A model generated the notes under the pieces. It worked only from the letters and a program-made list of their open reading frames with translations. It ran no database searches and had not been told where the DNA came from. The position numbers and the translations under genes were made by a program. DNA of 53,812 nt, from positions 202,793-256,604 of the forward strand of contig CAJWJK010000002.1 in the NCBI GenBank assembly GCA_913041535.1, given 5' to 3'. The stretch's first letter is position 1. Every line of letters begins with the position of its first letter. This document shows positions 1 through 53,812 of this stretch, in pieces. Source of the stretch: an uncultured Alphaproteobacteria bacterium (GTDB lineage: Bacteria > Pseudomonadota > Alphaproteobacteria > VGEJ01).

Positions 1-546
1 AGGCAGGGTGTAGCCCACTGTATCAGCAATATTTATAGTTGATGCGCCAGCCTTTATAGCGGCTTCTGCCAACCGACACAAAAAATCCGGTTCACTGCGG
101 GTGGCATCTTCCACACCCCATTCAACGTCATCGCAGAAATTCCTCGCATGGCTAATACTGTCAACTACAGCGGCGTAAACGGCATCTGGATCCATCTGAA
201 GCTTGTATTTCATATGCAAAGGGCTGGTTGAGATAAAAGTGTGAATTCTCTTGCGCGTGGCAGGTTCGAGAGCTTCCGCTGCTCGGTCAATATCTTTACG
301 GCTAGCACGGGCTAACGCACAGACAGTCGAATTCTTTGTGGTTTGTGCAATGGCACGAACGGCCTCGAAATCGCCATTGGATGCCATGGGAAACCCTGCC
401 TCTATAATGTCCACCCCCATCCTATCGAGGATGTCAGCAATCTGTAATTTTTCATTAAGTGTCATCGTTGCGCCTGGACACTGTTCCCCATCACGCAAGG
501 TTGTATCGAAAATTAGCACTTTGTTCTCTTCCGAAAGAATGGCCAT
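1..546 (-). CDS. leuA: 2-isopropylmalate synthase LeuA (N-terminal part, cut by window edge)
   Basis: LeuA condenses acetyl-CoA with 2-oxoisovalerate in the first committed step of leucine synthesis in the cytoplasm. The 182 visible residues carry the family hallmarks: [10 protein letters not shown] near residues 13-22, where the Asp is a metal ligand, [13 protein letters not shown] near residue 52, [10 protein letters not shown] near residue 102, and NIADTVGY close to the edge. The start is the ATG at 546; a GTG four codons upstream is possible. The catalytic barrel continues beyond base 1, so the regulatory C-terminus is not seen. It lies 53 bases behind the pseI-like gene in the same orientation and may be read from the same transcript. 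The [11 protein letters not shown] wording resembles alphaproteobacterial LeuA. Homocitrate or citramalate synthase is a less likely alternative. Confidence 0.93.
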
Positions 547-599
547 GTTGTCTTCCACAGATTGTGTAGTTGGTCCTACGTTGGTGGAAATCCGTTTGT

Positions 600-1643
600 T
601 TAACTACTCTTCTCGATTAAATCCGGTGTCAAAGGCTGGAACTGTTCTAAATCGCGTTTAACTCTGGCTCCAATCACCAGTCTATATTCACTGGGGGGTA
701 ACTTTCCCTCCAATGTACCCGTTCGTAAAATCGAAATATCGTTCGCCTCAATAATATGACCAGCCAGAATCTTATTTCGAGCTACTATACATCGCCGCAA
801 TTGTGAAGCATTTTTCTGCTCAGTTTCGGTAAGGGTTTTCTCTGCGCATCCCATTATTGTCTCTACTGTTCTCACTTGCTGCACCATTTCAGTAAATTCG
901 CTTGGATCCAACGCGACGGCATGATCATACCCGGTTCTGGATGATTCCAGTGTAAAGTGTTTTTCAATCATATTTGCACCCGCAGCGACTGACAAAGCAG
1001 CCGCCTCGGTTCCCAGGGAATGATCAGAAAACCCTGTAGGAACATGGTACCGTTCCTTTAGCCACGATACGGTCGCTAAATTAAGGGTTTCGGGAGGGGC
1101 CGGATAAAGCGATGTGCACTGGAATAGACCTAGGTGTGAGACACCGCTTTTTTTGGCAGCAGTAACCGCCGCATCTATATCACTAGGCTCACCCATACCA
1201 GTTGAGATAAGTACCGATCGAGACGTTTTGCTCGCATATTCGATAATTGGGATATGCGTAAGCAGACCAGAGGAAATTTTGTGCGCCGCTGGCACAAGAT
1301 TATCTACCCAATCGAGGGTCCGAAAATCGCCAGCTGTCGTAAAGACATCCAGACCCAAGCGCTTGCTAAACTCAAACATCTCGGCGGTTTTTTCGGGAGT
1401 TAGCTGGGCTTTACTGTAGATCTCAAAGGATGGTGTGCCGGGCGCATAATTTTCGGATGGATCCACGGTCTGAAGCTTTACCGCATCCGCACCTGCTTTC
1501 CATGCCTCCTCTATCATGCGGGCACAGGTTTGACTATCACCCTCGTGATTAATTCCTATTTCGGCAATAACCACGACAGGGCAACCGGGTCCAATACGTC
1601 TAGTGCCGAAAGGAATTGGCTGAATAATAGCTGTGTCTGTCAT
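600..1643 (-). CDS. pseI: NeuB/PseI-family nonulosonic acid synthase
   Basis: This 347-residue protein belongs to the NeuB family, which condenses phosphoenolpyruvate with a free N-acyl amino sugar to give a nine-carbon nonulosonic acid. Visible family motifs are [11 protein letters not shown] at about residues 26-36, DAVKLQT near 53-59, and [10 protein letters not shown] followed by EKHFTL in the second half of the barrel. The C-terminal stretch from about residue 285 looks like the SAF/antifreeze-like domain that closes over the substrate. It is the last Pse gene of the leftward pseB-pseC-pseG operon and sits 4 bases behind the preceding gene. The operon partners make a pseudaminic acid synthase (PseI) the best guess; legionaminic or sialic acid synthase cannot be excluded. 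A second NeuB homologue lies at 29667-30680. Confidence 0.88.
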
Positions 1644-1647
1644 TCAA

Positions 1648-3555
1648 TTATAAATGTAAACGTTGTGTTGGTTGTATACCATCATCGATATCGTTGGATA
1701 TTGAACTGTTCATTTTAATGGACTCAACGAGCATACGAGCAGCACGTTTACCAGCGCCGTGGCCACCGGTCTGAAAAAACCTATCTCTTGCATCAACACG
1801 CTTTGATTCCATATCTTTGTATAGCTGTTCGATATTTCTAATAGGTTGGGACAAGAACTTGGCAAGTTGGTCTAGGAAGTTCGATTCTGAGGCATCAAAA
1901 AGAAAGACTGCTTGTTGAAGTGCATTGCGCGCTGCGGGTTCTAAGGGGAGAGAATTTGGTATGTCAATAAAAACTAAAGGTTTTTTTGACATGAAGCACC
2001 ACCCCAACGTACTCGTTGCACGTGAAGTCACTAAGACTTTCGCATCCGGTAATAGGTACCTGAGGTCCAAATTATCTTCGAATACAGTGATGTTATCCGT
2101 GGCCATTGCTTGCAGGGTGACGGGGTCGGGGTCCAAGTAGCGTGTGGCCGGATAGGTTTTATACAGTATTTGATGAGGAATACGAGAAAGGACGCGGTCA
2201 ATAATCGAGATCTCGTGGTTTGCTATGGTTAAATCATTAGCATCGCCTCTAATTAGCTGAATATTTCCGGTGTATAGCTGAGTTGATACGTACATTATAG
2301 GAGGTGCATTGGGTCGTGGTTTTCGGTATCGGCCAGCTCGCCAATATGTATCTGGGAGGCCCGCCGCGATTGATTTTCCAGTCAGGAATGGGTTGGACTC
2401 TGAAATCTCTACGTTTCGCCTAGTATAGGTGATGAATAGATCACATGAACTATTTTCATAGTTAGCTTGGGTGCTTGCGGTAGCGGAGGAAATTTCACGT
2501 GAGATTCCATGCTGAAAAGCGACAACGGGAATTTCCCGTTCTCTCGCAACATGATGAAGTGCACTGGATTCAGGCCATTTTGGGTAGTTTGATAGAATTG
2601 CAACAGGATTATCTGTAGCAAGTCGATCTAGCTTCTCATGCCATAAAGGTATGCTAGACCGGTGCCGGCGAACATCTGTCATCGTGTTCTCTAGTAGCTT
2701 TTTCTCTACAGCGTGGCTGACAACTGGTGACAGCCACCGCCCAAGGTACTCTCTGAGTATGGGTTGTATGAGTGATGTCAACAGGTCTTCTAGCTTTCTA
2801 GCCAGAGGCTCTGGATTGGGCTGTGGTGCTAGTAAAGTCCGTATAGCGAAACCCTTTGTTGCCAAGTGAAATGCGGTCTCTCTAACGAGGGGGTTTTCTG
2901 TAAGGATGGCAATACAGCCATTGGGTGAGCGCACGGGTAGGCATTTCCATAGCTCTCGGAAAACCCAATAGCCGAAGCCACTAAACGGAGCCAAGCTAGC
3001 ACGACGGTAAGCTGAAATGCTGCGCTTTTGACCTGTCTTGGGTAGCTGTGCCCGTTCGGGAGGTACTTTAATAATGTAGGCCTCTGGATGATCTAGAAGA
3101 ATTTCGTGCCATGGATAATTCAGTTGTCGATCAAGCTCTAGCGACCCAGTATCCAGGGAGAGAGTTGCTATAGGTTTCTGGAAGTCAGAATCTCGAAGTA
3201 ACGATGCCTTCGACACTGTTCGTTGGAACAAGCTAGCTGAACGGGCTGCCGTCAGGGCGAGGTCTCGGGTATAACTGAGGCCTGCAAGAGCTTCATATAT
3301 GCTGATAGTCAGCGGTGTAGTTTCTTCACCAAGTGACTGGAGATCACCAATCTTTCGCAACTGGTCGATTGGTTCAGTGTTGAAGTTGGAGTTTAGCAGC
3401 AATGAGGGAGATGAGGTTCTAACGACAGCATCTCGGGGAAGCCCCAACTCATAGCCATATTCTAGAGCAGAGCTACTATCGACTAGAATGGTTGCAACGC
3501 TGGCAAGCTGGCGTTTCTTATAGCTAGTTGTAGGCATAACGTCGTGAGGTTTCAA
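1648..3555 (-). CDS. Putative GT-B-like surface-glycan transferase, large and uncharacterised
   Basis: I do not recognise a named family for this 635-residue protein. The central and C-terminal parts look like a GT-B transferase of the CDP-glycerol/capsule or LIC12162-like type. An FQHGISREISS stretch lies around residue 345, a HG motif typical of these enzymes. Near residue 520 a run ending LVTSRATSTLGW is followed by KKPLVFIDIP, resembling their nucleotide-binding end. No signal peptide or membrane segment is obvious. The gene sits between pseG and pseI with gaps of 35 and 4 bases, so a role in the same pathway is likely. Since PseB/C/G/I cover synthesis, transfer of the nonulosonic acid onto an acceptor is my inference. 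The N-terminal 200 residues are unexplained. Confidence 0.6.
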   Translation of the reverse strand: MKPHDVMPTTSYKKRQLASVATILVDSSSALEYGYELGLPRDAVVRTSSPSLLLNSNFNTEPIDQLRKIGDLQSLGEETTPLTISIYEALAGLSYTRDLALTAARSASLFQRTVSKASLLRDSDFQKPIATLSLDTGSLELDRQLNYPWHEILLDHPEAYIIKVPPERAQLPKTGQKRSISAYRRASLAPFSGFGYWVFRELWKCLPVRSPNGCIAILTENPLVRETAFHLATKGFAIRTLLAPQPNPEPLARKLEDLLTSLIQPILREYLGRWLSPVVSHAVEKKLLENTMTDVRRHRSSIPLWHEKLDRLATDNPVAILSNYPKWPESSALHHVAREREIPVVAFQHGISREISSATASTQANYENSSCDLFITYTRRNVEISESNPFLTGKSIAAGLPDTYWRAGRYRKPRPNAPPIMYVSTQLYTGNIQLIRGDANDLTIANHEISIIDRVLSRIPHQILYKTYPATRYLDPDPVTLQAMATDNITVFEDNLDLRYLLPDAKVLVTSRATSTLGWCFMSKKPLVFIDIPNSLPLEPAARNALQQAVFLFDASESNFLDQLAKFLSQPIRNIEQLYKDMESKRVDARDRFFQTGGHGAGKRAARMLVESIKMNSSISNDIDDGIQPTQRLHL

Positions 3556-3590
3556 TGTATGAATGAGTTCTCTAGATATGTTGGAAGTTG

Positions 3591-4598
3591 TTACTGTAGG
3601 GCATTCTGGCTAGATGTGCTTAGGCGGAGCATAACATTGGCTACTCTTGCAGCGCCTCTTCCATCGACCATACTGCGCGCTTTTTCTGACATGGATTTAC
3701 GTGCATCGAAATCCGACGATAGGACTTCTATATAACGTGATAACTCGCTTGCGGTTAACCGGTCTCTTCTCTGTGTGCCAAGGGTTCCACCACAACGAGC
3801 CGCCCCATGTGCGGCATGTTCCTGGTTGTCTGATACCGGTACTGTAATCGATGGAACACCCGAAGCCATTCTCTCCAACAAGCTGACGCCACCTGCTCCT
3901 ATGACGAGATCGGTATGTCTAAGTAAGCCTATCATATCATCTGTGTCGATGATTAAATTGCATCGATCACGCAAAGGCAGCGCTGCTTTACGAACCATGG
4001 AAAGATATGGCGCGTTTGGCCCAAGTAAAACTGAAATATGTGGAATTGTGCTATCGTTAGGTCTATCCGCAAAAGCTTCAAGGGCAAGACATGTTGCATT
4101 GGTGCCATCGCGGATCCCAAATGTTATGAGTACCCGTGTTACGCGTTCGCAAACTGGAGGAGGTGGACGGGAAAAGCGTTCGTCGACTAATGCATATCGA
4201 GAACCCAACAAAGCAGGGACTCCATCTATATCAGAACCCTCTAGACCTGGCGCAGGATTAATAGCGAGGTGTGCTCCGGAAAGTGGGGCAAGAAAATCGT
4301 CAATTACTACTAGTGGTGCTGCTAGCTGTGATAACTGTTTTGCGTAGTTGGCACCAAAATCATATCCATCTAAAACACTTCCGGCCCATTCCGTGTCAGG
4401 TTCATCACCCTCAATCACGGCCGTAAATCCGAGTTGGCGGAGTTTAGAGAGCCACGCCTCACCTCCTTTATCTAGAACGAAGATGCTGGGTGCATAGTCA
4501 CGTAATGCTTGGCTAAGAGTTACGCACCGACGAATATGTCCTCCCGCTACTTCTGGCCTTGATGCGACACGAAAAAGCCAAGGTTGAAAGTTGTTCAT
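3591..4598 (-). CDS. pseG: PseG-type UDP-sugar hydrolase
   Basis: PseG removes UDP from UDP-2,4-diacetamido-trideoxy-altrose to release the free sugar used by PseI. The 335-residue length fits the family. The N-terminus contains GGHIRRCVTLSQAL at about residues 19-32; its His21 aligns with the catalytic histidine of characterised PseG proteins. The C-terminal half has the GT-B-like DLVIGAGGVSLLERMASGVPSI segment, split here by my reading into a Gly-rich loop and the following helix. The usual N-terminal R-x-D-x-S is altered to FRVASRPEV, so substrate preference may differ from Campylobacter PseG. The gene follows pseC by 20 bases in the same operon. No N-terminal or C-terminal PseH-like acetyltransferase domain is fused to it. 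Confidence 0.85.
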   Translation of the reverse strand: MNNFQPWLFRVASRPEVAGGHIRRCVTLSQALRDYAPSIFVLDKGGEAWLSKLRQLGFTAVIEGDEPDTEWAGSVLDGYDFGANYAKQLSQLAAPLVVIDDFLAPLSGAHLAINPAPGLEGSDIDGVPALLGSRYALVDERFSRPPPPVCERVTRVLITFGIRDGTNATCLALEAFADRPNDSTIPHISVLLGPNAPYLSMVRKAALPLRDRCNLIIDTDDMIGLLRHTDLVIGAGGVSLLERMASGVPSITVPVSDNQEHAAHGAARCGGTLGTQRRDRLTASELSRYIEVLSSDFDARKSMSEKARSMVDGRGAARVANVMLRLSTSSQNALQ

Positions 4599-4618
4599 AC
4601 TGTGGGGTGATTTCCGTA

Positions 4619-5842
4619 CTAACTACTTCTAAGACTCATGGTCAGAGCCTCCGCAACGCGGTTCACGTCGTCCATCTCCATATTAACGTGCAAAGGTAGC
4701 GACAAAGCTTTTCCATAATATTGTTCTGCGCCCGGAAGCTTAAGCGGTCCGTAACGGCGTTTGTAATAGGGCTGAAGATGTACGGGCAGGTAGTGTACCT
4801 GTGTTCCTATACCTTGATCGTGAAGTGTGCGCATAATCGAATCTCGACTGCGTCCAGCAGCTGAGAAATCGATGTGTACGACATAAAGGTGCCATGCCGT
4901 TTGTGAATATGAGACGCGTCTTATGGGCTTAACTAATGGTGACAGGTCAGCAAGAGCTGTATCGTAGTAAGCCACGAGGCGGGCACGATGGCTGATAAAC
5001 CTATCCAACTTCGTGAGTTGGCTCAGGCCCAGTGCGCAGTGGATATCACTTGCGCGATAGTTCAGTCCCACTTCTGGCATTTCATAGTACCATGGATTGG
5101 CGGTCGCATCTTTTGAGAATGCATACTCAGGCATCTCAAAGAGGGAGGCATCGCGATGTATTCCATGATTCCGTAAGCGGCTAGCGCGCTCAATCAGTTG
5201 TGCGTCATCACTTGATATCGCGCCACCTTCTCCCATTGCAATCGCTTTTACAGGGTGAAATGAGAACGCAGTAAGATTGCTGTGGCAACATTCTCCAACT
5301 TTTGAATATTCGTTATGCTCGTTACGGTACATTGTTCCAAGGGCATGAGCCGCATCCTCGACAATTGTAAGATTATGTATTCTTGCAATCTCAGCGATGG
5401 CTGGCATGTCCACGGCTTGTCCATTTAGATGGACAGGAAATACCGCTTTCGGCCGAGTCTCTTTGCACTTTTCCAGTGCCGCCAGAAGATGATCAGGGCT
5501 CATCAAACCCGTTTCAGAGTCAACGTCACAAAAGACGACATCAGCTCCGGAAAGTATTACTGCATTGGCTGTAGCAACGAATGTTAGGGCGGGGACAATA
5601 ACCGCATCGCCAGGCCCTATTCCTATCGAAAGTGAAGCAAGGTGAAGAGCAGCTGTTCCACTGGAGCAGGCGAGAGTATGTGGTGCGGAGACTTGGTTGC
5701 CAATTTTTTCCTCAAAGGAACTAACGAGAGGCCCCGTCGTTAGCCAATCGCTCCTGAGGGCTTTTATCACGGCTGCAACATCGTCTTCGTCTATGTGCTG
5801 CCGAGCGTATGGAAGAAATTGTTTCGCGTTGAATTTAGCCAA
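4619..5842 (-). CDS. pseC: PseC, UDP-4-amino-4,6-dideoxy-N-acetyl-altrosamine transaminase
   Basis: PseC is a PLP-dependent DegT/DnrJ/EryC1 aminotransferase that aminates C4 of the keto sugar produced by PseB, using glutamate. The 407-residue protein shows the fold's landmarks: CSSGTAALHLA near residue 59, VPALTFVATANA near 83, VEDAAHALG with the cofactor-binding Asp163, and AFSFHPVKAIAMGEGG with the Schiff-base Lys199. Order and overlap with pseB (8 bases shared at 5835-5842) make PseC much more likely than another sugar aminotransferase. The stop lies 20 bases before pseG. This is one of four DegT-fold genes in the window. Confidence 0.92.
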   Translation of the reverse strand: MAKFNAKQFLPYARQHIDEDDVAAVIKALRSDWLTTGPLVSSFEEKIGNQVSAPHTLACSSGTAALHLASLSIGIGPGDAVIVPALTFVATANAVILSGADVVFCDVDSETGLMSPDHLLAALEKCKETRPKAVFPVHLNGQAVDMPAIAEIARIHNLTIVEDAAHALGTMYRNEHNEYSKVGECCHSNLTAFSFHPVKAIAMGEGGAISSDDAQLIERASRLRNHGIHRDASLFEMPEYAFSKDATANPWYYEMPEVGLNYRASDIHCALGLSQLTKLDRFISHRARLVAYYDTALADLSPLVKPIRRVSYSQTAWHLYVVHIDFSAAGRSRDSIMRTLHDQGIGTQVHYLPVHLQPYYKRRYGPLKLPGAEQYYGKALSLPLHVNMEMDDVNRVAEALTMSLRSS

Positions 5843-6899
5843 AGTCAGAGTCTTTTATAAGTGACCGCATTTCACTTGGGGAGAGCCAATAGGTATTGGA
5901 GTTGCTTGTATATCGGAAACTTTCGGGGACCAAGTTTTCACCGACAGCGTAGGGCTGATGCTCGTAGTGAGGGGAACGAATCACATAACGATCTGGAAGC
6001 TCCACTGTTGAACGTGCCTCGTCTTCCGTAATCATCTCTTCATGCAGTTTCTCACCGGGCCGAATTCCGACAATCTGATATGGTAACTTTGGTGCTATCA
6101 CCGCCGCTAAGTCAGTAATTTTCATGCTTGGAATCTTAGGAACAAAAATCTCCCCACCCCGCATAATTCCCGCACACGAAAGAACAAACTCAACGCCTTG
6201 CTCAAGTGTAATCCAGAATCGTGTCATACGTTCGTCAGTTATAGGGAGTGTTTTTGCGTTATCCTGCAGTAATTTACGAAACAGAGGAATAACGCTGCCA
6301 CGTGATCCAATGACATTGCCGTAACGGACAACAGAGAAGTATGGAGGGCCAGTGCCGGTGAGGTTTTTTGCAGCTACGAAAATTTTGTCTGATGCTAACT
6401 TACTTGCGCCATATAGATTGATGGGGTTGGCAGCTTTGTCAGTTGATAAGGCGATAACTTTTTGCACACCTGCGCGAATTGCAGCTGTAACAACATTCTC
6501 TGCACCATGAACATTCGTTCGGATGCACTCAAACGGATTGTACTCAGCTGCAGGGATTTGTTTGAGTGCGGCAGCGTGGACGACGTAATCGACATCACGG
6601 AAAGACATCTCTAAGCGATTTACGTCTCGCACATCCCCAAGAAAGAAGCGAAGCCGTTTGTCGCTACCGTACGCAGGGTTATTTTGCATCTCATATTGTT
6701 TAGCTTCATCGCGAGAGAAAATGATTAATTTACGGGGTGCACTGCGGTTCAACACGGTACGGACGAATGCCTTACCAAAAGATCCTGTGCCGCCCGTCAC
6801 GAGTATAACTTTATTATCTAGGTCTAGAACCTGATTCGAGTCCTCTGAGGTCTTGTTAGTGGAAGTGGATGGTGGAGAATTCATGTTCAAAGTGGACAT
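5835..6899 (-). CDS. pseB: PseB, UDP-GlcNAc 4,6-dehydratase (5-inverting)
   Basis: PseB is a short-chain dehydrogenase/reductase that oxidises C4, dehydrates C4-C6 and epimerises C5 of UDP-GlcNAc, the first step towards pseudaminic acid. The Rossmann glycine motif GGTGSFG is at about residues 36-42. STDKAANPINLYGASK gives Asp154, Lys155 and Tyr163, with the same spacing as the Asp-Lys-Tyr catalytic set of FlaA1/PseB. The 354 residues are a little longer than usual because of a polar N-terminal tail of about 25 residues, so a start further in is possible. It heads the leftward Pse operon, divergent from the amidotransferase at 7135. Confidence 0.93.
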   Translation of the reverse strand: MSTLNMNSPPSTSTNKTSEDSNQVLDLDNKVILVTGGTGSFGKAFVRTVLNRSAPRKLIIFSRDEAKQYEMQNNPAYGSDKRLRFFLGDVRDVNRLEMSFRDVDYVVHAAALKQIPAAEYNPFECIRTNVHGAENVVTAAIRAGVQKVIALSTDKAANPINLYGASKLASDKIFVAAKNLTGTGPPYFSVVRYGNVIGSRGSVIPLFRKLLQDNAKTLPITDERMTRFWITLEQGVEFVLSCAGIMRGGEIFVPKIPSMKITDLAAVIAPKLPYQIVGIRPGEKLHEEMITEDEARSTVELPDRYVIRSPHYEHQPYAVGENLVPESFRYTSNSNTYWLSPSEMRSLIKDSDFG

Positions 6900-7011
6900 C
6901 GTAACTCTATTGCTCCTGCGTCTGCATTACGACTTGTATTTACGTGCGAAACGAGAGAGAGCCAACCCTAATTCCGCCTGTGGAACTTACGAATGGTGGC
7001 TAATGGTAAAC

Positions 7012-7040
7012 TTGACAGCATGAGGTGCTGACGTTATTCC
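7012..7040 (+). promoter_or_regulatory. Possible sigma70-type promoter for the amidotransferase-amidase pair
   Basis: A perfect TTGACA lies at 7012-7017, followed after 17 bases by TATTCC at 7035-7040, which matches only three of six positions of the -10 consensus. It would start transcription near 7047, about 90 bases before the ATG at 7135. It sits in the 235-base divergent region between pseB and the amidotransferase. No leftward promoter for pseB stood out. The -35 match is good and the -10 is poor, so this is tentative. Confidence 0.3.
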
Positions 7041-7134
7041 AATTAGTCCCTTGTTACTATGGCAGGGTCTACCTAAAGTTACAGAGGGACCGAATGGTGG
7101 ACTCAATGTGTGTGTTTAGTTATTGAAGGTGCAA

Positions 7135-8283
7135 ATGGCATATAATTCTGATCCGCGTGGCCCGATGTTTACCAGTCTGCAGTATTGCAGACGTTGCGGT
7201 CTTCCCAGTACTGAGCCTGAGGCGCGTTATGACAGGCTAGGGATTTGCGTAAGCTGCCGTTCGTCAGAACAGAAGATGCATATGGACTGGCACGAGCGGG
7301 ATCGTGAGCTGCGAGATATTTTGGATTCATTTCGGGGTCGCAATCCAGATTACGACTGCATTGTGCCTATAAGTGGTGGTAAGGATAGTGCTTTCCAACT
7401 TTACTTGTTGACCCATGTATATGGGATGAAGCCTCTGGCCTGCACATTCAGCCACAATTGGTACTCAGAAACGGGACGAAAGAATCTCGAATGGTGTCTC
7501 GAGACCTTTAAGGTTGACCACATTATGTCCACACCGAGTCGTGACCTGGTAAATCGTTGTGCTCGCCGTTCTTTGGAGATGATTGGCGACTCATGCTGGC
7601 ACTGCCATGCGGGTATTGGTGCATTCCCTTTACAGGCGGCTGTGCGTTTTGAGGTTCCATTAATCATCTATGGCGAGTCTGCGGCCGAGGGTTCAGCCAT
7701 GGCTGAATACGAGAATATTCTAGAATATGATCGTGACTACTTTACGAATGTGTCAGCAAAGTTTTTTCCCGAGGAGTTTGCCACTGACTATCTTCCTCTT
7801 CGAGATTTAGCACCGTTTCGGCTTCCATCTTATGAGGACTTGGAGCGCGTCGGCGTCAGGGGCATTCACATAGGAAACTACATCTTTTGGGATGGAGAAC
7901 GTCAGATGGAATTTTTGCGCGATAAATTTGGTTGGCGTGAAGACACTGTGGACGGTACGTACAAATGTTATAAGAGTGTTGAGTGTAAAATGCCGGGGGT
8001 TCACGATTATACAAAGTTTCTCAAGCGGGGGTATGGACGTGCCACTGATCATGTTGCGCAAGACGTGCGGGCAGGCTTGATGACTTTGGAGGAAGGTTTT
8101 GAATTGATACGCGAGCATGACCCAAAAGAACCTAAAATTCTTGACTATTATCTTGAAGTTAGTGGGTATACGAAGGACGAATTTTACGAGATCATGGATC
8201 GTCATCGCGAGGAACTGGGTGCACTTAGCCGCGAGGAGATTGACGCTGCGCGTTTGGATGCTGAACGGCGGCGGACCGTATAG
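7135..8283 (+). CDS. N-acetyl sugar amidotransferase (WbpG/PseA/LegA-like)
   Basis: Members of this ATP-pyrophosphatase family convert an N-acetyl group on a nucleotide or nonulosonic sugar to an acetamidino group, using ammonia from a HisH-like glutaminase. The protein opens with four cysteines in a zinc-ribbon arrangement (about 18, 21, 38 and 41) and has the PP-loop SGGKDSA at about residues 80-86. YGRATD near residue 295 is also family-typical. I chose the ATG at 7135 because GAAGGT lies five bases upstream of it; an in-frame TTG at 7123 would add four residues. A 23-base gap separates it from the amidase. A second, divergent member lies at 25243-26421 beside hisF and hisH; this copy has no HisH or HisF of its own nearby. 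Confidence 0.85.
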   Translation: MAYNSDPRGPMFTSLQYCRRCGLPSTEPEARYDRLGICVSCRSSEQKMHMDWHERDRELRDILDSFRGRNPDYDCIVPISGGKDSAFQLYLLTHVYGMKPLACTFSHNWYSETGRKNLEWCLETFKVDHIMSTPSRDLVNRCARRSLEMIGDSCWHCHAGIGAFPLQAAVRFEVPLIIYGESAAEGSAMAEYENILEYDRDYFTNVSAKFFPEEFATDYLPLRDLAPFRLPSYEDLERVGVRGIHIGNYIFWDGERQMEFLRDKFGWREDTVDGTYKCYKSVECKMPGVHDYTKFLKRGYGRATDHVAQDVRAGLMTLEEGFELIREHDPKEPKILDYYLEVSGYTKDEFYEIMDRHREELGALSREEIDAARLDAERRRTV

Positions 8284-8306
8284 CCGCGCGCCGATAACTT
8301 GGTAAA

Positions 8307-9686
8307 TTGTATTTGCTACAAGAAGATCATCCATATCAGTTGACTGCCAGCGCGGGAGCGTCAATGGTTCGGCATGGGCGGCTCAGCCCTAGAGAATGGT
8401 TTGAGTCCTGCTTTGATCGCATTACGGATATTGATTCAACTTTGCATGCGTGGAGCCATGTGGATCCTGACCCTATTCGTGCGGTACTGGATAGCTTTAA
8501 GAATGAAGATTGGCTTAATCGCAAGCCACCGGCGGCCCTTGCCGGAGTGCCGTTCGGAGTGAAGGATTGCTTTAACACGGTTGACATGCCCACTGCCATG
8601 GGAAGTGATCTGTGGCGGGGCTTTAATCCAGGAAATGATGCAAGAGTGGTTGCTTCGGCTCGTTTACTTGGGGCGATTCCCTTGGGCAAGACGGTCACAG
8701 CTGAATTTGCCACGCACGCTCCCGGTGAGACCGTTAATCCGCACAATTCTAACGTTATCAGCGGTACGTCCTCAAGCGGTTCTTCTGCTGCGGTTGCATG
8801 TGGCATGGTTCCAATAGCACTCGGCACTCAGACAGGGGGCTCCATTACAAGACCAGCAAGCTACATGGGGGTAGTTGGCTTTAAGCCATCCTTCGGAATT
8901 ATTCCTCGCACAGGCGTATTAAAGACAGCGGACACATTAGATACCATTGGTTGGTTTTCACGAAATGTTGCTGACTCGAAACTTCTATTGGATTGTCTGC
9001 GCGTAAGGGGTCGCGATTATCCTGTGATCGAGCGAGGTTTTGCTCGCGCTGATATGAATCGTGATGAAAGCAAACCATTGCGACTTGCACTGGTAACTCC
9101 TCCCAGCTGGGCGGATGCGGCCGGCTATGCGCGCGATCAATTGGTTGAATATGCCAATCAACTCGGCAATAGACAGGATATCGAACTATGTCACCTTGAC
9201 CTGAGAGAGCCTCTTGAGGAGTGCCATGAAGTTCATCGCCAAATCTATCATACCCAACTAGCCTACTATTTCGAACGCGAACTAGAACGCCCGCAACAGA
9301 TTAGCGAGGAATTTCGCAAAATCACAACGGAGGGTCGACGTGTTGCTCCATCCGAGTATTTCGCAGCATTAGATAAACAAAGGCATTTGGAACACCATTT
9401 GTCGGACCTGTTGGATGAGTGCGATGTTGCTATAACACTGTCTGTTGCGGGAGAGCCGCCGCAACTTGACAATCCTGAAGAGCCTAGCGATTCATCCTTG
9501 ATATGGACTTTGTGCGGGGTGCCAACCGTTACCCTGCCGGTTTTTTCTGGCCCCAACGGTTTGCCGTTCGGAGCACAACTGTTTGCGCCACGTTATGGTG
9601 ACTACACTCTTCTTAGTGCTGCCGAACGAATTTTCCCAGAAACTATTGCCGTCATTAATCCTAGTGAGCACGATACATCTTCCTAG
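8307..9686 (+). CDS. Amidase-signature (AS) family hydrolase
   Basis: AS-family enzymes hydrolyse amides through a Ser-cisSer-Lys triad; relatives include GatA, which liberates ammonia from glutamine. In this 459-residue protein the lysine is Lys86 in GVKDCF. The Gly/Ser signature lies at about residues 153-160 (GTSSSGSS), and the nucleophile is Ser179 in TQTGGSITRP. No signal peptide is visible, so it is probably cytoplasmic. The only upstream start is the TTG at 8307. It follows the sugar amidotransferase by 23 bases, which suggests action on the same molecule or delivery of ammonia to it; both are inference. Its stop shares the tetranucleotide CTAG with the stop of the convergent gene at 9683. 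Confidence 0.82.
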   Translation: MYLLQEDHPYQLTASAGASMVRHGRLSPREWFESCFDRITDIDSTLHAWSHVDPDPIRAVLDSFKNEDWLNRKPPAALAGVPFGVKDCFNTVDMPTAMGSDLWRGFNPGNDARVVASARLLGAIPLGKTVTAEFATHAPGETVNPHNSNVISGTSSSGSSAAVACGMVPIALGTQTGGSITRPASYMGVVGFKPSFGIIPRTGVLKTADTLDTIGWFSRNVADSKLLLDCLRVRGRDYPVIERGFARADMNRDESKPLRLALVTPPSWADAAGYARDQLVEYANQLGNRQDIELCHLDLREPLEECHEVHRQIYHTQLAYYFERELERPQQISEEFRKITTEGRRVAPSEYFAALDKQRHLEHHLSDLLDECDVAITLSVAGEPPQLDNPEEPSDSSLIWTLCGVPTVTLPVFSGPNGLPFGAQLFAPRYGDYTLLSAAERIFPETIAVINPSEHDTSS

Positions 9687-11035
9687 GTGCATACTAGTTT
9701 GGGTGGCTTTCGATCGATTGGTAGGTGATGAAGCGTGACAAGGCCTTTCTCCTCATACTTCTTGAGATAATCCAGAACATCTTTAAAAGGAAGATTATGC
9801 TTCTCAGCAATATCGAGAACGGACATTTTCCCATCAAAATAGCGCATTATGCAGTCTTGGAGATGGCTCCATCGGTCGGTAGAAGGCTGTCTTTGGTCAT
9901 CTTGTACAGCCGGATCTATATGGCTTATGTATAGATCATGGTTAGGGTTTGATAATGCAATTAAGCCATTGAAGTGGCGTGATATGGAACAATTATTTTC
10001 TAGTGTATATATGACTTTTGTAAAAATGTCATAAAACTCCTCGAGGAGTTCAACTTGCATTAAATCGGCAGTATCTAGGCTGGAATGATACTGGGGAAAC
10101 GGGCTGTTGCTGTCTACAGCTCTGTTTAATGCGACGAAAGGCACCTCATAACCGGGAGATTCCCAAACAGTCTCATCATTCACTACGCCTTGGGCAAAAG
10201 GGATTACCTGTGGGTTGTCGGCATAATGAGATGCAACATGGCACACTATTTGATCAATCGCGTGATCCCCGTTGAATGAGCGGGCAATTTTGAAAGGGCC
10301 TGGAGTGCCCATCATTTCGGCAAAAATCCCGCACTGTAAACGCTGAACTTCCTCTTTAGAGTGGTCGCGAAGGTAGAAAATGGTACCGACATGTTCTGGT
10401 CCAATAACAAGTCGGTATGTGTAGTGAGTCTCTTGGTTTGCAAGCCATTGGAATAGTCTGATCATTACAGCAGTGCCGGCAAAGCCATCGTTTGCCATGT
10501 GTGGGTGGCAGCTATTGCTGTGAAACACAATCGTACGGCTAGAACGCCCTTTGTGTTCGTGCTCCGCAAGTAGCATTTCTCCGTCACGAAAGTTTGTTAC
10601 GAGATCAACCTCGTAAGTACCAGGGCGTAGATCCAAGGCTACGCGATGGGGCATTGAAAAACCCCAGTTTGATTCCCAGGGTCGGTAGAGCCACGCACAG
10701 TGCCACATATAGGCATCTGGAAGCGTTGGGTTGCTAAACACGTGCTGGTGTAGGTCCGCCAGTTTTACCTGTCCTTGAAAACTTCTCGAGTAGTGTGCGA
10801 CACCAAGTGGATGTTGAGTGCCGTCATAGATTAATTCTCCGTCGCGGTGAATTGTTGCTTTTTCCACCTGCCATTGCTTTGGCACTTCCCAGCCATTGTG
10901 GGTGCTGCCAGAAGCATATCGATGAAGATGTATAGGTATTTCCTGGCTAACACGCTCAAAAAAAGCTTTATTGCCGTGAGATACTATGCCCGTTGGATAA
11001 GTACAAAGCTCTCGCGTTAGATTCAATAGGTCCAT
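9683..11035 (-). CDS. DUF4910 aminopeptidase-like metalloprotein with C-terminal winged helix
   Basis: The 450-residue protein resembles the DUF4910 family, which has an M28-like zinc-aminopeptidase fold and an HTH-like C-terminal domain, and recurs in surface-polysaccharide and flagellin-glycan loci. Candidate metal ligands are the His and Asp in HSNSCHPHMANDGFAG (about residues 172-187), the Glu-His in GPEHVGT near 219, and a late His in QYHSSLDTADL near 327. From about residue 385 a compact helical segment (MSVLDIAEKHN, then LKKYEEKGLV) looks like a winged helix. No signal peptide is seen. It is the last gene of the leftward operon, 9 bases behind the sulfotransferase. The reaction is unknown; trimming of an N-acyl or peptidyl group on the glycan is only an inference. 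Confidence 0.75.
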   Translation of the reverse strand: MDLLNLTRELCTYPTGIVSHGNKAFFERVSQEIPIHLHRYASGSTHNGWEVPKQWQVEKATIHRDGELIYDGTQHPLGVAHYSRSFQGQVKLADLHQHVFSNPTLPDAYMWHCAWLYRPWESNWGFSMPHRVALDLRPGTYEVDLVTNFRDGEMLLAEHEHKGRSSRTIVFHSNSCHPHMANDGFAGTAVMIRLFQWLANQETHYTYRLVIGPEHVGTIFYLRDHSKEEVQRLQCGIFAEMMGTPGPFKIARSFNGDHAIDQIVCHVASHYADNPQVIPFAQGVVNDETVWESPGYEVPFVALNRAVDSNSPFPQYHSSLDTADLMQVELLEEFYDIFTKVIYTLENNCSISRHFNGLIALSNPNHDLYISHIDPAVQDDQRQPSTDRWSHLQDCIMRYFDGKMSVLDIAEKHNLPFKDVLDYLKKYEEKGLVTLHHLPIDRKPPKLVCT

Positions 11036-11044
11036 AGCTGTAGC

Positions 11045-12238
11045 TTAGGTTTCAGCTTTATCAAGATGTAAAGCTGTTCTAATTGTCTGGTACGCTACGT
11101 CCGATAGAAAGCAGCGTCGGATTAGGCTTTGGTTGTTATAAGCGGTAGAATTTCCAAGCAGAGCATAACGAAATAGCTCATAACCGAGATCCTGCATAGG
11201 GTCACCCGTATCGCTTCGCCACGATACTTCATCGTTGCTCGAGTCTATGAAGTACTTGACCACCTGCGGAGCGATAGCTTCCGTTAATATCGGAAGTTCT
11301 ACATCGTAGCCCATTATTCGCATTTCAGGCCCACACAGAAACTCAACTGTTTGCACAATTCGCGCGTCTAACGTGTTTTGCCATCTATGGATCGGTGCGT
11401 CGTCGATGTGTGATATATCTCCGAAGCTGCTGTTTCCTTGCCACTTTCGCTGTTTAGTATGATCAAAGTAATGAGTCATATCTAGCATCTGGGGATCGAA
11501 ATCTAGGCCCAATAGATGAGTCAGCTGAATTGCTGTCGCTTTGGGATCCCGTACGAGGTCTTCGTACTGGATTAGCATAAAGCGGCCAGAGAAAAGTGGG
11601 TGGTTTTGATAGTGTAAGGCACGAACTACGTTTTTTCGCCAATGTCGAGCGTATGAAATGTTGTGGCCAAACTGGTCCGTGTCTCGCACAGCATCATTTG
11701 ATGCAACACACGCACGTGGATCACGTATGATCACAATGAAACAAGCGTCTGGAAATGATCGGGCAAGAGGTACCATATAATCAATGGTCCATACGTCTTT
11801 GGCGCCTATCCAGCGTTTAGTTTCACCGGCTCGGACTTTAGCAACGATACGGAGGAGGTTTATGAAGAGGTCGCGGAAGTTTTGCGTAGCATCAAGACAA
11901 GAGAGTGAAGGGCATAGATCAGAAGCATGATGTGATGCGCGGGCCAGAAGTTGGGACCGGATGGAGGGCCATGCAACAGAATCCAGCGGACAATCCAGTT
12001 GACTCTCTTCTACTCGGTCAAGAAGCTCCAATGCGTAATCGCAAAAATATGTATCTTCAAGAGCTCCTCCACGAAGCTCTAGACCAGCGTAAGCAGCGAT
12101 CGCATCTCTAGCTCCTCGATAGATTGGAAGAAATGCATCAACGGCTATTTCGACATCACTATGGGCTGAGAGCATGCGCGCGAGTAGACTTGTACCTGAT
12201 CGGGCGATACCTGTAACAAATAGTGGACGATAGCTCAT
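11045..12238 (-). CDS. PAPS-dependent sulfotransferase family protein
   Basis: The N-terminus carries the sulfotransferase 5'-phosphosulfate loop, GIARSGTSLLARML, at about residues 10-23. The 3'-phosphate-binding strand-helix FIVIIRDPRACVASND lies near residue 175. The 397-residue length fits carbohydrate or protein sulfotransferases of the Sulfotransfer_3 type, and no membrane anchor is obvious. It lies 38 bases after the KpsS/KpsC-like gene and 9 bases before the DUF4910 gene. Sulfation of the operon's glycan is the natural inference. No PAPS-synthesis genes are present in the window. Confidence 0.82.
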   Translation of the reverse strand: MSYRPLFVTGIARSGTSLLARMLSAHSDVEIAVDAFLPIYRGARDAIAAYAGLELRGGALEDTYFCDYALELLDRVEESQLDCPLDSVAWPSIRSQLLARASHHASDLCPSLSCLDATQNFRDLFINLLRIVAKVRAGETKRWIGAKDVWTIDYMVPLARSFPDACFIVIIRDPRACVASNDAVRDTDQFGHNISYARHWRKNVVRALHYQNHPLFSGRFMLIQYEDLVRDPKATAIQLTHLLGLDFDPQMLDMTHYFDHTKQRKWQGNSSFGDISHIDDAPIHRWQNTLDARIVQTVEFLCGPEMRIMGYDVELPILTEAIAPQVVKYFIDSSNDEVSWRSDTGDPMQDLGYELFRYALLGNSTAYNNQSLIRRCFLSDVAYQTIRTALHLDKAET

Positions 12239-12276
12239 TTTTTATTCAACGAATCAGTAATGGAATGACTTTCTTT

Positions 12277-13749
12277 CTAGCTGTCAAAACTCTGGATAAG
12301 AGCTGTATAAAGGTTACGAATAGCCTGAGTGTTATTGCTAGCGGATTCTGTCGATTCAAGGCCCCCTGAGTCGTAGAGTTCGGGCAGGTCAAACGAGCAA
12401 TCGATAATTGCCTGCATGGCGCGTGCACCGTTAGCGATATCTTCTTTTCGAGCATGCGGAGAGGACAGAGCTCTGGATAGCTGGTTAGCGATATCCGCCT
12501 CATCGCGCACTACAGAAACGTGAGGAATAAAGTTCCAGAAATTGTGGCGTCCGAACGATATGATGGGTTTTCCCATCAGCGCTCCTTCGAAACCCCCGGT
12601 ACCCGATATTGTTGCAACAGCAGTGGCCTCCCGAATAACGTCAAGTCCTGTTTCGACAACGTCCAGCCATACAACGTTCTTGAATTCGCAGATCTGGTCG
12701 TAAAAATTGTCAGTCCGACGTCCGAACGCATAGGGTGTTTCCTTGACCGCGAGACGGACCCCGGCAGGAAGGTCTCGGGCGAGTGATGCGATCGCTCCAA
12801 GTTGATACATATGTTCGGGAGACTGCACGGTCAGTGCGGTTTCAGGCTCCTCTTGAAGTGGAAAATACACAAACGGTTTACCACGTAACGAACTTAATGG
12901 CGTGTGCCCCCGCCGTTTGATCTGACGCATCGCAAGAGCCATACGGTACTCGTATTTTAGCTCCTCGCTGAGGTAGTAACTCCTACCCCCTAGCATCCGT
13001 CGATAATAATGTTTGGCCACTCGGCGTATGATGGCGCGCGCCATGCTCATGTAACCCGATTTCTTAAAAAAAGTGCTGCGTTGAAGATTAGCCTTGTGAT
13101 ACGGCGCGGTAAGCTCGACGCGATCAGCAGTAGAAATTTCATTAAAGCGCTTTTCAAAAGCGGGATTTGCGGAAAATTCGTCTGTCGCCCAGAAGTGGTA
13201 GTTATCGATCTTGGACGTAGTTAAAGAGCGAGTTGGGACCCCATTATACGCCGCAATACTTCCGGTCACTTTTGAGACATTGAGCAGGAGAGAGAGATTT
13301 CTCTTTTCGATCTCACGTTGCCAAAAATCGAGACTTGTGCAGACTCCCTCCAGCGCCTGGATGAAGTTAGTATTTTCAGAGAAGGGGGAACGGGGGTGAT
13401 TGAATCCACCCAGAGAATAACTTCGGCCGAGGTGTCGGTCGGTCATAATAAATCGACTTAACGATTGATCCAGTCGGCGTTCCCATTCCTGCGCTCTTGT
13501 GAGAACTTGGTCTGGGTGGCCATCCGCATTTAGCGCGCTCGTAGCCATTACATCCGCTTGGGTGATGGACGCGAAAAGGCCGTCCTGGTTGTATTCTTCG
13601 TATGCCTTCACGTCCTGTGGTTGGCTGCAATAGACATGGATGGTGGCGTTAGTTTCGTCTCGTAACATCTTGGCCAAATTGATGTGAATGCCACGAATTT
13701 TCTTATCGGCTCGCAGGCCAATGGATGAAAGTGGATTATCGGTTAACAT
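12277..13749 (-). CDS. Capsule-synthesis (KpsS/KpsC)-like glycosyltransferase
   Basis: The C-terminal half looks like the capsule polysaccharide biosynthesis family. YFPLQEEPET at about residue 302 is followed by a segment rich in AIASLARDLP and LAVKETP, then VATISGTGGFEGALMGKPII near 395-415 and SFGRHNFWNF. Family members include the beta-Kdo transferases KpsS and KpsC, which use CMP-activated sugars. That makes transfer of a CMP-nonulosonate plausible here, though this is inference. The 490 residues contain a long N-terminal region of about 280 residues without clear motifs. No membrane segment is visible. A 246-base gap upstream separates it from the methyltransferase, so a secondary promoter there is possible. 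Confidence 0.68.
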   Translation of the reverse strand: MLTDNPLSSIGLRADKKIRGIHINLAKMLRDETNATIHVYCSQPQDVKAYEEYNQDGLFASITQADVMATSALNADGHPDQVLTRAQEWERRLDQSLSRFIMTDRHLGRSYSLGGFNHPRSPFSENTNFIQALEGVCTSLDFWQREIEKRNLSLLLNVSKVTGSIAAYNGVPTRSLTTSKIDNYHFWATDEFSANPAFEKRFNEISTADRVELTAPYHKANLQRSTFFKKSGYMSMARAIIRRVAKHYYRRMLGGRSYYLSEELKYEYRMALAMRQIKRRGHTPLSSLRGKPFVYFPLQEEPETALTVQSPEHMYQLGAIASLARDLPAGVRLAVKETPYAFGRRTDNFYDQICEFKNVVWLDVVETGLDVIREATAVATISGTGGFEGALMGKPIISFGRHNFWNFIPHVSVVRDEADIANQLSRALSSPHARKEDIANGARAMQAIIDCSFDLPELYDSGGLESTESASNNTQAIRNLYTALIQSFDS

Positions 13750-13995
13750 CGATCTTCTTTCTATACGGAAAACAGTGCCATCTGCACTAGATTAGGCCTC
13801 AGGAGTATTGACAATCGAGTGTCGGTTTTGACGATTCATCCCAATCAATTCAGTTGTGTGAAAACTTCGACGTGTGGAACTTATAAATCGTTTTAAGACA
13901 CAGCTAGCGCTATTAGATCAATGAATATGACCTTGTAGGTAGTGTGGTGACCAAAGTTATAATGAGACTTCAAATATTTATATCCTCTTAACCAA

Positions 13996-15072
13996 CTATC
14001 GCTTCTGCGCGAGAATCGTCTGATATCCAGCCAGTGCGTTATCAGATAGATAAGTCTGAAATGCGAGTGCTGCGCTGTCGTGGTCATCATTTAAAAGAAG
14101 GGTTTCTAGAAACGCAGTTCGACCATTTAACCCACCGTTTAGCCAATAATCCCGAACTATCTGGATGTCTAGTTCACCCGGTGTTCTACATTCTACAATA
14201 TCAAATCCAGCGGACTTAACGTGTTCAGTGAGCGCACGAATATTGTAAAAATTTACCCGCGATGGAATACGGAATGTACGTATCTCAGACCCGATGATTT
14301 GATGGTCAAACCCATCGATATTGACATTTCCAATAAAGATGTAGCCACCAGGCTTAATATTTTTCCAGCATGAGCGTAGGGCTATCAAAGGATCAGCAAA
14401 ATGATCCATCACAGACCACAGAAGCACAGCATCAAAACGGTCCGTATCCAAAAAATGCTCTATGGGAGTCTGTTGAACCTCTACGCCGCGCCTAGTTTGG
14501 TATACCGCAGCATCAGGGGCGATTTCGACACCTGAAACTACGAAGCCCGCTTGGTCTCGCAGTATTTCGAGAAAGCCACCGGTGCCGCACCCGACTTCAA
14601 GAATACGTGAACCTTTGTCTAACCATTTCTGAAGATACGTAGTTTGAGGAGCGTACACGCCTGCGCTCCGAACGTCGAAGCCTGCCTCTACGCCATGGAA
14701 ATATTCTTCAGCATTTTCTCCCGAAAAATAGTCAACAATAGCTGATGTTGACAGCCTCGGGTTGGCATATATGAATCCCGTCGTTTCGCAACGGTACAAC
14801 GAAAACATTCCAATCTGAGAGACCTTACGCACCGGGAATCCTAGCGGGTTATCCAAGGTAATCAATTGTCCCGAGGATTGAATATGTTCTTTCTTAGAGC
14901 GAAACCAATTATATACAGGGTCGTCCTCAAGCCTTGGCCGTACGACTTGGTCACCTAGCCAATAGACACCCCTTTTTATTTCAGGATTGTTCATACCATA
15001 CCTATAACTTTTTGCCGCGGACGGAACACCATAGCTGGAGGTGCAACGTACAGCCATTTTGGGAATCTTCAC
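13996..15072 (-). CDS. Class I SAM-dependent methyltransferase
   Basis: The 358-residue protein has the SAM-binding motif ILEVGCGTGGFLE at about residues 157-169, then a second acidic strand (VSGVEIAPDA) and a DAVLLWSVMDHF strand, all in Rossmann order. Ahead of it, residues 85-125 (RCETTGFIYANPRL and following) resemble the short N-terminal module of sugar or lipid methyltransferases related to UbiG, although only one of the usual cysteines remains. The GTG start at 15072 overlaps the formyltransferase stop by four bases (GTGA), which argues for translational coupling. Methylation of a sugar hydroxyl or amine in this pathway is likely; the position is unknown. Confidence 0.82.
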   Translation of the reverse strand: MKIPKMAVRCTSSYGVPSAAKSYRYGMNNPEIKRGVYWLGDQVVRPRLEDDPVYNWFRSKKEHIQSSGQLITLDNPLGFPVRKVSQIGMFSLYRCETTGFIYANPRLSTSAIVDYFSGENAEEYFHGVEAGFDVRSAGVYAPQTTYLQKWLDKGSRILEVGCGTGGFLEILRDQAGFVVSGVEIAPDAAVYQTRRGVEVQQTPIEHFLDTDRFDAVLLWSVMDHFADPLIALRSCWKNIKPGGYIFIGNVNIDGFDHQIIGSEIRTFRIPSRVNFYNIRALTEHVKSAGFDIVECRTPGELDIQIVRDYWLNGGLNGRTAFLETLLLNDDHDSAALAFQTYLSDNALAGYQTILAQKR

Positions 15073-15833
15073 AGCACTTGATAACGATATCTTTTTTCTT
15101 GCAAGCGTTCATGTACATCAGCCATCTTCTCTGGTGAGATCGGTTCTCGGTATTGTCCTGACGATGGGTCTTGCTTTTCCGAATCTTTTGGAGTGAGGTC
15201 ATCTTGTTGAATCTGGGATAAAATTCGTCCAGCTAGATTACATCCCTCCCTATAGACTTTTAAGCGGATTGACTGGTAATCAGAGTCCACCTGAAACTGA
15301 TACCATTCGGACAAAATAATGGGCCCAGTATCATATTCTTCATCCATAAAATGCGCCGTGTTCCCCACCTTGTCGTTATTGAATAGTGACCATTCAACTG
15401 CCGTGCACCCTCTGTATTCTGGAAGTAGACCTGGATGAACATTAATCACTCCATTAGGTACAGATGATATAACTCTGCCAGAAAGTTTTCGTGGGGTTCC
15501 AGCGTTAAACAAACACGTTACGTTTAGTTGATCTAACAAGGCCATTGCGCGGTTATCGTTATGGTTTTTAACGAAAAAGAATGGAATATTGGCGTCACCC
15601 AACGAGTACAAGCTGTCATCTATTCCCGGGGTTTGTTGAAATCGACCACCAGTCCGCTCTTGCCAGATTAAACGGGACTTTTCGTCTTCTGTATTTGAGT
15701 CACATATAACAACGATATTTTTAACGTTATGTATTAGAGCGCTGGATATATATGCAGGGAGCAGTGGGTTGTCAATTGTGGATAGAAAGCCAAATGTGTG
15801 GGTTTTTCTAGACACAGGAATACTGAGGCTCAA
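15069..15833 (-). CDS. Sugar N-formyltransferase (formyl_trans_N family), copy 1
   Basis: This 254-residue protein has the N10-formyl-tetrahydrofolate transferase core. NVHPGLLPEYRG supplies Asn131 and His133, and EEYDTGPI supplies Asp168, which is the catalytic Asn-His-Asp set of Fmt, ArnA and sugar formyltransferases. It lacks the C-terminal domain of Fmt, so methionyl-tRNA is an unlikely substrate. Transfer of formyl to an amino sugar is the reasonable reading. The upstream start is TTG at 15833, with no clear ribosome site. It overlaps the methyltransferase start by four bases. A second, longer formyltransferase lies at 24164-25051. Confidence 0.82.
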   Translation of the reverse strand: MSLSIPVSRKTHTFGFLSTIDNPLLPAYISSALIHNVKNIVVICDSNTEDEKSRLIWQERTGGRFQQTPGIDDSLYSLGDANIPFFFVKNHNDNRAMALLDQLNVTCLFNAGTPRKLSGRVISSVPNGVINVHPGLLPEYRGCTAVEWSLFNNDKVGNTAHFMDEEYDTGPIILSEWYQFQVDSDYQSIRLKVYREGCNLAGRILSQIQQDDLTPKDSEKQDPSSGQYREPISPEKMADVHERLQEKRYRYQVL

Positions 15834-15923
15834 GCTGGAAATCGGAAGGTTGCTTGATGATTCATCATACAGAACTGCGTGAAAAATATTGTGCTGAAAA
15901 TGCCATGTGAGCAGTCATATGTC

Positions 15924-17048
15924 CTATCCCAGAGGTGAGAAAGAGTGGTCTGTTCCAAGCCTTTTATAGATAAACCGTGCGGCCTTACCACTCGCGTCTC
16001 GGACCATCTTACGATTGATAGATGGTATAGCATACTTAGGTGAAAGCATTGTATTCAATTCTGTTTTCAGTTCTTGACAGTCAGTAGCACATCGTACCCA
16101 GCCAGTTTCAATACCGGCAAGCCACTGGCGTTCGCTGTGGCGCGGCAGAACGGCAAGGGACGGTCGGCCCATGACTGCTGCTTCGTCAAGCAGAATGGAA
16201 GTTAGCCCAACAACTAGATCCGCGGCATACACCAGGGATAATGGGTCATCACCCTGACTGATTTGATCTATTTGACTTCTATATCGCGCAAACTCAGTCG
16301 CTGTATTGTTGGGGTGTAGCCGAAGCACAAAGTATGGTTTCAGAGAAAGAGCATCAAGTGCCTTCAACACTTCCTCGAGAACAATGTCGGTGCGGCGATC
16401 ACTTGTGCCAGACCCAAACAGGGTATAGTCGCTCTGACGTTCAAAAGCGCCTGAGGACAAACCGTGAGACGTTTCTGAGACGAATAAGATTATGGGTTGA
16501 TTGTTTTGTGCATTAGGGAAATGTTGTGACCTAAGTGTAGCGCGAGTGCCAGGCGGGTGTTCGGAGAAGGCTAACGCACGCTCGTAGGCAGGGTGTCCAC
16601 ATATGGCAATCCTGTCAGGGAAAAACCCACGATCCACGTACAACTTTTTTGTGGTTTGATCGGCAACCATTAGCCAGTCAGGCGCGTGTTTCAGCGGAAC
16701 AGTTTTCTGTGGTCCAGCGAAGCGATAGTCTGCATTGGCGGGGCCATCCACCACTCCAATGCTGGTGATACCGCGCTCCCTTGCTTTGTCTATAAGCTTA
16801 AGACCAAGGGTATGAGGATCTTCAGCGGTTCCGGTCACAACTAACTGCCAAGGGAATTCATAAAACATGGCAGGGATCGTTTTTGAACTATTAGTTGAAG
16901 CGAACGAAATACCGCGAGCCTTTAACACTTCTGCACCCTTTCCTGTTGCCAGAATGTGTAGAGCGGAACCGAGCTCAGATCCTAACAACTCTTTGAGCAC
17001 TGGCGAAATGTAGTTTGCAGCCCCGGCATCTTCGACGAAAAAAAGCAT
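15924..17048 (-). CDS. GT-B-like protein, possible glycosyltransferase or UDP-sugar hydrolase
   Basis: I cannot name this 374-residue protein. It starts with a Rossmann-like strand and loop (MLFFVEDAGAANYI). Around residue 135 it has a recognition region (ICGHPAYERA), and in the C-terminal half LRLHPNNTAT at about residue 243, then DLVVGLTSILLDEAAVMGRP near 275-295, a pattern seen in GT-B enzymes, UDP-GlcNAc 2-epimerases and PseG-like hydrolases. No membrane segments are visible. It lies between a formyltransferase (90-base gap) and a Gfo/Idh dehydrogenase (22-base gap). Possible roles are transferring the finished sugar or releasing its nucleotide before condensation by NeuB. Confidence 0.55.
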   Translation of the reverse strand: MLFFVEDAGAANYISPVLKELLGSELGSALHILATGKGAEVLKARGISFASTNSSKTIPAMFYEFPWQLVVTGTAEDPHTLGLKLIDKARERGITSIGVVDGPANADYRFAGPQKTVPLKHAPDWLMVADQTTKKLYVDRGFFPDRIAICGHPAYERALAFSEHPPGTRATLRSQHFPNAQNNQPIILFVSETSHGLSSGAFERQSDYTLFGSGTSDRRTDIVLEEVLKALDALSLKPYFVLRLHPNNTATEFARYRSQIDQISQGDDPLSLVYAADLVVGLTSILLDEAAVMGRPSLAVLPRHSERQWLAGIETGWVRCATDCQELKTELNTMLSPKYAIPSINRKMVRDASGKAARFIYKRLGTDHSFSPLG

Positions 17049-17070
17049 ATGTGTTCAATTGTAGCCCCAC

Positions 17071-18096
17071 TTAGTGAGGTGAAATCACTATGGGCCGTTG
17101 TCCTTCATTTTCTGAGAGTAGTCCTGCGTTTAAAATGTTCTCTGTCCGTAGTGCTGACGAAATAGGACTCAATAATGGCGTTCCATCGGCTACGGCGGCA
17201 GCGAGATTGTCGTATAGTTTGTAAAGTGCGTTCTCTACTAAAATCGGATTTGTTTCACCGGCATCGGAAGTAATTTCATACGATCCTGTCAGGGCTCGGT
17301 TGGGGTTAGACTTATACTTAGTAAGGCTAAGGCTCTCCTGAAGAATACTTATCCGTCCGGCATCGCCCCAAATATCAATACCTACCTCGCGGTAGCGCTT
17401 AAAATCGAGTGGCAGACATACTGCAGTCGCGCCGTCTTCTAGCGTTAAAGATATCGGCAAATCAATATCCTTTTCTTTCTCATAAGACAGAACAGTGGTT
17501 CGTTTTCCTATAGATTGCACTTGGACAATTTCACCGAATAGCATTCTAATAAAATCAACTATATGAGAACCATTATTGAACAGTCCGCTTCCGTACGTGG
17601 AAAATATAGCTTGGGGTTCGCCAACCCAGTCTTGTAGTTCACCGGCAGCGAGGCGTTGGAAAGCTTCCACTCCTCTACGCCAATAATTTACTTGTACAGG
17701 TATATCCATTTGGCTGCACAAATTGACAAAACTGTCTGCATTACTCGATGACATTGCCAGAGGTTTTTCAACGATTGCTGCTCTTAGTTTTGGAAGAGAG
17801 GATAAGATTGATAATCGAGATGTTGGTGGTGTGGCAATAACTGCAACTTCAGGAACGAACACATCATTCAGTTCCTCAATGTTGTGTGTTGTGTGAGGAA
17901 TATTCCAGCGTTTTCGGGCGCGGTTTAATGCGTCATCTGATGGATCAACCACCGCTTCCCAAGAAAATGCTGGATGCTTTGACAACACCTGAGCGTGCGT
18001 CGCAAATTGGAAAAATCTACCCATGAGATGATCATCACTAAGACGATCCGCGACATTGCCGAAACCGATCACTACAGTTCTTAAGGGCCTTTTCAT
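17071..18096 (-). CDS. Gfo/Idh/MocA-family oxidoreductase, copy 1
   Basis: Members are NAD(P)-dependent sugar dehydrogenases, for example WlbA/WbpB, which oxidises C3 of UDP-GlcNAcA ahead of transamination. Residues 9-16 carry the dinucleotide loop VIGFGNVA. VEKPLAM with Glu110-Lys111-Pro112 is the family catalytic signature, and a GSHIVDF segment near residue 176 holds the usual active-site His. The 341-residue length is standard. The ATG at 18096 overlaps the stop of the cytidylyltransferase gene by four bases (ATGA). Together with the DegT aminotransferase at 18867 it could install an amino group that one of the formyltransferases then caps. Confidence 0.82.
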   Translation of the reverse strand: MKRPLRTVVIGFGNVADRLSDDHLMGRFFQFATHAQVLSKHPAFSWEAVVDPSDDALNRARKRWNIPHTTHNIEELNDVFVPEVAVIATPPTSRLSILSSLPKLRAAIVEKPLAMSSSNADSFVNLCSQMDIPVQVNYWRRGVEAFQRLAAGELQDWVGEPQAIFSTYGSGLFNNGSHIVDFIRMLFGEIVQVQSIGKRTTVLSYEKEKDIDLPISLTLEDGATAVCLPLDFKRYREVGIDIWGDAGRISILQESLSLTKYKSNPNRALTGSYEITSDAGETNPILVENALYKLYDNLAAAVADGTPLLSPISSALRTENILNAGLLSENEGQRPIVISPH

Positions 18097-18833
18097 GCTC
18101 GGGGTTTTCGCTCGCTGCAGTAACGATTAATTTCCAGCAGATTTGGCTCAGTCCGTAACAGATTAAGTATCTCGGCCGTTCCAAAGGCATCCCCGTAGTA
18201 TGGTTCGAGTCTGGAATAGACTTCACGCACAAAAACTAGATCCTCAGGGTAATCTAATTGGAATCGCAGGTCCGGAGCATGTGAAGACTGCGGCGCCTCT
18301 AAATGAATTATGCGGTAGTCATCGGGGTGTTCATAAAAGAATAAAGACACGTGTTCGCGAATCGCTGGGTCACAGGTTCTGCGGTCAATCTCACGGAGAG
18401 CATTTAGACTAAAAACCTGAGCATCTATCCCTTGGGGGTATGATGGTTTCCAAGTCGTGCTGACTACATCACAGGGGTTAGCGATAAAGGTATCGATAGC
18501 AAGATCGATGATGTTAGGATCGATAAGTGGTGTATCTCCGCATACTTCAACGATGATGTCAGTTCCTATAGAGAGATGAGCCTCAACCACGCGGCGGAGC
18601 ACATCCTCTTCACTGCCCCTATGGTGAAGGATTCCCTGTGTCTTAGCCCACGAAACCAACGCGTCGTCGTCTACTCTTGTGGTGGTGGCCAGAACCAGGC
18701 CATCGAGCCGAGTGCAAAGGCGAAGACGCCTAAGGATTCGTCCGATGGCAGGCACGCCATTAATGTCAGCCAGAACTTTTTTCGGAAGCCGACTTGATTG
18801 CATGCGTGCTTCAATGCTTGCACAAATCTTCAA
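18093..18833 (-). CDS. SpsF/NeuA-like cytidylyltransferase, copy 1
   Basis: The family transfers CMP from CTP to a 2-keto-3-deoxy sugar acid (Kdo, sialic, legionaminic or pseudaminic acid). The N-terminal loop IEARMQSSRLPKKVLADI (about residues 7-24) is the CTP-binding signature. EVCGDTPLIDPNIID near residue 96 holds the metal-binding acidic residues, and LDYPEDL appears near 193. It resembles SpsF of spore-coat polysaccharide loci more than NeuA or PseF. The gene is 246 residues long, coupled by ATGA to the downstream Gfo/Idh gene, and lies 33 bases after the DegT gene. It shares family and length with the copy at 20135. The two may activate different nonulosonates. Confidence 0.82.
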   Translation of the reverse strand: MKICASIEARMQSSRLPKKVLADINGVPAIGRILRRLRLCTRLDGLVLATTTRVDDDALVSWAKTQGILHHRGSEEDVLRRVVEAHLSIGTDIIVEVCGDTPLIDPNIIDLAIDTFIANPCDVVSTTWKPSYPQGIDAQVFSLNALREIDRRTCDPAIREHVSLFFYEHPDDYRIIHLEAPQSSHAPDLRFQLDYPEDLVFVREVYSRLEPYYGDAFGTAEILNLLRTEPNLLEINRYCSERKPRA

Positions 18834-18866
18834 TGATACACCCTAGATTTAAACGCGTTGTGAGAA

Positions 18867-20138
18867 TCAAGATTTCAGTTTCGCAAGGTCATCACGAGAT
18901 TCATGAACCTTGTGTATGCATTTGACAAGTAGATCTAGCGTTTCATCGTCTACGTCATAGGCGCATGGTTCAAAAAATAAAACTTCTTGTTCGTACATGC
19001 ATTCAGCAGTAGGGCACATCCCCTTGGAATACGTTCTTTTGGTCAGGGTGAAGGGAAATCCGTTTCGGCCGAGTGCGATTCGTTTCTGGAACACAGGTAA
19101 GTAATAGAGTGGTTTTACGTAGCCTTCTGTATTTGGGAACCCCTCTGCCAACAGAGCTTGGCTAAAAATATGTCGTTCAACACCAAGTGTATCCTCACAG
19201 CGAAGCACCCAACAATAGAAGTTATGGCGGCACCCGTTTCGGACGAGCGGGGGGCTTAAGCCGTGGAGACTGGTGGTTTCAGATGAAAGGCGTTTGGCGA
19301 TGTGCTCGCGCCGGCGGACATGCTCTTCTATATCGAAGAGCTGCGTAAGTGCTATCGCGGCACTAACTTCAGTCATGCGAAAATTATGCCCAATCAGGTT
19401 GTTTAAGTCCGCTATATCGAGCCAGTCCACAGCGTTTTCGGCATGGTTGCGAATCAATTGTAAACGTTGCGCTAGATGTTCGTTACCCGTGACGCACATG
19501 CCTCCTTCACCACTATGAATGTGCTTGTGATAATTTAGGCTGTAAATTCCGATGTCGCCGATTGTTCCACATCGCCGGCCATGTTCCGATGCAAGCGGTG
19601 CTTGAGCATTATCCTCAATTAAATAAATTCCGGCGTCCTCTGAGATCTTTTTTAAGCGATGAAGTTGCGCGGGGTGGCCAAAAAGGTTAACTGCAATAAT
19701 TGCTTTAGTGGTTGGCGACAGTGCTGACTGTACAGCGCTGGGATCAAGGCAAAAAGTGTCGGGCTCTATGTCTGAGAACACAGGTATTCCACCATAAAAC
19801 AAAGGGGCCACCGCGGTTGCTGACATCGTATAAGGAGGCACGATGACTTCATCACCAGGGCTGATACCAATTGCACCCATCGCCGCAATAAGCCCAGAGG
19901 TTGCGGAGTTGACGGAGACTGAAAATGGCACTTCAAATGTTTTACACCAAGCCTGTTCAAGCTCTCTGACTTTAGGACCTCCAAAAAACTCTGGTCCTGG
20001 ACTGCCATAAAATCCGGAAAGGCAATCGGATTCCATAACTTCTATTACGGCTGCCCGTTCTCTCTGTCCCATAGAGCGGTATGGGCTCAGTGGCTCCGTC
20101 AGCACTGGCTTACCGCCAAGAAGTGCTAACTCACTCAC
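18867..20138 (-). CDS. DegT/DnrJ/EryC1 sugar aminotransferase
   Basis: This PLP-dependent aminotransferase of 423 residues has VNSATSGLIAAMGAI at about residues 77-91, VPPYTMSATA near 100, IEDNAQAP with the cofactor-contacting Asp176, and NYHKHIHSGEGG with the Schiff-base lysine at about residue 205. The His-Lys-His sequence around that lysine is unusual compared with the PseC-type PVKA context, so it probably belongs to a different subfamily. A cluster CPTAECMYEQE in the last quarter is a further distinctive feature. Its GTG start at 20138 overlaps the stop of the preceding cytidylyltransferase by four bases. It probably aminates a keto sugar formed by one of the two Gfo/Idh enzymes or the SDR. 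Confidence 0.85.
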   Translation of the reverse strand: MSELALLGGKPVLTEPLSPYRSMGQRERAAVIEVMESDCLSGFYGSPGPEFFGGPKVRELEQAWCKTFEVPFSVSVNSATSGLIAAMGAIGISPGDEVIVPPYTMSATAVAPLFYGGIPVFSDIEPDTFCLDPSAVQSALSPTTKAIIAVNLFGHPAQLHRLKKISEDAGIYLIEDNAQAPLASEHGRRCGTIGDIGIYSLNYHKHIHSGEGGMCVTGNEHLAQRLQLIRNHAENAVDWLDIADLNNLIGHNFRMTEVSAAIALTQLFDIEEHVRRREHIAKRLSSETTSLHGLSPPLVRNGCRHNFYCWVLRCEDTLGVERHIFSQALLAEGFPNTEGYVKPLYYLPVFQKRIALGRNGFPFTLTKRTYSKGMCPTAECMYEQEVLFFEPCAYDVDDETLDLLVKCIHKVHESRDDLAKLKS

Positions 20139-20872
20139 TGATCTCTTGTCACGTTGCTATGAGATTGCGAAGGGTTTTGTTTCGATGCAATCCACATTTG
20201 AGACAGCTTAACGAGCACTTCAAGGCTTGCCGTTTCTACAGTTTCACGAAGTTGTTTTACGATCCAGCGACTACGCTCAAGGTCTTCTTCTGTGTCAACG
20301 GCGAGTGAGACGTTGGCATAACCATCGTTGGGAGAAACAAGATTGCCAATAGTAAAATCGTCAGGATGGCGGTAGAAGTATTGTGTCATATGCTCTCGAT
20401 CATTGGCATCAATATCACCAGACAAAACACGTCTTAGTGCAGCAGTGGTTATGATCTCGACACTAGTTCCAGCTGGAAACGTACGAGGAAAGACGTTTGT
20501 CGCAATATCAAGTTTCTTTTCCGCATGCTGATCTAGCAGTTGGCGGACGATTTCGGGCTGAAAAAAAGGGCTATCGCCGCATACACGCACAAAACGGTCA
20601 AAACCGTAGTGCTCGGCACAAGCTAATGCTCGTGTAGCAACATCTTCTGACGCGCCACGAAATAGAGGTATAGCGCTGTCGATCGCGAAGTCTGCTATCG
20701 CATCGTCTTCCGTAAGCGTGGTGGTAGCAATAACAATAACCGGTTTTGCAAGCACGCGCTGTGCACGCTGTACGACCCATCCCAAAAGTGGTGTGGAGCC
20801 GATCTTTTGTAATGCTTTTCCGGGCAGTCTATTCGATCCCATCCGCGCGAATATGATGAGTCCAGTATTCAC
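20135..20872 (-). CDS. SpsF/NeuA-like cytidylyltransferase, copy 2
   Basis: The protein has the CTP-binding signature IIFARMGSNRLPGKALQKIG at its N-terminus and VCGDSPFFQPEIV, the acidic metal site, near residue 98. I chose the GTG at 20872 because it overlaps the stop of the upstream SDR gene as GTGA and gives 245 residues, matching the 246 of the first copy. A longer reading frame starting at 20923 would overlap the SDR gene by 55 bases and add a non-conserved tail. CMP activation of a nonulosonic or related 2-keto sugar acid is the expected role. Sequence identity with copy 1 is low by eye, so this does not look like a recent tandem duplicate. Confidence 0.82.
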   Translation of the reverse strand: MNTGLIIFARMGSNRLPGKALQKIGSTPLLGWVVQRAQRVLAKPVIVIATTTLTEDDAIADFAIDSAIPLFRGASEDVATRALACAEHYGFDRFVRVCGDSPFFQPEIVRQLLDQHAEKKLDIATNVFPRTFPAGTSVEIITTAALRRVLSGDIDANDREHMTQYFYRHPDDFTIGNLVSPNDGYANVSLAVDTEEDLERSRWIVKQLRETVETASLEVLVKLSQMWIASKQNPSQSHSNVTRDQ

Positions 20873-21954
20873 CGGTTGTCGGCTCGACCCACCCGCTCCC
20901 ATTGGTCGACGTACCATTGACAATAGCGCTTGTAACCTTTTTCAAGGGGCCATTGGGGTTCAAAACCAAGGTATTTGCGGGCGCGGTCTATAGAGAGCGT
21001 TCCGCGTGTAGGCTTGTCTTCTGCGCGAGGCCGGTGTTCAAGCATTGCTCCAGGGATTACGCCCTTTACGATCGATGCGAGGTCGGCAATCGTTCGAGCA
21101 TCACCGTATGTAAGGTTGTAGGTCTCTGATCGTCCAGGCCCAGCATGGAATGCAAGGCTACGACTTATACCGTTGACCAAATCCCCGATATAGGTGAAGT
21201 CAAGGCGTCCATCACCACCCCCTTCCAGTAAAAGAGGTTTTCCATTAAGGGCATTCTCAATAAACACTTGGCTTACGCGCCGACTAATACATCGTTCTCC
21301 ATAGAGGGCACTCGGACGGATAATAGTGACCCCCAGTCCATGTTGATGGCAGTAGGTGCGTACCAGCCGTTCGGCCATATATTTTGCATTGGCGTATATT
21401 CCTTTAGGCTGCGGGCGAACGTTTTCATCAACCGACGGGGTTTTGAAGTCGCCGTAAACTGTACTTGAGCTTAATAAAACCAGTTGTTCAACAGTATCAC
21501 CACTAAGGCGACACAGCTCAAGGATATTACGCAAGGTGATTAATTGGAGATCAAAGCACAGGCCGGGGTTTTCTCGCGCGCTTACTGAGCTGGCTATAGC
21601 TGCAAGGTGGATCACGTGTTGAGGTCTAAAACTATCGAACAACTGGGTTAGATCCCCAAATAGACGGGCATCCGAATTACGTAAAAGGATTTTTTCCTCG
21701 CGCATTAATGCATAACGATCAAGCAGAAAATTTAGATAAACACCGCGCTGAGCCGGTTTTTGTTGGGAATCAAAAACATTGTCGATGAGGCTATTGACCA
21801 TAAGGTTATCGACAATCATGACGTCAGCCCCCAGTTGCGATAGTTCAAGAGCCAAGTTGTGCCCAATAAAGCCTGCGCCGCCAATCAGCATCACGCGTTT
21901 GCCGGTGAGTTTCTTGGCAACAGTCTCGTAGGAAGTGCAATCAGGTGGCATCAT
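20869..21954 (-). CDS. NAD-dependent sugar epimerase/dehydratase (extended SDR)
   Basis: The Rossmann loop GGAGFIGHN is at about residues 25-33. The catalytic segment SSSTVYGDF is near residue 166 and the YANAK Tyr-x3-Lys pair near residue 189. RPSALYG and the substrate-side region around TYIGDLVNG follow in the usual order. The 361-residue length fits UDP-hexose 4-epimerases, 4,6-dehydratases and reductases of nucleotide sugars. The gene sits between the second DegT gene (9 bases upstream) and the second cytidylyltransferase (GTGA overlap). It may set the stereochemistry of the sugar made by the neighbouring dehydrogenase and aminotransferase. The exact activity cannot be read from sequence alone. 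Confidence 0.83.
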   Translation of the reverse strand: MMPPDCTSYETVAKKLTGKRVMLIGGAGFIGHNLALELSQLGADVMIVDNLMVNSLIDNVFDSQQKPAQRGVYLNFLLDRYALMREEKILLRNSDARLFGDLTQLFDSFRPQHVIHLAAIASSVSARENPGLCFDLQLITLRNILELCRLSGDTVEQLVLLSSSTVYGDFKTPSVDENVRPQPKGIYANAKYMAERLVRTYCHQHGLGVTIIRPSALYGERCISRRVSQVFIENALNGKPLLLEGGGDGRLDFTYIGDLVNGISRSLAFHAGPGRSETYNLTYGDARTIADLASIVKGVIPGAMLEHRPRAEDKPTRGTLSIDRARKYLGFEPQWPLEKGYKRYCQWYVDQWERVGRADNR

Positions 21955-21963
21955 AAATGCATT

Positions 21964-23130
21964 TTAGTTGCGAGCTTTAAGTATAGCGTCTTTGAATGTC
22001 TTACCGATATATTCTGCATCTTTCGTGCCAAGATGCGGCCCGACAGGCAGTGATATGGTTTGTGATGCGAGCCATTCTGCATTTGGAAACTGACCTCGTC
22101 GGTAATCATATTTTTCTCTATAATAGGTAAGGAGTGGAACTGCGCTAGGATAATGAACACTTGTCCCAATCCCAGCAGCGTTAAGTTCGGAAACGATGGC
22201 GTCGCGGCTAATGCTGCCATCGCGGGGAAGCACCGCGTTAAGGCAGTAATGAGATGAAACCGCCTTACCTTTTTTTGCCGAGAAAACAGTAACTTCATCA
22301 ATATCATCGAGGTAAGTTTTGAGAACACGATGATTTGTAGCTCTTGCTATCTGAAATTCGTTCAGTCGGTCAAGCTGAGAAAGTCCTATGGCTGCTTGAA
22401 CCTCACTCATACGGTAGTTATATCCAAGTTCGGTGACGTCATAGATGCCGGGTCTTGAACGATTGCCGAGTGCGTGATCATACCCAAAGGATTTGCGCTG
22501 GTTAATTGCCTCAGCAATGTTTTTATTATCCGAGAGAACCATTCCCCCTTCAATGGTGGTCATGTGCTTAATTGGATAGAAAGAGAAACACCCAACCAGA
22601 CCCAATGTACCGGCTTTGCGACCGTCATATTCTGCATCAACAGCGAGAGCGCAGTCTTCGATCAGGATTGCACCGGTACGTTCTGATATTGCTGACATTA
22701 GGCTCATGTCACAGGGTAATCCGAGATAATGTACAACCTCGATACATCTTAGGGAGCTATCCAAACTGCTAGTGAGTGCGTCGGGGTCCATATTACCCGT
22801 ATCGTGTTCTACATCAACGAAAAGAGGACGAGCGCCACAAAATTCAACTGCGTGTGCAGTTGCCACGTGAGTCATGGCTGGCACGGCGACAGTGTGGCCT
22901 GGTCCAATGCCGTTAACAAGCATGGATAGATGTAGACCAGCTGTACACGACGAAACGGAGACCCCGTACTTTGCGCCGGCGCGTGCTGCAAATTGGACTT
23001 CAAATTCCCGTGACAACGGTCCATGAACTAAAGTCGGCCCTTCTAGAACACGCTGTACTGCAGTGATTTCAGTGTCGCCAATCATAGGTCGGCCGAAGGG
23101 GATTGATTTTGGGCTGGAGATTCCTTTCAT
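21964..23130 (-). CDS. DegT/DnrJ/EryC1 sugar aminotransferase
   Basis: This 388-residue aminotransferase has VSSCTAGLHLSM near residue 59, VPAMTHVATAHA near 83, IEDCALAV with the PLP-contacting Asp159, and FSFYPIKHMTTIEGGM with the Schiff-base Lys188. It is more typical of the family than the copy at 18867. The ATG at 23130 overlaps the stop of the Gfo/Idh gene at 23127 (ATGA). That tight coupling to a dehydrogenase is the arrangement seen for C3 oxidation followed by transamination in 3-amino-sugar pathways such as WlbA-WlbC. The formyltransferase two genes upstream would then cap the new amine, which is inference. Confidence 0.86.
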   Translation of the reverse strand: MKGISSPKSIPFGRPMIGDTEITAVQRVLEGPTLVHGPLSREFEVQFAARAGAKYGVSVSSCTAGLHLSMLVNGIGPGHTVAVPAMTHVATAHAVEFCGARPLFVDVEHDTGNMDPDALTSSLDSSLRCIEVVHYLGLPCDMSLMSAISERTGAILIEDCALAVDAEYDGRKAGTLGLVGCFSFYPIKHMTTIEGGMVLSDNKNIAEAINQRKSFGYDHALGNRSRPGIYDVTELGYNYRMSEVQAAIGLSQLDRLNEFQIARATNHRVLKTYLDDIDEVTVFSAKKGKAVSSHYCLNAVLPRDGSISRDAIVSELNAAGIGTSVHYPSAVPLLTYYREKYDYRRGQFPNAEWLASQTISLPVGPHLGTKDAEYIGKTFKDAILKARN

Positions 23131-24128
23131 ATCAAATAGCTTACCGAAAGCGTACGCCTCTGTTCTAATGATTCAATGGCAGAGAAACATATGTCCATTA
23201 CACGAAATACATCTCGAGCGGTGACAACTGGTTCTCGCCCCTCGACTATTGACGCGATAAAGTCTGGCAGCAGATCTCCCTTGGCCATTCCAGGGTACGG
23301 AGTGGTAATAACGTGCTCGTTCTCCTGCTGCGTGCCGTCGAAAAGCTTTCCGTGTGGTAAATCATTTATGAAGGTTTTTCGGCTACCGTAGACGTTCAGT
23401 GCATGAAACTTTGTCCGTTTGGGGCCGTAAGTACTAAGGGTTTTACCAATAGCACCACTTTCAAAACGCAATAAGCATGCGATTGAGTCATCCCACGGGT
23501 AGAAAGTATCACGGGTTAGAATATTCCCACCCATACCGCAGACTTCCTTAACTTCCTGGCCAATTAGCCAACGCATAAGGTCAATTAGATGAATGCCACC
23601 TCCATAGAGCACGGAATAAAAAGCCATTCTTCCGCGCCAACCTTCAGTGATTTTCCAAAGGATATTGTGGATGTAGTCACCCTCGATAACAGATATGTCA
23701 CCAAAGTCGCCGTTACATATTTGATCTTTGAGCTCAGCAAAACGTGGAGAGGCTCGCAAGATTAGATTGGAAGATATGTGTTTTTTACTGTCTTGTTGAA
23801 CCCGCAACAATTTCTCTGCATCCCTACGAAATAGGGCGACTGGTTTTTCCACCATCACGTGTTTTCCGTTTCGGAATGCCGATATGGCCTGTTCTACGTG
23901 GACATCATCATATGAGCAGATCGATACCACGTCGATATCAGGATGTTCTGTTATACGGTTGTAATCTGTAAAACGAGTTTCAATTTGAAATCGTTCCCCC
24001 ACATCGTTGAGTCGTTCATTGTCGATATCGCAAAGAGCGGTGACCTGGCAGTTAGGAATGTGCTGGTAGCTAGCAAGATGACGCTCGCCAACACCCAGCC
24101 CAATGATTCCTACCCTAAGATTAGTCAT
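23127..24128 (-). CDS. Gfo/Idh/MocA-family oxidoreductase, copy 2
   Basis: The dinucleotide loop IIGLGVGERH lies at about residues 8-17. VMVEKPVALF with Glu94-Lys95-Pro96 is the catalytic signature, and GGGIHLIDLMRWLIG near residue 176 carries the active-site His. The 333-residue length is normal for NAD-dependent sugar dehydrogenases such as WlbA and WbpB. It is translationally coupled to the downstream aminotransferase gene and follows the formyltransferase by 35 bases, so these three genes form an oxidise-aminate-formylate set. Confidence 0.84.
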   Translation of the reverse strand: MTNLRVGIIGLGVGERHLASYQHIPNCQVTALCDIDNERLNDVGERFQIETRFTDYNRITEHPDIDVVSICSYDDVHVEQAISAFRNGKHVMVEKPVALFRRDAEKLLRVQQDSKKHISSNLILRASPRFAELKDQICNGDFGDISVIEGDYIHNILWKITEGWRGRMAFYSVLYGGGIHLIDLMRWLIGQEVKEVCGMGGNILTRDTFYPWDDSIACLLRFESGAIGKTLSTYGPKRTKFHALNVYGSRKTFINDLPHGKLFDGTQQENEHVITTPYPGMAKGDLLPDFIASIVEGREPVVTARDVFRVMDICFSAIESLEQRRTLSVSYLI

Positions 24129-24163
24129 GATGACGGTACAGCAGTAAAGATAACCATCCCAAG

Positions 24164-25051
24164 CTATTCCAACGTTATTCCGTGCCGCAATGATGTTTTA
24201 TCATTTTTCTCAAACTTATAGTCACGAACTAAAATGGAACGATCTCTACAGACGACATAGGGGCCATTCCCCTGCACATAACAGACGCGACCTGGCGTGC
24301 CACGGAGAACAAAGTCGGGGATGGCCACTTCAAACAATCGCACGCGCTCACCTTCACTATATGAAAATGCTCCAGCATATGGACGGGTTAGGGCGCGCAC
24401 AAAATTATAGACCTCAATCGCACTGAATGAACGCCAGGAAATCCAGCCATCCTCGTCATTGCGCTGATGCCAGTAGCAAGCATCTTGCTCACTCTGCACG
24501 CGGCGAGAAACTCTGCCTGTGTCGAAGCCTGCTAAAACCTCAAGAGTTAGTTTGGAGAAGAGCTCATTTGCACGCATATGAATAGTGTTAATGGTATCTT
24601 TTGTACTAATGGAAATTTCAGATTCCGAGAGAACGTCGCCAGCGTCAATTCTGTCGGTAAGTTTGGTTACGCTGATGCCAGCAACGGTTTCGCCATTTAT
24701 TATTTGCCAATTGAGAGGAGACCCGCCTCTATACTGGGGTAAGCGTCCACCGTGCAAGTTAATCGCTCCGTTTTCAGCGATGTTGAGTAGAGGCTTTCGA
24801 AAAATCGTTGGATAGCCGGCCACAATTAATAGTTGAGGTCTTAAAGCGGATAACTGCTTGATGAACTTGCCATCGTTGATGTTTTTTATCGAGACGACCT
24901 CCACATCAAGATCACTTAACTTGGCAGCGACTAATGAATCAATAAGAGTATCAGGAACAACAATACGAACGATTTTGTGTCCTGCTTGTAACACAGCACG
25001 TGCTACCGATAGACCTCGCTCTCCGTTCAAAAATAGCACGATGCTATCCAT
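24164..25051 (-). CDS. Sugar N-formyltransferase (Fmt/ArnA-N-like), copy 2
   Basis: The 295-residue protein contains INLHGGRLPQYRGGSPLNW, which supplies Asn98 and His100, and DRIDAGDV, which supplies Asp136; these are the catalytic triad of N10-formyl-tetrahydrofolate transferases. Unlike copy 1 it also has a short C-terminal domain with the WISWRSFSAIEVYNFVRAL segment (about residues 207-225), the layout of ArnA-type and dTDP-amino-sugar formyltransferases. Its place just before a Gfo/Idh-DegT pair suggests formylation of their amino sugar. The interval 25052-25242 upstream holds no gene I can support. Confidence 0.86.
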   Translation of the reverse strand: MDSIVLFLNGERGLSVARAVLQAGHKIVRIVVPDTLIDSLVAAKLSDLDVEVVSIKNINDGKFIKQLSALRPQLLIVAGYPTIFRKPLLNIAENGAINLHGGRLPQYRGGSPLNWQIINGETVAGISVTKLTDRIDAGDVLSESEISISTKDTINTIHMRANELFSKLTLEVLAGFDTGRVSRRVQSEQDACYWHQRNDEDGWISWRSFSAIEVYNFVRALTRPYAGAFSYSEGERVRLFEVAIPDFVLRGTPGRVCYVQGNGPYVVCRDRSILVRDYKFEKNDKTSLRHGITLE

Positions 25052-25242
25052 GGGGTTATTCTTGCACCCCTGACATATAACTGGATTTGTGAGTGAGCTG
25101 CCCGATGCGTCGAAAGGCTATAGGGGTTATATTGTTAATGCACATCGAAGAGTTTTTATCTGTAACAGTAAGGATTTGGTTGAAGCGGGGATCAATTATC
25201 AAGCTGTCAGCCCGTCCGCCGAACAGGCTGTTGGCATTTCAA

Positions 25243-26421
25243 TCATTTGGGAGGATGCCGAAGCTTCCAACGGTTTCCCTCCATGTGCCATATCTCTGGG
25301 TTTCTATGAAGATCCACAGTTTTATTGAATTCTGGTTCAGTCAGCCCTAGGTAGTCGAGGTTATCAGAGAGATGGCTTTTGGGAAATTCCGAGTCAAACT
25401 TACGAACTAACTCCAACCCTTCTTTTCTAGACATGTGTCCATTCTGAATCAATCGGCACGCATCGCGGGTGGCGCGTCCAAAGCCGAACTTGATGAATTG
25501 CATGTAGTAGTACATGTTATCAATCTTATCGTCTAGGCTATCGAAATCTGTAAACGTACCGTCCGTGCGCCCACTCTCTTCGGTAAGAAAGTGAAACTTT
25601 TCACGTATGTATTCGTAGTTTTCGTACATGCTCCAACGAAAAAAATAGCCAAAGTATAAAGCGTGAGCGCCTATTCTCTGTATGTCCTCTAGTGGTGGGT
25701 AAATGTATGGAGCCAGCTCTCTCGGAGCAATATCTTCGTCCACCCAATTTTCTGGATCATCACCAATTTGGTGCTCAATGACTTCAGTAAAATCGCGTGT
25801 TTTTTGATGCTCCGCGCTGAGAACCCTTCCTCCGTATTCGCTCTCACCATGTTCGGCGTAGAAAATTAGCGGGATGCCATACTGTACAGCAGCCCGCACA
25901 GGGGCGGCATTAATCCCAGCATCCCAATGCACCTTGGGGTTTCCACGTTCGATAAAGAATCTTTTGGCTAGCTCTCGTGATACCTTTTGGTTAGGCCGAA
26001 CAAAGACGTGGTCGAATCCCAACTTTAGTAATTCCTCTCGGTTGTGTAACCCTACCTTGTTAGGTAAGAGTGGGGAGAATGTAACTAGCAAAGGATTGAG
26101 GTTAAATTCAAACTTAAGACGGTGGGCGATTGCGCTTGAATCTTTTCCTCCACTCCAGGGGACGACACAGTCGTAAGCACTATCGCGCGGACGAAATTTT
26201 TCTACCAAATCGAGAAACTCCTGACGTCGGGCATCCCAGTCGATATCTTTCTTGTCAGCAGCATGGCGGCAAGCATTACAGACTCCCTCTGAGTCAAAAA
26301 CAATGCGGGGCCGTGTATCTGGCATCAAACACTTGCCGCAGTAGCGAACGGTCGGAGCGTCACTAATGCCACCACGATTTCCAGCGGAGGAATTTTCAGG
26401 AACGGATCGGAACACCGGCAT
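25243..26421 (-). CDS. N-acetyl sugar amidotransferase with adjacent HisF/HisH (WbpG/LegA-like)
   Basis: The protein activates an amide on a sugar with ATP for ammonia transfer, giving an acetamidino group. Zinc-ribbon cysteines lie at about residues 28, 31, 48 and 51. The PP-loop SGGKDS is at 90-95, followed by LLVTFSP and HWDAGINAAP, both typical of the family. I chose the ATG at 26421 because AAAAGG lies 10 bases upstream; this overlaps the hisF end by 26 bases, while the longest frame, from 26499, would overlap by 104. With the HisF paralogue and HisH it forms the three-part amidotransferase known from P. aeruginosa WbpG-HisH2-HisF2. The mechanism is established for that family; the substrate here is inferred. 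Confidence 0.88.
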   Translation of the reverse strand: MPVFRSVPENSSAGNRGGISDAPTVRYCGKCLMPDTRPRIVFDSEGVCNACRHAADKKDIDWDARRQEFLDLVEKFRPRDSAYDCVVPWSGGKDSSAIAHRLKFEFNLNPLLVTFSPLLPNKVGLHNREELLKLGFDHVFVRPNQKVSRELAKRFFIERGNPKVHWDAGINAAPVRAAVQYGIPLIFYAEHGESEYGGRVLSAEHQKTRDFTEVIEHQIGDDPENWVDEDIAPRELAPYIYPPLEDIQRIGAHALYFGYFFRWSMYENYEYIREKFHFLTEESGRTDGTFTDFDSLDDKIDNMYYYMQFIKFGFGRATRDACRLIQNGHMSRKEGLELVRKFDSEFPKSHLSDNLDYLGLTEPEFNKTVDLHRNPEIWHMEGNRWKLRHPPK

Positions 26422-27142
26422 GAGCAAGAAACCTTTTCGCGCTGCTAATACTTTTTTCAGTAAAGTGATAAATATTCTGGGTACAGACTGCGGAGGCATG
26501 ACCCTGTTCGATTCCCTCTAGAAAGTGCTTCCAATTCCCAGCGCCACCGAGAATCAACACAGGAACCCCTACTGCGTCAGCGACCATATGGCATAGGTCA
26601 AGGTCGTAGCCCTGAAGGTAACCATCGCGGTCAATTGCGGTAATTAGGATTTCACCTGTTCCACGTTGTTCCGCTTCGCGTGCCCAGGATACAGGGTCAC
26701 GACCCGTAGGTTGTTGTCCAAAGCCAGAAAATACCTCGTATTTTCCCTCAGCACTCTGTCTGGCATCAATTGACGTTATAACGCACTGCGCACCGAATAG
26801 TGTAGCAATCTCAGTAATCAATTCAGGGCGCTCTAGTGCGCCTGTGTTCACGATTACTTTGTCTGCTCCGTAGCTAAGATAGCTTCGTACATCTGAAACG
26901 GTTCGCACACCGCCTCCCGCGGCAAGGGGCACAAAACATCGAGTTGCGAATGATGAAACGACATCAGCGAACTTCTGCCCTTTCCCATGTTGATCTCGGG
27001 TGATGTCTAGGACAACAATCTCATCCACCGACCATGCATCTACGAAATTTAAAGTATAGCGGTAGTCCGGTGTAAATAACTTAGTGCGAAACAAAACACC
27101 ATTATTGAATGTAAGTACGGTAATAAGGCGTTTTCGAAGCAC
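26396..27142 (-). CDS. hisF: HisF paralogue dedicated to sugar amidotransferase
   Basis: The 248-residue TIM barrel follows HisF along its length: LAAGGGVRTVSDV near residue 73, KVIVNTGA near 93, ITSIDAR near 122, and ILGGAGN near 201. In housekeeping HisF the first strand reads CLD, and that Asp (Asp11 in Thermotoga) is catalytic. Here residues 9-12 read VLTF, so position 11 is threonine. The second catalytic Asp, in SIDAR, is kept. Loss of Asp11 argues that it no longer cyclises imidazole-glycerol phosphate and instead channels ammonia from HisH to the neighbouring amidotransferase. It starts 4 bases after hisH. Confidence 0.9.
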   Translation of the reverse strand: MLRKRLITVLTFNNGVLFRTKLFTPDYRYTLNFVDAWSVDEIVVLDITRDQHGKGQKFADVVSSFATRCFVPLAAGGGVRTVSDVRSYLSYGADKVIVNTGALERPELITEIATLFGAQCVITSIDARQSAEGKYEVFSGFGQQPTGRDPVSWAREAEQRGTGEILITAIDRDGYLQGYDLDLCHMVADAVGVPVLILGGAGNWKHFLEGIEQGHASAVCTQNIYHFTEKSISSAKRFLAHAGVPIRS

Positions 27143-27146
27143 TTAA

Positions 27147-27761
27147 TTAGGCGCCCGTAAGAAAGTTTTGTAAAAGAGTGAGGCCATGACGCTGACTTTT
27201 CTCTGGATGAAACTGGGTGGCGTAAATATTTCTGTACCTTAGCACGCTGGTAACTCTGCTGCCGTATTCACATTCACCGATGACAAGGTCATCATTACTT
27301 GGGTCAACATAATAGCTATGCACGTAATAGAACAACGCGTCGTCAGGGATATTGCAAAATATCGGATCGTCTTTCTTTTGAATGAGATTATTCCAGCCCA
27401 CATGTGGCACTTTGAAACTCGGATCATTAGAAGTAAGTTTCCTGCAGTGGGCGTCTATCCAGCCTAGCCCCGAACTGACGCCAAACTCATCACTGGCATT
27501 ACTTATTAACTGCGCCCCTAAGCAAATTCCGAGAATAGGCTTGCCTTCGTCTACGACGATACGGCGCAGCGGCTCAATTAAAGATCGCTCTGCTAGGTTG
27601 CGCATGCCATCGCCAAATGCTCCAACGCCAGGAAGTATGATCTTGTCACAATCCGCAAGCACATCCGGATTAACGGTTACGGTTGGCTCAAAGTCGAGCC
27701 GTGATACCGCCGCAGCAACAGAAACCAGATTGCCTAGACCGTAATCGACAATCCCAATCAT
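27147..27761 (-). CDS. hisH: HisH-type glutaminase subunit dedicated to sugar amidotransferase
   Basis: This class I glutamine amidotransferase of 204 residues opens with IVDYGLGNL, typical of HisH. The nucleophile is Cys80 in GICLGAQL, and the triad is completed by His185 and Glu187 in QFHPEKS. It supplies ammonia from glutamine to the HisF paralogue and the ATP-dependent amidotransferase next to it. Its ATG shares one base with the asnB stop (TGATG), so the two are translationally linked. A role in histidine synthesis is unlikely because no other his genes are present and the HisF partner has lost a catalytic residue. Confidence 0.9.
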   Translation of the reverse strand: MIGIVDYGLGNLVSVAAAVSRLDFEPTVTVNPDVLADCDKIILPGVGAFGDGMRNLAERSLIEPLRRIVVDEGKPILGICLGAQLISNASDEFGVSSGLGWIDAHCRKLTSNDPSFKVPHVGWNNLIQKKDDPIFCNIPDDALFYYVHSYYVDPSNDDLVIGECEYGSRVTSVLRYRNIYATQFHPEKSQRHGLTLLQNFLTGA

Positions 27762-29617
27762 CAGTGAAACCCATTCCTTTGAGGGGGGCTCTGTTTCCAG
27801 CTCACAACCGTTTCCAAAAACAACTTTGAAGATACAAAGCTAAACATAAATTTTGAAAAACTATTATCTGATAAATCTTGTTTCACAAATTTAAGGATTG
27901 CTTCTCGATCAACAATATTAAATATAGGACTTGGTTCGAGGATGCGTTCTAGAACGTTTTTGTCGCTTCGATCTAGCAGCGAGTCTATTGGAGCATTAAA
28001 GCCCCGTTTTCGACGATCAAGACGAACCATGTCGGGTATCAGACCACGTCCAGATGCCCTCAATATATGTTTGGCGAACCCATCAGAAATTAAATGCTTA
28101 GTCGGGATCGAATAGGCAAATTCTACCAACTGTCGATCTAGATAGGGGGATCTGTTCTCAATGGAACATTGCATGGAGTTGAGGTCGTCTTCTGCAAGAA
28201 TTATGGGCACCACTTCAACTCTCAGTTCATTAAGCATTCGATTGCGCAATAAACTGTCGACATAGTTGTTCTCGACGAACTTCTCGGAAAACGCGTCAGT
28301 TAAAAAAGAAGAAAACAACTCTGTATTCTGGTAAAGGTGATCTCGAAAAGATGGATTGTCCAGAAAATATAATGGATCCTTCAGGAGGGGATTTCGGACA
28401 AAGCGTCCGTAACCTTTTTCCCAATCCTGTAATAACTTAGGCAGGTTAGATTGGTCAGCCATCTCAGCCAGCCAAAAGCTGTAATGGTCAAAGTAACCGG
28501 TGAACAGCTCATCGGCGCCAGTGCCAGAGACCGCAACCTTGAATCCAGCGTCGCTAATAGCTTTGGAAAGAAAGGAGTGTGTATAATATGAAATAGTGGA
28601 GACTGGCGCATCGTGATAACTCACGAGGTCGGCAAGCCGGTCAAGGAACCGATCCGTGGAGGTGTGTGTGGTATGAAGCTGGCAGCCTAGTGCCTTCACC
28701 GTGGCTTGAATGTTGGTTTCTTCATTGTAACGCTCATCTTTGTCAATCACTGAGAAGGCATGTATGTCACGGTTCTTCTGGTGTGCAACCCCAGCTAGGA
28801 TGGAAGAGTCGATACCCCCTGAAAGGCAGAAGGCGACTGGCACATCGGCCCTCAGACGCCAGTCCAGGGAGCGATTTAAGTGATGGCGAACACCGTCAAT
28901 AGCATTTTCTAAGCTCATCTCCTGAGTTTGAGCACTAAGGTGCCAATACCGTTTTGCGTCGGGTTTTTCGGCACTCGTTACTACAGCAAAAGTTGCCGGT
29001 GGCAGTGATTCTATGTCGTGAAAGTAACTTGATGCATGTTTGTGAAGAGAGCGATATCCATTGACAAGATAGCGTTTTACTTGGTTTAGGTCTGGCTCAG
29101 GAACTTGCCCAGAAAGGCTCACAAGAGCCTTTATCTCGGAGGCAAAATACAGCGTGCCGCAATTTAACCAGTAGAAGAGTGGTTTTTCGCCAAATCGATC
29201 ACGGCTTAGTACAAGATGTTGCTGTTTCTCATCAAATAGGGCTATGGCCCACATCCCCTCAAAATACTCAAAGCATTTAAGGCCATAATGGAGGTAGGCG
29301 TTGAGCACCACTTCAGTATCAGACTGGGTGGTAAACTTATACCCAGCTGATTCAAGATCGTGCTTTAATTCGAGATAGTTGTAGATCTCTCCGTTATAAA
29401 CGAGCACACAATTATGGCGCTCAAAAGGCTGATTTGCCCGAGGGTCTAGGTCGATGATTGACAGTCGGGTATGCAGTAATGTTAGCTCATTCTCGCTCAT
29501 ACGGGTCTTAAAAACGCCACTTGCATCAGGACCGCGCTGGCGCATCTGTACAAGAGTGCTTTGTACTTGGTGAAAGTCGGGCACATTAACTCCAAGGGTG
29601 CCAGCGATACCGCACAT
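27761..29617 (-). CDS. asnB: AsnB-like glutamine-hydrolysing amidotransferase
   Basis: The 618-residue protein begins MCGIAGTLG with the N-terminal nucleophile Cys2 and has the class II glutaminase domain (YNGEIYNYLEL near residue 75). The synthetase domain follows with the PP-loop FCLSGGIDSS near residue 263 and SGTGADELFTGY near residue 360. Asparagine synthases in polysaccharide loci, such as WbpS-type proteins, are thought to amidate the carboxyl of a uronic acid or linked amino acid. That role fits better here than asparagine supply, but it is inferred from context. The stop overlaps the hisH start by one base, so two separate glutamine-dependent amidation systems are made together. Confidence 0.88.
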   Translation of the reverse strand: MCGIAGTLGVNVPDFHQVQSTLVQMRQRGPDASGVFKTRMSENELTLLHTRLSIIDLDPRANQPFERHNCVLVYNGEIYNYLELKHDLESAGYKFTTQSDTEVVLNAYLHYGLKCFEYFEGMWAIALFDEKQQHLVLSRDRFGEKPLFYWLNCGTLYFASEIKALVSLSGQVPEPDLNQVKRYLVNGYRSLHKHASSYFHDIESLPPATFAVVTSAEKPDAKRYWHLSAQTQEMSLENAIDGVRHHLNRSLDWRLRADVPVAFCLSGGIDSSILAGVAHQKNRDIHAFSVIDKDERYNEETNIQATVKALGCQLHTTHTSTDRFLDRLADLVSYHDAPVSTISYYTHSFLSKAISDAGFKVAVSGTGADELFTGYFDHYSFWLAEMADQSNLPKLLQDWEKGYGRFVRNPLLKDPLYFLDNPSFRDHLYQNTELFSSFLTDAFSEKFVENNYVDSLLRNRMLNELRVEVVPIILAEDDLNSMQCSIENRSPYLDRQLVEFAYSIPTKHLISDGFAKHILRASGRGLIPDMVRLDRRKRGFNAPIDSLLDRSDKNVLERILEPSPIFNIVDREAILKFVKQDLSDNSFSKFMFSFVSSKLFLETVVSWKQSPPQRNGFH

Positions 29618-29666
29618 AGCTACTTTCCAACCCTATGATGTATGGAGGATTCCATATTACTATTTG

Positions 29667-30680
29667 TTAGGCGGACACATTCTTGCGTAAAATTGTCTCT
29701 CCATGATTTGTTGGAGCCGTCAAGGTGCGGCCAATCAAATCGCCAATCTCTGAGCTGGTAAACTCGGTGGCGGGCCGCGCATACATCAAATCATCTCGGC
29801 TGAGAATAGTACCTACGCGCAAGTTTCTCGACGCCACAATACCTTTTCGCAAAGATTGGACAGACCCTGCTTCGCATGGCTGGCGTACCTTATCTAAGAT
29901 GCCGAGGCTAGCCTTTATTCTTGGTGCTGCGGTGACAAGAGCCTCAAGCTCTGAAGGATCAAGAGAGAGTTCGTGATCTCGGAAGGAGCGGCCTTCTTTG
30001 CTATCAGTAAAGTGTGCTTCCACCATGCATGCGCCTAAGGCAATCGCTGAAAAACATGGCTCAACGCCGATGGCGTGATGTGAATAACCCGTCGGAAGCC
30101 CATAGCGTTCAGCGAGAAACGGGACGCTACGGACATTGGTTTCTTCGATCGGTGTGGGATAGGATGAAATGCAGTGTAGAAGGACTACTCGCTCGTAAAG
30201 TGCTGTGTCAGAAATTTCATCCCGAATCCACTCTATGGCGCGATCGATTTCTTCGGTTGTGCCACATCCAGTAGATAGCACGATTGGCTTACCAGTTTGT
30301 GCGGCCGCTCGAATCACTGGCTCAAAATCGAGGTCACCACTAGCAATCTTAATCGCTGGACATAACTCATCGAGCAGCGGTATCACGTCCTCCGTGATGG
30401 CTGCTGAGAACAGGGGGATATCGAGATCGGCTGCTTCTCCCGCAAGCCGGCGGTGTGCCGCTTCATTAAGTCCAAACCGAGTCACTCTATCTAAACGATC
30501 AGGATCAGACGCGGATAGGAAGCGTTTGGGTGTGTAAGTCTGGAGTTTTACGGCGTCGGCACCGGCACCGGCGGCTAACCGCACCATCCTTGATGCTGCT
30601 TCAACGTCCCCCTCATGATTAACACCAATTTCAGCGACTATAGCAACTTCCGTTGAAAGATTTTTGCCAAATATTTTCAT
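29667..30680 (-). CDS. NeuB-family nonulosonic acid synthase, second copy
   Basis: I use the ATG at 30680: AGGAAAGAG lies just upstream and AEIGVNHEGD then falls at residues 16-25, as in NeuB; a longer frame from 30782 adds 34 unrelated residues. Other landmarks are DAVKLQTYTP near 42-51, IKIASGDLDF near residue 103, TGYSHHAIG near 199, and a C-terminal SAF-like segment beginning LRKGIVASRNL. It condenses phosphoenolpyruvate with an N-acyl hexosamine. It differs clearly from the copy at 600-1643 (for example the PKRFLSAS segment), so the locus probably makes two nonulosonic acids, or uses the copies at different stages. It is the first enzyme gene after the regulators. Confidence 0.9.
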   Translation of the reverse strand: MKIFGKNLSTEVAIVAEIGVNHEGDVEAASRMVRLAAGAGADAVKLQTYTPKRFLSASDPDRLDRVTRFGLNEAAHRRLAGEAADLDIPLFSAAITEDVIPLLDELCPAIKIASGDLDFEPVIRAAAQTGKPIVLSTGCGTTEEIDRAIEWIRDEISDTALYERVVLLHCISSYPTPIEETNVRSVPFLAERYGLPTGYSHHAIGVEPCFSAIALGACMVEAHFTDSKEGRSFRDHELSLDPSELEALVTAAPRIKASLGILDKVRQPCEAGSVQSLRKGIVASRNLRVGTILSRDDLMYARPATEFTSSEIGDLIGRTLTAPTNHGETILRKNVSA

Positions 30681-30720
30681 ATCGTTTCTCTTTCCTAATG
30701 AATTTGTTAGTGCAAGAAAT

Positions 30721-30828
30721 CTATTCGTCCGACTGCAATTTGGCCAAAAATTCAAGGGTTTTATAATGTGAGCCTTGTACATCTTGGTCTTTCATCACGA
30801 GTGTTAGAAGTTCAGGATCGTCTTGCAT
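30721..30828 (-). CDS. Possible 35-residue small protein, unknown function
   Basis: Between the NusG paralogue and the NeuB gene is an open frame that can start at the ATG at 30828, with AAGG eight bases upstream, and ends with TAG at 30721. The product is acidic and amphipathic in appearance (MQDDPELLTL, then KTLEFLAKLQ). A longer frame back to 30960 would run through the ops-like element and its hairpin and has no good ribosome site, so I prefer the short start. It may equally be untranslated leader. No family was recognised. Confidence 0.3.
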   Translation of the reverse strand: MQDDPELLTLVMKDQDVQGSHYKTLEFLAKLQSDE

Positions 30829-30876
30829 GAAACGTGCCTTTGTGACCAAGGAAAATGTTAAGAATGGGCTGATTTC

Positions 30877-30888
30877 CACGCTACCGCA
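30877..30888 (-). promoter_or_regulatory. ops-like element (RfaH/NusG-paralogue recruitment site candidate)
   Basis: Read on the transcribed leftward strand, these bases are TGCGGTAGCGTG, matching 11 of 12 positions of the E. coli ops core GGCGGTAGCGTG. It lies 85 bases after the stop of a NusG-paralogue gene and about 196 bases before the NeuB gene, ahead of some 21 kb of co-directional sugar genes. In E. coli, ops makes RNA polymerase pause and exposes a DNA hairpin that recruits RfaH. Function here is inferred from the match and the position. Shorter matches to the core occur elsewhere only on antisense strands. Confidence 0.55.
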
Positions 30889-30912
30889 CGCTGGGTGAAA
30901 GTGTCCCAGCAT
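30888..30912 (-). promoter_or_regulatory. RNA hairpin abutting the ops-like element
   Basis: On the leftward strand GCTGGG and CCCAGC form a perfect 6-bp stem around a 9-base loop (30890-30910). It extends to 8 bp through a G-U and an A-U pair. Its 3' arm ends directly against the ops-like sequence, so the stem would lie about 10-12 bases behind an RNA 3' end paused within ops. That is the spacing known for hairpin-stabilised pauses such as the his pause. No U-tract follows, so it is not a terminator. Confidence 0.5.
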
Positions 30913-30972
30913 CAACCGCTGCTGCTGACGGGCCGGCCGAACAACTGTTGGCCATGTCAAAGGCGCCGTCGT

Positions 30973-31485
30973 TTATCTTGCGGGCCTAACCTGTTCACGG
31001 GAAATACGGACCCGCGCCTGTCTTCCCATCATATTCATCAATACAATTATACGTTCTTCGTCGTTGCCGCATTCAAATAATGCAGGCCAATCCACAAATG
31101 GGCCATCGCTGATTAATAATTCCTCACCAGGATCAAAGCGTCTTTCACGTTCAATGCATATTATACCCTCGGAGTTTTCCCGGGATTTAAGTCCATTGAT
31201 AATCGATTCTGTAACGACGGTGGGTTTGGTGCCTGTCCCGGCGGAGACTAGATTAATAAGGCCGCGTGTGGCGGAAAGTGCGCGAGATCCAGTGCGAGAA
31301 AGGTCGGCTTTCAGAAAGAGATAGCGGGGAAAAAGTGGCGTGGAAACCCAATCGACACGACGGGCATGACGTCTGCGTTTTCGATAAATCGGGAGATACA
31401 CATCGACTCCCCGTTCCCAGAGATTGCTGCGAGCCCAAAGCTCCATCCGAGGTTGTGTATATGCGGCGTACCATTCTGCCGTCAT
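30973..31485 (-). CDS. NusG-paralogue transcription antitermination factor (RfaH/UpxY-like)
   Basis: The protein starts MTAEWYAAYTQPRMELWA, the opening of the NusG N-terminal domain. TPLFPRYLFLKAD near residues 51-63 is that domain's central signature. The C-terminal 60 residues (PGEELLISDGPFV, then GRQARVRI) form a KOW-type domain. At 170 residues it is the size of specialised NusG paralogues. I use the ATG at 31485, which overlaps the regulator's stop as ATGA; a frame from 31509 is longer but less coupled. Such factors suppress termination in long polysaccharide operons. It lies just upstream of an ops-like element and at the head of about 21 kb of sugar genes, so it probably acts on its own operon. 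Confidence 0.9.
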   Translation of the reverse strand: MTAEWYAAYTQPRMELWARSNLWERGVDVYLPIYRKRRRHARRVDWVSTPLFPRYLFLKADLSRTGSRALSATRGLINLVSAGTGTKPTVVTESIINGLKSRENSEGIICIERERRFDPGEELLISDGPFVDWPALFECGNDEERIIVLMNMMGRQARVRISREQVRPAR

Positions 31486-32135
31486 GAAGCGCCTCTGCGC
31501 AAATTGCAATCGACCTTAAGAAGGCTAGGCATGATTACATGGTTGATATCTGTATGCTGACATATCATGTCATACACGGCTTGTGGTCGCTTTGTATCGG
31601 TAATGAGAAATGCATCTCCGTCCATAAGGTCTTCGAACCTTGTGATGACTGGTAAACCCATGAACGTTTTTCGGCGTGCTTGTGGGGCGTATACTTGCAC
31701 AAGTTCTGTCGGGTGTTGAGTAGCACAGAGGATCGCAATTTCTGCTAATTCTCCGGCGCCGCAAAGTGTTATGCGTTTCCAGTGACGCTCAGTACATAGA
31801 TCAAATAGCACGTCTATTTCAGTTCGAGCTGTACGATAGAAGCTTAAAGAGCGGCCAAGATAATGTGCTGTCAACCGACTCTTTTCGGTAAGCCCTCGCG
31901 GTGTGATGTAGTATCCATACCGATTGGCCGGCGCTTTCCGGATTTTTACGAAGCCTTTACGGACACAACGTCGCAGGTAAGCATTTGTTAACCCCAAGGC
32001 AATACCTAATCCCCGAGCTAGAGATCGCTGTGACACATGGCTATTTTCATAGACTGCGTCAAGTAAACCGAGAACAATCTCATCATTACCGGAATGTTTT
32101 AGCCTGGAGACATCTTTGTCTTCCAATTGTGACAC
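31482..32135 (-). CDS. Winged-helix regulator (EPS-associated MarR-like) with Rossmann-like C-terminal domain
   Basis: Residues from about 18 to 85 look like a winged helix of the MarR-like type found next to exopolysaccharide operons (SQRSLARGLGIALG, then RKAPANRYGYYITPRGL). Residues 118-205 add a Rossmann-like unit: CGAGELAEIA at 125-134 is a Gly-rich nucleotide-binding loop, and LPVITRFEDL and DAFLITD strands follow. The annotated start is the GTG at 32135; a TTG at 32126 has better spacing from CAGGG and could be used instead. It is the first gene of the 22 kb leftward operon, and its promoter is covered by two identical dyads. Autoregulation in response to a nucleotide or sugar-nucleotide ligand is my inference. 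Confidence 0.82.
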   Translation of the reverse strand: MSQLEDKDVSRLKHSGNDEIVLGLLDAVYENSHVSQRSLARGLGIALGLTNAYLRRCVRKGFVKIRKAPANRYGYYITPRGLTEKSRLTAHYLGRSLSFYRTARTEIDVLFDLCTERHWKRITLCGAGELAEIAILCATQHPTELVQVYAPQARRKTFMGLPVITRFEDLMDGDAFLITDTKRPQAVYDMICQHTDINHVIMPSLLKVDCNLRRGAS

Positions 32136-32165
32136 CCTGACTTACATTCCCGTAGATACGACCGA

Positions 32166-32204
32166 GTTCATTCTGTGAACATAGAACGTTCATGCAATGA
32201 ACGT
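32166..32204. promoter_or_regulatory. Twin operator: two GTTCA-N5-TGAAC dyads 22 bp apart
   Basis: One dyad spans 32166-32180 and the other 32188-32202, each GTTCA, five bases, TGAAC, with centres exactly 22 bp (two helical turns) apart. The second extends to a perfect 8-bp inverted repeat, 32186-32204. The second fills the spacer of the predicted leftward promoter and the first covers its -10 and start point. This is a classical repressor layout, and the adjacent winged-helix gene is the obvious candidate ligand. Confidence 0.65.
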
Positions 32205-32207
32205 CAA
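32178..32207 (-). promoter_or_regulatory. Predicted sigma70 promoter of the 22 kb leftward operon
   Basis: On the leftward strand TTGACG (32207-32202) is followed after 18 bases by TATGTT (32183-32178), matching five and four of six consensus positions. Transcription would start near 32171, leaving a leader of about 36 bases before the regulator gene. The elements are interleaved with the twin operator, which supports the assignment. Confidence 0.5.
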
Positions 32208-32224
32208 GCATAAACCAAGTTCTG

Positions 32225-32253
32225 TAGACGCATGAAATGTGTTCTAGTATATA
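32225..32253 (+). promoter_or_regulatory. Predicted promoter for the MBOAT-SGNH-GT2 unit
   Basis: TAGACG at 32225-32230 and TATATA at 32248-32253 are separated by 17 bases. The predicted start point near 32260 falls at the base of the hairpin 32259-32283, which would therefore cap the 5' end of the transcript. The -35 match is moderate (four of six). Confidence 0.35.
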
Positions 32254-32258
32254 TGGAA

Positions 32259-32283
32259 AACTCCCTGTTGTTTACAGGGAGTT
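32259..32283 (+). other. Perfect 10-bp stem-loop at the predicted 5' end of the MBOAT transcript
   Basis: AACTCCCTGT and ACAGGGAGTT form a perfect 10-bp stem around the 5-base loop TGTTT. Rightward, it is followed by purine-rich GAAGGAGG and has no T-tract, so it does not look like a rightward terminator. Its position suggests a 5' stabilising hairpin or a regulatory leader. Leftward it is followed by TTTT, but it lies upstream of the leftward promoter and so would have nothing to terminate. Confidence 0.45.
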
Positions 32284-32336
32284 GAAGGAGGATAGTTAAG
32301 GCAATCAAGAGTACTGAGATTCCGGAGAGTTTAGCT

Positions 32337-32387
32337 ATGACTGCCTCTCAATATGTAAAGACTCCAAAATTAATTAGGTTATTGTAG
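32337..32387 (+). CDS. 16-codon leader peptide ahead of the MBOAT gene
   Basis: An ATG at 32337 follows GGAGAG by seven bases, a strong ribosome site, and opens a 16-residue frame (MTASQYVKTPKLIRLL) that stops at 32387. The MBOAT ATG comes three bases later and has only a weak site of its own. Translation of the mini-frame would therefore feed ribosomes to the acyltransferase gene. Too short to classify; the coupling is inferred from the spacing. Confidence 0.45.
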   Translation: MTASQYVKTPKLIRLL

Positions 32388-32390
32388 TTA

Positions 32391-33770
32391 ATGCTATTTC
32401 ACACACCTATTTTTGTGGGTTTTTTCGCCGTGTATTTAACTCTTCACCTCTTGGTGCCGAGTTCGTGGCGAGTGTTTCTAATCGTTTTTGGTAGCACTAT
32501 TTTCTACGGATATTGGAATCCTGGTTATGTGTGGGTTCCTTTTGTCCTGATGACGATTGCATATCTTGGAGGGATCACCTTAGCTAAAGAACATGCAGAG
32601 AGAAGCCGCAGGCTGTACGTGGGGTTGGTGTTAGCAGGTCTGTTGTCACCATTGGTATTTTTCAAGTATACGAATTTCCTTGCAGTAAGTTTAACAGACG
32701 CTTTGGGTTTAGAATCTGGTCCGCTTATTGTGCTTAGCCTACCGCTTGGAATTTCTTTTGTGACGTTCACTTCAATTGCTTATGTAATTGACGTCTATAG
32801 GCGTGACTTTGACGCAATCCGCGAGCCTGGACGATTAGCTGCCTATACCTTGTTTTTTCCGCATCTCATTGCTGGGCCAATCTTACGTCCTAAGGAGTTA
32901 ATTCCTCAAATCGACCGACTTGGAGATGTTTTGGATGCCAAGTTCCGTCTGGGTGCAATGATTGTGATTTTAGGATTAGTAAAAAAATTGTTTTTTGCTG
33001 ATTCAATTGCACCTTATGTAGATGAAGTGTATTCGGGCGTTGGAACGTTCAGTGCTGTAGATTATGCCGTTGCAATATATGGTTTCTCTGTTCAAATTTA
33101 TTGCGATTTCTCTGGATATACTGATATGGCGATTGGCCTCGCTTTAATGTTGAAAGTTCGATTACCTACGAATTTTTCGCGACCCTACTGCGCAACCTCA
33201 ATTGTTGATTTTTGGCGGCGTTGGCACATTACACTGTCATCGTGGCTTCGTGATTATTTATATATTCCATTGGGGGGGAATCGCTGCTCGCGACGGAGGC
33301 AATTGATCAACGTTCTAATCACTATGGCGCTGGGAGGCCTTTGGCATGGAGCTAGCTGGACTTTCGTTTTCTGGGGTGTAGTGCACGGAATAGGAATTTC
33401 AGTCGCCCAGTCATTTCGTGGGTTGCCTCTACCATTTCCAAGGTGGGTAGCTATTGTTCTTACGTTTCATTTTGTATCGTTTGCTTGGATTCTATTTCGA
33501 GCGCCGGATCTTTCAACGGCATGGCGTATCGCGGGGGGGCTTTTCAGCGTTCCAGTTGCAGGTCTAATTGATGGATTTATTGCTAATCTTGTACCAATCC
33601 TTCTAATCCTTCTCTTCTTTTTTACTCATCGTTTAGATAATCATGCGCGACTAGCATTATTGGTCCGCAAGGTGCCTTCAAGCGTTCTCTGGCCACCGTT
33701 TGCTGCGATCGTCGTATATCTTTTGATTGAGAGAGGTGGTGCGGATCAATTTATATATTTTGAGTTTTAA
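32391..33770 (+). CDS. MBOAT-family O-acyltransferase (AlgI-like)
   Basis: The 459-residue membrane protein has many hydrophobic segments and the MBOAT signatures LIAGPILRPKELIPQI near residue 159, DFWRRWHITLSSWLRDYLY at 273-291 and GGLWHGASW at 315-323. His319 is the likely catalytic residue and His279 the second conserved one. AlgI-type MBOATs move acyl groups, usually acetyl, across the membrane for glycan O-acetylation together with a periplasmic SGNH partner, which is encoded next at 33775. It is the first full gene of the rightward unit. Confidence 0.9.
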   Translation: MLFHTPIFVGFFAVYLTLHLLVPSSWRVFLIVFGSTIFYGYWNPGYVWVPFVLMTIAYLGGITLAKEHAERSRRLYVGLVLAGLLSPLVFFKYTNFLAVSLTDALGLESGPLIVLSLPLGISFVTFTSIAYVIDVYRRDFDAIREPGRLAAYTLFFPHLIAGPILRPKELIPQIDRLGDVLDAKFRLGAMIVILGLVKKLFFADSIAPYVDEVYSGVGTFSAVDYAVAIYGFSVQIYCDFSGYTDMAIGLALMLKVRLPTNFSRPYCATSIVDFWRRWHITLSSWLRDYLYIPLGGNRCSRRRQLINVLITMALGGLWHGASWTFVFWGVVHGIGISVAQSFRGLPLPFPRWVAIVLTFHFVSFAWILFRAPDLSTAWRIAGGLFSVPVAGLIDGFIANLVPILLILLFFFTHRLDNHARLALLVRKVPSSVLWPPFAAIVVYLLIERGGADQFIYFEF

Positions 33771-33774
33771 CTCG

Positions 33775-35157
33775 ATGACAGGAAAACCATGTTGGTACAG
33801 AGATTTGGGGCCTTTGTCGTGTCGAATTGTTAACGCACTTACGCTAGCTCTTATACTGCTGGCATTGAGTGTGCTTGCATTTTCTTTTTTTCGGTCTGAG
33901 CAGTTTCTTGTTGGCGTAGAAGCAATCAGTGTTTTTGTCGTTATGCCAGGGGCTCTGGTTATTCTGTTAGGCAGTTCATTCGCCTTCAGTCCATCATTAC
34001 GTCTTAACGTGCTGTTAGTGCTTGGTTCGGGACTTGTCACCGCGTGGGGGATAGAGGCCCTTATTAGTGCTGGCATAAGACTTGATCGTGTGGCTACCGG
34101 CAGGACTCAGACTGTATTGGATTATGTAGCTACAGAGCGTCAGAGTGGAGAGAATACGTTTCCAGTGATAAATGCGGGTGATTCCCTAACTAACTTGAAT
34201 CAGTCAGAACTAGTATCCCGTCTCCAAGTGGATGGATCAGAAATTCTTCCACTCGGAAGCATAGGCGGCGTCCGCCAGATCTATTGTCTATCGGAAGAGG
34301 GCATTGTTGCGTACAAGACAGATCGTTATGGATACCGAAATCCCGACAGTGTCTGGCATGCTTCTCAGGCTATGGTTGCGGTATTAGGGGATTCATTTGT
34401 ACGTGGCTTGTGTGTTGATAATGGCAGCACCTTCTCAAGTTTGATGCGTAACACGCTAGGTGGGGAAGTCATAAATCTTGGTACCAATGGAACAGGCCCC
34501 CTGTTTAGCCTTGCTGCCCTCCGGGAATACGGATCTCGGGTTAGGCCGAAGGTAGTTATCTGGACGCACACGTTAGATAATGATGTTCCTCGGGATCTGG
34601 AGTATGAGCGCAAAAGTGCTCTTCTATTGCGCTATATGGACTTGTCTTTTAGCCAGAACCTCGCTGATCGGCAGGAGTTGGTCAATCAGTTGCTAAGAGC
34701 TGATGTTCTGGCGCGAATGCAAAAGGTTATTCATCCACATTTTGAACCGTTACCATGGTCGTCACATGTAATGAATTGGTTGCGATCAGTATTGATTCTG
34801 AAACAACTTCGCAGTCTAGCGGAAGCACGTTATCATGATTTTCTCTATCGGCCAGACTACGACTTGTTTAAAAACATACTGGAAACGGCGCAATCAGAGG
34901 TGCAATCATGGGGAGGGCATCTTTACTTTATTATCCTACCTGATCAGTCTTATGTATCTTCAGGAGGTGTTTATGACGACTCGGATATTAGAGGTATTCT
35001 TATAGAGCTTGGCATTCCACAGATTGACCTCCATACTCCATTTTCTCAGCGAGATTCGGATGAATTGTTCGATCCGTTTACTGGACATTTCTCTCCCGAG
35101 GGACATCGCGTGGTTTCCAGTTCTATTATGGAAGTAGTGTTGCCATCTCTTAAATAG
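33775..35157 (+). CDS. Membrane-anchored SGNH hydrolase/acyltransferase partner of MBOAT
   Basis: I place the start at the ATG at 33775, four bases after the MBOAT stop; a frame from 33727 overlaps that gene. Three hydrophobic segments occupy about the first 100 residues, which puts the remainder outside the membrane. The SGNH block I reads AVLGDSFVRG (Ser near residue 207). NLGTNGTGP is block II/III-like, and the C-terminal FTGHFSPEGHRVV holds the Asp/His block (FDPF precedes it). A YGYRNPDS segment before block I is typical of AlgX/AlgJ-like acetyltransferases. It probably completes acyl transfer from the MBOAT protein to a glycan. Confidence 0.83.
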   Translation: MTGKPCWYRDLGPLSCRIVNALTLALILLALSVLAFSFFRSEQFLVGVEAISVFVVMPGALVILLGSSFAFSPSLRLNVLLVLGSGLVTAWGIEALISAGIRLDRVATGRTQTVLDYVATERQSGENTFPVINAGDSLTNLNQSELVSRLQVDGSEILPLGSIGGVRQIYCLSEEGIVAYKTDRYGYRNPDSVWHASQAMVAVLGDSFVRGLCVDNGSTFSSLMRNTLGGEVINLGTNGTGPLFSLAALREYGSRVRPKVVIWTHTLDNDVPRDLEYERKSALLLRYMDLSFSQNLADRQELVNQLLRADVLARMQKVIHPHFEPLPWSSHVMNWLRSVLILKQLRSLAEARYHDFLYRPDYDLFKNILETAQSEVQSWGGHLYFIILPDQSYVSSGGVYDDSDIRGILIELGIPQIDLHTPFSQRDSDELFDPFTGHFSPEGHRVVSSSIMEVVLPSLK

Positions 35158-35250
35158 GAATGCCTGTTGGCATGACAACGAAGAGAACGATCAGTAAAAT
35201 GAAAATATTGTTCACGCAACCGCTGATATATTGGCTAGCAGACTACTCAG

Positions 35251-35970
35251 ATGACCCGAAAAGATAAAAATACGCTAGTCTATGTACCAGTTTTCAACGA
35301 TTTTGCGGTTATTGAGCAGATCGTGGAGGATATTAGGGGCGTTTTACCGTCAGTGACTGTTCTCCTTATAGATGATGGCTCCACTAAAGGTCCATTTGCC
35401 GCAAGCTCAGTCAAGAACGCACTACATGTTCGGTTGCCGTCCAATTATGGAATTGGCGTTTGTACACACGTAGCATTCGATCATGCCATTATTCATGAAT
35501 ACGACTTTGTGTGTCGTGTGGATGCAGACGGACAACACCCGGTTGAACATTTGTCAGACATGCTTCAGATCTTATCAGAACAGGGTGCTGACCTTGTTGT
35601 TGGTGCGCGAATTGCTATTGGCTCAAATCTACAGCCGGATCCAATTCTCAGGCGTTGGGTAAGGGCATATTTTTCTGTATGTGCAAGGCTGTTAACTGGA
35701 AATTCAGTCTTAAAAGATGTCAACACGGGGTTTTTTGCTTTGAACATTGGGGCGGTCCGTCGGCTTAACACCTATCAATTGGAGCGTTATCCAGAACCAC
35801 AACTTTTCGTTAGAGCTGCGCGCATAGGCCTCAAAATGAAACTTCACAGTATTGAACGTCGGGATCGGCTGTTTGGAAGTTCATCTCTTGGCTTGTGGGC
35901 AGCTTTGAAGATGGTCTATCGCTTCAATGTTTTAGTACTAAGTGAGATCATGCAGCGGAGCGAGAGATAA
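35251..35970 (+). CDS. Family 2 glycosyltransferase (DPM1-like)
   Basis: The GT-A start VYVPVFNDFAVIEQIVEDI, the nucleotide-binding LLIDDGSTKGP near residue 45, and the metal-binding CRVDADGQHP near residue 88 identify a GT2 enzyme. The 239-residue length and lack of membrane segments fit polyprenyl-phosphate sugar transferases such as DPM synthase. Its stop overlaps the DUF2304 gene by one base (TAATG), a common pairing in which DUF2304 supplies a membrane anchor. The nucleotide-sugar donor is not predictable. Confidence 0.88.
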   Translation: MTRKDKNTLVYVPVFNDFAVIEQIVEDIRGVLPSVTVLLIDDGSTKGPFAASSVKNALHVRLPSNYGIGVCTHVAFDHAIIHEYDFVCRVDADGQHPVEHLSDMLQILSEQGADLVVGARIAIGSNLQPDPILRRWVRAYFSVCARLLTGNSVLKDVNTGFFALNIGAVRRLNTYQLERYPEPQLFVRAARIGLKMKLHSIERRDRLFGSSSLGLWAALKMVYRFNVLVLSEIMQRSER

Positions 35971-36320
35971 TGAAGCTGATCATTATCATTGCTCTAGCGA
36001 TCGGCTTATTACTGTTGGTGCGCCGTCGACTCATTTACGTAGATCTTACGTTTCCTTGGTTTGTTGCCCTTGTGGTGCTCGGAATCGCTAGTATTTTTGA
36101 AGATTTTGTAGCGACAGTTGCAGGCATTCTTGGTATTCACTTTGAACCCTTATCCGTGGTGTTCATAGCTATCTTTATCCTTCTTGCCATAATTACCACC
36201 TTATTAATCAGTGTCACTGCGATTCGACGACGGCAGATAGATATCGTGAGAACTATAGCAATGAGTCATTTAGCTGCTCAGGAGAGATCGCAATCAGTTG
36301 GGGAAGATAGAAATACCTAA
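35970..36320 (+). CDS. DUF2304 small membrane protein
   Basis: The 116-residue protein has three hydrophobic segments (about 2-16, 28-50 and 62-84) and a basic loop LLVRRRL followed by a cytoplasmic tail, the usual DUF2304 layout. These proteins accompany GT2 enzymes and probably hold them at the membrane. It is translationally coupled to the GT2 gene. Its TAA directly abuts the TAA of the convergent gene at 36321, leaving no room for a terminator. Confidence 0.82.
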   Translation: MKLIIIIALAIGLLLLVRRRLIYVDLTFPWFVALVVLGIASIFEDFVATVAGILGIHFEPLSVVFIAIFILLAIITTLLISVTAIRRRQIDIVRTIAMSHLAAQERSQSVGEDRNT

Positions 36321-37466
36321 TTAGCGGATCGCGTTCTGCTGTTGTCTCCGATGAAAACAAGATTGCCAAAAGATCATGCCCCAATATGCAAGCAAGGGTT
36401 GTATGGGTAATAGGTAACGTTCCTGTGAAGGCCCAAATAAAGTGGGTATAACAAACATGAGAACGAGCAAACGTAATGGAGTGGAACCCCTCAGTATTAT
36501 CCATACAAGACCAGGTAAAAGCAGCAAGCTAGGTGCTGCCCTTACAGCTACTATTAATGCTGATGTGTCTCCGTAGCTTGGTCGCATGCCAACCAGGTAT
36601 AGCAGCTTGGCTATTATATAGAGGATCAATGAGAGAGCCTGGTCGATGACTTGGGGTAGCTCCGAAAAAAGACCGTTTATGTACTCGGATGGCGGAACAC
36701 CGAAATACGTTATTTTCTTGCTAACAACAAAAAATATGCCGTAGAAATATGGCAAGTAGAACAAAGCTGTCAAAAGTCCGACAATGATCATAAATCCAAG
36801 TAAATAACTTCTTATGTATGGCGACTGTTGTAAAATTCGTCGAGTTAAATCAACACATACGAACAGAAGTACAGATAAAACACTTGGTCTAGTTATTGCC
36901 ATTAAAATACAGCATGAGAGCCAGATTAAAATATGAGATTGGTTCCAAGAGGGGCGAAAATAATTGACAAAAAACAGGGAAAAATAGAACGCAAAGAGCA
37001 TATCAGTGCTTACGCTTAAGCCATACCAGATCGGACTTGGCAGCAATGCGACTACAGCGAGAAAATAGGGAGAGGCTTGTTGCCTTCGTAGCCAAAGTAT
37101 CCATACCATACAACACGCTGCCGATAAGGCCATCCATACAAGAGCCATCGGAATTGTGTTACCTTGTTCATAGTTGAAGAGGTTTATTAACGTTGGAAAA
37201 AGGGGACCAACATCTACAAACTCTACTAGTTTATAATTCCATGAAGCGTAAAACTGGGAAAAGAGATCTACTATTTCCTCAAATCGTAGATCTCTTTGTA
37301 ACTGGGCAGCTACTTCATAGAATCCAAAATCGGACCCTTCTGCGTGCAGGGGTGAAATATGATGATCCCCAATCTTTATCGGAAAAAAAATTGCGTATAT
37401 GAGCACTGCACAGCGTGCCCCTACGGCGATAAGAATGGAGACCATAGCTATGGAGGAGATTTTCAT
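36321..37466 (-). CDS. Polytopic membrane protein, GT-C-type glycosyltransferase candidate
   Basis: About nine to ten hydrophobic segments run through the 381 residues. The first extracellular loop contains acidic positions (AEGSDFGFYE near residue 42), the feature that carries catalytic aspartate or glutamate in GT-C enzymes such as ArnT and PMT relatives. FGPSQERYLLPIQPLLAYW near the C-terminus resembles the end of GT39/GT-C proteins. It may use the polyprenyl-phosphate sugar made by the GT2 enzyme encoded convergently; that is inference. It lies 50 bases after the aminotransferase-like gene. Confidence 0.6.
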   Translation of the reverse strand: MKISSIAMVSILIAVGARCAVLIYAIFFPIKIGDHHISPLHAEGSDFGFYEVAAQLQRDLRFEEIVDLFSQFYASWNYKLVEFVDVGPLFPTLINLFNYEQGNTIPMALVWMALSAACCMVWILWLRRQQASPYFLAVVALLPSPIWYGLSVSTDMLFAFYFSLFFVNYFRPSWNQSHILIWLSCCILMAITRPSVLSVLLFVCVDLTRRILQQSPYIRSYLLGFMIIVGLLTALFYLPYFYGIFFVVSKKITYFGVPPSEYINGLFSELPQVIDQALSLILYIIAKLLYLVGMRPSYGDTSALIVAVRAAPSLLLLPGLVWIILRGSTPLRLLVLMFVIPTLFGPSQERYLLPIQPLLAYWGMIFWQSCFHRRQQQNAIR

Positions 37467-37516
37467 TCACTACATATGGCAAAGCTAAATAATATTATTA
37501 GGGGTTATCTTACACA

Positions 37517-38623
37517 TTAACGACAATGGGCCAATATAATCTGGAGGGCGCGTCCAACAGCAGACCTGGCAGCTGGAAAAGTAGGCAATGTTATCAAATG
37601 CTCGCTGATGGCTCTTGCATTTTCGCTGCAGTGTCCGTAGCTGGACCATTCGTTTTGACCCTTTATGATACGCTGTTTACGTAATGTTATTTCCACAGCA
37701 CGTTTTACACTCGAATCTTCAAAGATGACAGGCAGGCGTAAGGACGCTCCACGCTCAATACAAACTATCGATGGCACAGATATCCTTGGCACATTTTTTA
37801 AAGCCAGCGCTGTTTCTTTTGCTAGCTGGCGGCGACCAGAGATTTGATTAGAAAGATGGTCCAGGGTTAGAGATATGTACGATGAGGCGGGCCAACTCAA
37901 CGCCAGTTTCTTGCGGTTGATGTTTGGTACTTGGCTTGCGTCTCCTGCAAGAGGAATGATATTCCAGACTTGTGGGTTAAGAAGGATGCTTTGTCCGTAG
38001 GCAGCAAATAGGTTAATCACGTTAGTAAGCTTATTGGTTTGGGGTGCATGAAGACTTAGCCACAGACTATCGTTTTCATTGCGGGCCGTAACTAAGCCAC
38101 CCCAGTTCAAAGGTAAACTCTTTCCTGGACCAAAGCTGAATACTGTAATATCAGCATCTGACCATAACCAAGAAGCAAGATCTGGCGAAAACGCCTGGGC
38201 TGCATCAGCAACAATCTTGCACGGTTTGAGCAGAGACATTGCTCTTCTCTTTTCAAGTTCTGATATATTAGGAGGGTGACCAAAATAGGAGACGATGGTG
38301 GCAATTGATGCCCCTTTCTCAACTGCTGACTGGAGTTTATCTAGGTCGTAAAACCACGTTTTCGAGTTGATGGGGCAAAAGATGGGCGACATGTTTGCTG
38401 CGTGCACGGCATCAATTACATTTTGACATATAAAATCTGGCACGATCACACCACAAGACGGCCCAATAGTTTCACCCGCCGCGAGTGTCTGAAAAGCTAG
38501 AGTAAGACCGTCTGTTCCAGATGCGGTGAAAGTACCTTGTGTGGCCAGACGTTGGCGGCCAAATATAGCCATCACAATGTCTCCGAATCGGGCAGGAAAG
38601 TGAACTGGGGGCACAGCTACCAT
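37517..38623 (-). CDS. DegT-fold PLP aminotransferase-like protein
   Basis: The 368-residue protein has SGTDGLTLAFQTL near residue 35, VPDFICQNVIDA near 61, ADAAQAFS with Asp140, and FSFGPGKSLPLNWGG with the candidate Schiff-base Lys168, in the order seen in DegT/DnrJ/EryC1 enzymes. The active-site wording FGPGK and the reduced C-terminus set it apart from the three clear sugar aminotransferases here. A sugar or amino-group transfer reaction is likely, but the substrate is unknown. It lies 37 bases after the methyltransferase gene in the leftward assembly operon. Confidence 0.7.
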   Translation of the reverse strand: MVAVPPVHFPARFGDIVMAIFGRQRLATQGTFTASGTDGLTLAFQTLAAGETIGPSCGVIVPDFICQNVIDAVHAANMSPIFCPINSKTWFYDLDKLQSAVEKGASIATIVSYFGHPPNISELEKRRAMSLLKPCKIVADAAQAFSPDLASWLWSDADITVFSFGPGKSLPLNWGGLVTARNENDSLWLSLHAPQTNKLTNVINLFAAYGQSILLNPQVWNIIPLAGDASQVPNINRKKLALSWPASSYISLTLDHLSNQISGRRQLAKETALALKNVPRISVPSIVCIERGASLRLPVIFEDSSVKRAVEITLRKQRIIKGQNEWSSYGHCSENARAISEHLITLPTFPAARSAVGRALQIILAHCR

Positions 38624-38660
38624 TACAGTCTCTTAGTCATTAGCAAAGTAGACTGGTATA

Positions 38661-39362
38661 TCAACGTTTTAGGCCTTTTATAAGAAAATTCGTGGCCCAT
38701 TTTTTTATGATGGGAGTCATGATGGGAGGTTCACCTTGCAAACTAAAACCGGGGTAGTATGTGATCCATATTGTGGGTTCCAGATGAACTCCAAGTTCAT
38801 CCAATATAGCGCGGCAGTGTCCTGGCATTATCAGCCTAGGGTGTTGTGTCCCGAGCGTGGATGTTAGAGGCCGAATGAGTCTTCGAAGCATTGAATGGAA
38901 ATTGAGCCCTCCGATCAATAAAGATCCGCCAGGTCGTAACATCTTTGTCAGAATCGGTAATACCTCTAACGGTTGAGATAGACAGGTCATTGCTTCAACA
39001 CAGATTACCGTGTCAAAAGAGTTTGGGGGGAAAGGAGGTTCCAGCATATCCGCGCAAACAGGAATGACGCCTGAAGTTGACGCCACGTTGAGCATTCTAG
39101 AGCTTAGGTCGAGGCCTATTATGTCATTTTGGATAGTTAGCGCCGATGTTACGTCACCGTCACCACATCCGACATCGAGAATTCGTTGATCTCGTAGGCT
39201 CCCCAGCGTCTTTTGGACAGTGTGGTGCATTAAGCGTGCGTTAGCGTTTGAAAGATAACCGTTGCGGCTTGATTTTACATCTGTGGTATCAGCTTTTTGA
39301 TCAAAGTATTCTCGCCAATAGTTGGATTCTTTGGAAAGTGAAGGTTTGTGCGGGTTTGGCAT
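38661..39362 (-). CDS. Class I SAM-dependent methyltransferase
   Basis: The SAM loop ILDVGCGDGDVTSA lies at about residues 60-73, followed by IIGLDLSSRM and DTVICVEAMTCL, the motifs I to III of small-molecule methyltransferases. The 233-residue length is typical of UbiE/Methyltransf_11 members. The start overlaps the stop of the FemAB-like gene by one base, so the two are linked. The target is unknown; the neighbours suggest a sugar or lipid-linked intermediate. Confidence 0.82.
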   Translation of the reverse strand: MPNPHKPSLSKESNYWREYFDQKADTTDVKSSRNGYLSNANARLMHHTVQKTLGSLRDQRILDVGCGDGDVTSALTIQNDIIGLDLSSRMLNVASTSGVIPVCADMLEPPFPPNSFDTVICVEAMTCLSQPLEVLPILTKMLRPGGSLLIGGLNFHSMLRRLIRPLTSTLGTQHPRLIMPGHCRAILDELGVHLEPTIWITYYPGFSLQGEPPIMTPIIKKWATNFLIKGLKR

Positions 39363-40276
39363 TAATAGTCAGCAAGGTAGTGGCAGAGCCAAGGGCCTAG
39401 CCGATCTGCGAGTGGTCGTGGAATTGCTCTCCAGGTGCGCTGAGCTAATGCTAGTCTGGAATAAACATCTCGAGACGGATGTGGTTGAGTATGTAAGCCC
39501 ACTGCTTGAGCTCCCCACTGTCGTTTAAATCGGTATGTGTTGCTTAGAAAAGGTGATCGGCCAAAATCAAAAACGCTGGCACCCTTTCTTTCAGCATCTG
39601 ATATTGCTTGCCAATATAGCAGGTGGTTTGGGCATAGTTTCAAATATTGTCGATTTGATGCTGCAAACGGAATCCAGACAAGTTTTCCGTCTTGTAGCGC
39701 AACAAAAGCAGCAACGGGTTCATCATCATTATAAGCAACATATACTATTGCATCCAATTCTCGACACATACCTTCGAAAAGTTCGAATGGCGGTAGCGGA
39801 GCCCCGTAAGAATGGAGGGAGCCCGCTAGTAATCGGTAAAATTGCCTAAGGCGTTTATCATCAGAGCTAGATTCTATTCGGATTTTGTTATGCTTGGCTT
39901 TACGAATTTGATTTCGACACTTACCGCTCAGTGCCTCGGACCATAATTTATTGGAGGAGCGGTTTACGAGGGAAAGTCGCATGGTAACAGGGTCACTCAG
40001 AGAGAATGCACTCTGTTGAGGAGCTAACAATCGGATTTGATAACGATAAGGCGCGGCTGCAGCTGCGAGCTCTTCCGCATCTTCCCTTCCAATATCTGTA
40101 TAAGAGAGGAAAGGGAGATATGAGAGCGTGGTTTTGCCTGAAAGAGAGGGGACGCAAACGAACTCACCTTTATGCCTCCAGTGCAAAGCCCGCGAAACCA
40201 TGGAGGCCCATCGGGATACGAAGTCTTTTGAGTGACGGATGTGGAGAGGTTCCATGCCTGCTGTCGCGTGTGTCAC
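39362..40276 (-). CDS. FemAB/GNAT-fold acyltransferase-like protein
   Basis: The 304-residue protein has the layout of PF13480-type, FemAB-related proteins. LSGKCRNQIRKAKHNKIRIE lies near residue 118 and a conserved acyl-acceptor half around YVAYNDDEPVAAFVALQDG. FDFGRSPFLSNTYRFKRQWG near residue 248 is the FemAB-like end motif. Such proteins occur beside exosortase/PEP-CTERM-type exopolysaccharide genes and probably transfer an acyl or aminoacyl group. The GTG start overlaps the deacetylase stop by four bases. No exosortase gene is seen in this window. Confidence 0.72.
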   Translation of the reverse strand: MTHATAGMEPLHIRHSKDFVSRWASMVSRALHWRHKGEFVCVPSLSGKTTLSYLPFLSYTDIGREDAEELAAAAAPYRYQIRLLAPQQSAFSLSDPVTMRLSLVNRSSNKLWSEALSGKCRNQIRKAKHNKIRIESSSDDKRLRQFYRLLAGSLHSYGAPLPPFELFEGMCRELDAIVYVAYNDDEPVAAFVALQDGKLVWIPFAASNRQYLKLCPNHLLYWQAISDAERKGASVFDFGRSPFLSNTYRFKRQWGAQAVGLHTQPHPSRDVYSRLALAQRTWRAIPRPLADRLGPWLCHYLADY

Positions 40277-41109
40277 TGTTGACGCACTTCACTATACATT
40301 TTGCTGGCTGTCGTGAAGCGATAACCTTTCTCGTGAAGGAAGCCTATAAATTCACGCAAAGAATCAAAACTTTCTCGGCGATTTCCTCTCCATGTGTATT
40401 GATACAGGTATTTAATCGGTTTCGGCAGCGGAGCACTTGTTAAGCTTTGTGTTCGGACTAGATCGACCATGTGCATGTTATAAACGAGCAAACGCGGCAA
40501 GCGGCAGAGGCGCCGCAGGAGTGCCTCCCCAGGCTGAGTTATCAAGCGGCGATACGCTTGATTTAAAGGTATTGGAATGCCGCGCCACACAGCAATGGGA
40601 AACTCGGTAATACAGTTGCCAAGAAGAAAATAATCGGCATCTTCAAACGCGAGCCGTGGTTTTCCGCCACGACCGATTGCAGGCAGAAGAGATGAATCCC
40701 ATTTGAACGAATTAGCAACAAGAGCGTGGAAAAGGTCATTGCTCAACTTATAATTTCCTGCGCGATACCCCTCTGGCAGACGACAAACAAATTTTTCGTA
40801 AGCGGCAATTCCAAGAGAAAGAGATTCAGGTGTTTCGTTGTTAGCACTATGATCATAGCAATGAAGCTGGACGTCAGCCCCTGAGGAAATCAATTGTTCG
40901 CATAGGTCTGGGCGAATAACAAATAATTTGCCTTCCACGAACGCCGTCAACGGTATGTTAAGAGCGGAAAGCATCTCAATAAGTTCAGGTAGGCGACTGA
41001 GACCTTCATGTTGAGGGCCGCTATAGTCGGTTTCTACATCAATTGAGATAATGGCTATTCTCTCTTCGATTTTGCGGGCTTGAATGGCAAAGTCAGGTGA
41101 AAGCTCCAT
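40273..41109 (-). CDS. Polysaccharide deacetylase (NodB-type) family protein
   Basis: I place the start at the ATG at 41109, where AGG lies ten bases upstream and the upstream gene has already ended; a longer frame from 41241 overlaps that gene. The NodB core begins with IISIDVETDYS near residue 18, whose acidic residues stand for the usual Asp pair. The metal-binding HxxxH is HCYDH near residue 82. The first motif deviates from the canonical TFDDG, so activity should not be assumed. No signal peptide is visible. It is followed at once by the FemAB-like gene. Confidence 0.75.
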   Translation of the reverse strand: MELSPDFAIQARKIEERIAIISIDVETDYSGPQHEGLSRLPELIEMLSALNIPLTAFVEGKLFVIRPDLCEQLISSGADVQLHCYDHSANNETPESLSLGIAAYEKFVCRLPEGYRAGNYKLSNDLFHALVANSFKWDSSLLPAIGRGGKPRLAFEDADYFLLGNCITEFPIAVWRGIPIPLNQAYRRLITQPGEALLRRLCRLPRLLVYNMHMVDLVRTQSLTSAPLPKPIKYLYQYTWRGNRRESFDSLREFIGFLHEKGYRFTTASKMYSEVRQQ

Positions 41110-41120
41110 ATTGAGTTGAC

Positions 41121-42110
41121 CTATTTCTGTCTGTGCAAAAGCTGGAACGCAGGCCACCAGAGACCCACCTGTACGAATGGTATCACCAAGAGTAACAGCC
41201 TGGTGGTTAAGCTCATTGAAATGGCTAATACGTAACTCCATCCGAACAACATGAACAGACTGGCAAGTCCAGCCTCGTTTGCACCGAACCCCCCAATGGT
41301 TTGTATAGGAATGGCGCTGATCAAATTGTACGCAGAGCCAATACTAAGTATCTCTCCGATATTGAGATTAATCTGTATGGCACGTAAACAAAAATAAATA
41401 ACACCCAACGTGCAAAGCCACCCAACTAACGTGGCAAGAACAACCTCAAAATATTCAGAGTAGCTGAGGCGGTGCATATACCAGCCCCTGATGGAAAATA
41501 GGGTTGATAATAGTCTTCGTTGCCAACGTTTGCGACGGCCCAAGATGCGCATAATCCCCATTGCGAACACCGACGCGACGCGGTCAGTTTTGTGTATGGT
41601 GATTATGAGACAGATGATGATTATGATGCAGGGTAGTACGTAGTATCCTGCGACATGGCCCTCGGCTGCTAGAATTGCAAGCCCAATCGCTAGTAGGCAA
41701 ATCACAATAAGGAGGTCGCAAAGGCGTTGGAACGCCAGATTGGCGATAGCTGCGCCAACTGGTATCGAAAACCTTTTCTGCAACATAATTATATATGCAA
41801 TTTCACCAAGACGAGCGGGTAGAACAGCCAAGTATGTCTCATGGAAAAGTGTTACATTGAGACGATGCCAAAAACTATGCATAGTGCGGTTTCGCATTAG
41901 CACACCCAATCGCCAACTCATCGCTAGGTTTGATAGAAAAGCACAGCACACTGCAATAATAGCCATATCCGTTCTTATATGTTGGATCGTTGCGTTGAAT
42001 AATCCGATATCCAGTTGACTTAATAGACCGCCCAACAGCATGACGGAAACTATGAATGAAACCACCCAAATTCGCGCACGTCTGCGCGCTGACATTCTAA
42101 AACCGATCAT
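41121..42110 (-). CDS. Lysylphosphatidylglycerol synthase TM-like / flippase-like membrane protein
   Basis: Around eight hydrophobic segments span the 329 residues. LPARLGEIAYIIMLQ near residue 96 and PIQTIGGFGANEAGLASLF near residue 271 match the conserved ARxGE and GGxGxxE motifs of the AglD/MprF-type membrane domain (UPF0104). Only the membrane domain is present, without the lysyl-transferase part. Such stand-alone proteins occur in glycolipid and polysaccharide loci, where lipid or lipid-linked sugar translocation is suspected but generally unproven. Confidence 0.8.
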   Translation of the reverse strand: MIGFRMSARRRARIWVVSFIVSVMLLGGLLSQLDIGLFNATIQHIRTDMAIIAVCCAFLSNLAMSWRLGVLMRNRTMHSFWHRLNVTLFHETYLAVLPARLGEIAYIIMLQKRFSIPVGAAIANLAFQRLCDLLIVICLLAIGLAILAAEGHVAGYYVLPCIIIIICLIITIHKTDRVASVFAMGIMRILGRRKRWQRRLLSTLFSIRGWYMHRLSYSEYFEVVLATLVGWLCTLGVIYFCLRAIQINLNIGEILSIGSAYNLISAIPIQTIGGFGANEAGLASLFMLFGWSYVLAISMSLTTRLLLLVIPFVQVGLWWPAFQLLHRQK

Positions 42111-42143
42111 AGTGCACGCAATTATTGCAAGTAAGAATGGGCA

Positions 42144-43367
42144 TTAACCCGTATTCAGGAGTTCTTCGTATATAGAAAGAGTTTCTTCTGTTACTTTTGT
42201 GTCGCTAAATTCAGTACACGCTAGGGAACGGCCCTGTTTTCCCATTTCTTTTCGCAACTCTTTATCTGTTACAATGGTGGTGAGCGCGTCAGCCAAGGCC
42301 TTGCTATCACCAGCTTTTACCAAAAGACCGTTGTTGCGGACAATTTCCCGGCATCCAGGTATGTCTGTTGCAACAATTGGGCGTCCAGAAGCTGCGGCTT
42401 CTATAAGAATTTTTGGCACTCCTTCCCCATAACGGGAGGGCAGACAGACAATGTGTGACGCGGCCAACACGTCTGGCATATCTTCGCGTCGCCCCCACCA
42501 TTCAATTAACCCTTCATCCACCCAGGCGAGAAGTTGTTTTTCAGGTACGGCCGTTGCAATTTTCGTTGTCGTGTTGCCAACGATCACAAAGCGTGCCCTC
42601 ACATTTTCTGCTGAAAGGTAACGAGCAGCCTGGATAAATTCTGCTACACCTTTCTCCCAGAGTAGGCGTGAAGCAAATACTATCAGAGGAGGGCCATTGG
42701 ATTCGGGTTTTGGATAAAATGCGTCGAGATCAACACCAGACCCCCGAATCAAAACCAAATTTTTTTGCTGGACGGCACCTAGTCGTTCCAGTTCATTTGC
42801 GTCACCTGTGTTCTGAACAATCACGCGAGCATTTCGGTGGGCGGTTGCAATTGCATAAAATCGACAAACTAGCCAACGGAGTATAGTAGCCAGCGTTCCC
42901 TTTGACGTGAATATATACCCAAGGCCAGAAACTGCACATACGATTGCGTTAGTTCTTGAGATCCGAGCGGCTAAGCCGCCGTAGAGAACTGGCTTTATGG
43001 TCACTAGATGCAGAACATCTGGTTTTAATCGTTTAAAGAGGCGATAAAGCGTGACAAATGTTCTTAAGTCGGCAAAAGGATTGCGGCCTCGACGTTGTAA
43101 AAAGATTGGATGCACGGAGATGTTTTCTGCTCGAAGTGACAGTGAGTCATAGTCACTAGGAGCCCATACGTTGTCAGTAGGTGCTGCTACATGTACTTCA
43201 AATCCTGCTTTTTGAGCGGCGCGAGCAATGTTAAGACGGTGTGATGAAAAAAAGTACGCCTCGTTTACAACGAATAGAAGGCGTTTTGCAGATTGTTTGA
43301 CCTCGGCGCGGTCGATGCACGATTCTTTTCGAATTTTGGACGATGCCTGGTAACTGGTTTTGATCAA
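42144..43367 (-). CDS. Family 4 glycosyltransferase
   Basis: This 407-residue GT-B enzyme has an N-terminal LLFVVNEAYFFSSHR strand and loop and DVLHLVTIKPVLYG near residue 115. IVFASRLLWEKGVAEFIQAA lies near residue 230, and the donor-binding E-x7-E region is SRYGEGVPKILIEAAASGRP near residue 315. GT4 enzymes are retaining transferases for nucleotide-activated hexoses and N-acetylhexosamines. The WbpL/CapM-like look suggests an amino-sugar transferase. The start is a TTG at 43367, and it heads the leftward assembly operon. Confidence 0.9.
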   Translation of the reverse strand: MIKTSYQASSKIRKESCIDRAEVKQSAKRLLFVVNEAYFFSSHRLNIARAAQKAGFEVHVAAPTDNVWAPSDYDSLSLRAENISVHPIFLQRRGRNPFADLRTFVTLYRLFKRLKPDVLHLVTIKPVLYGGLAARISRTNAIVCAVSGLGYIFTSKGTLATILRWLVCRFYAIATAHRNARVIVQNTGDANELERLGAVQQKNLVLIRGSGVDLDAFYPKPESNGPPLIVFASRLLWEKGVAEFIQAARYLSAENVRARFVIVGNTTTKIATAVPEKQLLAWVDEGLIEWWGRREDMPDVLAASHIVCLPSRYGEGVPKILIEAAASGRPIVATDIPGCREIVRNNGLLVKAGDSKALADALTTIVTDKELRKEMGKQGRSLACTEFSDTKVTEETLSIYEELLNTG

Positions 43368-43714
43368 GGCCGCCCTTACCTGCTTTGATGTTAGACTTGC
43401 ACCGGTGCCATGTCCGGCTGACTAATTATTCGGTACTAGGGCTGGTAAACGCCCAAAGAACAAATACTATAGAGCTGTCTAGCTAATGTCTTGGCCGAGG
43501 TAAAGTCCAAATAATAGTTGGCTGTCATTGTGGCAGCTTTTAACCTGGAAACATTATCTACTTATCTACCGTTGCATACTACACTATTTGGTCTTGGTAT
43601 CGCACATTTGTTAACGGTTTTTGCATATTGGGTCTTTCCCGGGAGGTTTTTTGTCGTACTCACCCAGTATCCACTTAACTCGTAAAAGTGCTGCAGTGAC
43701 CTCTGGTTTGTAAG
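43368..43714. other. Divergent intergenic region between GT4 and YdcF-like genes
   Basis: This 347-base stretch separates two outward-facing genes and must hold both promoters, but I cannot pick convincing boxes. Rightward, a frame from the GTG at 43530 to 43685 (51 residues, or 55 from the TTG at 43518) encodes a mostly hydrophobic peptide with the run TLFGLGIAHLLTVFAYW. It could be a small membrane protein, but no ribosome site precedes it. Confidence 0.3.
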
Positions 43715-44506
43715 ATGTTTATAGCTTCAAAGATAGTCTGGTTTCTCCTTAGTCCTGAGGTGTTGATATTCACTACCTTGGTAGTTGGTGGGGTTTTGTT
43801 GTGGACTCGATGGTTTTTAGTTGGTCGAGCAGTAACGAGTGTGGCTGTTATAGTTGTTGTGCTGGTTACTGTTTTTCCGGTGGGTACGTGGCTATTTTAC
43901 ATATTGGAAAGTCGATTTCCTCCGATTATGCCGCCAAGCTCCATCGATGGAATCGTCGTTCTGGGGGGAAGTTCTCGCCAGAGTCTTACTGCGGAACGAG
44001 GCCAAGTAGCGTTAAAGGAGAGTGCTGAAAGGTTAACGACTTTTGTTACGCTTGCCCGCAGATATCCAGATGCTCGATTAGTGTTTGTTGGTGGCTCATC
44101 TAGTCTTACTCGCCCAAACCTGACGGAGGCGGCAGATGCTCGGCAGATTTTCTCTGAGTTGGGCCTCGACGTTGGCCGTGTACATTACGAGACGAGATCG
44201 AGGAACACGTACGAAAATGCTTTATTATCGCTAGCAATTGCGAAGCCTTTGGGTGGAGAGAAGTGGTTGTTGATTACATCAGCATTTCATATGCCACGGG
44301 CTGTAGGGTGTTTCCGACGTGTCGGATGGGATATTACGCCATATCCAGTCGACTACCGAACCTCGACCAATATTCGTGTGATTGGAGGTCTTTCGGTTGG
44401 CTCAAGTATAAAGAGGCTGACTCACGCGGCACATGAGTGGGTTGGTCTTGTTGCATACTATATTATGGGCAGAACAAATGCGTTTCTCCCCTTACCTAGG
44501 GCCTGA
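43715..44506 (+). CDS. YdcF/ElyC-like DUF218 membrane protein
   Basis: Two hydrophobic segments at the N-terminus (about residues 6-30 and 37-60) precede a DUF218 domain. That domain begins GIVVLGGSS, continues with ARRYPDARLVFVGGSS and SRNTYENALLS, and ends with WLLITSAFHMPRAVGCFRRV. This is the ElyC/SanA arrangement. Family members affect envelope integrity and undecaprenyl-phosphate use. The domain would lie in the periplasm. Its stop faces the gmhA stop two bases away. Confidence 0.87.
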   Translation: MFIASKIVWFLLSPEVLIFTTLVVGGVLLWTRWFLVGRAVTSVAVIVVVLVTVFPVGTWLFYILESRFPPIMPPSSIDGIVVLGGSSRQSLTAERGQVALKESAERLTTFVTLARRYPDARLVFVGGSSSLTRPNLTEAADARQIFSELGLDVGRVHYETRSRNTYENALLSLAIAKPLGGEKWLLITSAFHMPRAVGCFRRVGWDITPYPVDYRTSTNIRVIGGLSVGSSIKRLTHAAHEWVGLVAYYIMGRTNAFLPLPRA

Positions 44507-44508
44507 TC

Positions 44509-45099
44509 TCAATTGGAAGTAAGCTTTAACTCAAGCTCGAGTGCTCCACAGAGGATTTGCCCTATTAGGATGTGCATCTCTTGAATGCGAGCAGTTGTTT
44601 CGGACGGCACAATAAGCAGGGGGTCTGCGATGTTAGGCAGGGCCCCTCCGTTGCCACCTGACATAGCTGCCGCCCGCAAACCTTGTGCTCGCGCAGTTTC
44701 CAAGCCCCTGATAACGTTGACGCTACGGCCTGACGTTGATATTGCGATGGCTATATCTCCTGGTTTGCCTAATGCTTCGATCTGTCTGGCAAAAAGATAA
44801 TCAAAACCGAGGTCATTACCGATGGCTGTCAGCACTGAACTATCGGTAGTTAAAGCAATCGCTGGAATTGGAACCCGATCGTTTCGGTAACGGACACAAA
44901 GTTCCGTTGCTAGGTGCTGTGCATCTGCCGCGCTGCCACCGTTACCGAAAAATAGAATCTTATTGCCAGCAGTTACGGCAATTGCGCAATGGTGAAGTAG
45001 CTGCTGGAGTGGCTCGAACATCGTATGTTTGGTTGCTTGCAATACAAGATCATGTTCGTCAAATTCAGCTTGGTACATGGCATCAAAGTTCAAGGGCAT
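44509..45099 (-). CDS. gmhA: Phosphoheptose isomerase (SIS domain)
   Basis: GmhA converts sedoheptulose 7-phosphate to D-glycero-D-manno-heptose 7-phosphate for the LPS inner core or for nucleotide-heptoses. The 196-residue protein has FFGNGGSAADAQHLATELC near residue 49, IALTTDSSVLTAIGNDLGF near 81, and AISTSGRSVNVIRGLE near 118. All are characteristic of the family, as is the C-terminal IQEMHILIGQILCGALE helix. It stands alone here without gmhB, hldE or hldD. A 604-base gap lies upstream. Confidence 0.9.
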   Translation of the reverse strand: MPLNFDAMYQAEFDEHDLVLQATKHTMFEPLQQLLHHCAIAVTAGNKILFFGNGGSAADAQHLATELCVRYRNDRVPIPAIALTTDSSVLTAIGNDLGFDYLFARQIEALGKPGDIAIAISTSGRSVNVIRGLETARAQGLRAAAMSGGNGGALPNIADPLLIVPSETTARIQEMHILIGQILCGALELELKLTSN

Positions 45100-45703
45100 A
45101 TCGTGCTCCCCCGTGCTACGCTAGTTATGAAAAGTGTGTGCATTTGGATAATCATTAGAAAGAGTTGATAGCTAGCCGCCAAACATCCAAGAATTATATA
45201 ATTTGCTCTCTTTTGGAGGAAAAGGACAGTCAGGTGTGCAGAAGCCTGATTACAGTAGCGTTTTTCAATCTATTCGGAAGTTATGGCGGTGCCTCTTGAG
45301 CTCGAATGTGCGCACTGTTTTTGAGTGTGTATTTAGAGGCTATCGCCCCCGTTCTGGCGAACTTGAGGTGCCGCGTGTGCTGTTTTTGTTAAATGCTTGC
45401 GGCAGCATTTTCCACTGGAGAACTGTAGCTTTGGTCAAGTGAGCATTTGGTGCCAGCAAAGGACATCAAATCGATGTTATACTTAATGATGAACAGTATT
45501 GACCCAGGTGAGCTATCTAATTCTGTCTCGTCACCTCGTATATAGGCAGTATGTGTTTTCGATTCATTGGATATCCAATAAGCTCAAGTCATCCAGAAAA
45601 TCAGCATCTCTCTGTTTAATAACGGCCCTTGAACGAGAAACTTCAGCATGCTTTGCTTAACTATGGATAAGATGATTCTAACGTTTGGATTCTAGGGGGA
45701 TGT
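45100..45703. other. 604-base intergenic region between gmhA and the amide-bond gene group
   Basis: The stretch must contain the leftward gmhA promoter and the rightward promoter for the amidohydrolase gene, neither of which I can locate with confidence. A rightward frame of up to 79 residues (45203-45442, or from the GTG at 45236 with GGAGG upstream) is present, rich in Arg, Ser and Val, and unlike anything I recognise. I do not annotate it as a gene. Confidence 0.4.
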
Positions 45704-46948
45704 GTGGAAGCACTCTATAGCGGAGGCCTAATCTTTGATGGAGAGAGGCTGCTCGAGAATCATGGTGTTATGGTGAAGGGTGGCCGTATAGTTCGGTTGG
45801 CGCCGTCGACCGAATTTGTAGGATTTACCGGGAAACATGTGGACACTACAGGGCAAACCGTTCTTCCAGGTTTGATTGATTGTCACATACATATATGCAT
45901 CGGGGCTGAAGCTGATCTGGTTGCCGTACTTGGGCAGCTTTCCGAATCAGAACTTGCTGTCCGTGCTATGGAGAATGCACAGTCAACTTTGCGTGGTGGA
46001 GTTACTTCTGCGCGGGACCTTGGGGGAAAATCCTTTGTCGAAATAACTGTCAGGGATGCCATTAATGCGGGTCGTTGTCTAGGTCCAACATTGATGTGTG
46101 CTGGACAACTAATCTGTATGACGGGTGGACACGGTTCGTGGCTGGGTACGGAGGCCGATGGTGCTGAGGAGATTGTTCGTGCTGTGCGAAATAATATAAA
46201 GGCGGGTGCTGATCTCATAAAGGTGATAGCGACTGGCGGCGTGCTTACGCCTAATGTTGATCCGATGCAGGCTCATTTCGATAAAGCCGAATTATGTGCG
46301 GCAGTATACGAGTCCCATCGTTTTGATAGAAGGATTACGGCGCATGCTCTCGGAGCACCGGGAATTAGTAACGCAGTTGAGGCTGGAATTGATTCAATAG
46401 AGCATGGATTTCAGATCACAGACGAGCTGGTTTCTGAGATGGTTTCGAAAGGTATAGTCCTGGTTCCTACAATATCGGCACTTCAGGAGATAGTGCAAAA
46501 CGCGAAGTCTGGCATACCAGATTACGCGTTTGAGAAAGCTTCTCGTTTCTGTGAGATGCACCGTAGTTCAATTCGTGAGTTTCATGCTGCTGGAGGAACT
46601 ATAGCTATGGGTACTGATGCAGGAACTCCTTTCAATTATCACGGCAACAATGTTCATGAGCTTGGTTATATGGTCGATTATGGGCTTAGTCCTCTTGAGG
46701 CATTGCAGGCTGCTACAAAACACTCTGGTGATTTGTGTAATTTGTCAGATCGAGGATTGGTGCGGGAGGGCTATTGGGCAGATCTGCTCATAGTTTCCGG
46801 AAATCCAGTTCAAGATATTTCTGCGGTATCTAGGGGGGAAAACCATGTGCGTGTGGTCAAGGAGGGGTTTGATGTATTTGATCATCTTGGTCCTTACATA
46901 GCAGACGGGCGAGCGCAAAGGTTCATTCATGATGAACCATCATTTTGA
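45704..46948 (+). CDS. Binuclear metal-dependent amidohydrolase (prolidase/imidazolonepropionase-like)
   Basis: The 414-residue protein has a full metal site of the amidohydrolase superfamily: His61 and His63 in DCHIHIC, Lys173 in LIKVIATGG (the likely carboxylated lysine), His214 in TAHALG, His234 in SIEHGF and Asp305 in GTDAGTP. It resembles the Xaa-Arg/Lys dipeptidase and carboxypeptidase branch (Cc2672-like) that cleaves N-acyl or peptide bonds. It starts with GTG at 45704 after an AGGGGGA ribosome site and has no signal peptide. Its last 20 bases overlap the start of a COG0523 GTPase gene. Confidence 0.87.
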
Positions 46949-47972
46949 AACTGCCGAGTTTTCTATTAGCAAAGTTAAGACTTCATCCACTGCTAAGTTG
47001 CGCGCTTCGGTCATTACAGGGTTTCTGGGTAGTGGAAAGACCACACTGGTGTCTGGTATTCTCAAACAGCCGCAAGGGGAACGTGTTGCCGTCATTGTTA
47101 ATGAATTTGGTGAGGTGGGGCTTGATCACCAGTTAGTGAGACATGTGGCAGAGGATATCGTTCTACTCGACACAGGGTGTCTGTGCTGTGCTCTTCGGAA
47201 TGACTTAGTGGAGACGATTGAACAGTTGCTCGAACGAAGGGATGACATGTCGATACCATCGTTTGATAGAATTCTGGTAGAGACCAGCGGTTTAGCAGAG
47301 CCAGGTCCAGTAGTACACAGTTTTATGTCAGAGGCCGAGATTGTATCGAAACTGTGTTTTGATGGTGTTATAGCCACGGCGGATGCGATCAATTTTGAGA
47401 GACAAGTAGAAACTTTTTCAGAGACAGCGAACCAACTTGCGTTTGCTGATCGAATAGTTCTAACCAAGACTGACATCGCCACAGCGGCTCAAGTAAATGT
47501 TGTGCGTAATCGTCTCCGTTCAATTAATCCTGGCGCACCGATCATTGTTTCTACAGGAGCACCAATTCACATGGGGGAGCTTTTTGGCGCAGGTCTTTAT
47601 GACCCTGTTACCCAAGTAACCAACGTTTCGGGTTGGCTTCGAGAGGAGGCTTATGCAACGTCACATGCACACGGCCACGGCATTAGATCCTTTTGCCTTA
47701 ACCTTACCGAATCAATTGATCTGGTTTCGCTTACTCGCTGGCTTAGCTTGCTTACTGCGCTTCATGGTGAGGAGATATTGCGGCTAAAGGGAATTATTGC
47801 GATCATTGGAGAGGATCGTCCATTAGTGATTCACGCTATCCATCATCTTTTTCACCCGCCCGCATTTTTGGAAAAATGGCCATATGGGATGAAAGAAGGG
47901 CGAATAGTGTTCATCACTCGAAACCTTTCCGAAGCGGATGTGCGTGATAGCATGAGCGCTTATATAAAATAA
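46929..47972 (+). CDS. COG0523 (CobW/ZNG-like) metallochaperone GTPase
   Basis: Walker A is GFLGSGKTT at residues 31-39. The metal-binding GCLCC sits at about 83-87 with Cys84, Cys86 and Cys87. The switch region [12 protein letters not shown] and the guanine-specificity motif LTKTD follow. A His-rich linker (SHAHGHG near residue 241) precedes the C-terminal CobW_C domain. Such GTPases deliver zinc, cobalt or iron to client enzymes. It overlaps the amidohydrolase gene by 20 bases, so that metal enzyme is the likely client. Two adjacent ATGs at 46929 and 46932 are possible starts. Confidence 0.9.
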
Positions 47973-48202
47973 GGTGTGGTTACGATGAACATGTTGCTTT
48001 GCCGTTTCGTTTTTGGTTTAGGGTTCAACAGTTCTATTCTCTTTGGGAATAAATCATTTAATTCATTAGATGTAGCGGTGGGGTATCGGCGGCGGGTAGG
48101 CATGGCTAAGAAGGCACAATCATTCAGTGCATCGAAGCGTTTGCCGTGGAGAGGTTGGGCTAGTTTTAGTTCGGCAATAACCGCCACGAAACATTAGATT
48201 TA

Positions 48203-50488
48203 TTGATATTATCAGGCCGTACAATTCAAGCTAGGTTAAAAATCATTACAATAGCTGCCGTCATTACAGCGTTAGTGACGGCATCCTGTGCATTGATAGT
48301 ACCATTTCCGCCGAAAGTTGATTTAGAGGAACGGCTTACTGCATTCCCGCAAACGAAACTGCCGTTATCAGCGCCAGCAAAAGTCTATTGGAATTTAAAC
48401 CAGGTGCCATTCGTTGATGCTAAGACTGACGAGGATGCAGCATTTGTTATAGGGCTTATCCATGCTCATTTGAGGCTTGGGCAAATGGAGGTAATGCGTC
48501 GTATTGCTGCCGGGCGCATTTCTGAAATGGGCGGTCCGCTCGCGATAGACATAGATCACTCATTGAGAGTGCTCAACCTTGGTCGCGTTGCGTCACAGGT
48601 TGTAGCTTCCATGCCAGACGACACACGACGGTGGCTCGAATCTTTTGTCCTTGGAATTAATTACTACCAAAATAGTATTGAATTCCTACCACATGAGTTT
48701 CAGGTTCTTGGATTGGAACGAGAAGTCTGGACTGCTGAAGACGTTATAACTATTGGCAGACTTGCCTCAGTCGATGTTAACTGGATTGTTTGGTACCGCC
48801 TGTTAGCGTTGAGGAATGAACCTGGCTGGGCAGTGCTTTGGTCTCGTTTGCTTGACGAGGGAACCGCATCACTACCAAGCTTTATTTCTGAAAACTCAGA
48901 CAGTTTGAATTCGCTTACCGATATTGTTTTGGGTATGAGTCGATCGGGTAGTAATGCGGTTGCGATATCAGGGGACAAAAGTATTACTGGAAGTGGGCTG
49001 ATAGCTAGCGATCCTCACCTTGGCCTAACTGTGCCAAACCTGTGGCTTATCGCTGGATATAGGTCGCCATCATATCACGCTGTGGGAATGATGATTCCCG
49101 GCATCCCGTTTATTGCGTTTGGTCGTAATAGGGATATTGGTTGGGGGGGAACCAATATGCGTGCAGCTAACTCTGATCTTTTTGACGTTAGTGTTCTCAA
49201 TCCAGAAAGCTTTGTGGAGAGGGAAGAAAAAATCAAGGTAAGGTGGTGGTTTGACAAAAATATTACGGTACGAGAAACGGAATTTGGCCCAATAATCTCT
49301 GATGCTCCTGCTGTTCCATCTATCTCAGATGATCAGATAGGCTTGCGGTGGATTGGTCACCAGCCAAGTGATGAGCTGACGTCGATGCTAAAGGTTAATC
49401 GCGCACGGAACTGGAACGAATTCAAGGATGCATTGGAAGGGTTTGCGGTTTCACCACAGAATATGGTTTTTGCTGACAGGCATGGCCATATAGGCATGAT
49501 AATGGCAACTCATATTCCCCAGAGGAAAGTTGCCAAACCTAAAGATTTAGTCTTGCAGCCACACGACTTAGATCACTGGAGCAGTATTCTGACAAGTCAG
49601 GATCTCCCAGCAAGCTATAATCCGAAGTCGGGCTATCTTGTATCGGCCAACAATTTAGCTACAGAAACAGATATGCCGATCGGATATTTTTTTTCATCCA
49701 ATGATCGTGTTCATCGTTTGAGCGAGCGTCTTGTCGAATTAGACCGAGTCTCTGTCAGGGACCTTGAAGAGCTGCAACGTGATGTTTTCATGCATTCGGC
49801 AGTTGAATTGCGAAATGCTTTTCTCGAACGGATTAAGACATTATCTAACACACACAAATTGGATACACTACAATTTCTCAATGTTTTGGAAGACTGGGAT
49901 GGGTATTACCACAAGACGTCAGCTGGGCCCGTCGCAATCGAACTCCTGACGTACTATTTTGTTGATAATTATTATAGTGAAAGCCAAAAGGCTGCCTACG
50001 CAGCAACTGGCCGACAAATGACGAGCTTGCTTCACGAACTTAATACAGCTAGCAGGACAGTTATTGATGCTGCTCTACATCCAGCTTTATTGTCTGCAAG
50101 TGCTAAGTTTAAAGAGTTTTCGACATGGGGAGATATGCACTCGATAAGCCTATCTCATCCGTTGAGGTTCATACCGATCATCGGACGTTACTATCGCTTT
50201 GGAACTTTTCCAGTCTCCGGTGGGAGTACGACGATAATGAAAACGGCTAATCGACTTACAGATCAACGTCACACTGCAAGCTACGGTTCAAATGCACGCC
50301 ATATCTCTGATATGTCAGATCTTGATTCCAATTATTTGGTTCTTTTGGGTGGCCAAGATGGCTGGATTAACAGTACGACTTTTCTTGATCAAGTGACTCT
50401 CTGGCGCACGGGAGGTTATGTGCGTGTCCCTATGAGGATGCGGACAATACAAAATGACTTTCCTTATCTCATGGAGTTGACACCATAA
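48203..50488 (+). CDS. Penicillin-acylase-family Ntn hydrolase, exported, possible lipoprotein
   Basis: The family cleaves amide bonds of N-acyl compounds (penicillins, acyl-homoserine lactones, N-acyl amino acids) after self-processing into alpha and beta chains. The 761 residues start with a hydrophobic signal (about 13-33) ending in TASC, a possible but imperfect lipobox with Cys29. The alpha chain runs to about residue 249. The predicted beta-chain N-terminal nucleophile is Ser250 in RSGSNAVAISG, followed by LIASDPHLGL, GIPFIAFGRNRDIGWGGTN and the late GGSTTIMKTANR. The start is a TTG at 48203 without a clear ribosome site. The 230 bases before it hold no supported gene. It is the only visibly exported enzyme of this group. 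Confidence 0.87.
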   Translation: MILSGRTIQARLKIITIAAVITALVTASCALIVPFPPKVDLEERLTAFPQTKLPLSAPAKVYWNLNQVPFVDAKTDEDAAFVIGLIHAHLRLGQMEVMRRIAAGRISEMGGPLAIDIDHSLRVLNLGRVASQVVASMPDDTRRWLESFVLGINYYQNSIEFLPHEFQVLGLEREVWTAEDVITIGRLASVDVNWIVWYRLLALRNEPGWAVLWSRLLDEGTASLPSFISENSDSLNSLTDIVLGMSRSGSNAVAISGDKSITGSGLIASDPHLGLTVPNLWLIAGYRSPSYHAVGMMIPGIPFIAFGRNRDIGWGGTNMRAANSDLFDVSVLNPESFVEREEKIKVRWWFDKNITVRETEFGPIISDAPAVPSISDDQIGLRWIGHQPSDELTSMLKVNRARNWNEFKDALEGFAVSPQNMVFADRHGHIGMIMATHIPQRKVAKPKDLVLQPHDLDHWSSILTSQDLPASYNPKSGYLVSANNLATETDMPIGYFFSSNDRVHRLSERLVELDRVSVRDLEELQRDVFMHSAVELRNAFLERIKTLSNTHKLDTLQFLNVLEDWDGYYHKTSAGPVAIELLTYYFVDNYYSESQKAAYAATGRQMTSLLHELNTASRTVIDAALHPALLSASAKFKEFSTWGDMHSISLSHPLRFIPIIGRYYRFGTFPVSGGSTTIMKTANRLTDQRHTASYGSNARHISDMSDLDSNYLVLLGGQDGWINSTTFLDQVTLWRTGGYVRVPMRMRTIQNDFPYLMELTP

Positions 50489-50542
50489 TTTGTAATGTAG
50501 CGAACATACATTTTAACTTTCGACTAATGGCCGAATAAAAGT

Positions 50543-52069
50543 ATGGATGTAACCTCGTTTCTTCGAAGCTATGCCGCGGTTCGTCGCTTTTGGAATAACT
50601 CGTGTAAGCCAGGTTTATCTCAATCATTGACGCTTCAGTCTCTTCTGCATCGGGCTGCATTAACTCAATTTGGTCGAGATCACATGTTTTCGTCTATCGC
50701 CAACGTGGCTGAATTTCAGAATAGAGTTCCATTGCGCAATTATGAAGATTATTGGATTGATTATTGGCAGAAAGATTTTCCAAGGCTGGAGAATCAAACT
50801 TGGCCCGGCTTAAATCCTTTCTTTGCTGAAACGTCGGGCACTACAACGGATATCACGAAATATATTCCTTGTTCATGGGATATGTTGCGGTCAAACAGGC
50901 GTGCAGCAGTTGATCTGCTTGTTTATCATCTTGCCCGCCGCCCTGAAAGCCGTGTTATGGGGGGTAAACTATTTATGCTGGGTGGAACCTCGGCACTGAC
51001 AGAGCTAGATTCGGGCATCTACAGCGGTGACATAAGTGGGATTGCGATGCGACGGGTCCCGTGGTGGGTACGCAGTCGCTGTTTTCCACCCACTAACCTA
51101 GCGGATCTAGGTGATTGGGATGAAAAAGTGCCGCTTATAGCTGAAGCCTCGCGTTTTGAGGACATACGGTTGCTCGGTGGAACTCCCAGTTGGCTTTTAC
51201 TATTCATACAAGCATTGACTGACTGCCAGGAGGATGATTGTCACCTAACATCACACTATCCAAACTTAGAGTTGCTTGTTCATGGCGGTGTGAGTTTTTC
51301 CCCATACCGTCGTCGATTTGAGACATTACTGGAGGGGTCTCATGCAGAATTGTGTGAAATCTACGCCGCGAGCGAAGGGTTTTTCGCCGTTGCTGACCGT
51401 GGTGACGGAGAGGGATTAAGGTTGATACTTGACCACGGGATTTTTTATGAGTTTGTTCCCGTTGAGGAGTTGCACAGCAGGAACCCGACCAGACACTGGG
51501 TTGAAACGATAGAAACCGACGTCGATTATGCCGTGGTTGTCAGCACGTGCGCTGGCGTTTGGGGGTACATAATTGGTGATACTGTTAGGTTTATCGATCG
51601 TGATGTTCCAAGACTGTTAGTTACTGGGCGGATTTCTTACACTCTTTCGGCATTTGGGGAACATTTGATTGCAGCTGAAATTGATAAGGCAATCGTTTAT
51701 GCGGCAAACTCAATTAATGCTCACGTATCTGACTATAGTGTCGGATCTATTTATCCGAGTGCTAGCGAGGCGCGTGGTGGGCATCTCTACATAGTGGAAT
51801 TTTCCGACTCACTGGTTGATAACGATAGGCTTGGCGTATTTGCCGAGTCTGTTGACGAGTCCCTACGGGAGATGAACAGAGATTATTCTGTCCATCGTGC
51901 AGGTGACTTCGGACTTCAGATGCCTTCATTTCAAGCGGTGCCGCCTGGAACCTTTGCAGCGTGGATGAAAAAACGTGACAAACTTGGTGGCCAGAACAAG
52001 GTTCCGCGGGTTATTAATGAACCAAGTCTCTTTGATGACCTTCAACGGTTTGCGCAGAGAACACAATAA
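50543..52069 (+). CDS. GH3 family acyl-acid amido synthetase
   Basis: GH3 enzymes adenylate a carboxylic acid and transfer it to the amine of an amino acid, as for plant auxin and jasmonate conjugates. The ATP-binding FFAETSGTTTDITKYIP lies at about residues 93-109. LELLVHGGVSFSPYR lies near 245, CEIYAASEGFFAV near 272 and GYIIGDTVRFIDRD near 338, which matches the family from end to end. The 508-residue length is typical of bacterial members. It starts 54 bases after the acylase gene and is probably cytoplasmic. Acid and amine substrates cannot be predicted. Confidence 0.9.
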   Translation: MDVTSFLRSYAAVRRFWNNSCKPGLSQSLTLQSLLHRAALTQFGRDHMFSSIANVAEFQNRVPLRNYEDYWIDYWQKDFPRLENQTWPGLNPFFAETSGTTTDITKYIPCSWDMLRSNRRAAVDLLVYHLARRPESRVMGGKLFMLGGTSALTELDSGIYSGDISGIAMRRVPWWVRSRCFPPTNLADLGDWDEKVPLIAEASRFEDIRLLGGTPSWLLLFIQALTDCQEDDCHLTSHYPNLELLVHGGVSFSPYRRRFETLLEGSHAELCEIYAASEGFFAVADRGDGEGLRLILDHGIFYEFVPVEELHSRNPTRHWVETIETDVDYAVVVSTCAGVWGYIIGDTVRFIDRDVPRLLVTGRISYTLSAFGEHLIAAEIDKAIVYAANSINAHVSDYSVGSIYPSASEARGGHLYIVEFSDSLVDNDRLGVFAESVDESLREMNRDYSVHRAGDFGLQMPSFQAVPPGTFAAWMKKRDKLGGQNKVPRVINEPSLFDDLQRFAQRTQ

Positions 52070-52129
52070 GCTCGTCTGGTGTGATGCTGCATTATCTGCT
52101 CTTTTTTCGGTTACTATTAAAACAGCTGT

Positions 52130-52846
52130 TTGCAAGGAGATGGTACGACTTACACTGTTATTGGTCGATGTCAGAGAAGCGGACGGCTTGGTATTGGGAT
52201 AGCTACGTTTTCGCTAGCCGTCGGCAGTTACTGCCCATTTGTTCAGCCAGGACAGGCTGCAATTTCTACGCAGGCCTACGTGAATCAGCACCTCGGAGTC
52301 AAAGCCATGCACTTATTAAAACAGGGTTGTTCCCCAAAGCAGGCGGTCAAGGAAATATCTGGGGAGGATAATTACATTGACTATCGGCAGGTAGGAATAG
52401 TTGATGGGAAAGGGGACACAGCTGTTTTTTCCGGTTCCCATATCAGGGATTGGTCTGGGGATATTTCTCGTCAAAATTTGGTTGCGATGGGCAACGCATT
52501 GTGCGGATCTGAAGTTGTTGAAGCAATGGCTGATGCTTTTGATTCCCAACCAGCGCATGATCTCGATGAGCGCTTATTATCGAGTTTGGAGGCAGGACGA
52601 GATGCAGGAGGGCAAGTCGGAACGAATGGACATCTAGCGGAACGGTCGGCCGTAGTTTGCGTTTACAACCAGGAAATCTTTCCAGAGCTCGATCTCCGTG
52701 TGGATTTCCATGAGCAGGCGGTTGATGAGCTCAGGCGGCTACATGCAATTTATAAGCCATACTTATCATATCATGAGTTGCGTCGCCTTTCTCCACAACA
52801 GTCTCCGCCGCGAGAAGCGTGGATGCGCGATAATTTGGATGACTGA
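52130..52846 (+). CDS. DUF1028 Ntn-hydrolase-like protein with an unusual start
   Basis: The protein matches DUF1028: an N-terminal strand TYTVIGR, then GRLGIGIATFSLAVGSYCPF, QAYVNQHLGVKAMHLL, and GYxD-like VGIVDGKGDTAVFSG. DUF1028 proteins have an Ntn-hydrolase-type fold, and their reaction is unproven. Only TTG at 52130 is available as a standard start after the in-frame TAA at 52118, and it has no ribosome site. AAGGAG at 52134-52139 is spaced five bases from an in-frame ACG at 52145, exactly where homologues begin. True initiation may therefore be at ACG, giving 233 residues. It sits between GH3 and the glutaminase gene. Confidence 0.8.
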   Translation: MQGDGTTYTVIGRCQRSGRLGIGIATFSLAVGSYCPFVQPGQAAISTQAYVNQHLGVKAMHLLKQGCSPKQAVKEISGEDNYIDYRQVGIVDGKGDTAVFSGSHIRDWSGDISRQNLVAMGNALCGSEVVEAMADAFDSQPAHDLDERLLSSLEAGRDAGGQVGTNGHLAERSAVVCVYNQEIFPELDLRVDFHEQAVDELRRLHAIYKPYLSYHELRRLSPQQSPPREAWMRDNLDD

Positions 52847-52932
52847 GGCTATCTTTGGCTCGAGAATACTTGCGTTCTCTCAAAGATATTCGCTAGGGTT
52901 TTTTGTTTGTTTTACGCATTTAGGTAGTAAAC

Positions 52933-53655
52933 GTGCAGATTCTTGCCGTAATCAGTCACCCGCGTGCGCTTCCTTATTTGATTGGCGAGCGGATAACAGC
53001 ACGGGGTGGTACATGCCACAATATTAATCCTCATAAGGGTGAGGCTCTCCCAGTTAGCCCAGCGGGCTACGACGGTTTATTGGTGCTCGGTGGCTCAATG
53101 AGTGTTGCCAATCCAGAATTTGATCCAGTCTTTAGGCCGCTCATGAAACTGATTCGTGAATTTCATGAAGATCAGAAGCCAGTACTCGGCGTATGTCTGG
53201 GCAGCCAACTCCTTGCAAGAAGTTTTGATGCTGAAGTCTATCCTCTCAACGATCTTGAGGTTGGGTATACCCCGCTGCATATCACTGAATCGGGAGTGAC
53301 TGATTCATTGTTAACAGGGCTTTCCCGACGTCAAACGATCTTCGAGTGGCACGAAGACACGTTTGACCTTCCTAACGGTGCAGAGCTTTTGATGAGTGGG
53401 GACAACTGCTACCACCAAGCATTCAGGATTGGTTCCACTAGCTATGGTTTTCAGTGTCACTTCGAAGTTGATGCTCGCCATATTGATGTCTGGATAAAGG
53501 AGGGTAGAGAAGATCTCGTGCATTACCATGGCACTGGTGCCGACGAAGTGGAGCGTGATATTCGTCGGCAAATGACTCGGCATGTGGGGCTATCTAGCAG
53601 ATTTGCTTATCATGTGGGAGATCGTTGGATCGACCTTGTCTCTGAGCGATGCTAA
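52933..53655 (+). CDS. Class I glutamine amidotransferase (GATase1) family protein
   Basis: The 240-residue protein has the class I triad: Cys88 in LGVCLGSQLLA, His176 and Glu178 in QCHFEV. GGSMSVAN near residue 53 is the oxyanion loop. It resembles stand-alone GuaA-like or gamma-glutamyl hydrolase proteins that either supply ammonia or cleave gamma-glutamyl amides. No synthetase domain is attached. The start is a GTG at 52933 with only a weak AGG upstream. It closes the rightward group of amide-bond enzymes. The 157 bases after it hold a weak 6-bp stem (GCAGT arms near 53780-53802) and no gene. Confidence 0.85.
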   Translation: MQILAVISHPRALPYLIGERITARGGTCHNINPHKGEALPVSPAGYDGLLVLGGSMSVANPEFDPVFRPLMKLIREFHEDQKPVLGVCLGSQLLARSFDAEVYPLNDLEVGYTPLHITESGVTDSLLTGLSRRQTIFEWHEDTFDLPNGAELLMSGDNCYHQAFRIGSTSYGFQCHFEVDARHIDVWIKEGREDLVHYHGTGADEVERDIRRQMTRHVGLSSRFAYHVGDRWIDLVSERC

Positions 53656-53812
53656 TCGGACACAGTGTTTTTTTAACTGGGTAGCCATAGGTTGATTGGC
53701 TGGTACATACACAAGGCGTCATCTACATGTCGGGTGCGCCACATCGCATATCTCACCGGCGATAAATCACTTTAATTCAAGCAGTTAGGTGTTTCACTGC
53801 TAATTAGGGTAG

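Follow-up and report, generated by a model that had tools for sequence, protein, structure and literature searches.

The DNA analysed here, a stretch of 53,812 nucleotides that we call the window, carries towards its right end six co-directional open reading frames on the + strand, spanning positions 45704-53655. ORF coordinates and a Pfam profile search agree with the gene families that an earlier note on this DNA had assigned to them. The genes and the sites within them are as follows.

45704-46948, + strand: Amidohydro_1 amidohydrolase (Pfam E 2.4e-38); a neighbour only, with no recurrence beside the acylase-GH3 pair
46929-47972, + strand: CobW/CobW_C GTPase (Pfam E 1.9e-51), overlapping the amidohydrolase gene; a neighbour only
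48203-50488, + strand: Penicil_amidase (S45, Ntn) precursor of 761 aa (PF01804, E 2.7e-143, 479.9 bits); core member of the pair
48287-48289, + strand: codon of Cys29, putative lipidation site (VTAS-C) at the lipobox position of the orthologues
48950-48952, + strand: codon of Ser250, predicted Ntn nucleophile following the Gly249-Ser250 processing site, from conservation and the D-succinylase alignment
50489-50542, + strand: acylase-GH3 intergenic gap, 54 bp
50543-52069, + strand: GH3-family acyl-amino acid synthetase of 508 aa, OlsH-like, carrying all three GH3 domains (N, M, C); core member of the pair
50831-50860, + strand: GH3 nucleotide-binding motif 1, TSGTTTDITK, aligned with TSGTTQGATK of Singulisphaera acidiphila OlsH
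51356-51376, + strand: GH3 nucleotide-binding motif 2, EIYAASE, aligned with ETYPCSE of OlsH
51554-51580, + strand: GH3 nucleotide-binding motif 3, GVWGYIIGD, aligned with GMWSHLIGD of OlsH
52130-52846, + strand: DUF1028 protein (Pfam E 3.8e-55); a neighbour only
52933-53655, + strand: class I GATase-like protein (Pfam E 1.5e-16); a neighbour only

The amidohydrolase and CobW frames overlap by 20 bp, and 230 bp separate CobW from the acylase; from the acylase through the GATase the gaps in the window genome are short. The contig (C2) ends at the right edge of the window, 157 bp past the stop codon of the GATase gene. The assembly yielded no 16S gene, and its class was assigned from a tmRNA of the alpha type. 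Promoter-like and terminator-like sites were not commoner in the gene group than in shuffled sequence, and the shared direction of the six genes is by itself weak evidence.

We surveyed a sample of 385 alphaproteobacterial genomes, 46 of which carry an orthologous GH3 gene; among the adjacencies seen in the window, only that of acylase and GH3 exceeds chance. An acylase orthologue lies directly upstream of GH3 on the same strand in 29 of the 46 GH3-bearing genomes (19 families) and is unlinked to GH3 in 10 further ones. An orthologue is thus present in 39/46 genomes with GH3 and in 16/339 without it (Fisher p ~3e-33, from counts that ignore phylogeny). Neither gene is strictly dependent on the other, because the acylase occurs without GH3 in those 16 genomes and GH3 without a detected acylase in 7 of the 385 surveyed. 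The intergenic gap in relatives is at most 41 bp in 24 of the 29 measured cases, with six at -1, compared with 54 bp in the window, and the pair is kept while the surrounding genes differ among families. The relatives' genes were called by a simple script that yields spurious ORFs in high-GC genomes, and the pair itself was confirmed by tblastn. It is also found in a genome of another class (G482), whose GH3 nests within the alphaproteobacterial clade, and, with a gap of 28 bp, in the environmental isolate Indioceanicola profundi SCSIO 08040 (GH3 at NZ_CP030127.1 560549-562063), so that it is testable in a cultured strain. We found no published description of the acylase-GH3 pair in the open-access literature, nor any genomic context described for this penicillin-acylase subfamily, to which the pair gives one. 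What the association shows is a shared function of the two genes, not a product-substrate relation between them.

At the surveyed loci the pair is not accompanied by the other four genes (amidohydrolase, CobW, DUF1028, GATase), save for weak matches of very common families. The closest orthologues of the amidohydrolase (~50% identity) are found in genomes without GH3 and have no adjoining CobW. The protein itself scores 282.2 bits against the Xaa-Pro dipeptidase model NF051886, short of the cut-off of 500; by sequence it is related to that enzyme and not assignable as it. DUF1028 is a multi-copy family in the window's genome, this gene being one of five matches. The earlier note had placed the amidohydrolase and the DUF1028 protein in the same pathway as the pair, an assignment that their lack of recurrence and the copy number of DUF1028 do not bear out. 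It had also suggested surveying bacterial GH3 genes for conserved penicillin-acylase, DUF1028 and GATase1 neighbours, of which our survey upheld the first and not the other two; the scatter among relatives that it regarded as contrary evidence was found for these four genes and not for acylase-GH3. A single acyl-amino-acid pathway encoded by all six genes would fit their co-direction, the close spacing from acylase to GATase and the amide-related nature of every family, yet with four of the six failing to recur beyond the weak matches mentioned it is very improbable, and we reject it. These four genes look like incidental neighbours.

The acylase matches PF01804 with 479.9 bits against a cut-off of 21.3, over profile positions 1-674 of 675. 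The hallmark of S45 enzymes, a Ser nucleophile following Gly at the predicted start of the beta chain, is present: Gly249-Ser250 is invariant in 20 orthologues, and in the alignment with D-succinylase Ser250 falls opposite the Ser of its GSN. The precursor would presumably cleave itself into two chains. Its export had been predicted in the earlier note; the export signal is more aptly called a probable lipoprotein signal, with Cys29 as the putative lipidation site. By inspection, VTAS-C follows a hydrophobic stretch in the window protein, the Thr at -3 being unusual; a canonical lipobox stands at the same place in 36 of 56 orthologues, and about a third lack one, so the acylase appears to be usually a lipoprotein. 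A structure prediction made from three sequences gave a mean pLDDT of 43.7 and was set aside.

The closest solved relative is the D-succinylase of Cupriavidus sp. P4-10-C (7EA4, 7EBY), with which the nucleophile Ser and the DPH motif align, although the bit score of this first match is only ~27% of that for a relationship at self-match level. D-succinylase is described as active on D-amino acids (PMC11241749), and a pairing with GH3 is not known for it. PvdQ shares the fold family and the Ntn serine. Acyl-homoserine lactone acylases belong to the family, and a profile search does detect PvdQ, in keeping with a role in which the acylase would mainly cut acyl amides of foreign origin, acyl-homoserine lactones among them, and GH3 would detoxify or store the released acid. 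PvdQ is nevertheless distant, at 26.2 bits against the bifunctional acylase model NF051460 (cut-off 950) and ~60 bits in a profile search that gave 266 for D-succinylase, and we consider such scavenging or quenching improbable.

The ligase matches the GH3 N, middle and C domains (PF03321, PF23571 and PF23572) with 86.4, 47.0 and 62.5 bits (cut-off 23.6; E 2.7e-24, 2.7e-12 and 7.7e-17). Its best NCBIfam match is the equivalog model NF052613, OlsH, with 551.8 bits (E 1.3e-165), which does not reach the cut-off of 620; five other non-planctomycete GH3s of the same clade score 565-610, and S. acidiphila OlsH scores 991.1. The window protein shares 47% identity and the three nucleotide-binding motifs with the latter, and its clade is separate from the OlsH clade (SH-aLRT 99). 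Plant GH3 acyl-amido synthetases belong to the same family and catalyse the same type of reaction, but they are remote in sequence (best E 1.6e-9), and the window enzyme groups with bacterial OlsH-type enzymes; the hormone substrates of the plant enzymes are not indicated for it, and the auxin-like or algal compound suggested earlier finds no support here.

OlsH, OlsI and OlsG form an ornithine-lipid pathway described in 2025 in S. acidiphila, in which OlsH is a lyso-ornithine-lipid synthetase that uses ATP to couple ornithine to free fatty acids, giving N-acyl-ornithine; the role of GH3 homologues outside the planctomycetes was left open (J Biol Chem, PMC12493201). With a partner gene that recurs, this question becomes narrower. 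Upstream of the ligase, planctomycetes have OlsI and OlsG (OlsI/OlsG in 17/18 loci of the planctomycete clade), whereas the alphaproteobacterial loci have the acylase and no OlsI or OlsG match. As a candidate OlsI, the window genome offered only generic alpha/beta hydrolases at ~25% identity. The acylase thus takes the place that OlsI/OlsG hold in planctomycetes, and penicillin-acylase-type Ntn enzymes, which form acyl-enzyme intermediates, can transfer acyl groups in vitro. An envelope acyltransferase that replaces OlsI by adding a second fatty acid to the GH3 product is quite improbable all the same: the family members characterised so far are hydrolases, acyl-CoA and acyl-ACP donors are absent outside the cytoplasm, and genomes with OlsB presumably already have an OlsA-type O-acyltransferase.

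OlsB/OlsA ornithine-lipid synthesis also yields N-acyl-ornithine. OlsB and GH3 are unrelated in sequence (PMC12493201). Beside its OlsH-like GH3, the window genome has an OlsB over its cut-off, on another contig (C3) and unlinked to the pair, which contradicts GH3 as the genome's sole lyso-ornithine-lipid synthetase. Across the survey an OlsB-family gene is present in 253/385 genomes, in all 54 genomes with a full acylase match (none was detected in G001, the 55th acylase genome) and in 107/133 genomes with only distant acylases. This distribution would suit a supply role in which the envelope acylase acts before GH3, freeing fatty acid from external acyl amides or from aminolipid of the membrane (ornithine lipid made by OlsB included), after which GH3 builds a different N-acyl amino acid. 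The predicted location of the acylase outside the cytoplasm fits as well, as does the fact that OlsH requires fatty acid in free form, of which E. coli cells are believed to contain little (PMC12493201). OlsB-family genes are, however, frequent in the class in any case, and both genome size and kinship confound the comparison; we regard this supply role as rather unlikely.

The reading we prefer, to which we give a probability of about one half, is that acylase and GH3 are a two-gene unit that turns over or remodels a shared class of acyl-amino-acid lipid. The two genes, acylase first, would form one operon and be cotranscribed. In the cytoplasm, GH3 would activate a free fatty acid with ATP and couple it to an amino acid, giving, by analogy with OlsH, an N-acyl amino acid or lyso-aminolipid. 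The acylase would be exported and usually lipid-anchored in the envelope, probably at the outer membrane, where it would hydrolyse the amide in N-acyl amino acids or aminolipids of this shared class to fatty acid and amino acid, both enzymes thus drawing on one substrate pool. That GH3 builds and the acylase splits an N-acyl amino acid had been proposed in the earlier note, and this is a reasonable reading for these two genes alone, because the pair recurs and OlsH, the best match of the ligase, makes N-acyl-ornithine. Such turnover would take place in a genome already able to make ornithine lipid through OlsB. The combination of a specific exported acylase and OlsB alongside GH3 suggests that the alphaproteobacterial ligase does not simply serve ornithine-lipid synthesis and points to another acyl-amino-acid lipid or its turnover.

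A more specific form is put forward only tentatively: an acyl-amide cycle of alphaproteobacteria that spans the envelope, in which GH3 on the inside would build, and the Ntn acylase, anchored outside as a lipoprotein, would break down, an N-acyl-amino-acid lipid distinct from the ornithine lipid that OlsB makes. In either form the product would need to cross the membrane, because GH3 would be cytoplasmic and the acylase exported; no transporter recurs at the pair in the surveyed loci. An RND-type gene lies near a few pairs (e.g. in Indioceanicola) but not generally. At 18 loci from GH3-less genomes, searched for an N-acyltransferase that would replace GH3, the genes adjoining the acylase differ and no common partner turned up. 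Judged by eye, genes adjoining the acylase where GH3 is missing are GST-like, spermidine-synthase-like, flavin-reductase-like and aldehyde-dehydrogenase-like.

Six co-directional open reading frames at the right end of the window were confirmed, together with their family assignments, by ORF calls and family profile searches:

45704-46948, + strand, amidohydrolase
46929-47972, + strand, CobW protein
48203-50488, + strand, acylase (penicillin-amidase Ntn hydrolase)
50543-52069, + strand, GH3 protein (OlsH-like ligase)
52130-52846, + strand, DUF1028 protein
52933-53655, + strand, GATase

The earlier note had read all six genes as one pathway making and breaking acyl-amino acids; this interpretation held for the acylase and GH3 and failed for the other four genes. 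The match of the acylase (761 aa) spans the whole Penicil_amidase profile, and the GH3 protein (508 aa) contains all three GH3 domains. The window, and with it contig C2, ends just beyond the GATase gene. The tmRNA of the same genome matched the alpha_tmRNA family (253 bits), and the host is therefore an alphaproteobacterium. On the − strand, positions 36321-43367 carry a gene run that, judged by translations only, resembles a surface-glycan cluster (aminotransferase, methyltransferase, polysaccharide deacetylase, flippase-like membrane protein and glycosyltransferase).

A total of 385 genomes of the same class were queried with GH3 and, in a separate search, with the acylase. Strong GH3 matches (E < 1e-140) were found in 46 genomes; eight more with only remote GH3s (25-31% identity) were left out. 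Acylase matches formed two groups, orthologues scoring at least 469 bits (54 genomes) versus a distant paralogous group at or below about 270 bits. Three genomes with acylase fragments of intermediate score (G075, G217 and G345) were left out, and the sole same-family relative, G001, whose acylase fragment (52% identity) is cut by a contig end, was scored positive. The GH3 surroundings were then retrieved and compared with the six window proteins. For 29 of the 46 genomes (own genome included), representing 19 families, the gene immediately upstream of GH3 and in the same orientation encodes the acylase; ten further GH3 genomes encoded an acylase orthologue elsewhere. Co-occurrence was thus 39/46 versus 16/339 (Fisher p 2.5e-33, or 7.4e-32 without G001; the test assumes an independence that does not hold for these genomes). 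The flanking genes vary from family to family while the acylase-GH3 adjacency persists, and the case for the pair rests more on this persistence than on the co-occurrence counts. The intergenic gap is 54 bp in the window; among 29 gaps measured in other genomes, 24 span at most 41 bp, and six have the value −1 (stop/start overlap).

In the acylase, Gly249, Ser250, His272 and Asn483 are invariant among 20 orthologues. D-succinylase has the same residues at the positions aligned with Ser250 and His272; it scored highest of the solved relatives (266 bits in the profile search) and is reported to act on D-amino acids (PMC11241749). Glutaryl-cephalosporanic acylase (about 188 bits) and the acyl-homoserine lactone acylase PvdQ (60 bits) scored lower, and the predicted acylase structure was too poor in quality for use. 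A canonical N-terminal lipobox is present in 36 of 56 orthologues; about one third lack it, so predicted lipid anchoring is common and not universal. The window protein itself carries a motif slightly off consensus (VTAS-C-A). Under the enterobacterial +2 rule, residues other than Asp at this position direct lipoproteins to the outer membrane. Among the 36 canonical orthologues the +2 residue is A, S, G or T (W once) and never Asp, favouring a predicted outer-membrane location.

The only NCBIfam match of GH3 was OlsH, reported in 2025 from the planctomycete Singulisphaera acidiphila to use ATP for joining ornithine to a free fatty acid, which gives N-acyl-ornithine; other amino acids were proposed for GH3s outside planctomycetes (PMC12493201). 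Like OlsH, the window GH3 retains three nucleotide-binding motifs. Its score against the OlsH model was 551.8, under the cut-off of 620, with 565-592 for three linked alphaproteobacterial GH3s and 610 for that of Indioceanicola. In a maximum-likelihood tree, planctomycete OlsH and proteobacterial sequences formed separate clades (99 each). Genes for OlsI and OlsG precede GH3 at 17 of 18 planctomycete-clade loci and at none of the alphaproteobacterial loci. The window GH3 was not assigned as OlsH, given its score, its separate clade, the lack of OlsI/OlsG and the presence of OlsB. The OlsB of this genome exceeds its equivalog cut-off (328.7 versus 320), and OlsB-family genes are present in 44 of the 46 GH3-bearing genomes. 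With OlsB available as the usual path to lyso-ornithine lipid, GH3 more probably yields a different N-acyl amino acid, or a pool under separate regulation.

The simplest reading, to which we give a probability of about 0.5, is that a probable operon pairs a ligase that would form acyl amides with an exported enzyme that would hydrolyse amides of the same compound class; the acylase may break down the GH3 product. Alternatively, the acylase may free the fatty acid needed by GH3, for example from OlsB-made ornithine lipid. That it fills an OlsI-like acyl-transfer role is improbable. Every version requires the product or fatty acid to cross the inner membrane, and no transporter recurs at the surveyed loci. 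The observation in the earlier note is sound. The pair would amount to acyl-amino-acid synthesis of the known OlsH type combined with an associated acylase. No description of the pair was found in the open-access literature, where it looks undescribed.

The same adjacency occurs in three more MAG loci, two labelled Alphaproteobacteria (L008 and L011) and one Terriglobia (L012), and in a cultured strain, Indioceanicola profundi SCSIO 08040 (NZ_CP030127.1, a plasmid record; GH3 560549-562063, acylase 562092-564269). The pair is also present in G482, from another class of the same phylum (L223, G482:C44:31471-32973), whose GH3 falls inside the alphaproteobacterial clade (SH-aLRT 91, group of seven rows). 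This placement, a single, thin case, would fit joint transfer of both genes; apart from G482, GH3s of this type were rare in a phylum-wide draw. Mapped onto the GH3 tree, linkage requires a minimum of 11 changes of state, which an ancestral pair with repeated loss would explain. GH3 genes are duplicated in tandem at L114 and L155, neither with an adjoining acylase. In family f30 (L116, L142, L130), an alpha/beta-hydrolase-like gene without an OlsI match precedes the acylase, which at L130 is absent between that gene and GH3.

Across the GH3 loci, the amidohydrolase, CobW, DUF1028 and GATase proteins did not recur beside the pair; stray weak matches (L114, GATase; L141, CobW; L147, CobW and amidohydrolase) showed 29-37% identity and belong to very common families. 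The nearest amidohydrolase orthologues (about 50% identity), in G002, G042 and G058, had no CobW gene within 1.5 kb, and none of these genomes had a GH3 match. The overlapping amidohydrolase and CobW reading frames may be cotranscribed, and a 230 bp gap sets them apart from the acylase. DUF1028 is expanded in this small genome, with five matches, the four beyond the window's lying at G000:C1:332441-334544 (three, in tandem) and C21:14333-14974; G001 likewise has five. Four tandem amidohydrolase paralogues (G000:C1:23412-28710) are 28-33% identical to the window's protein, and contig C25 of G001 carries a similar array.
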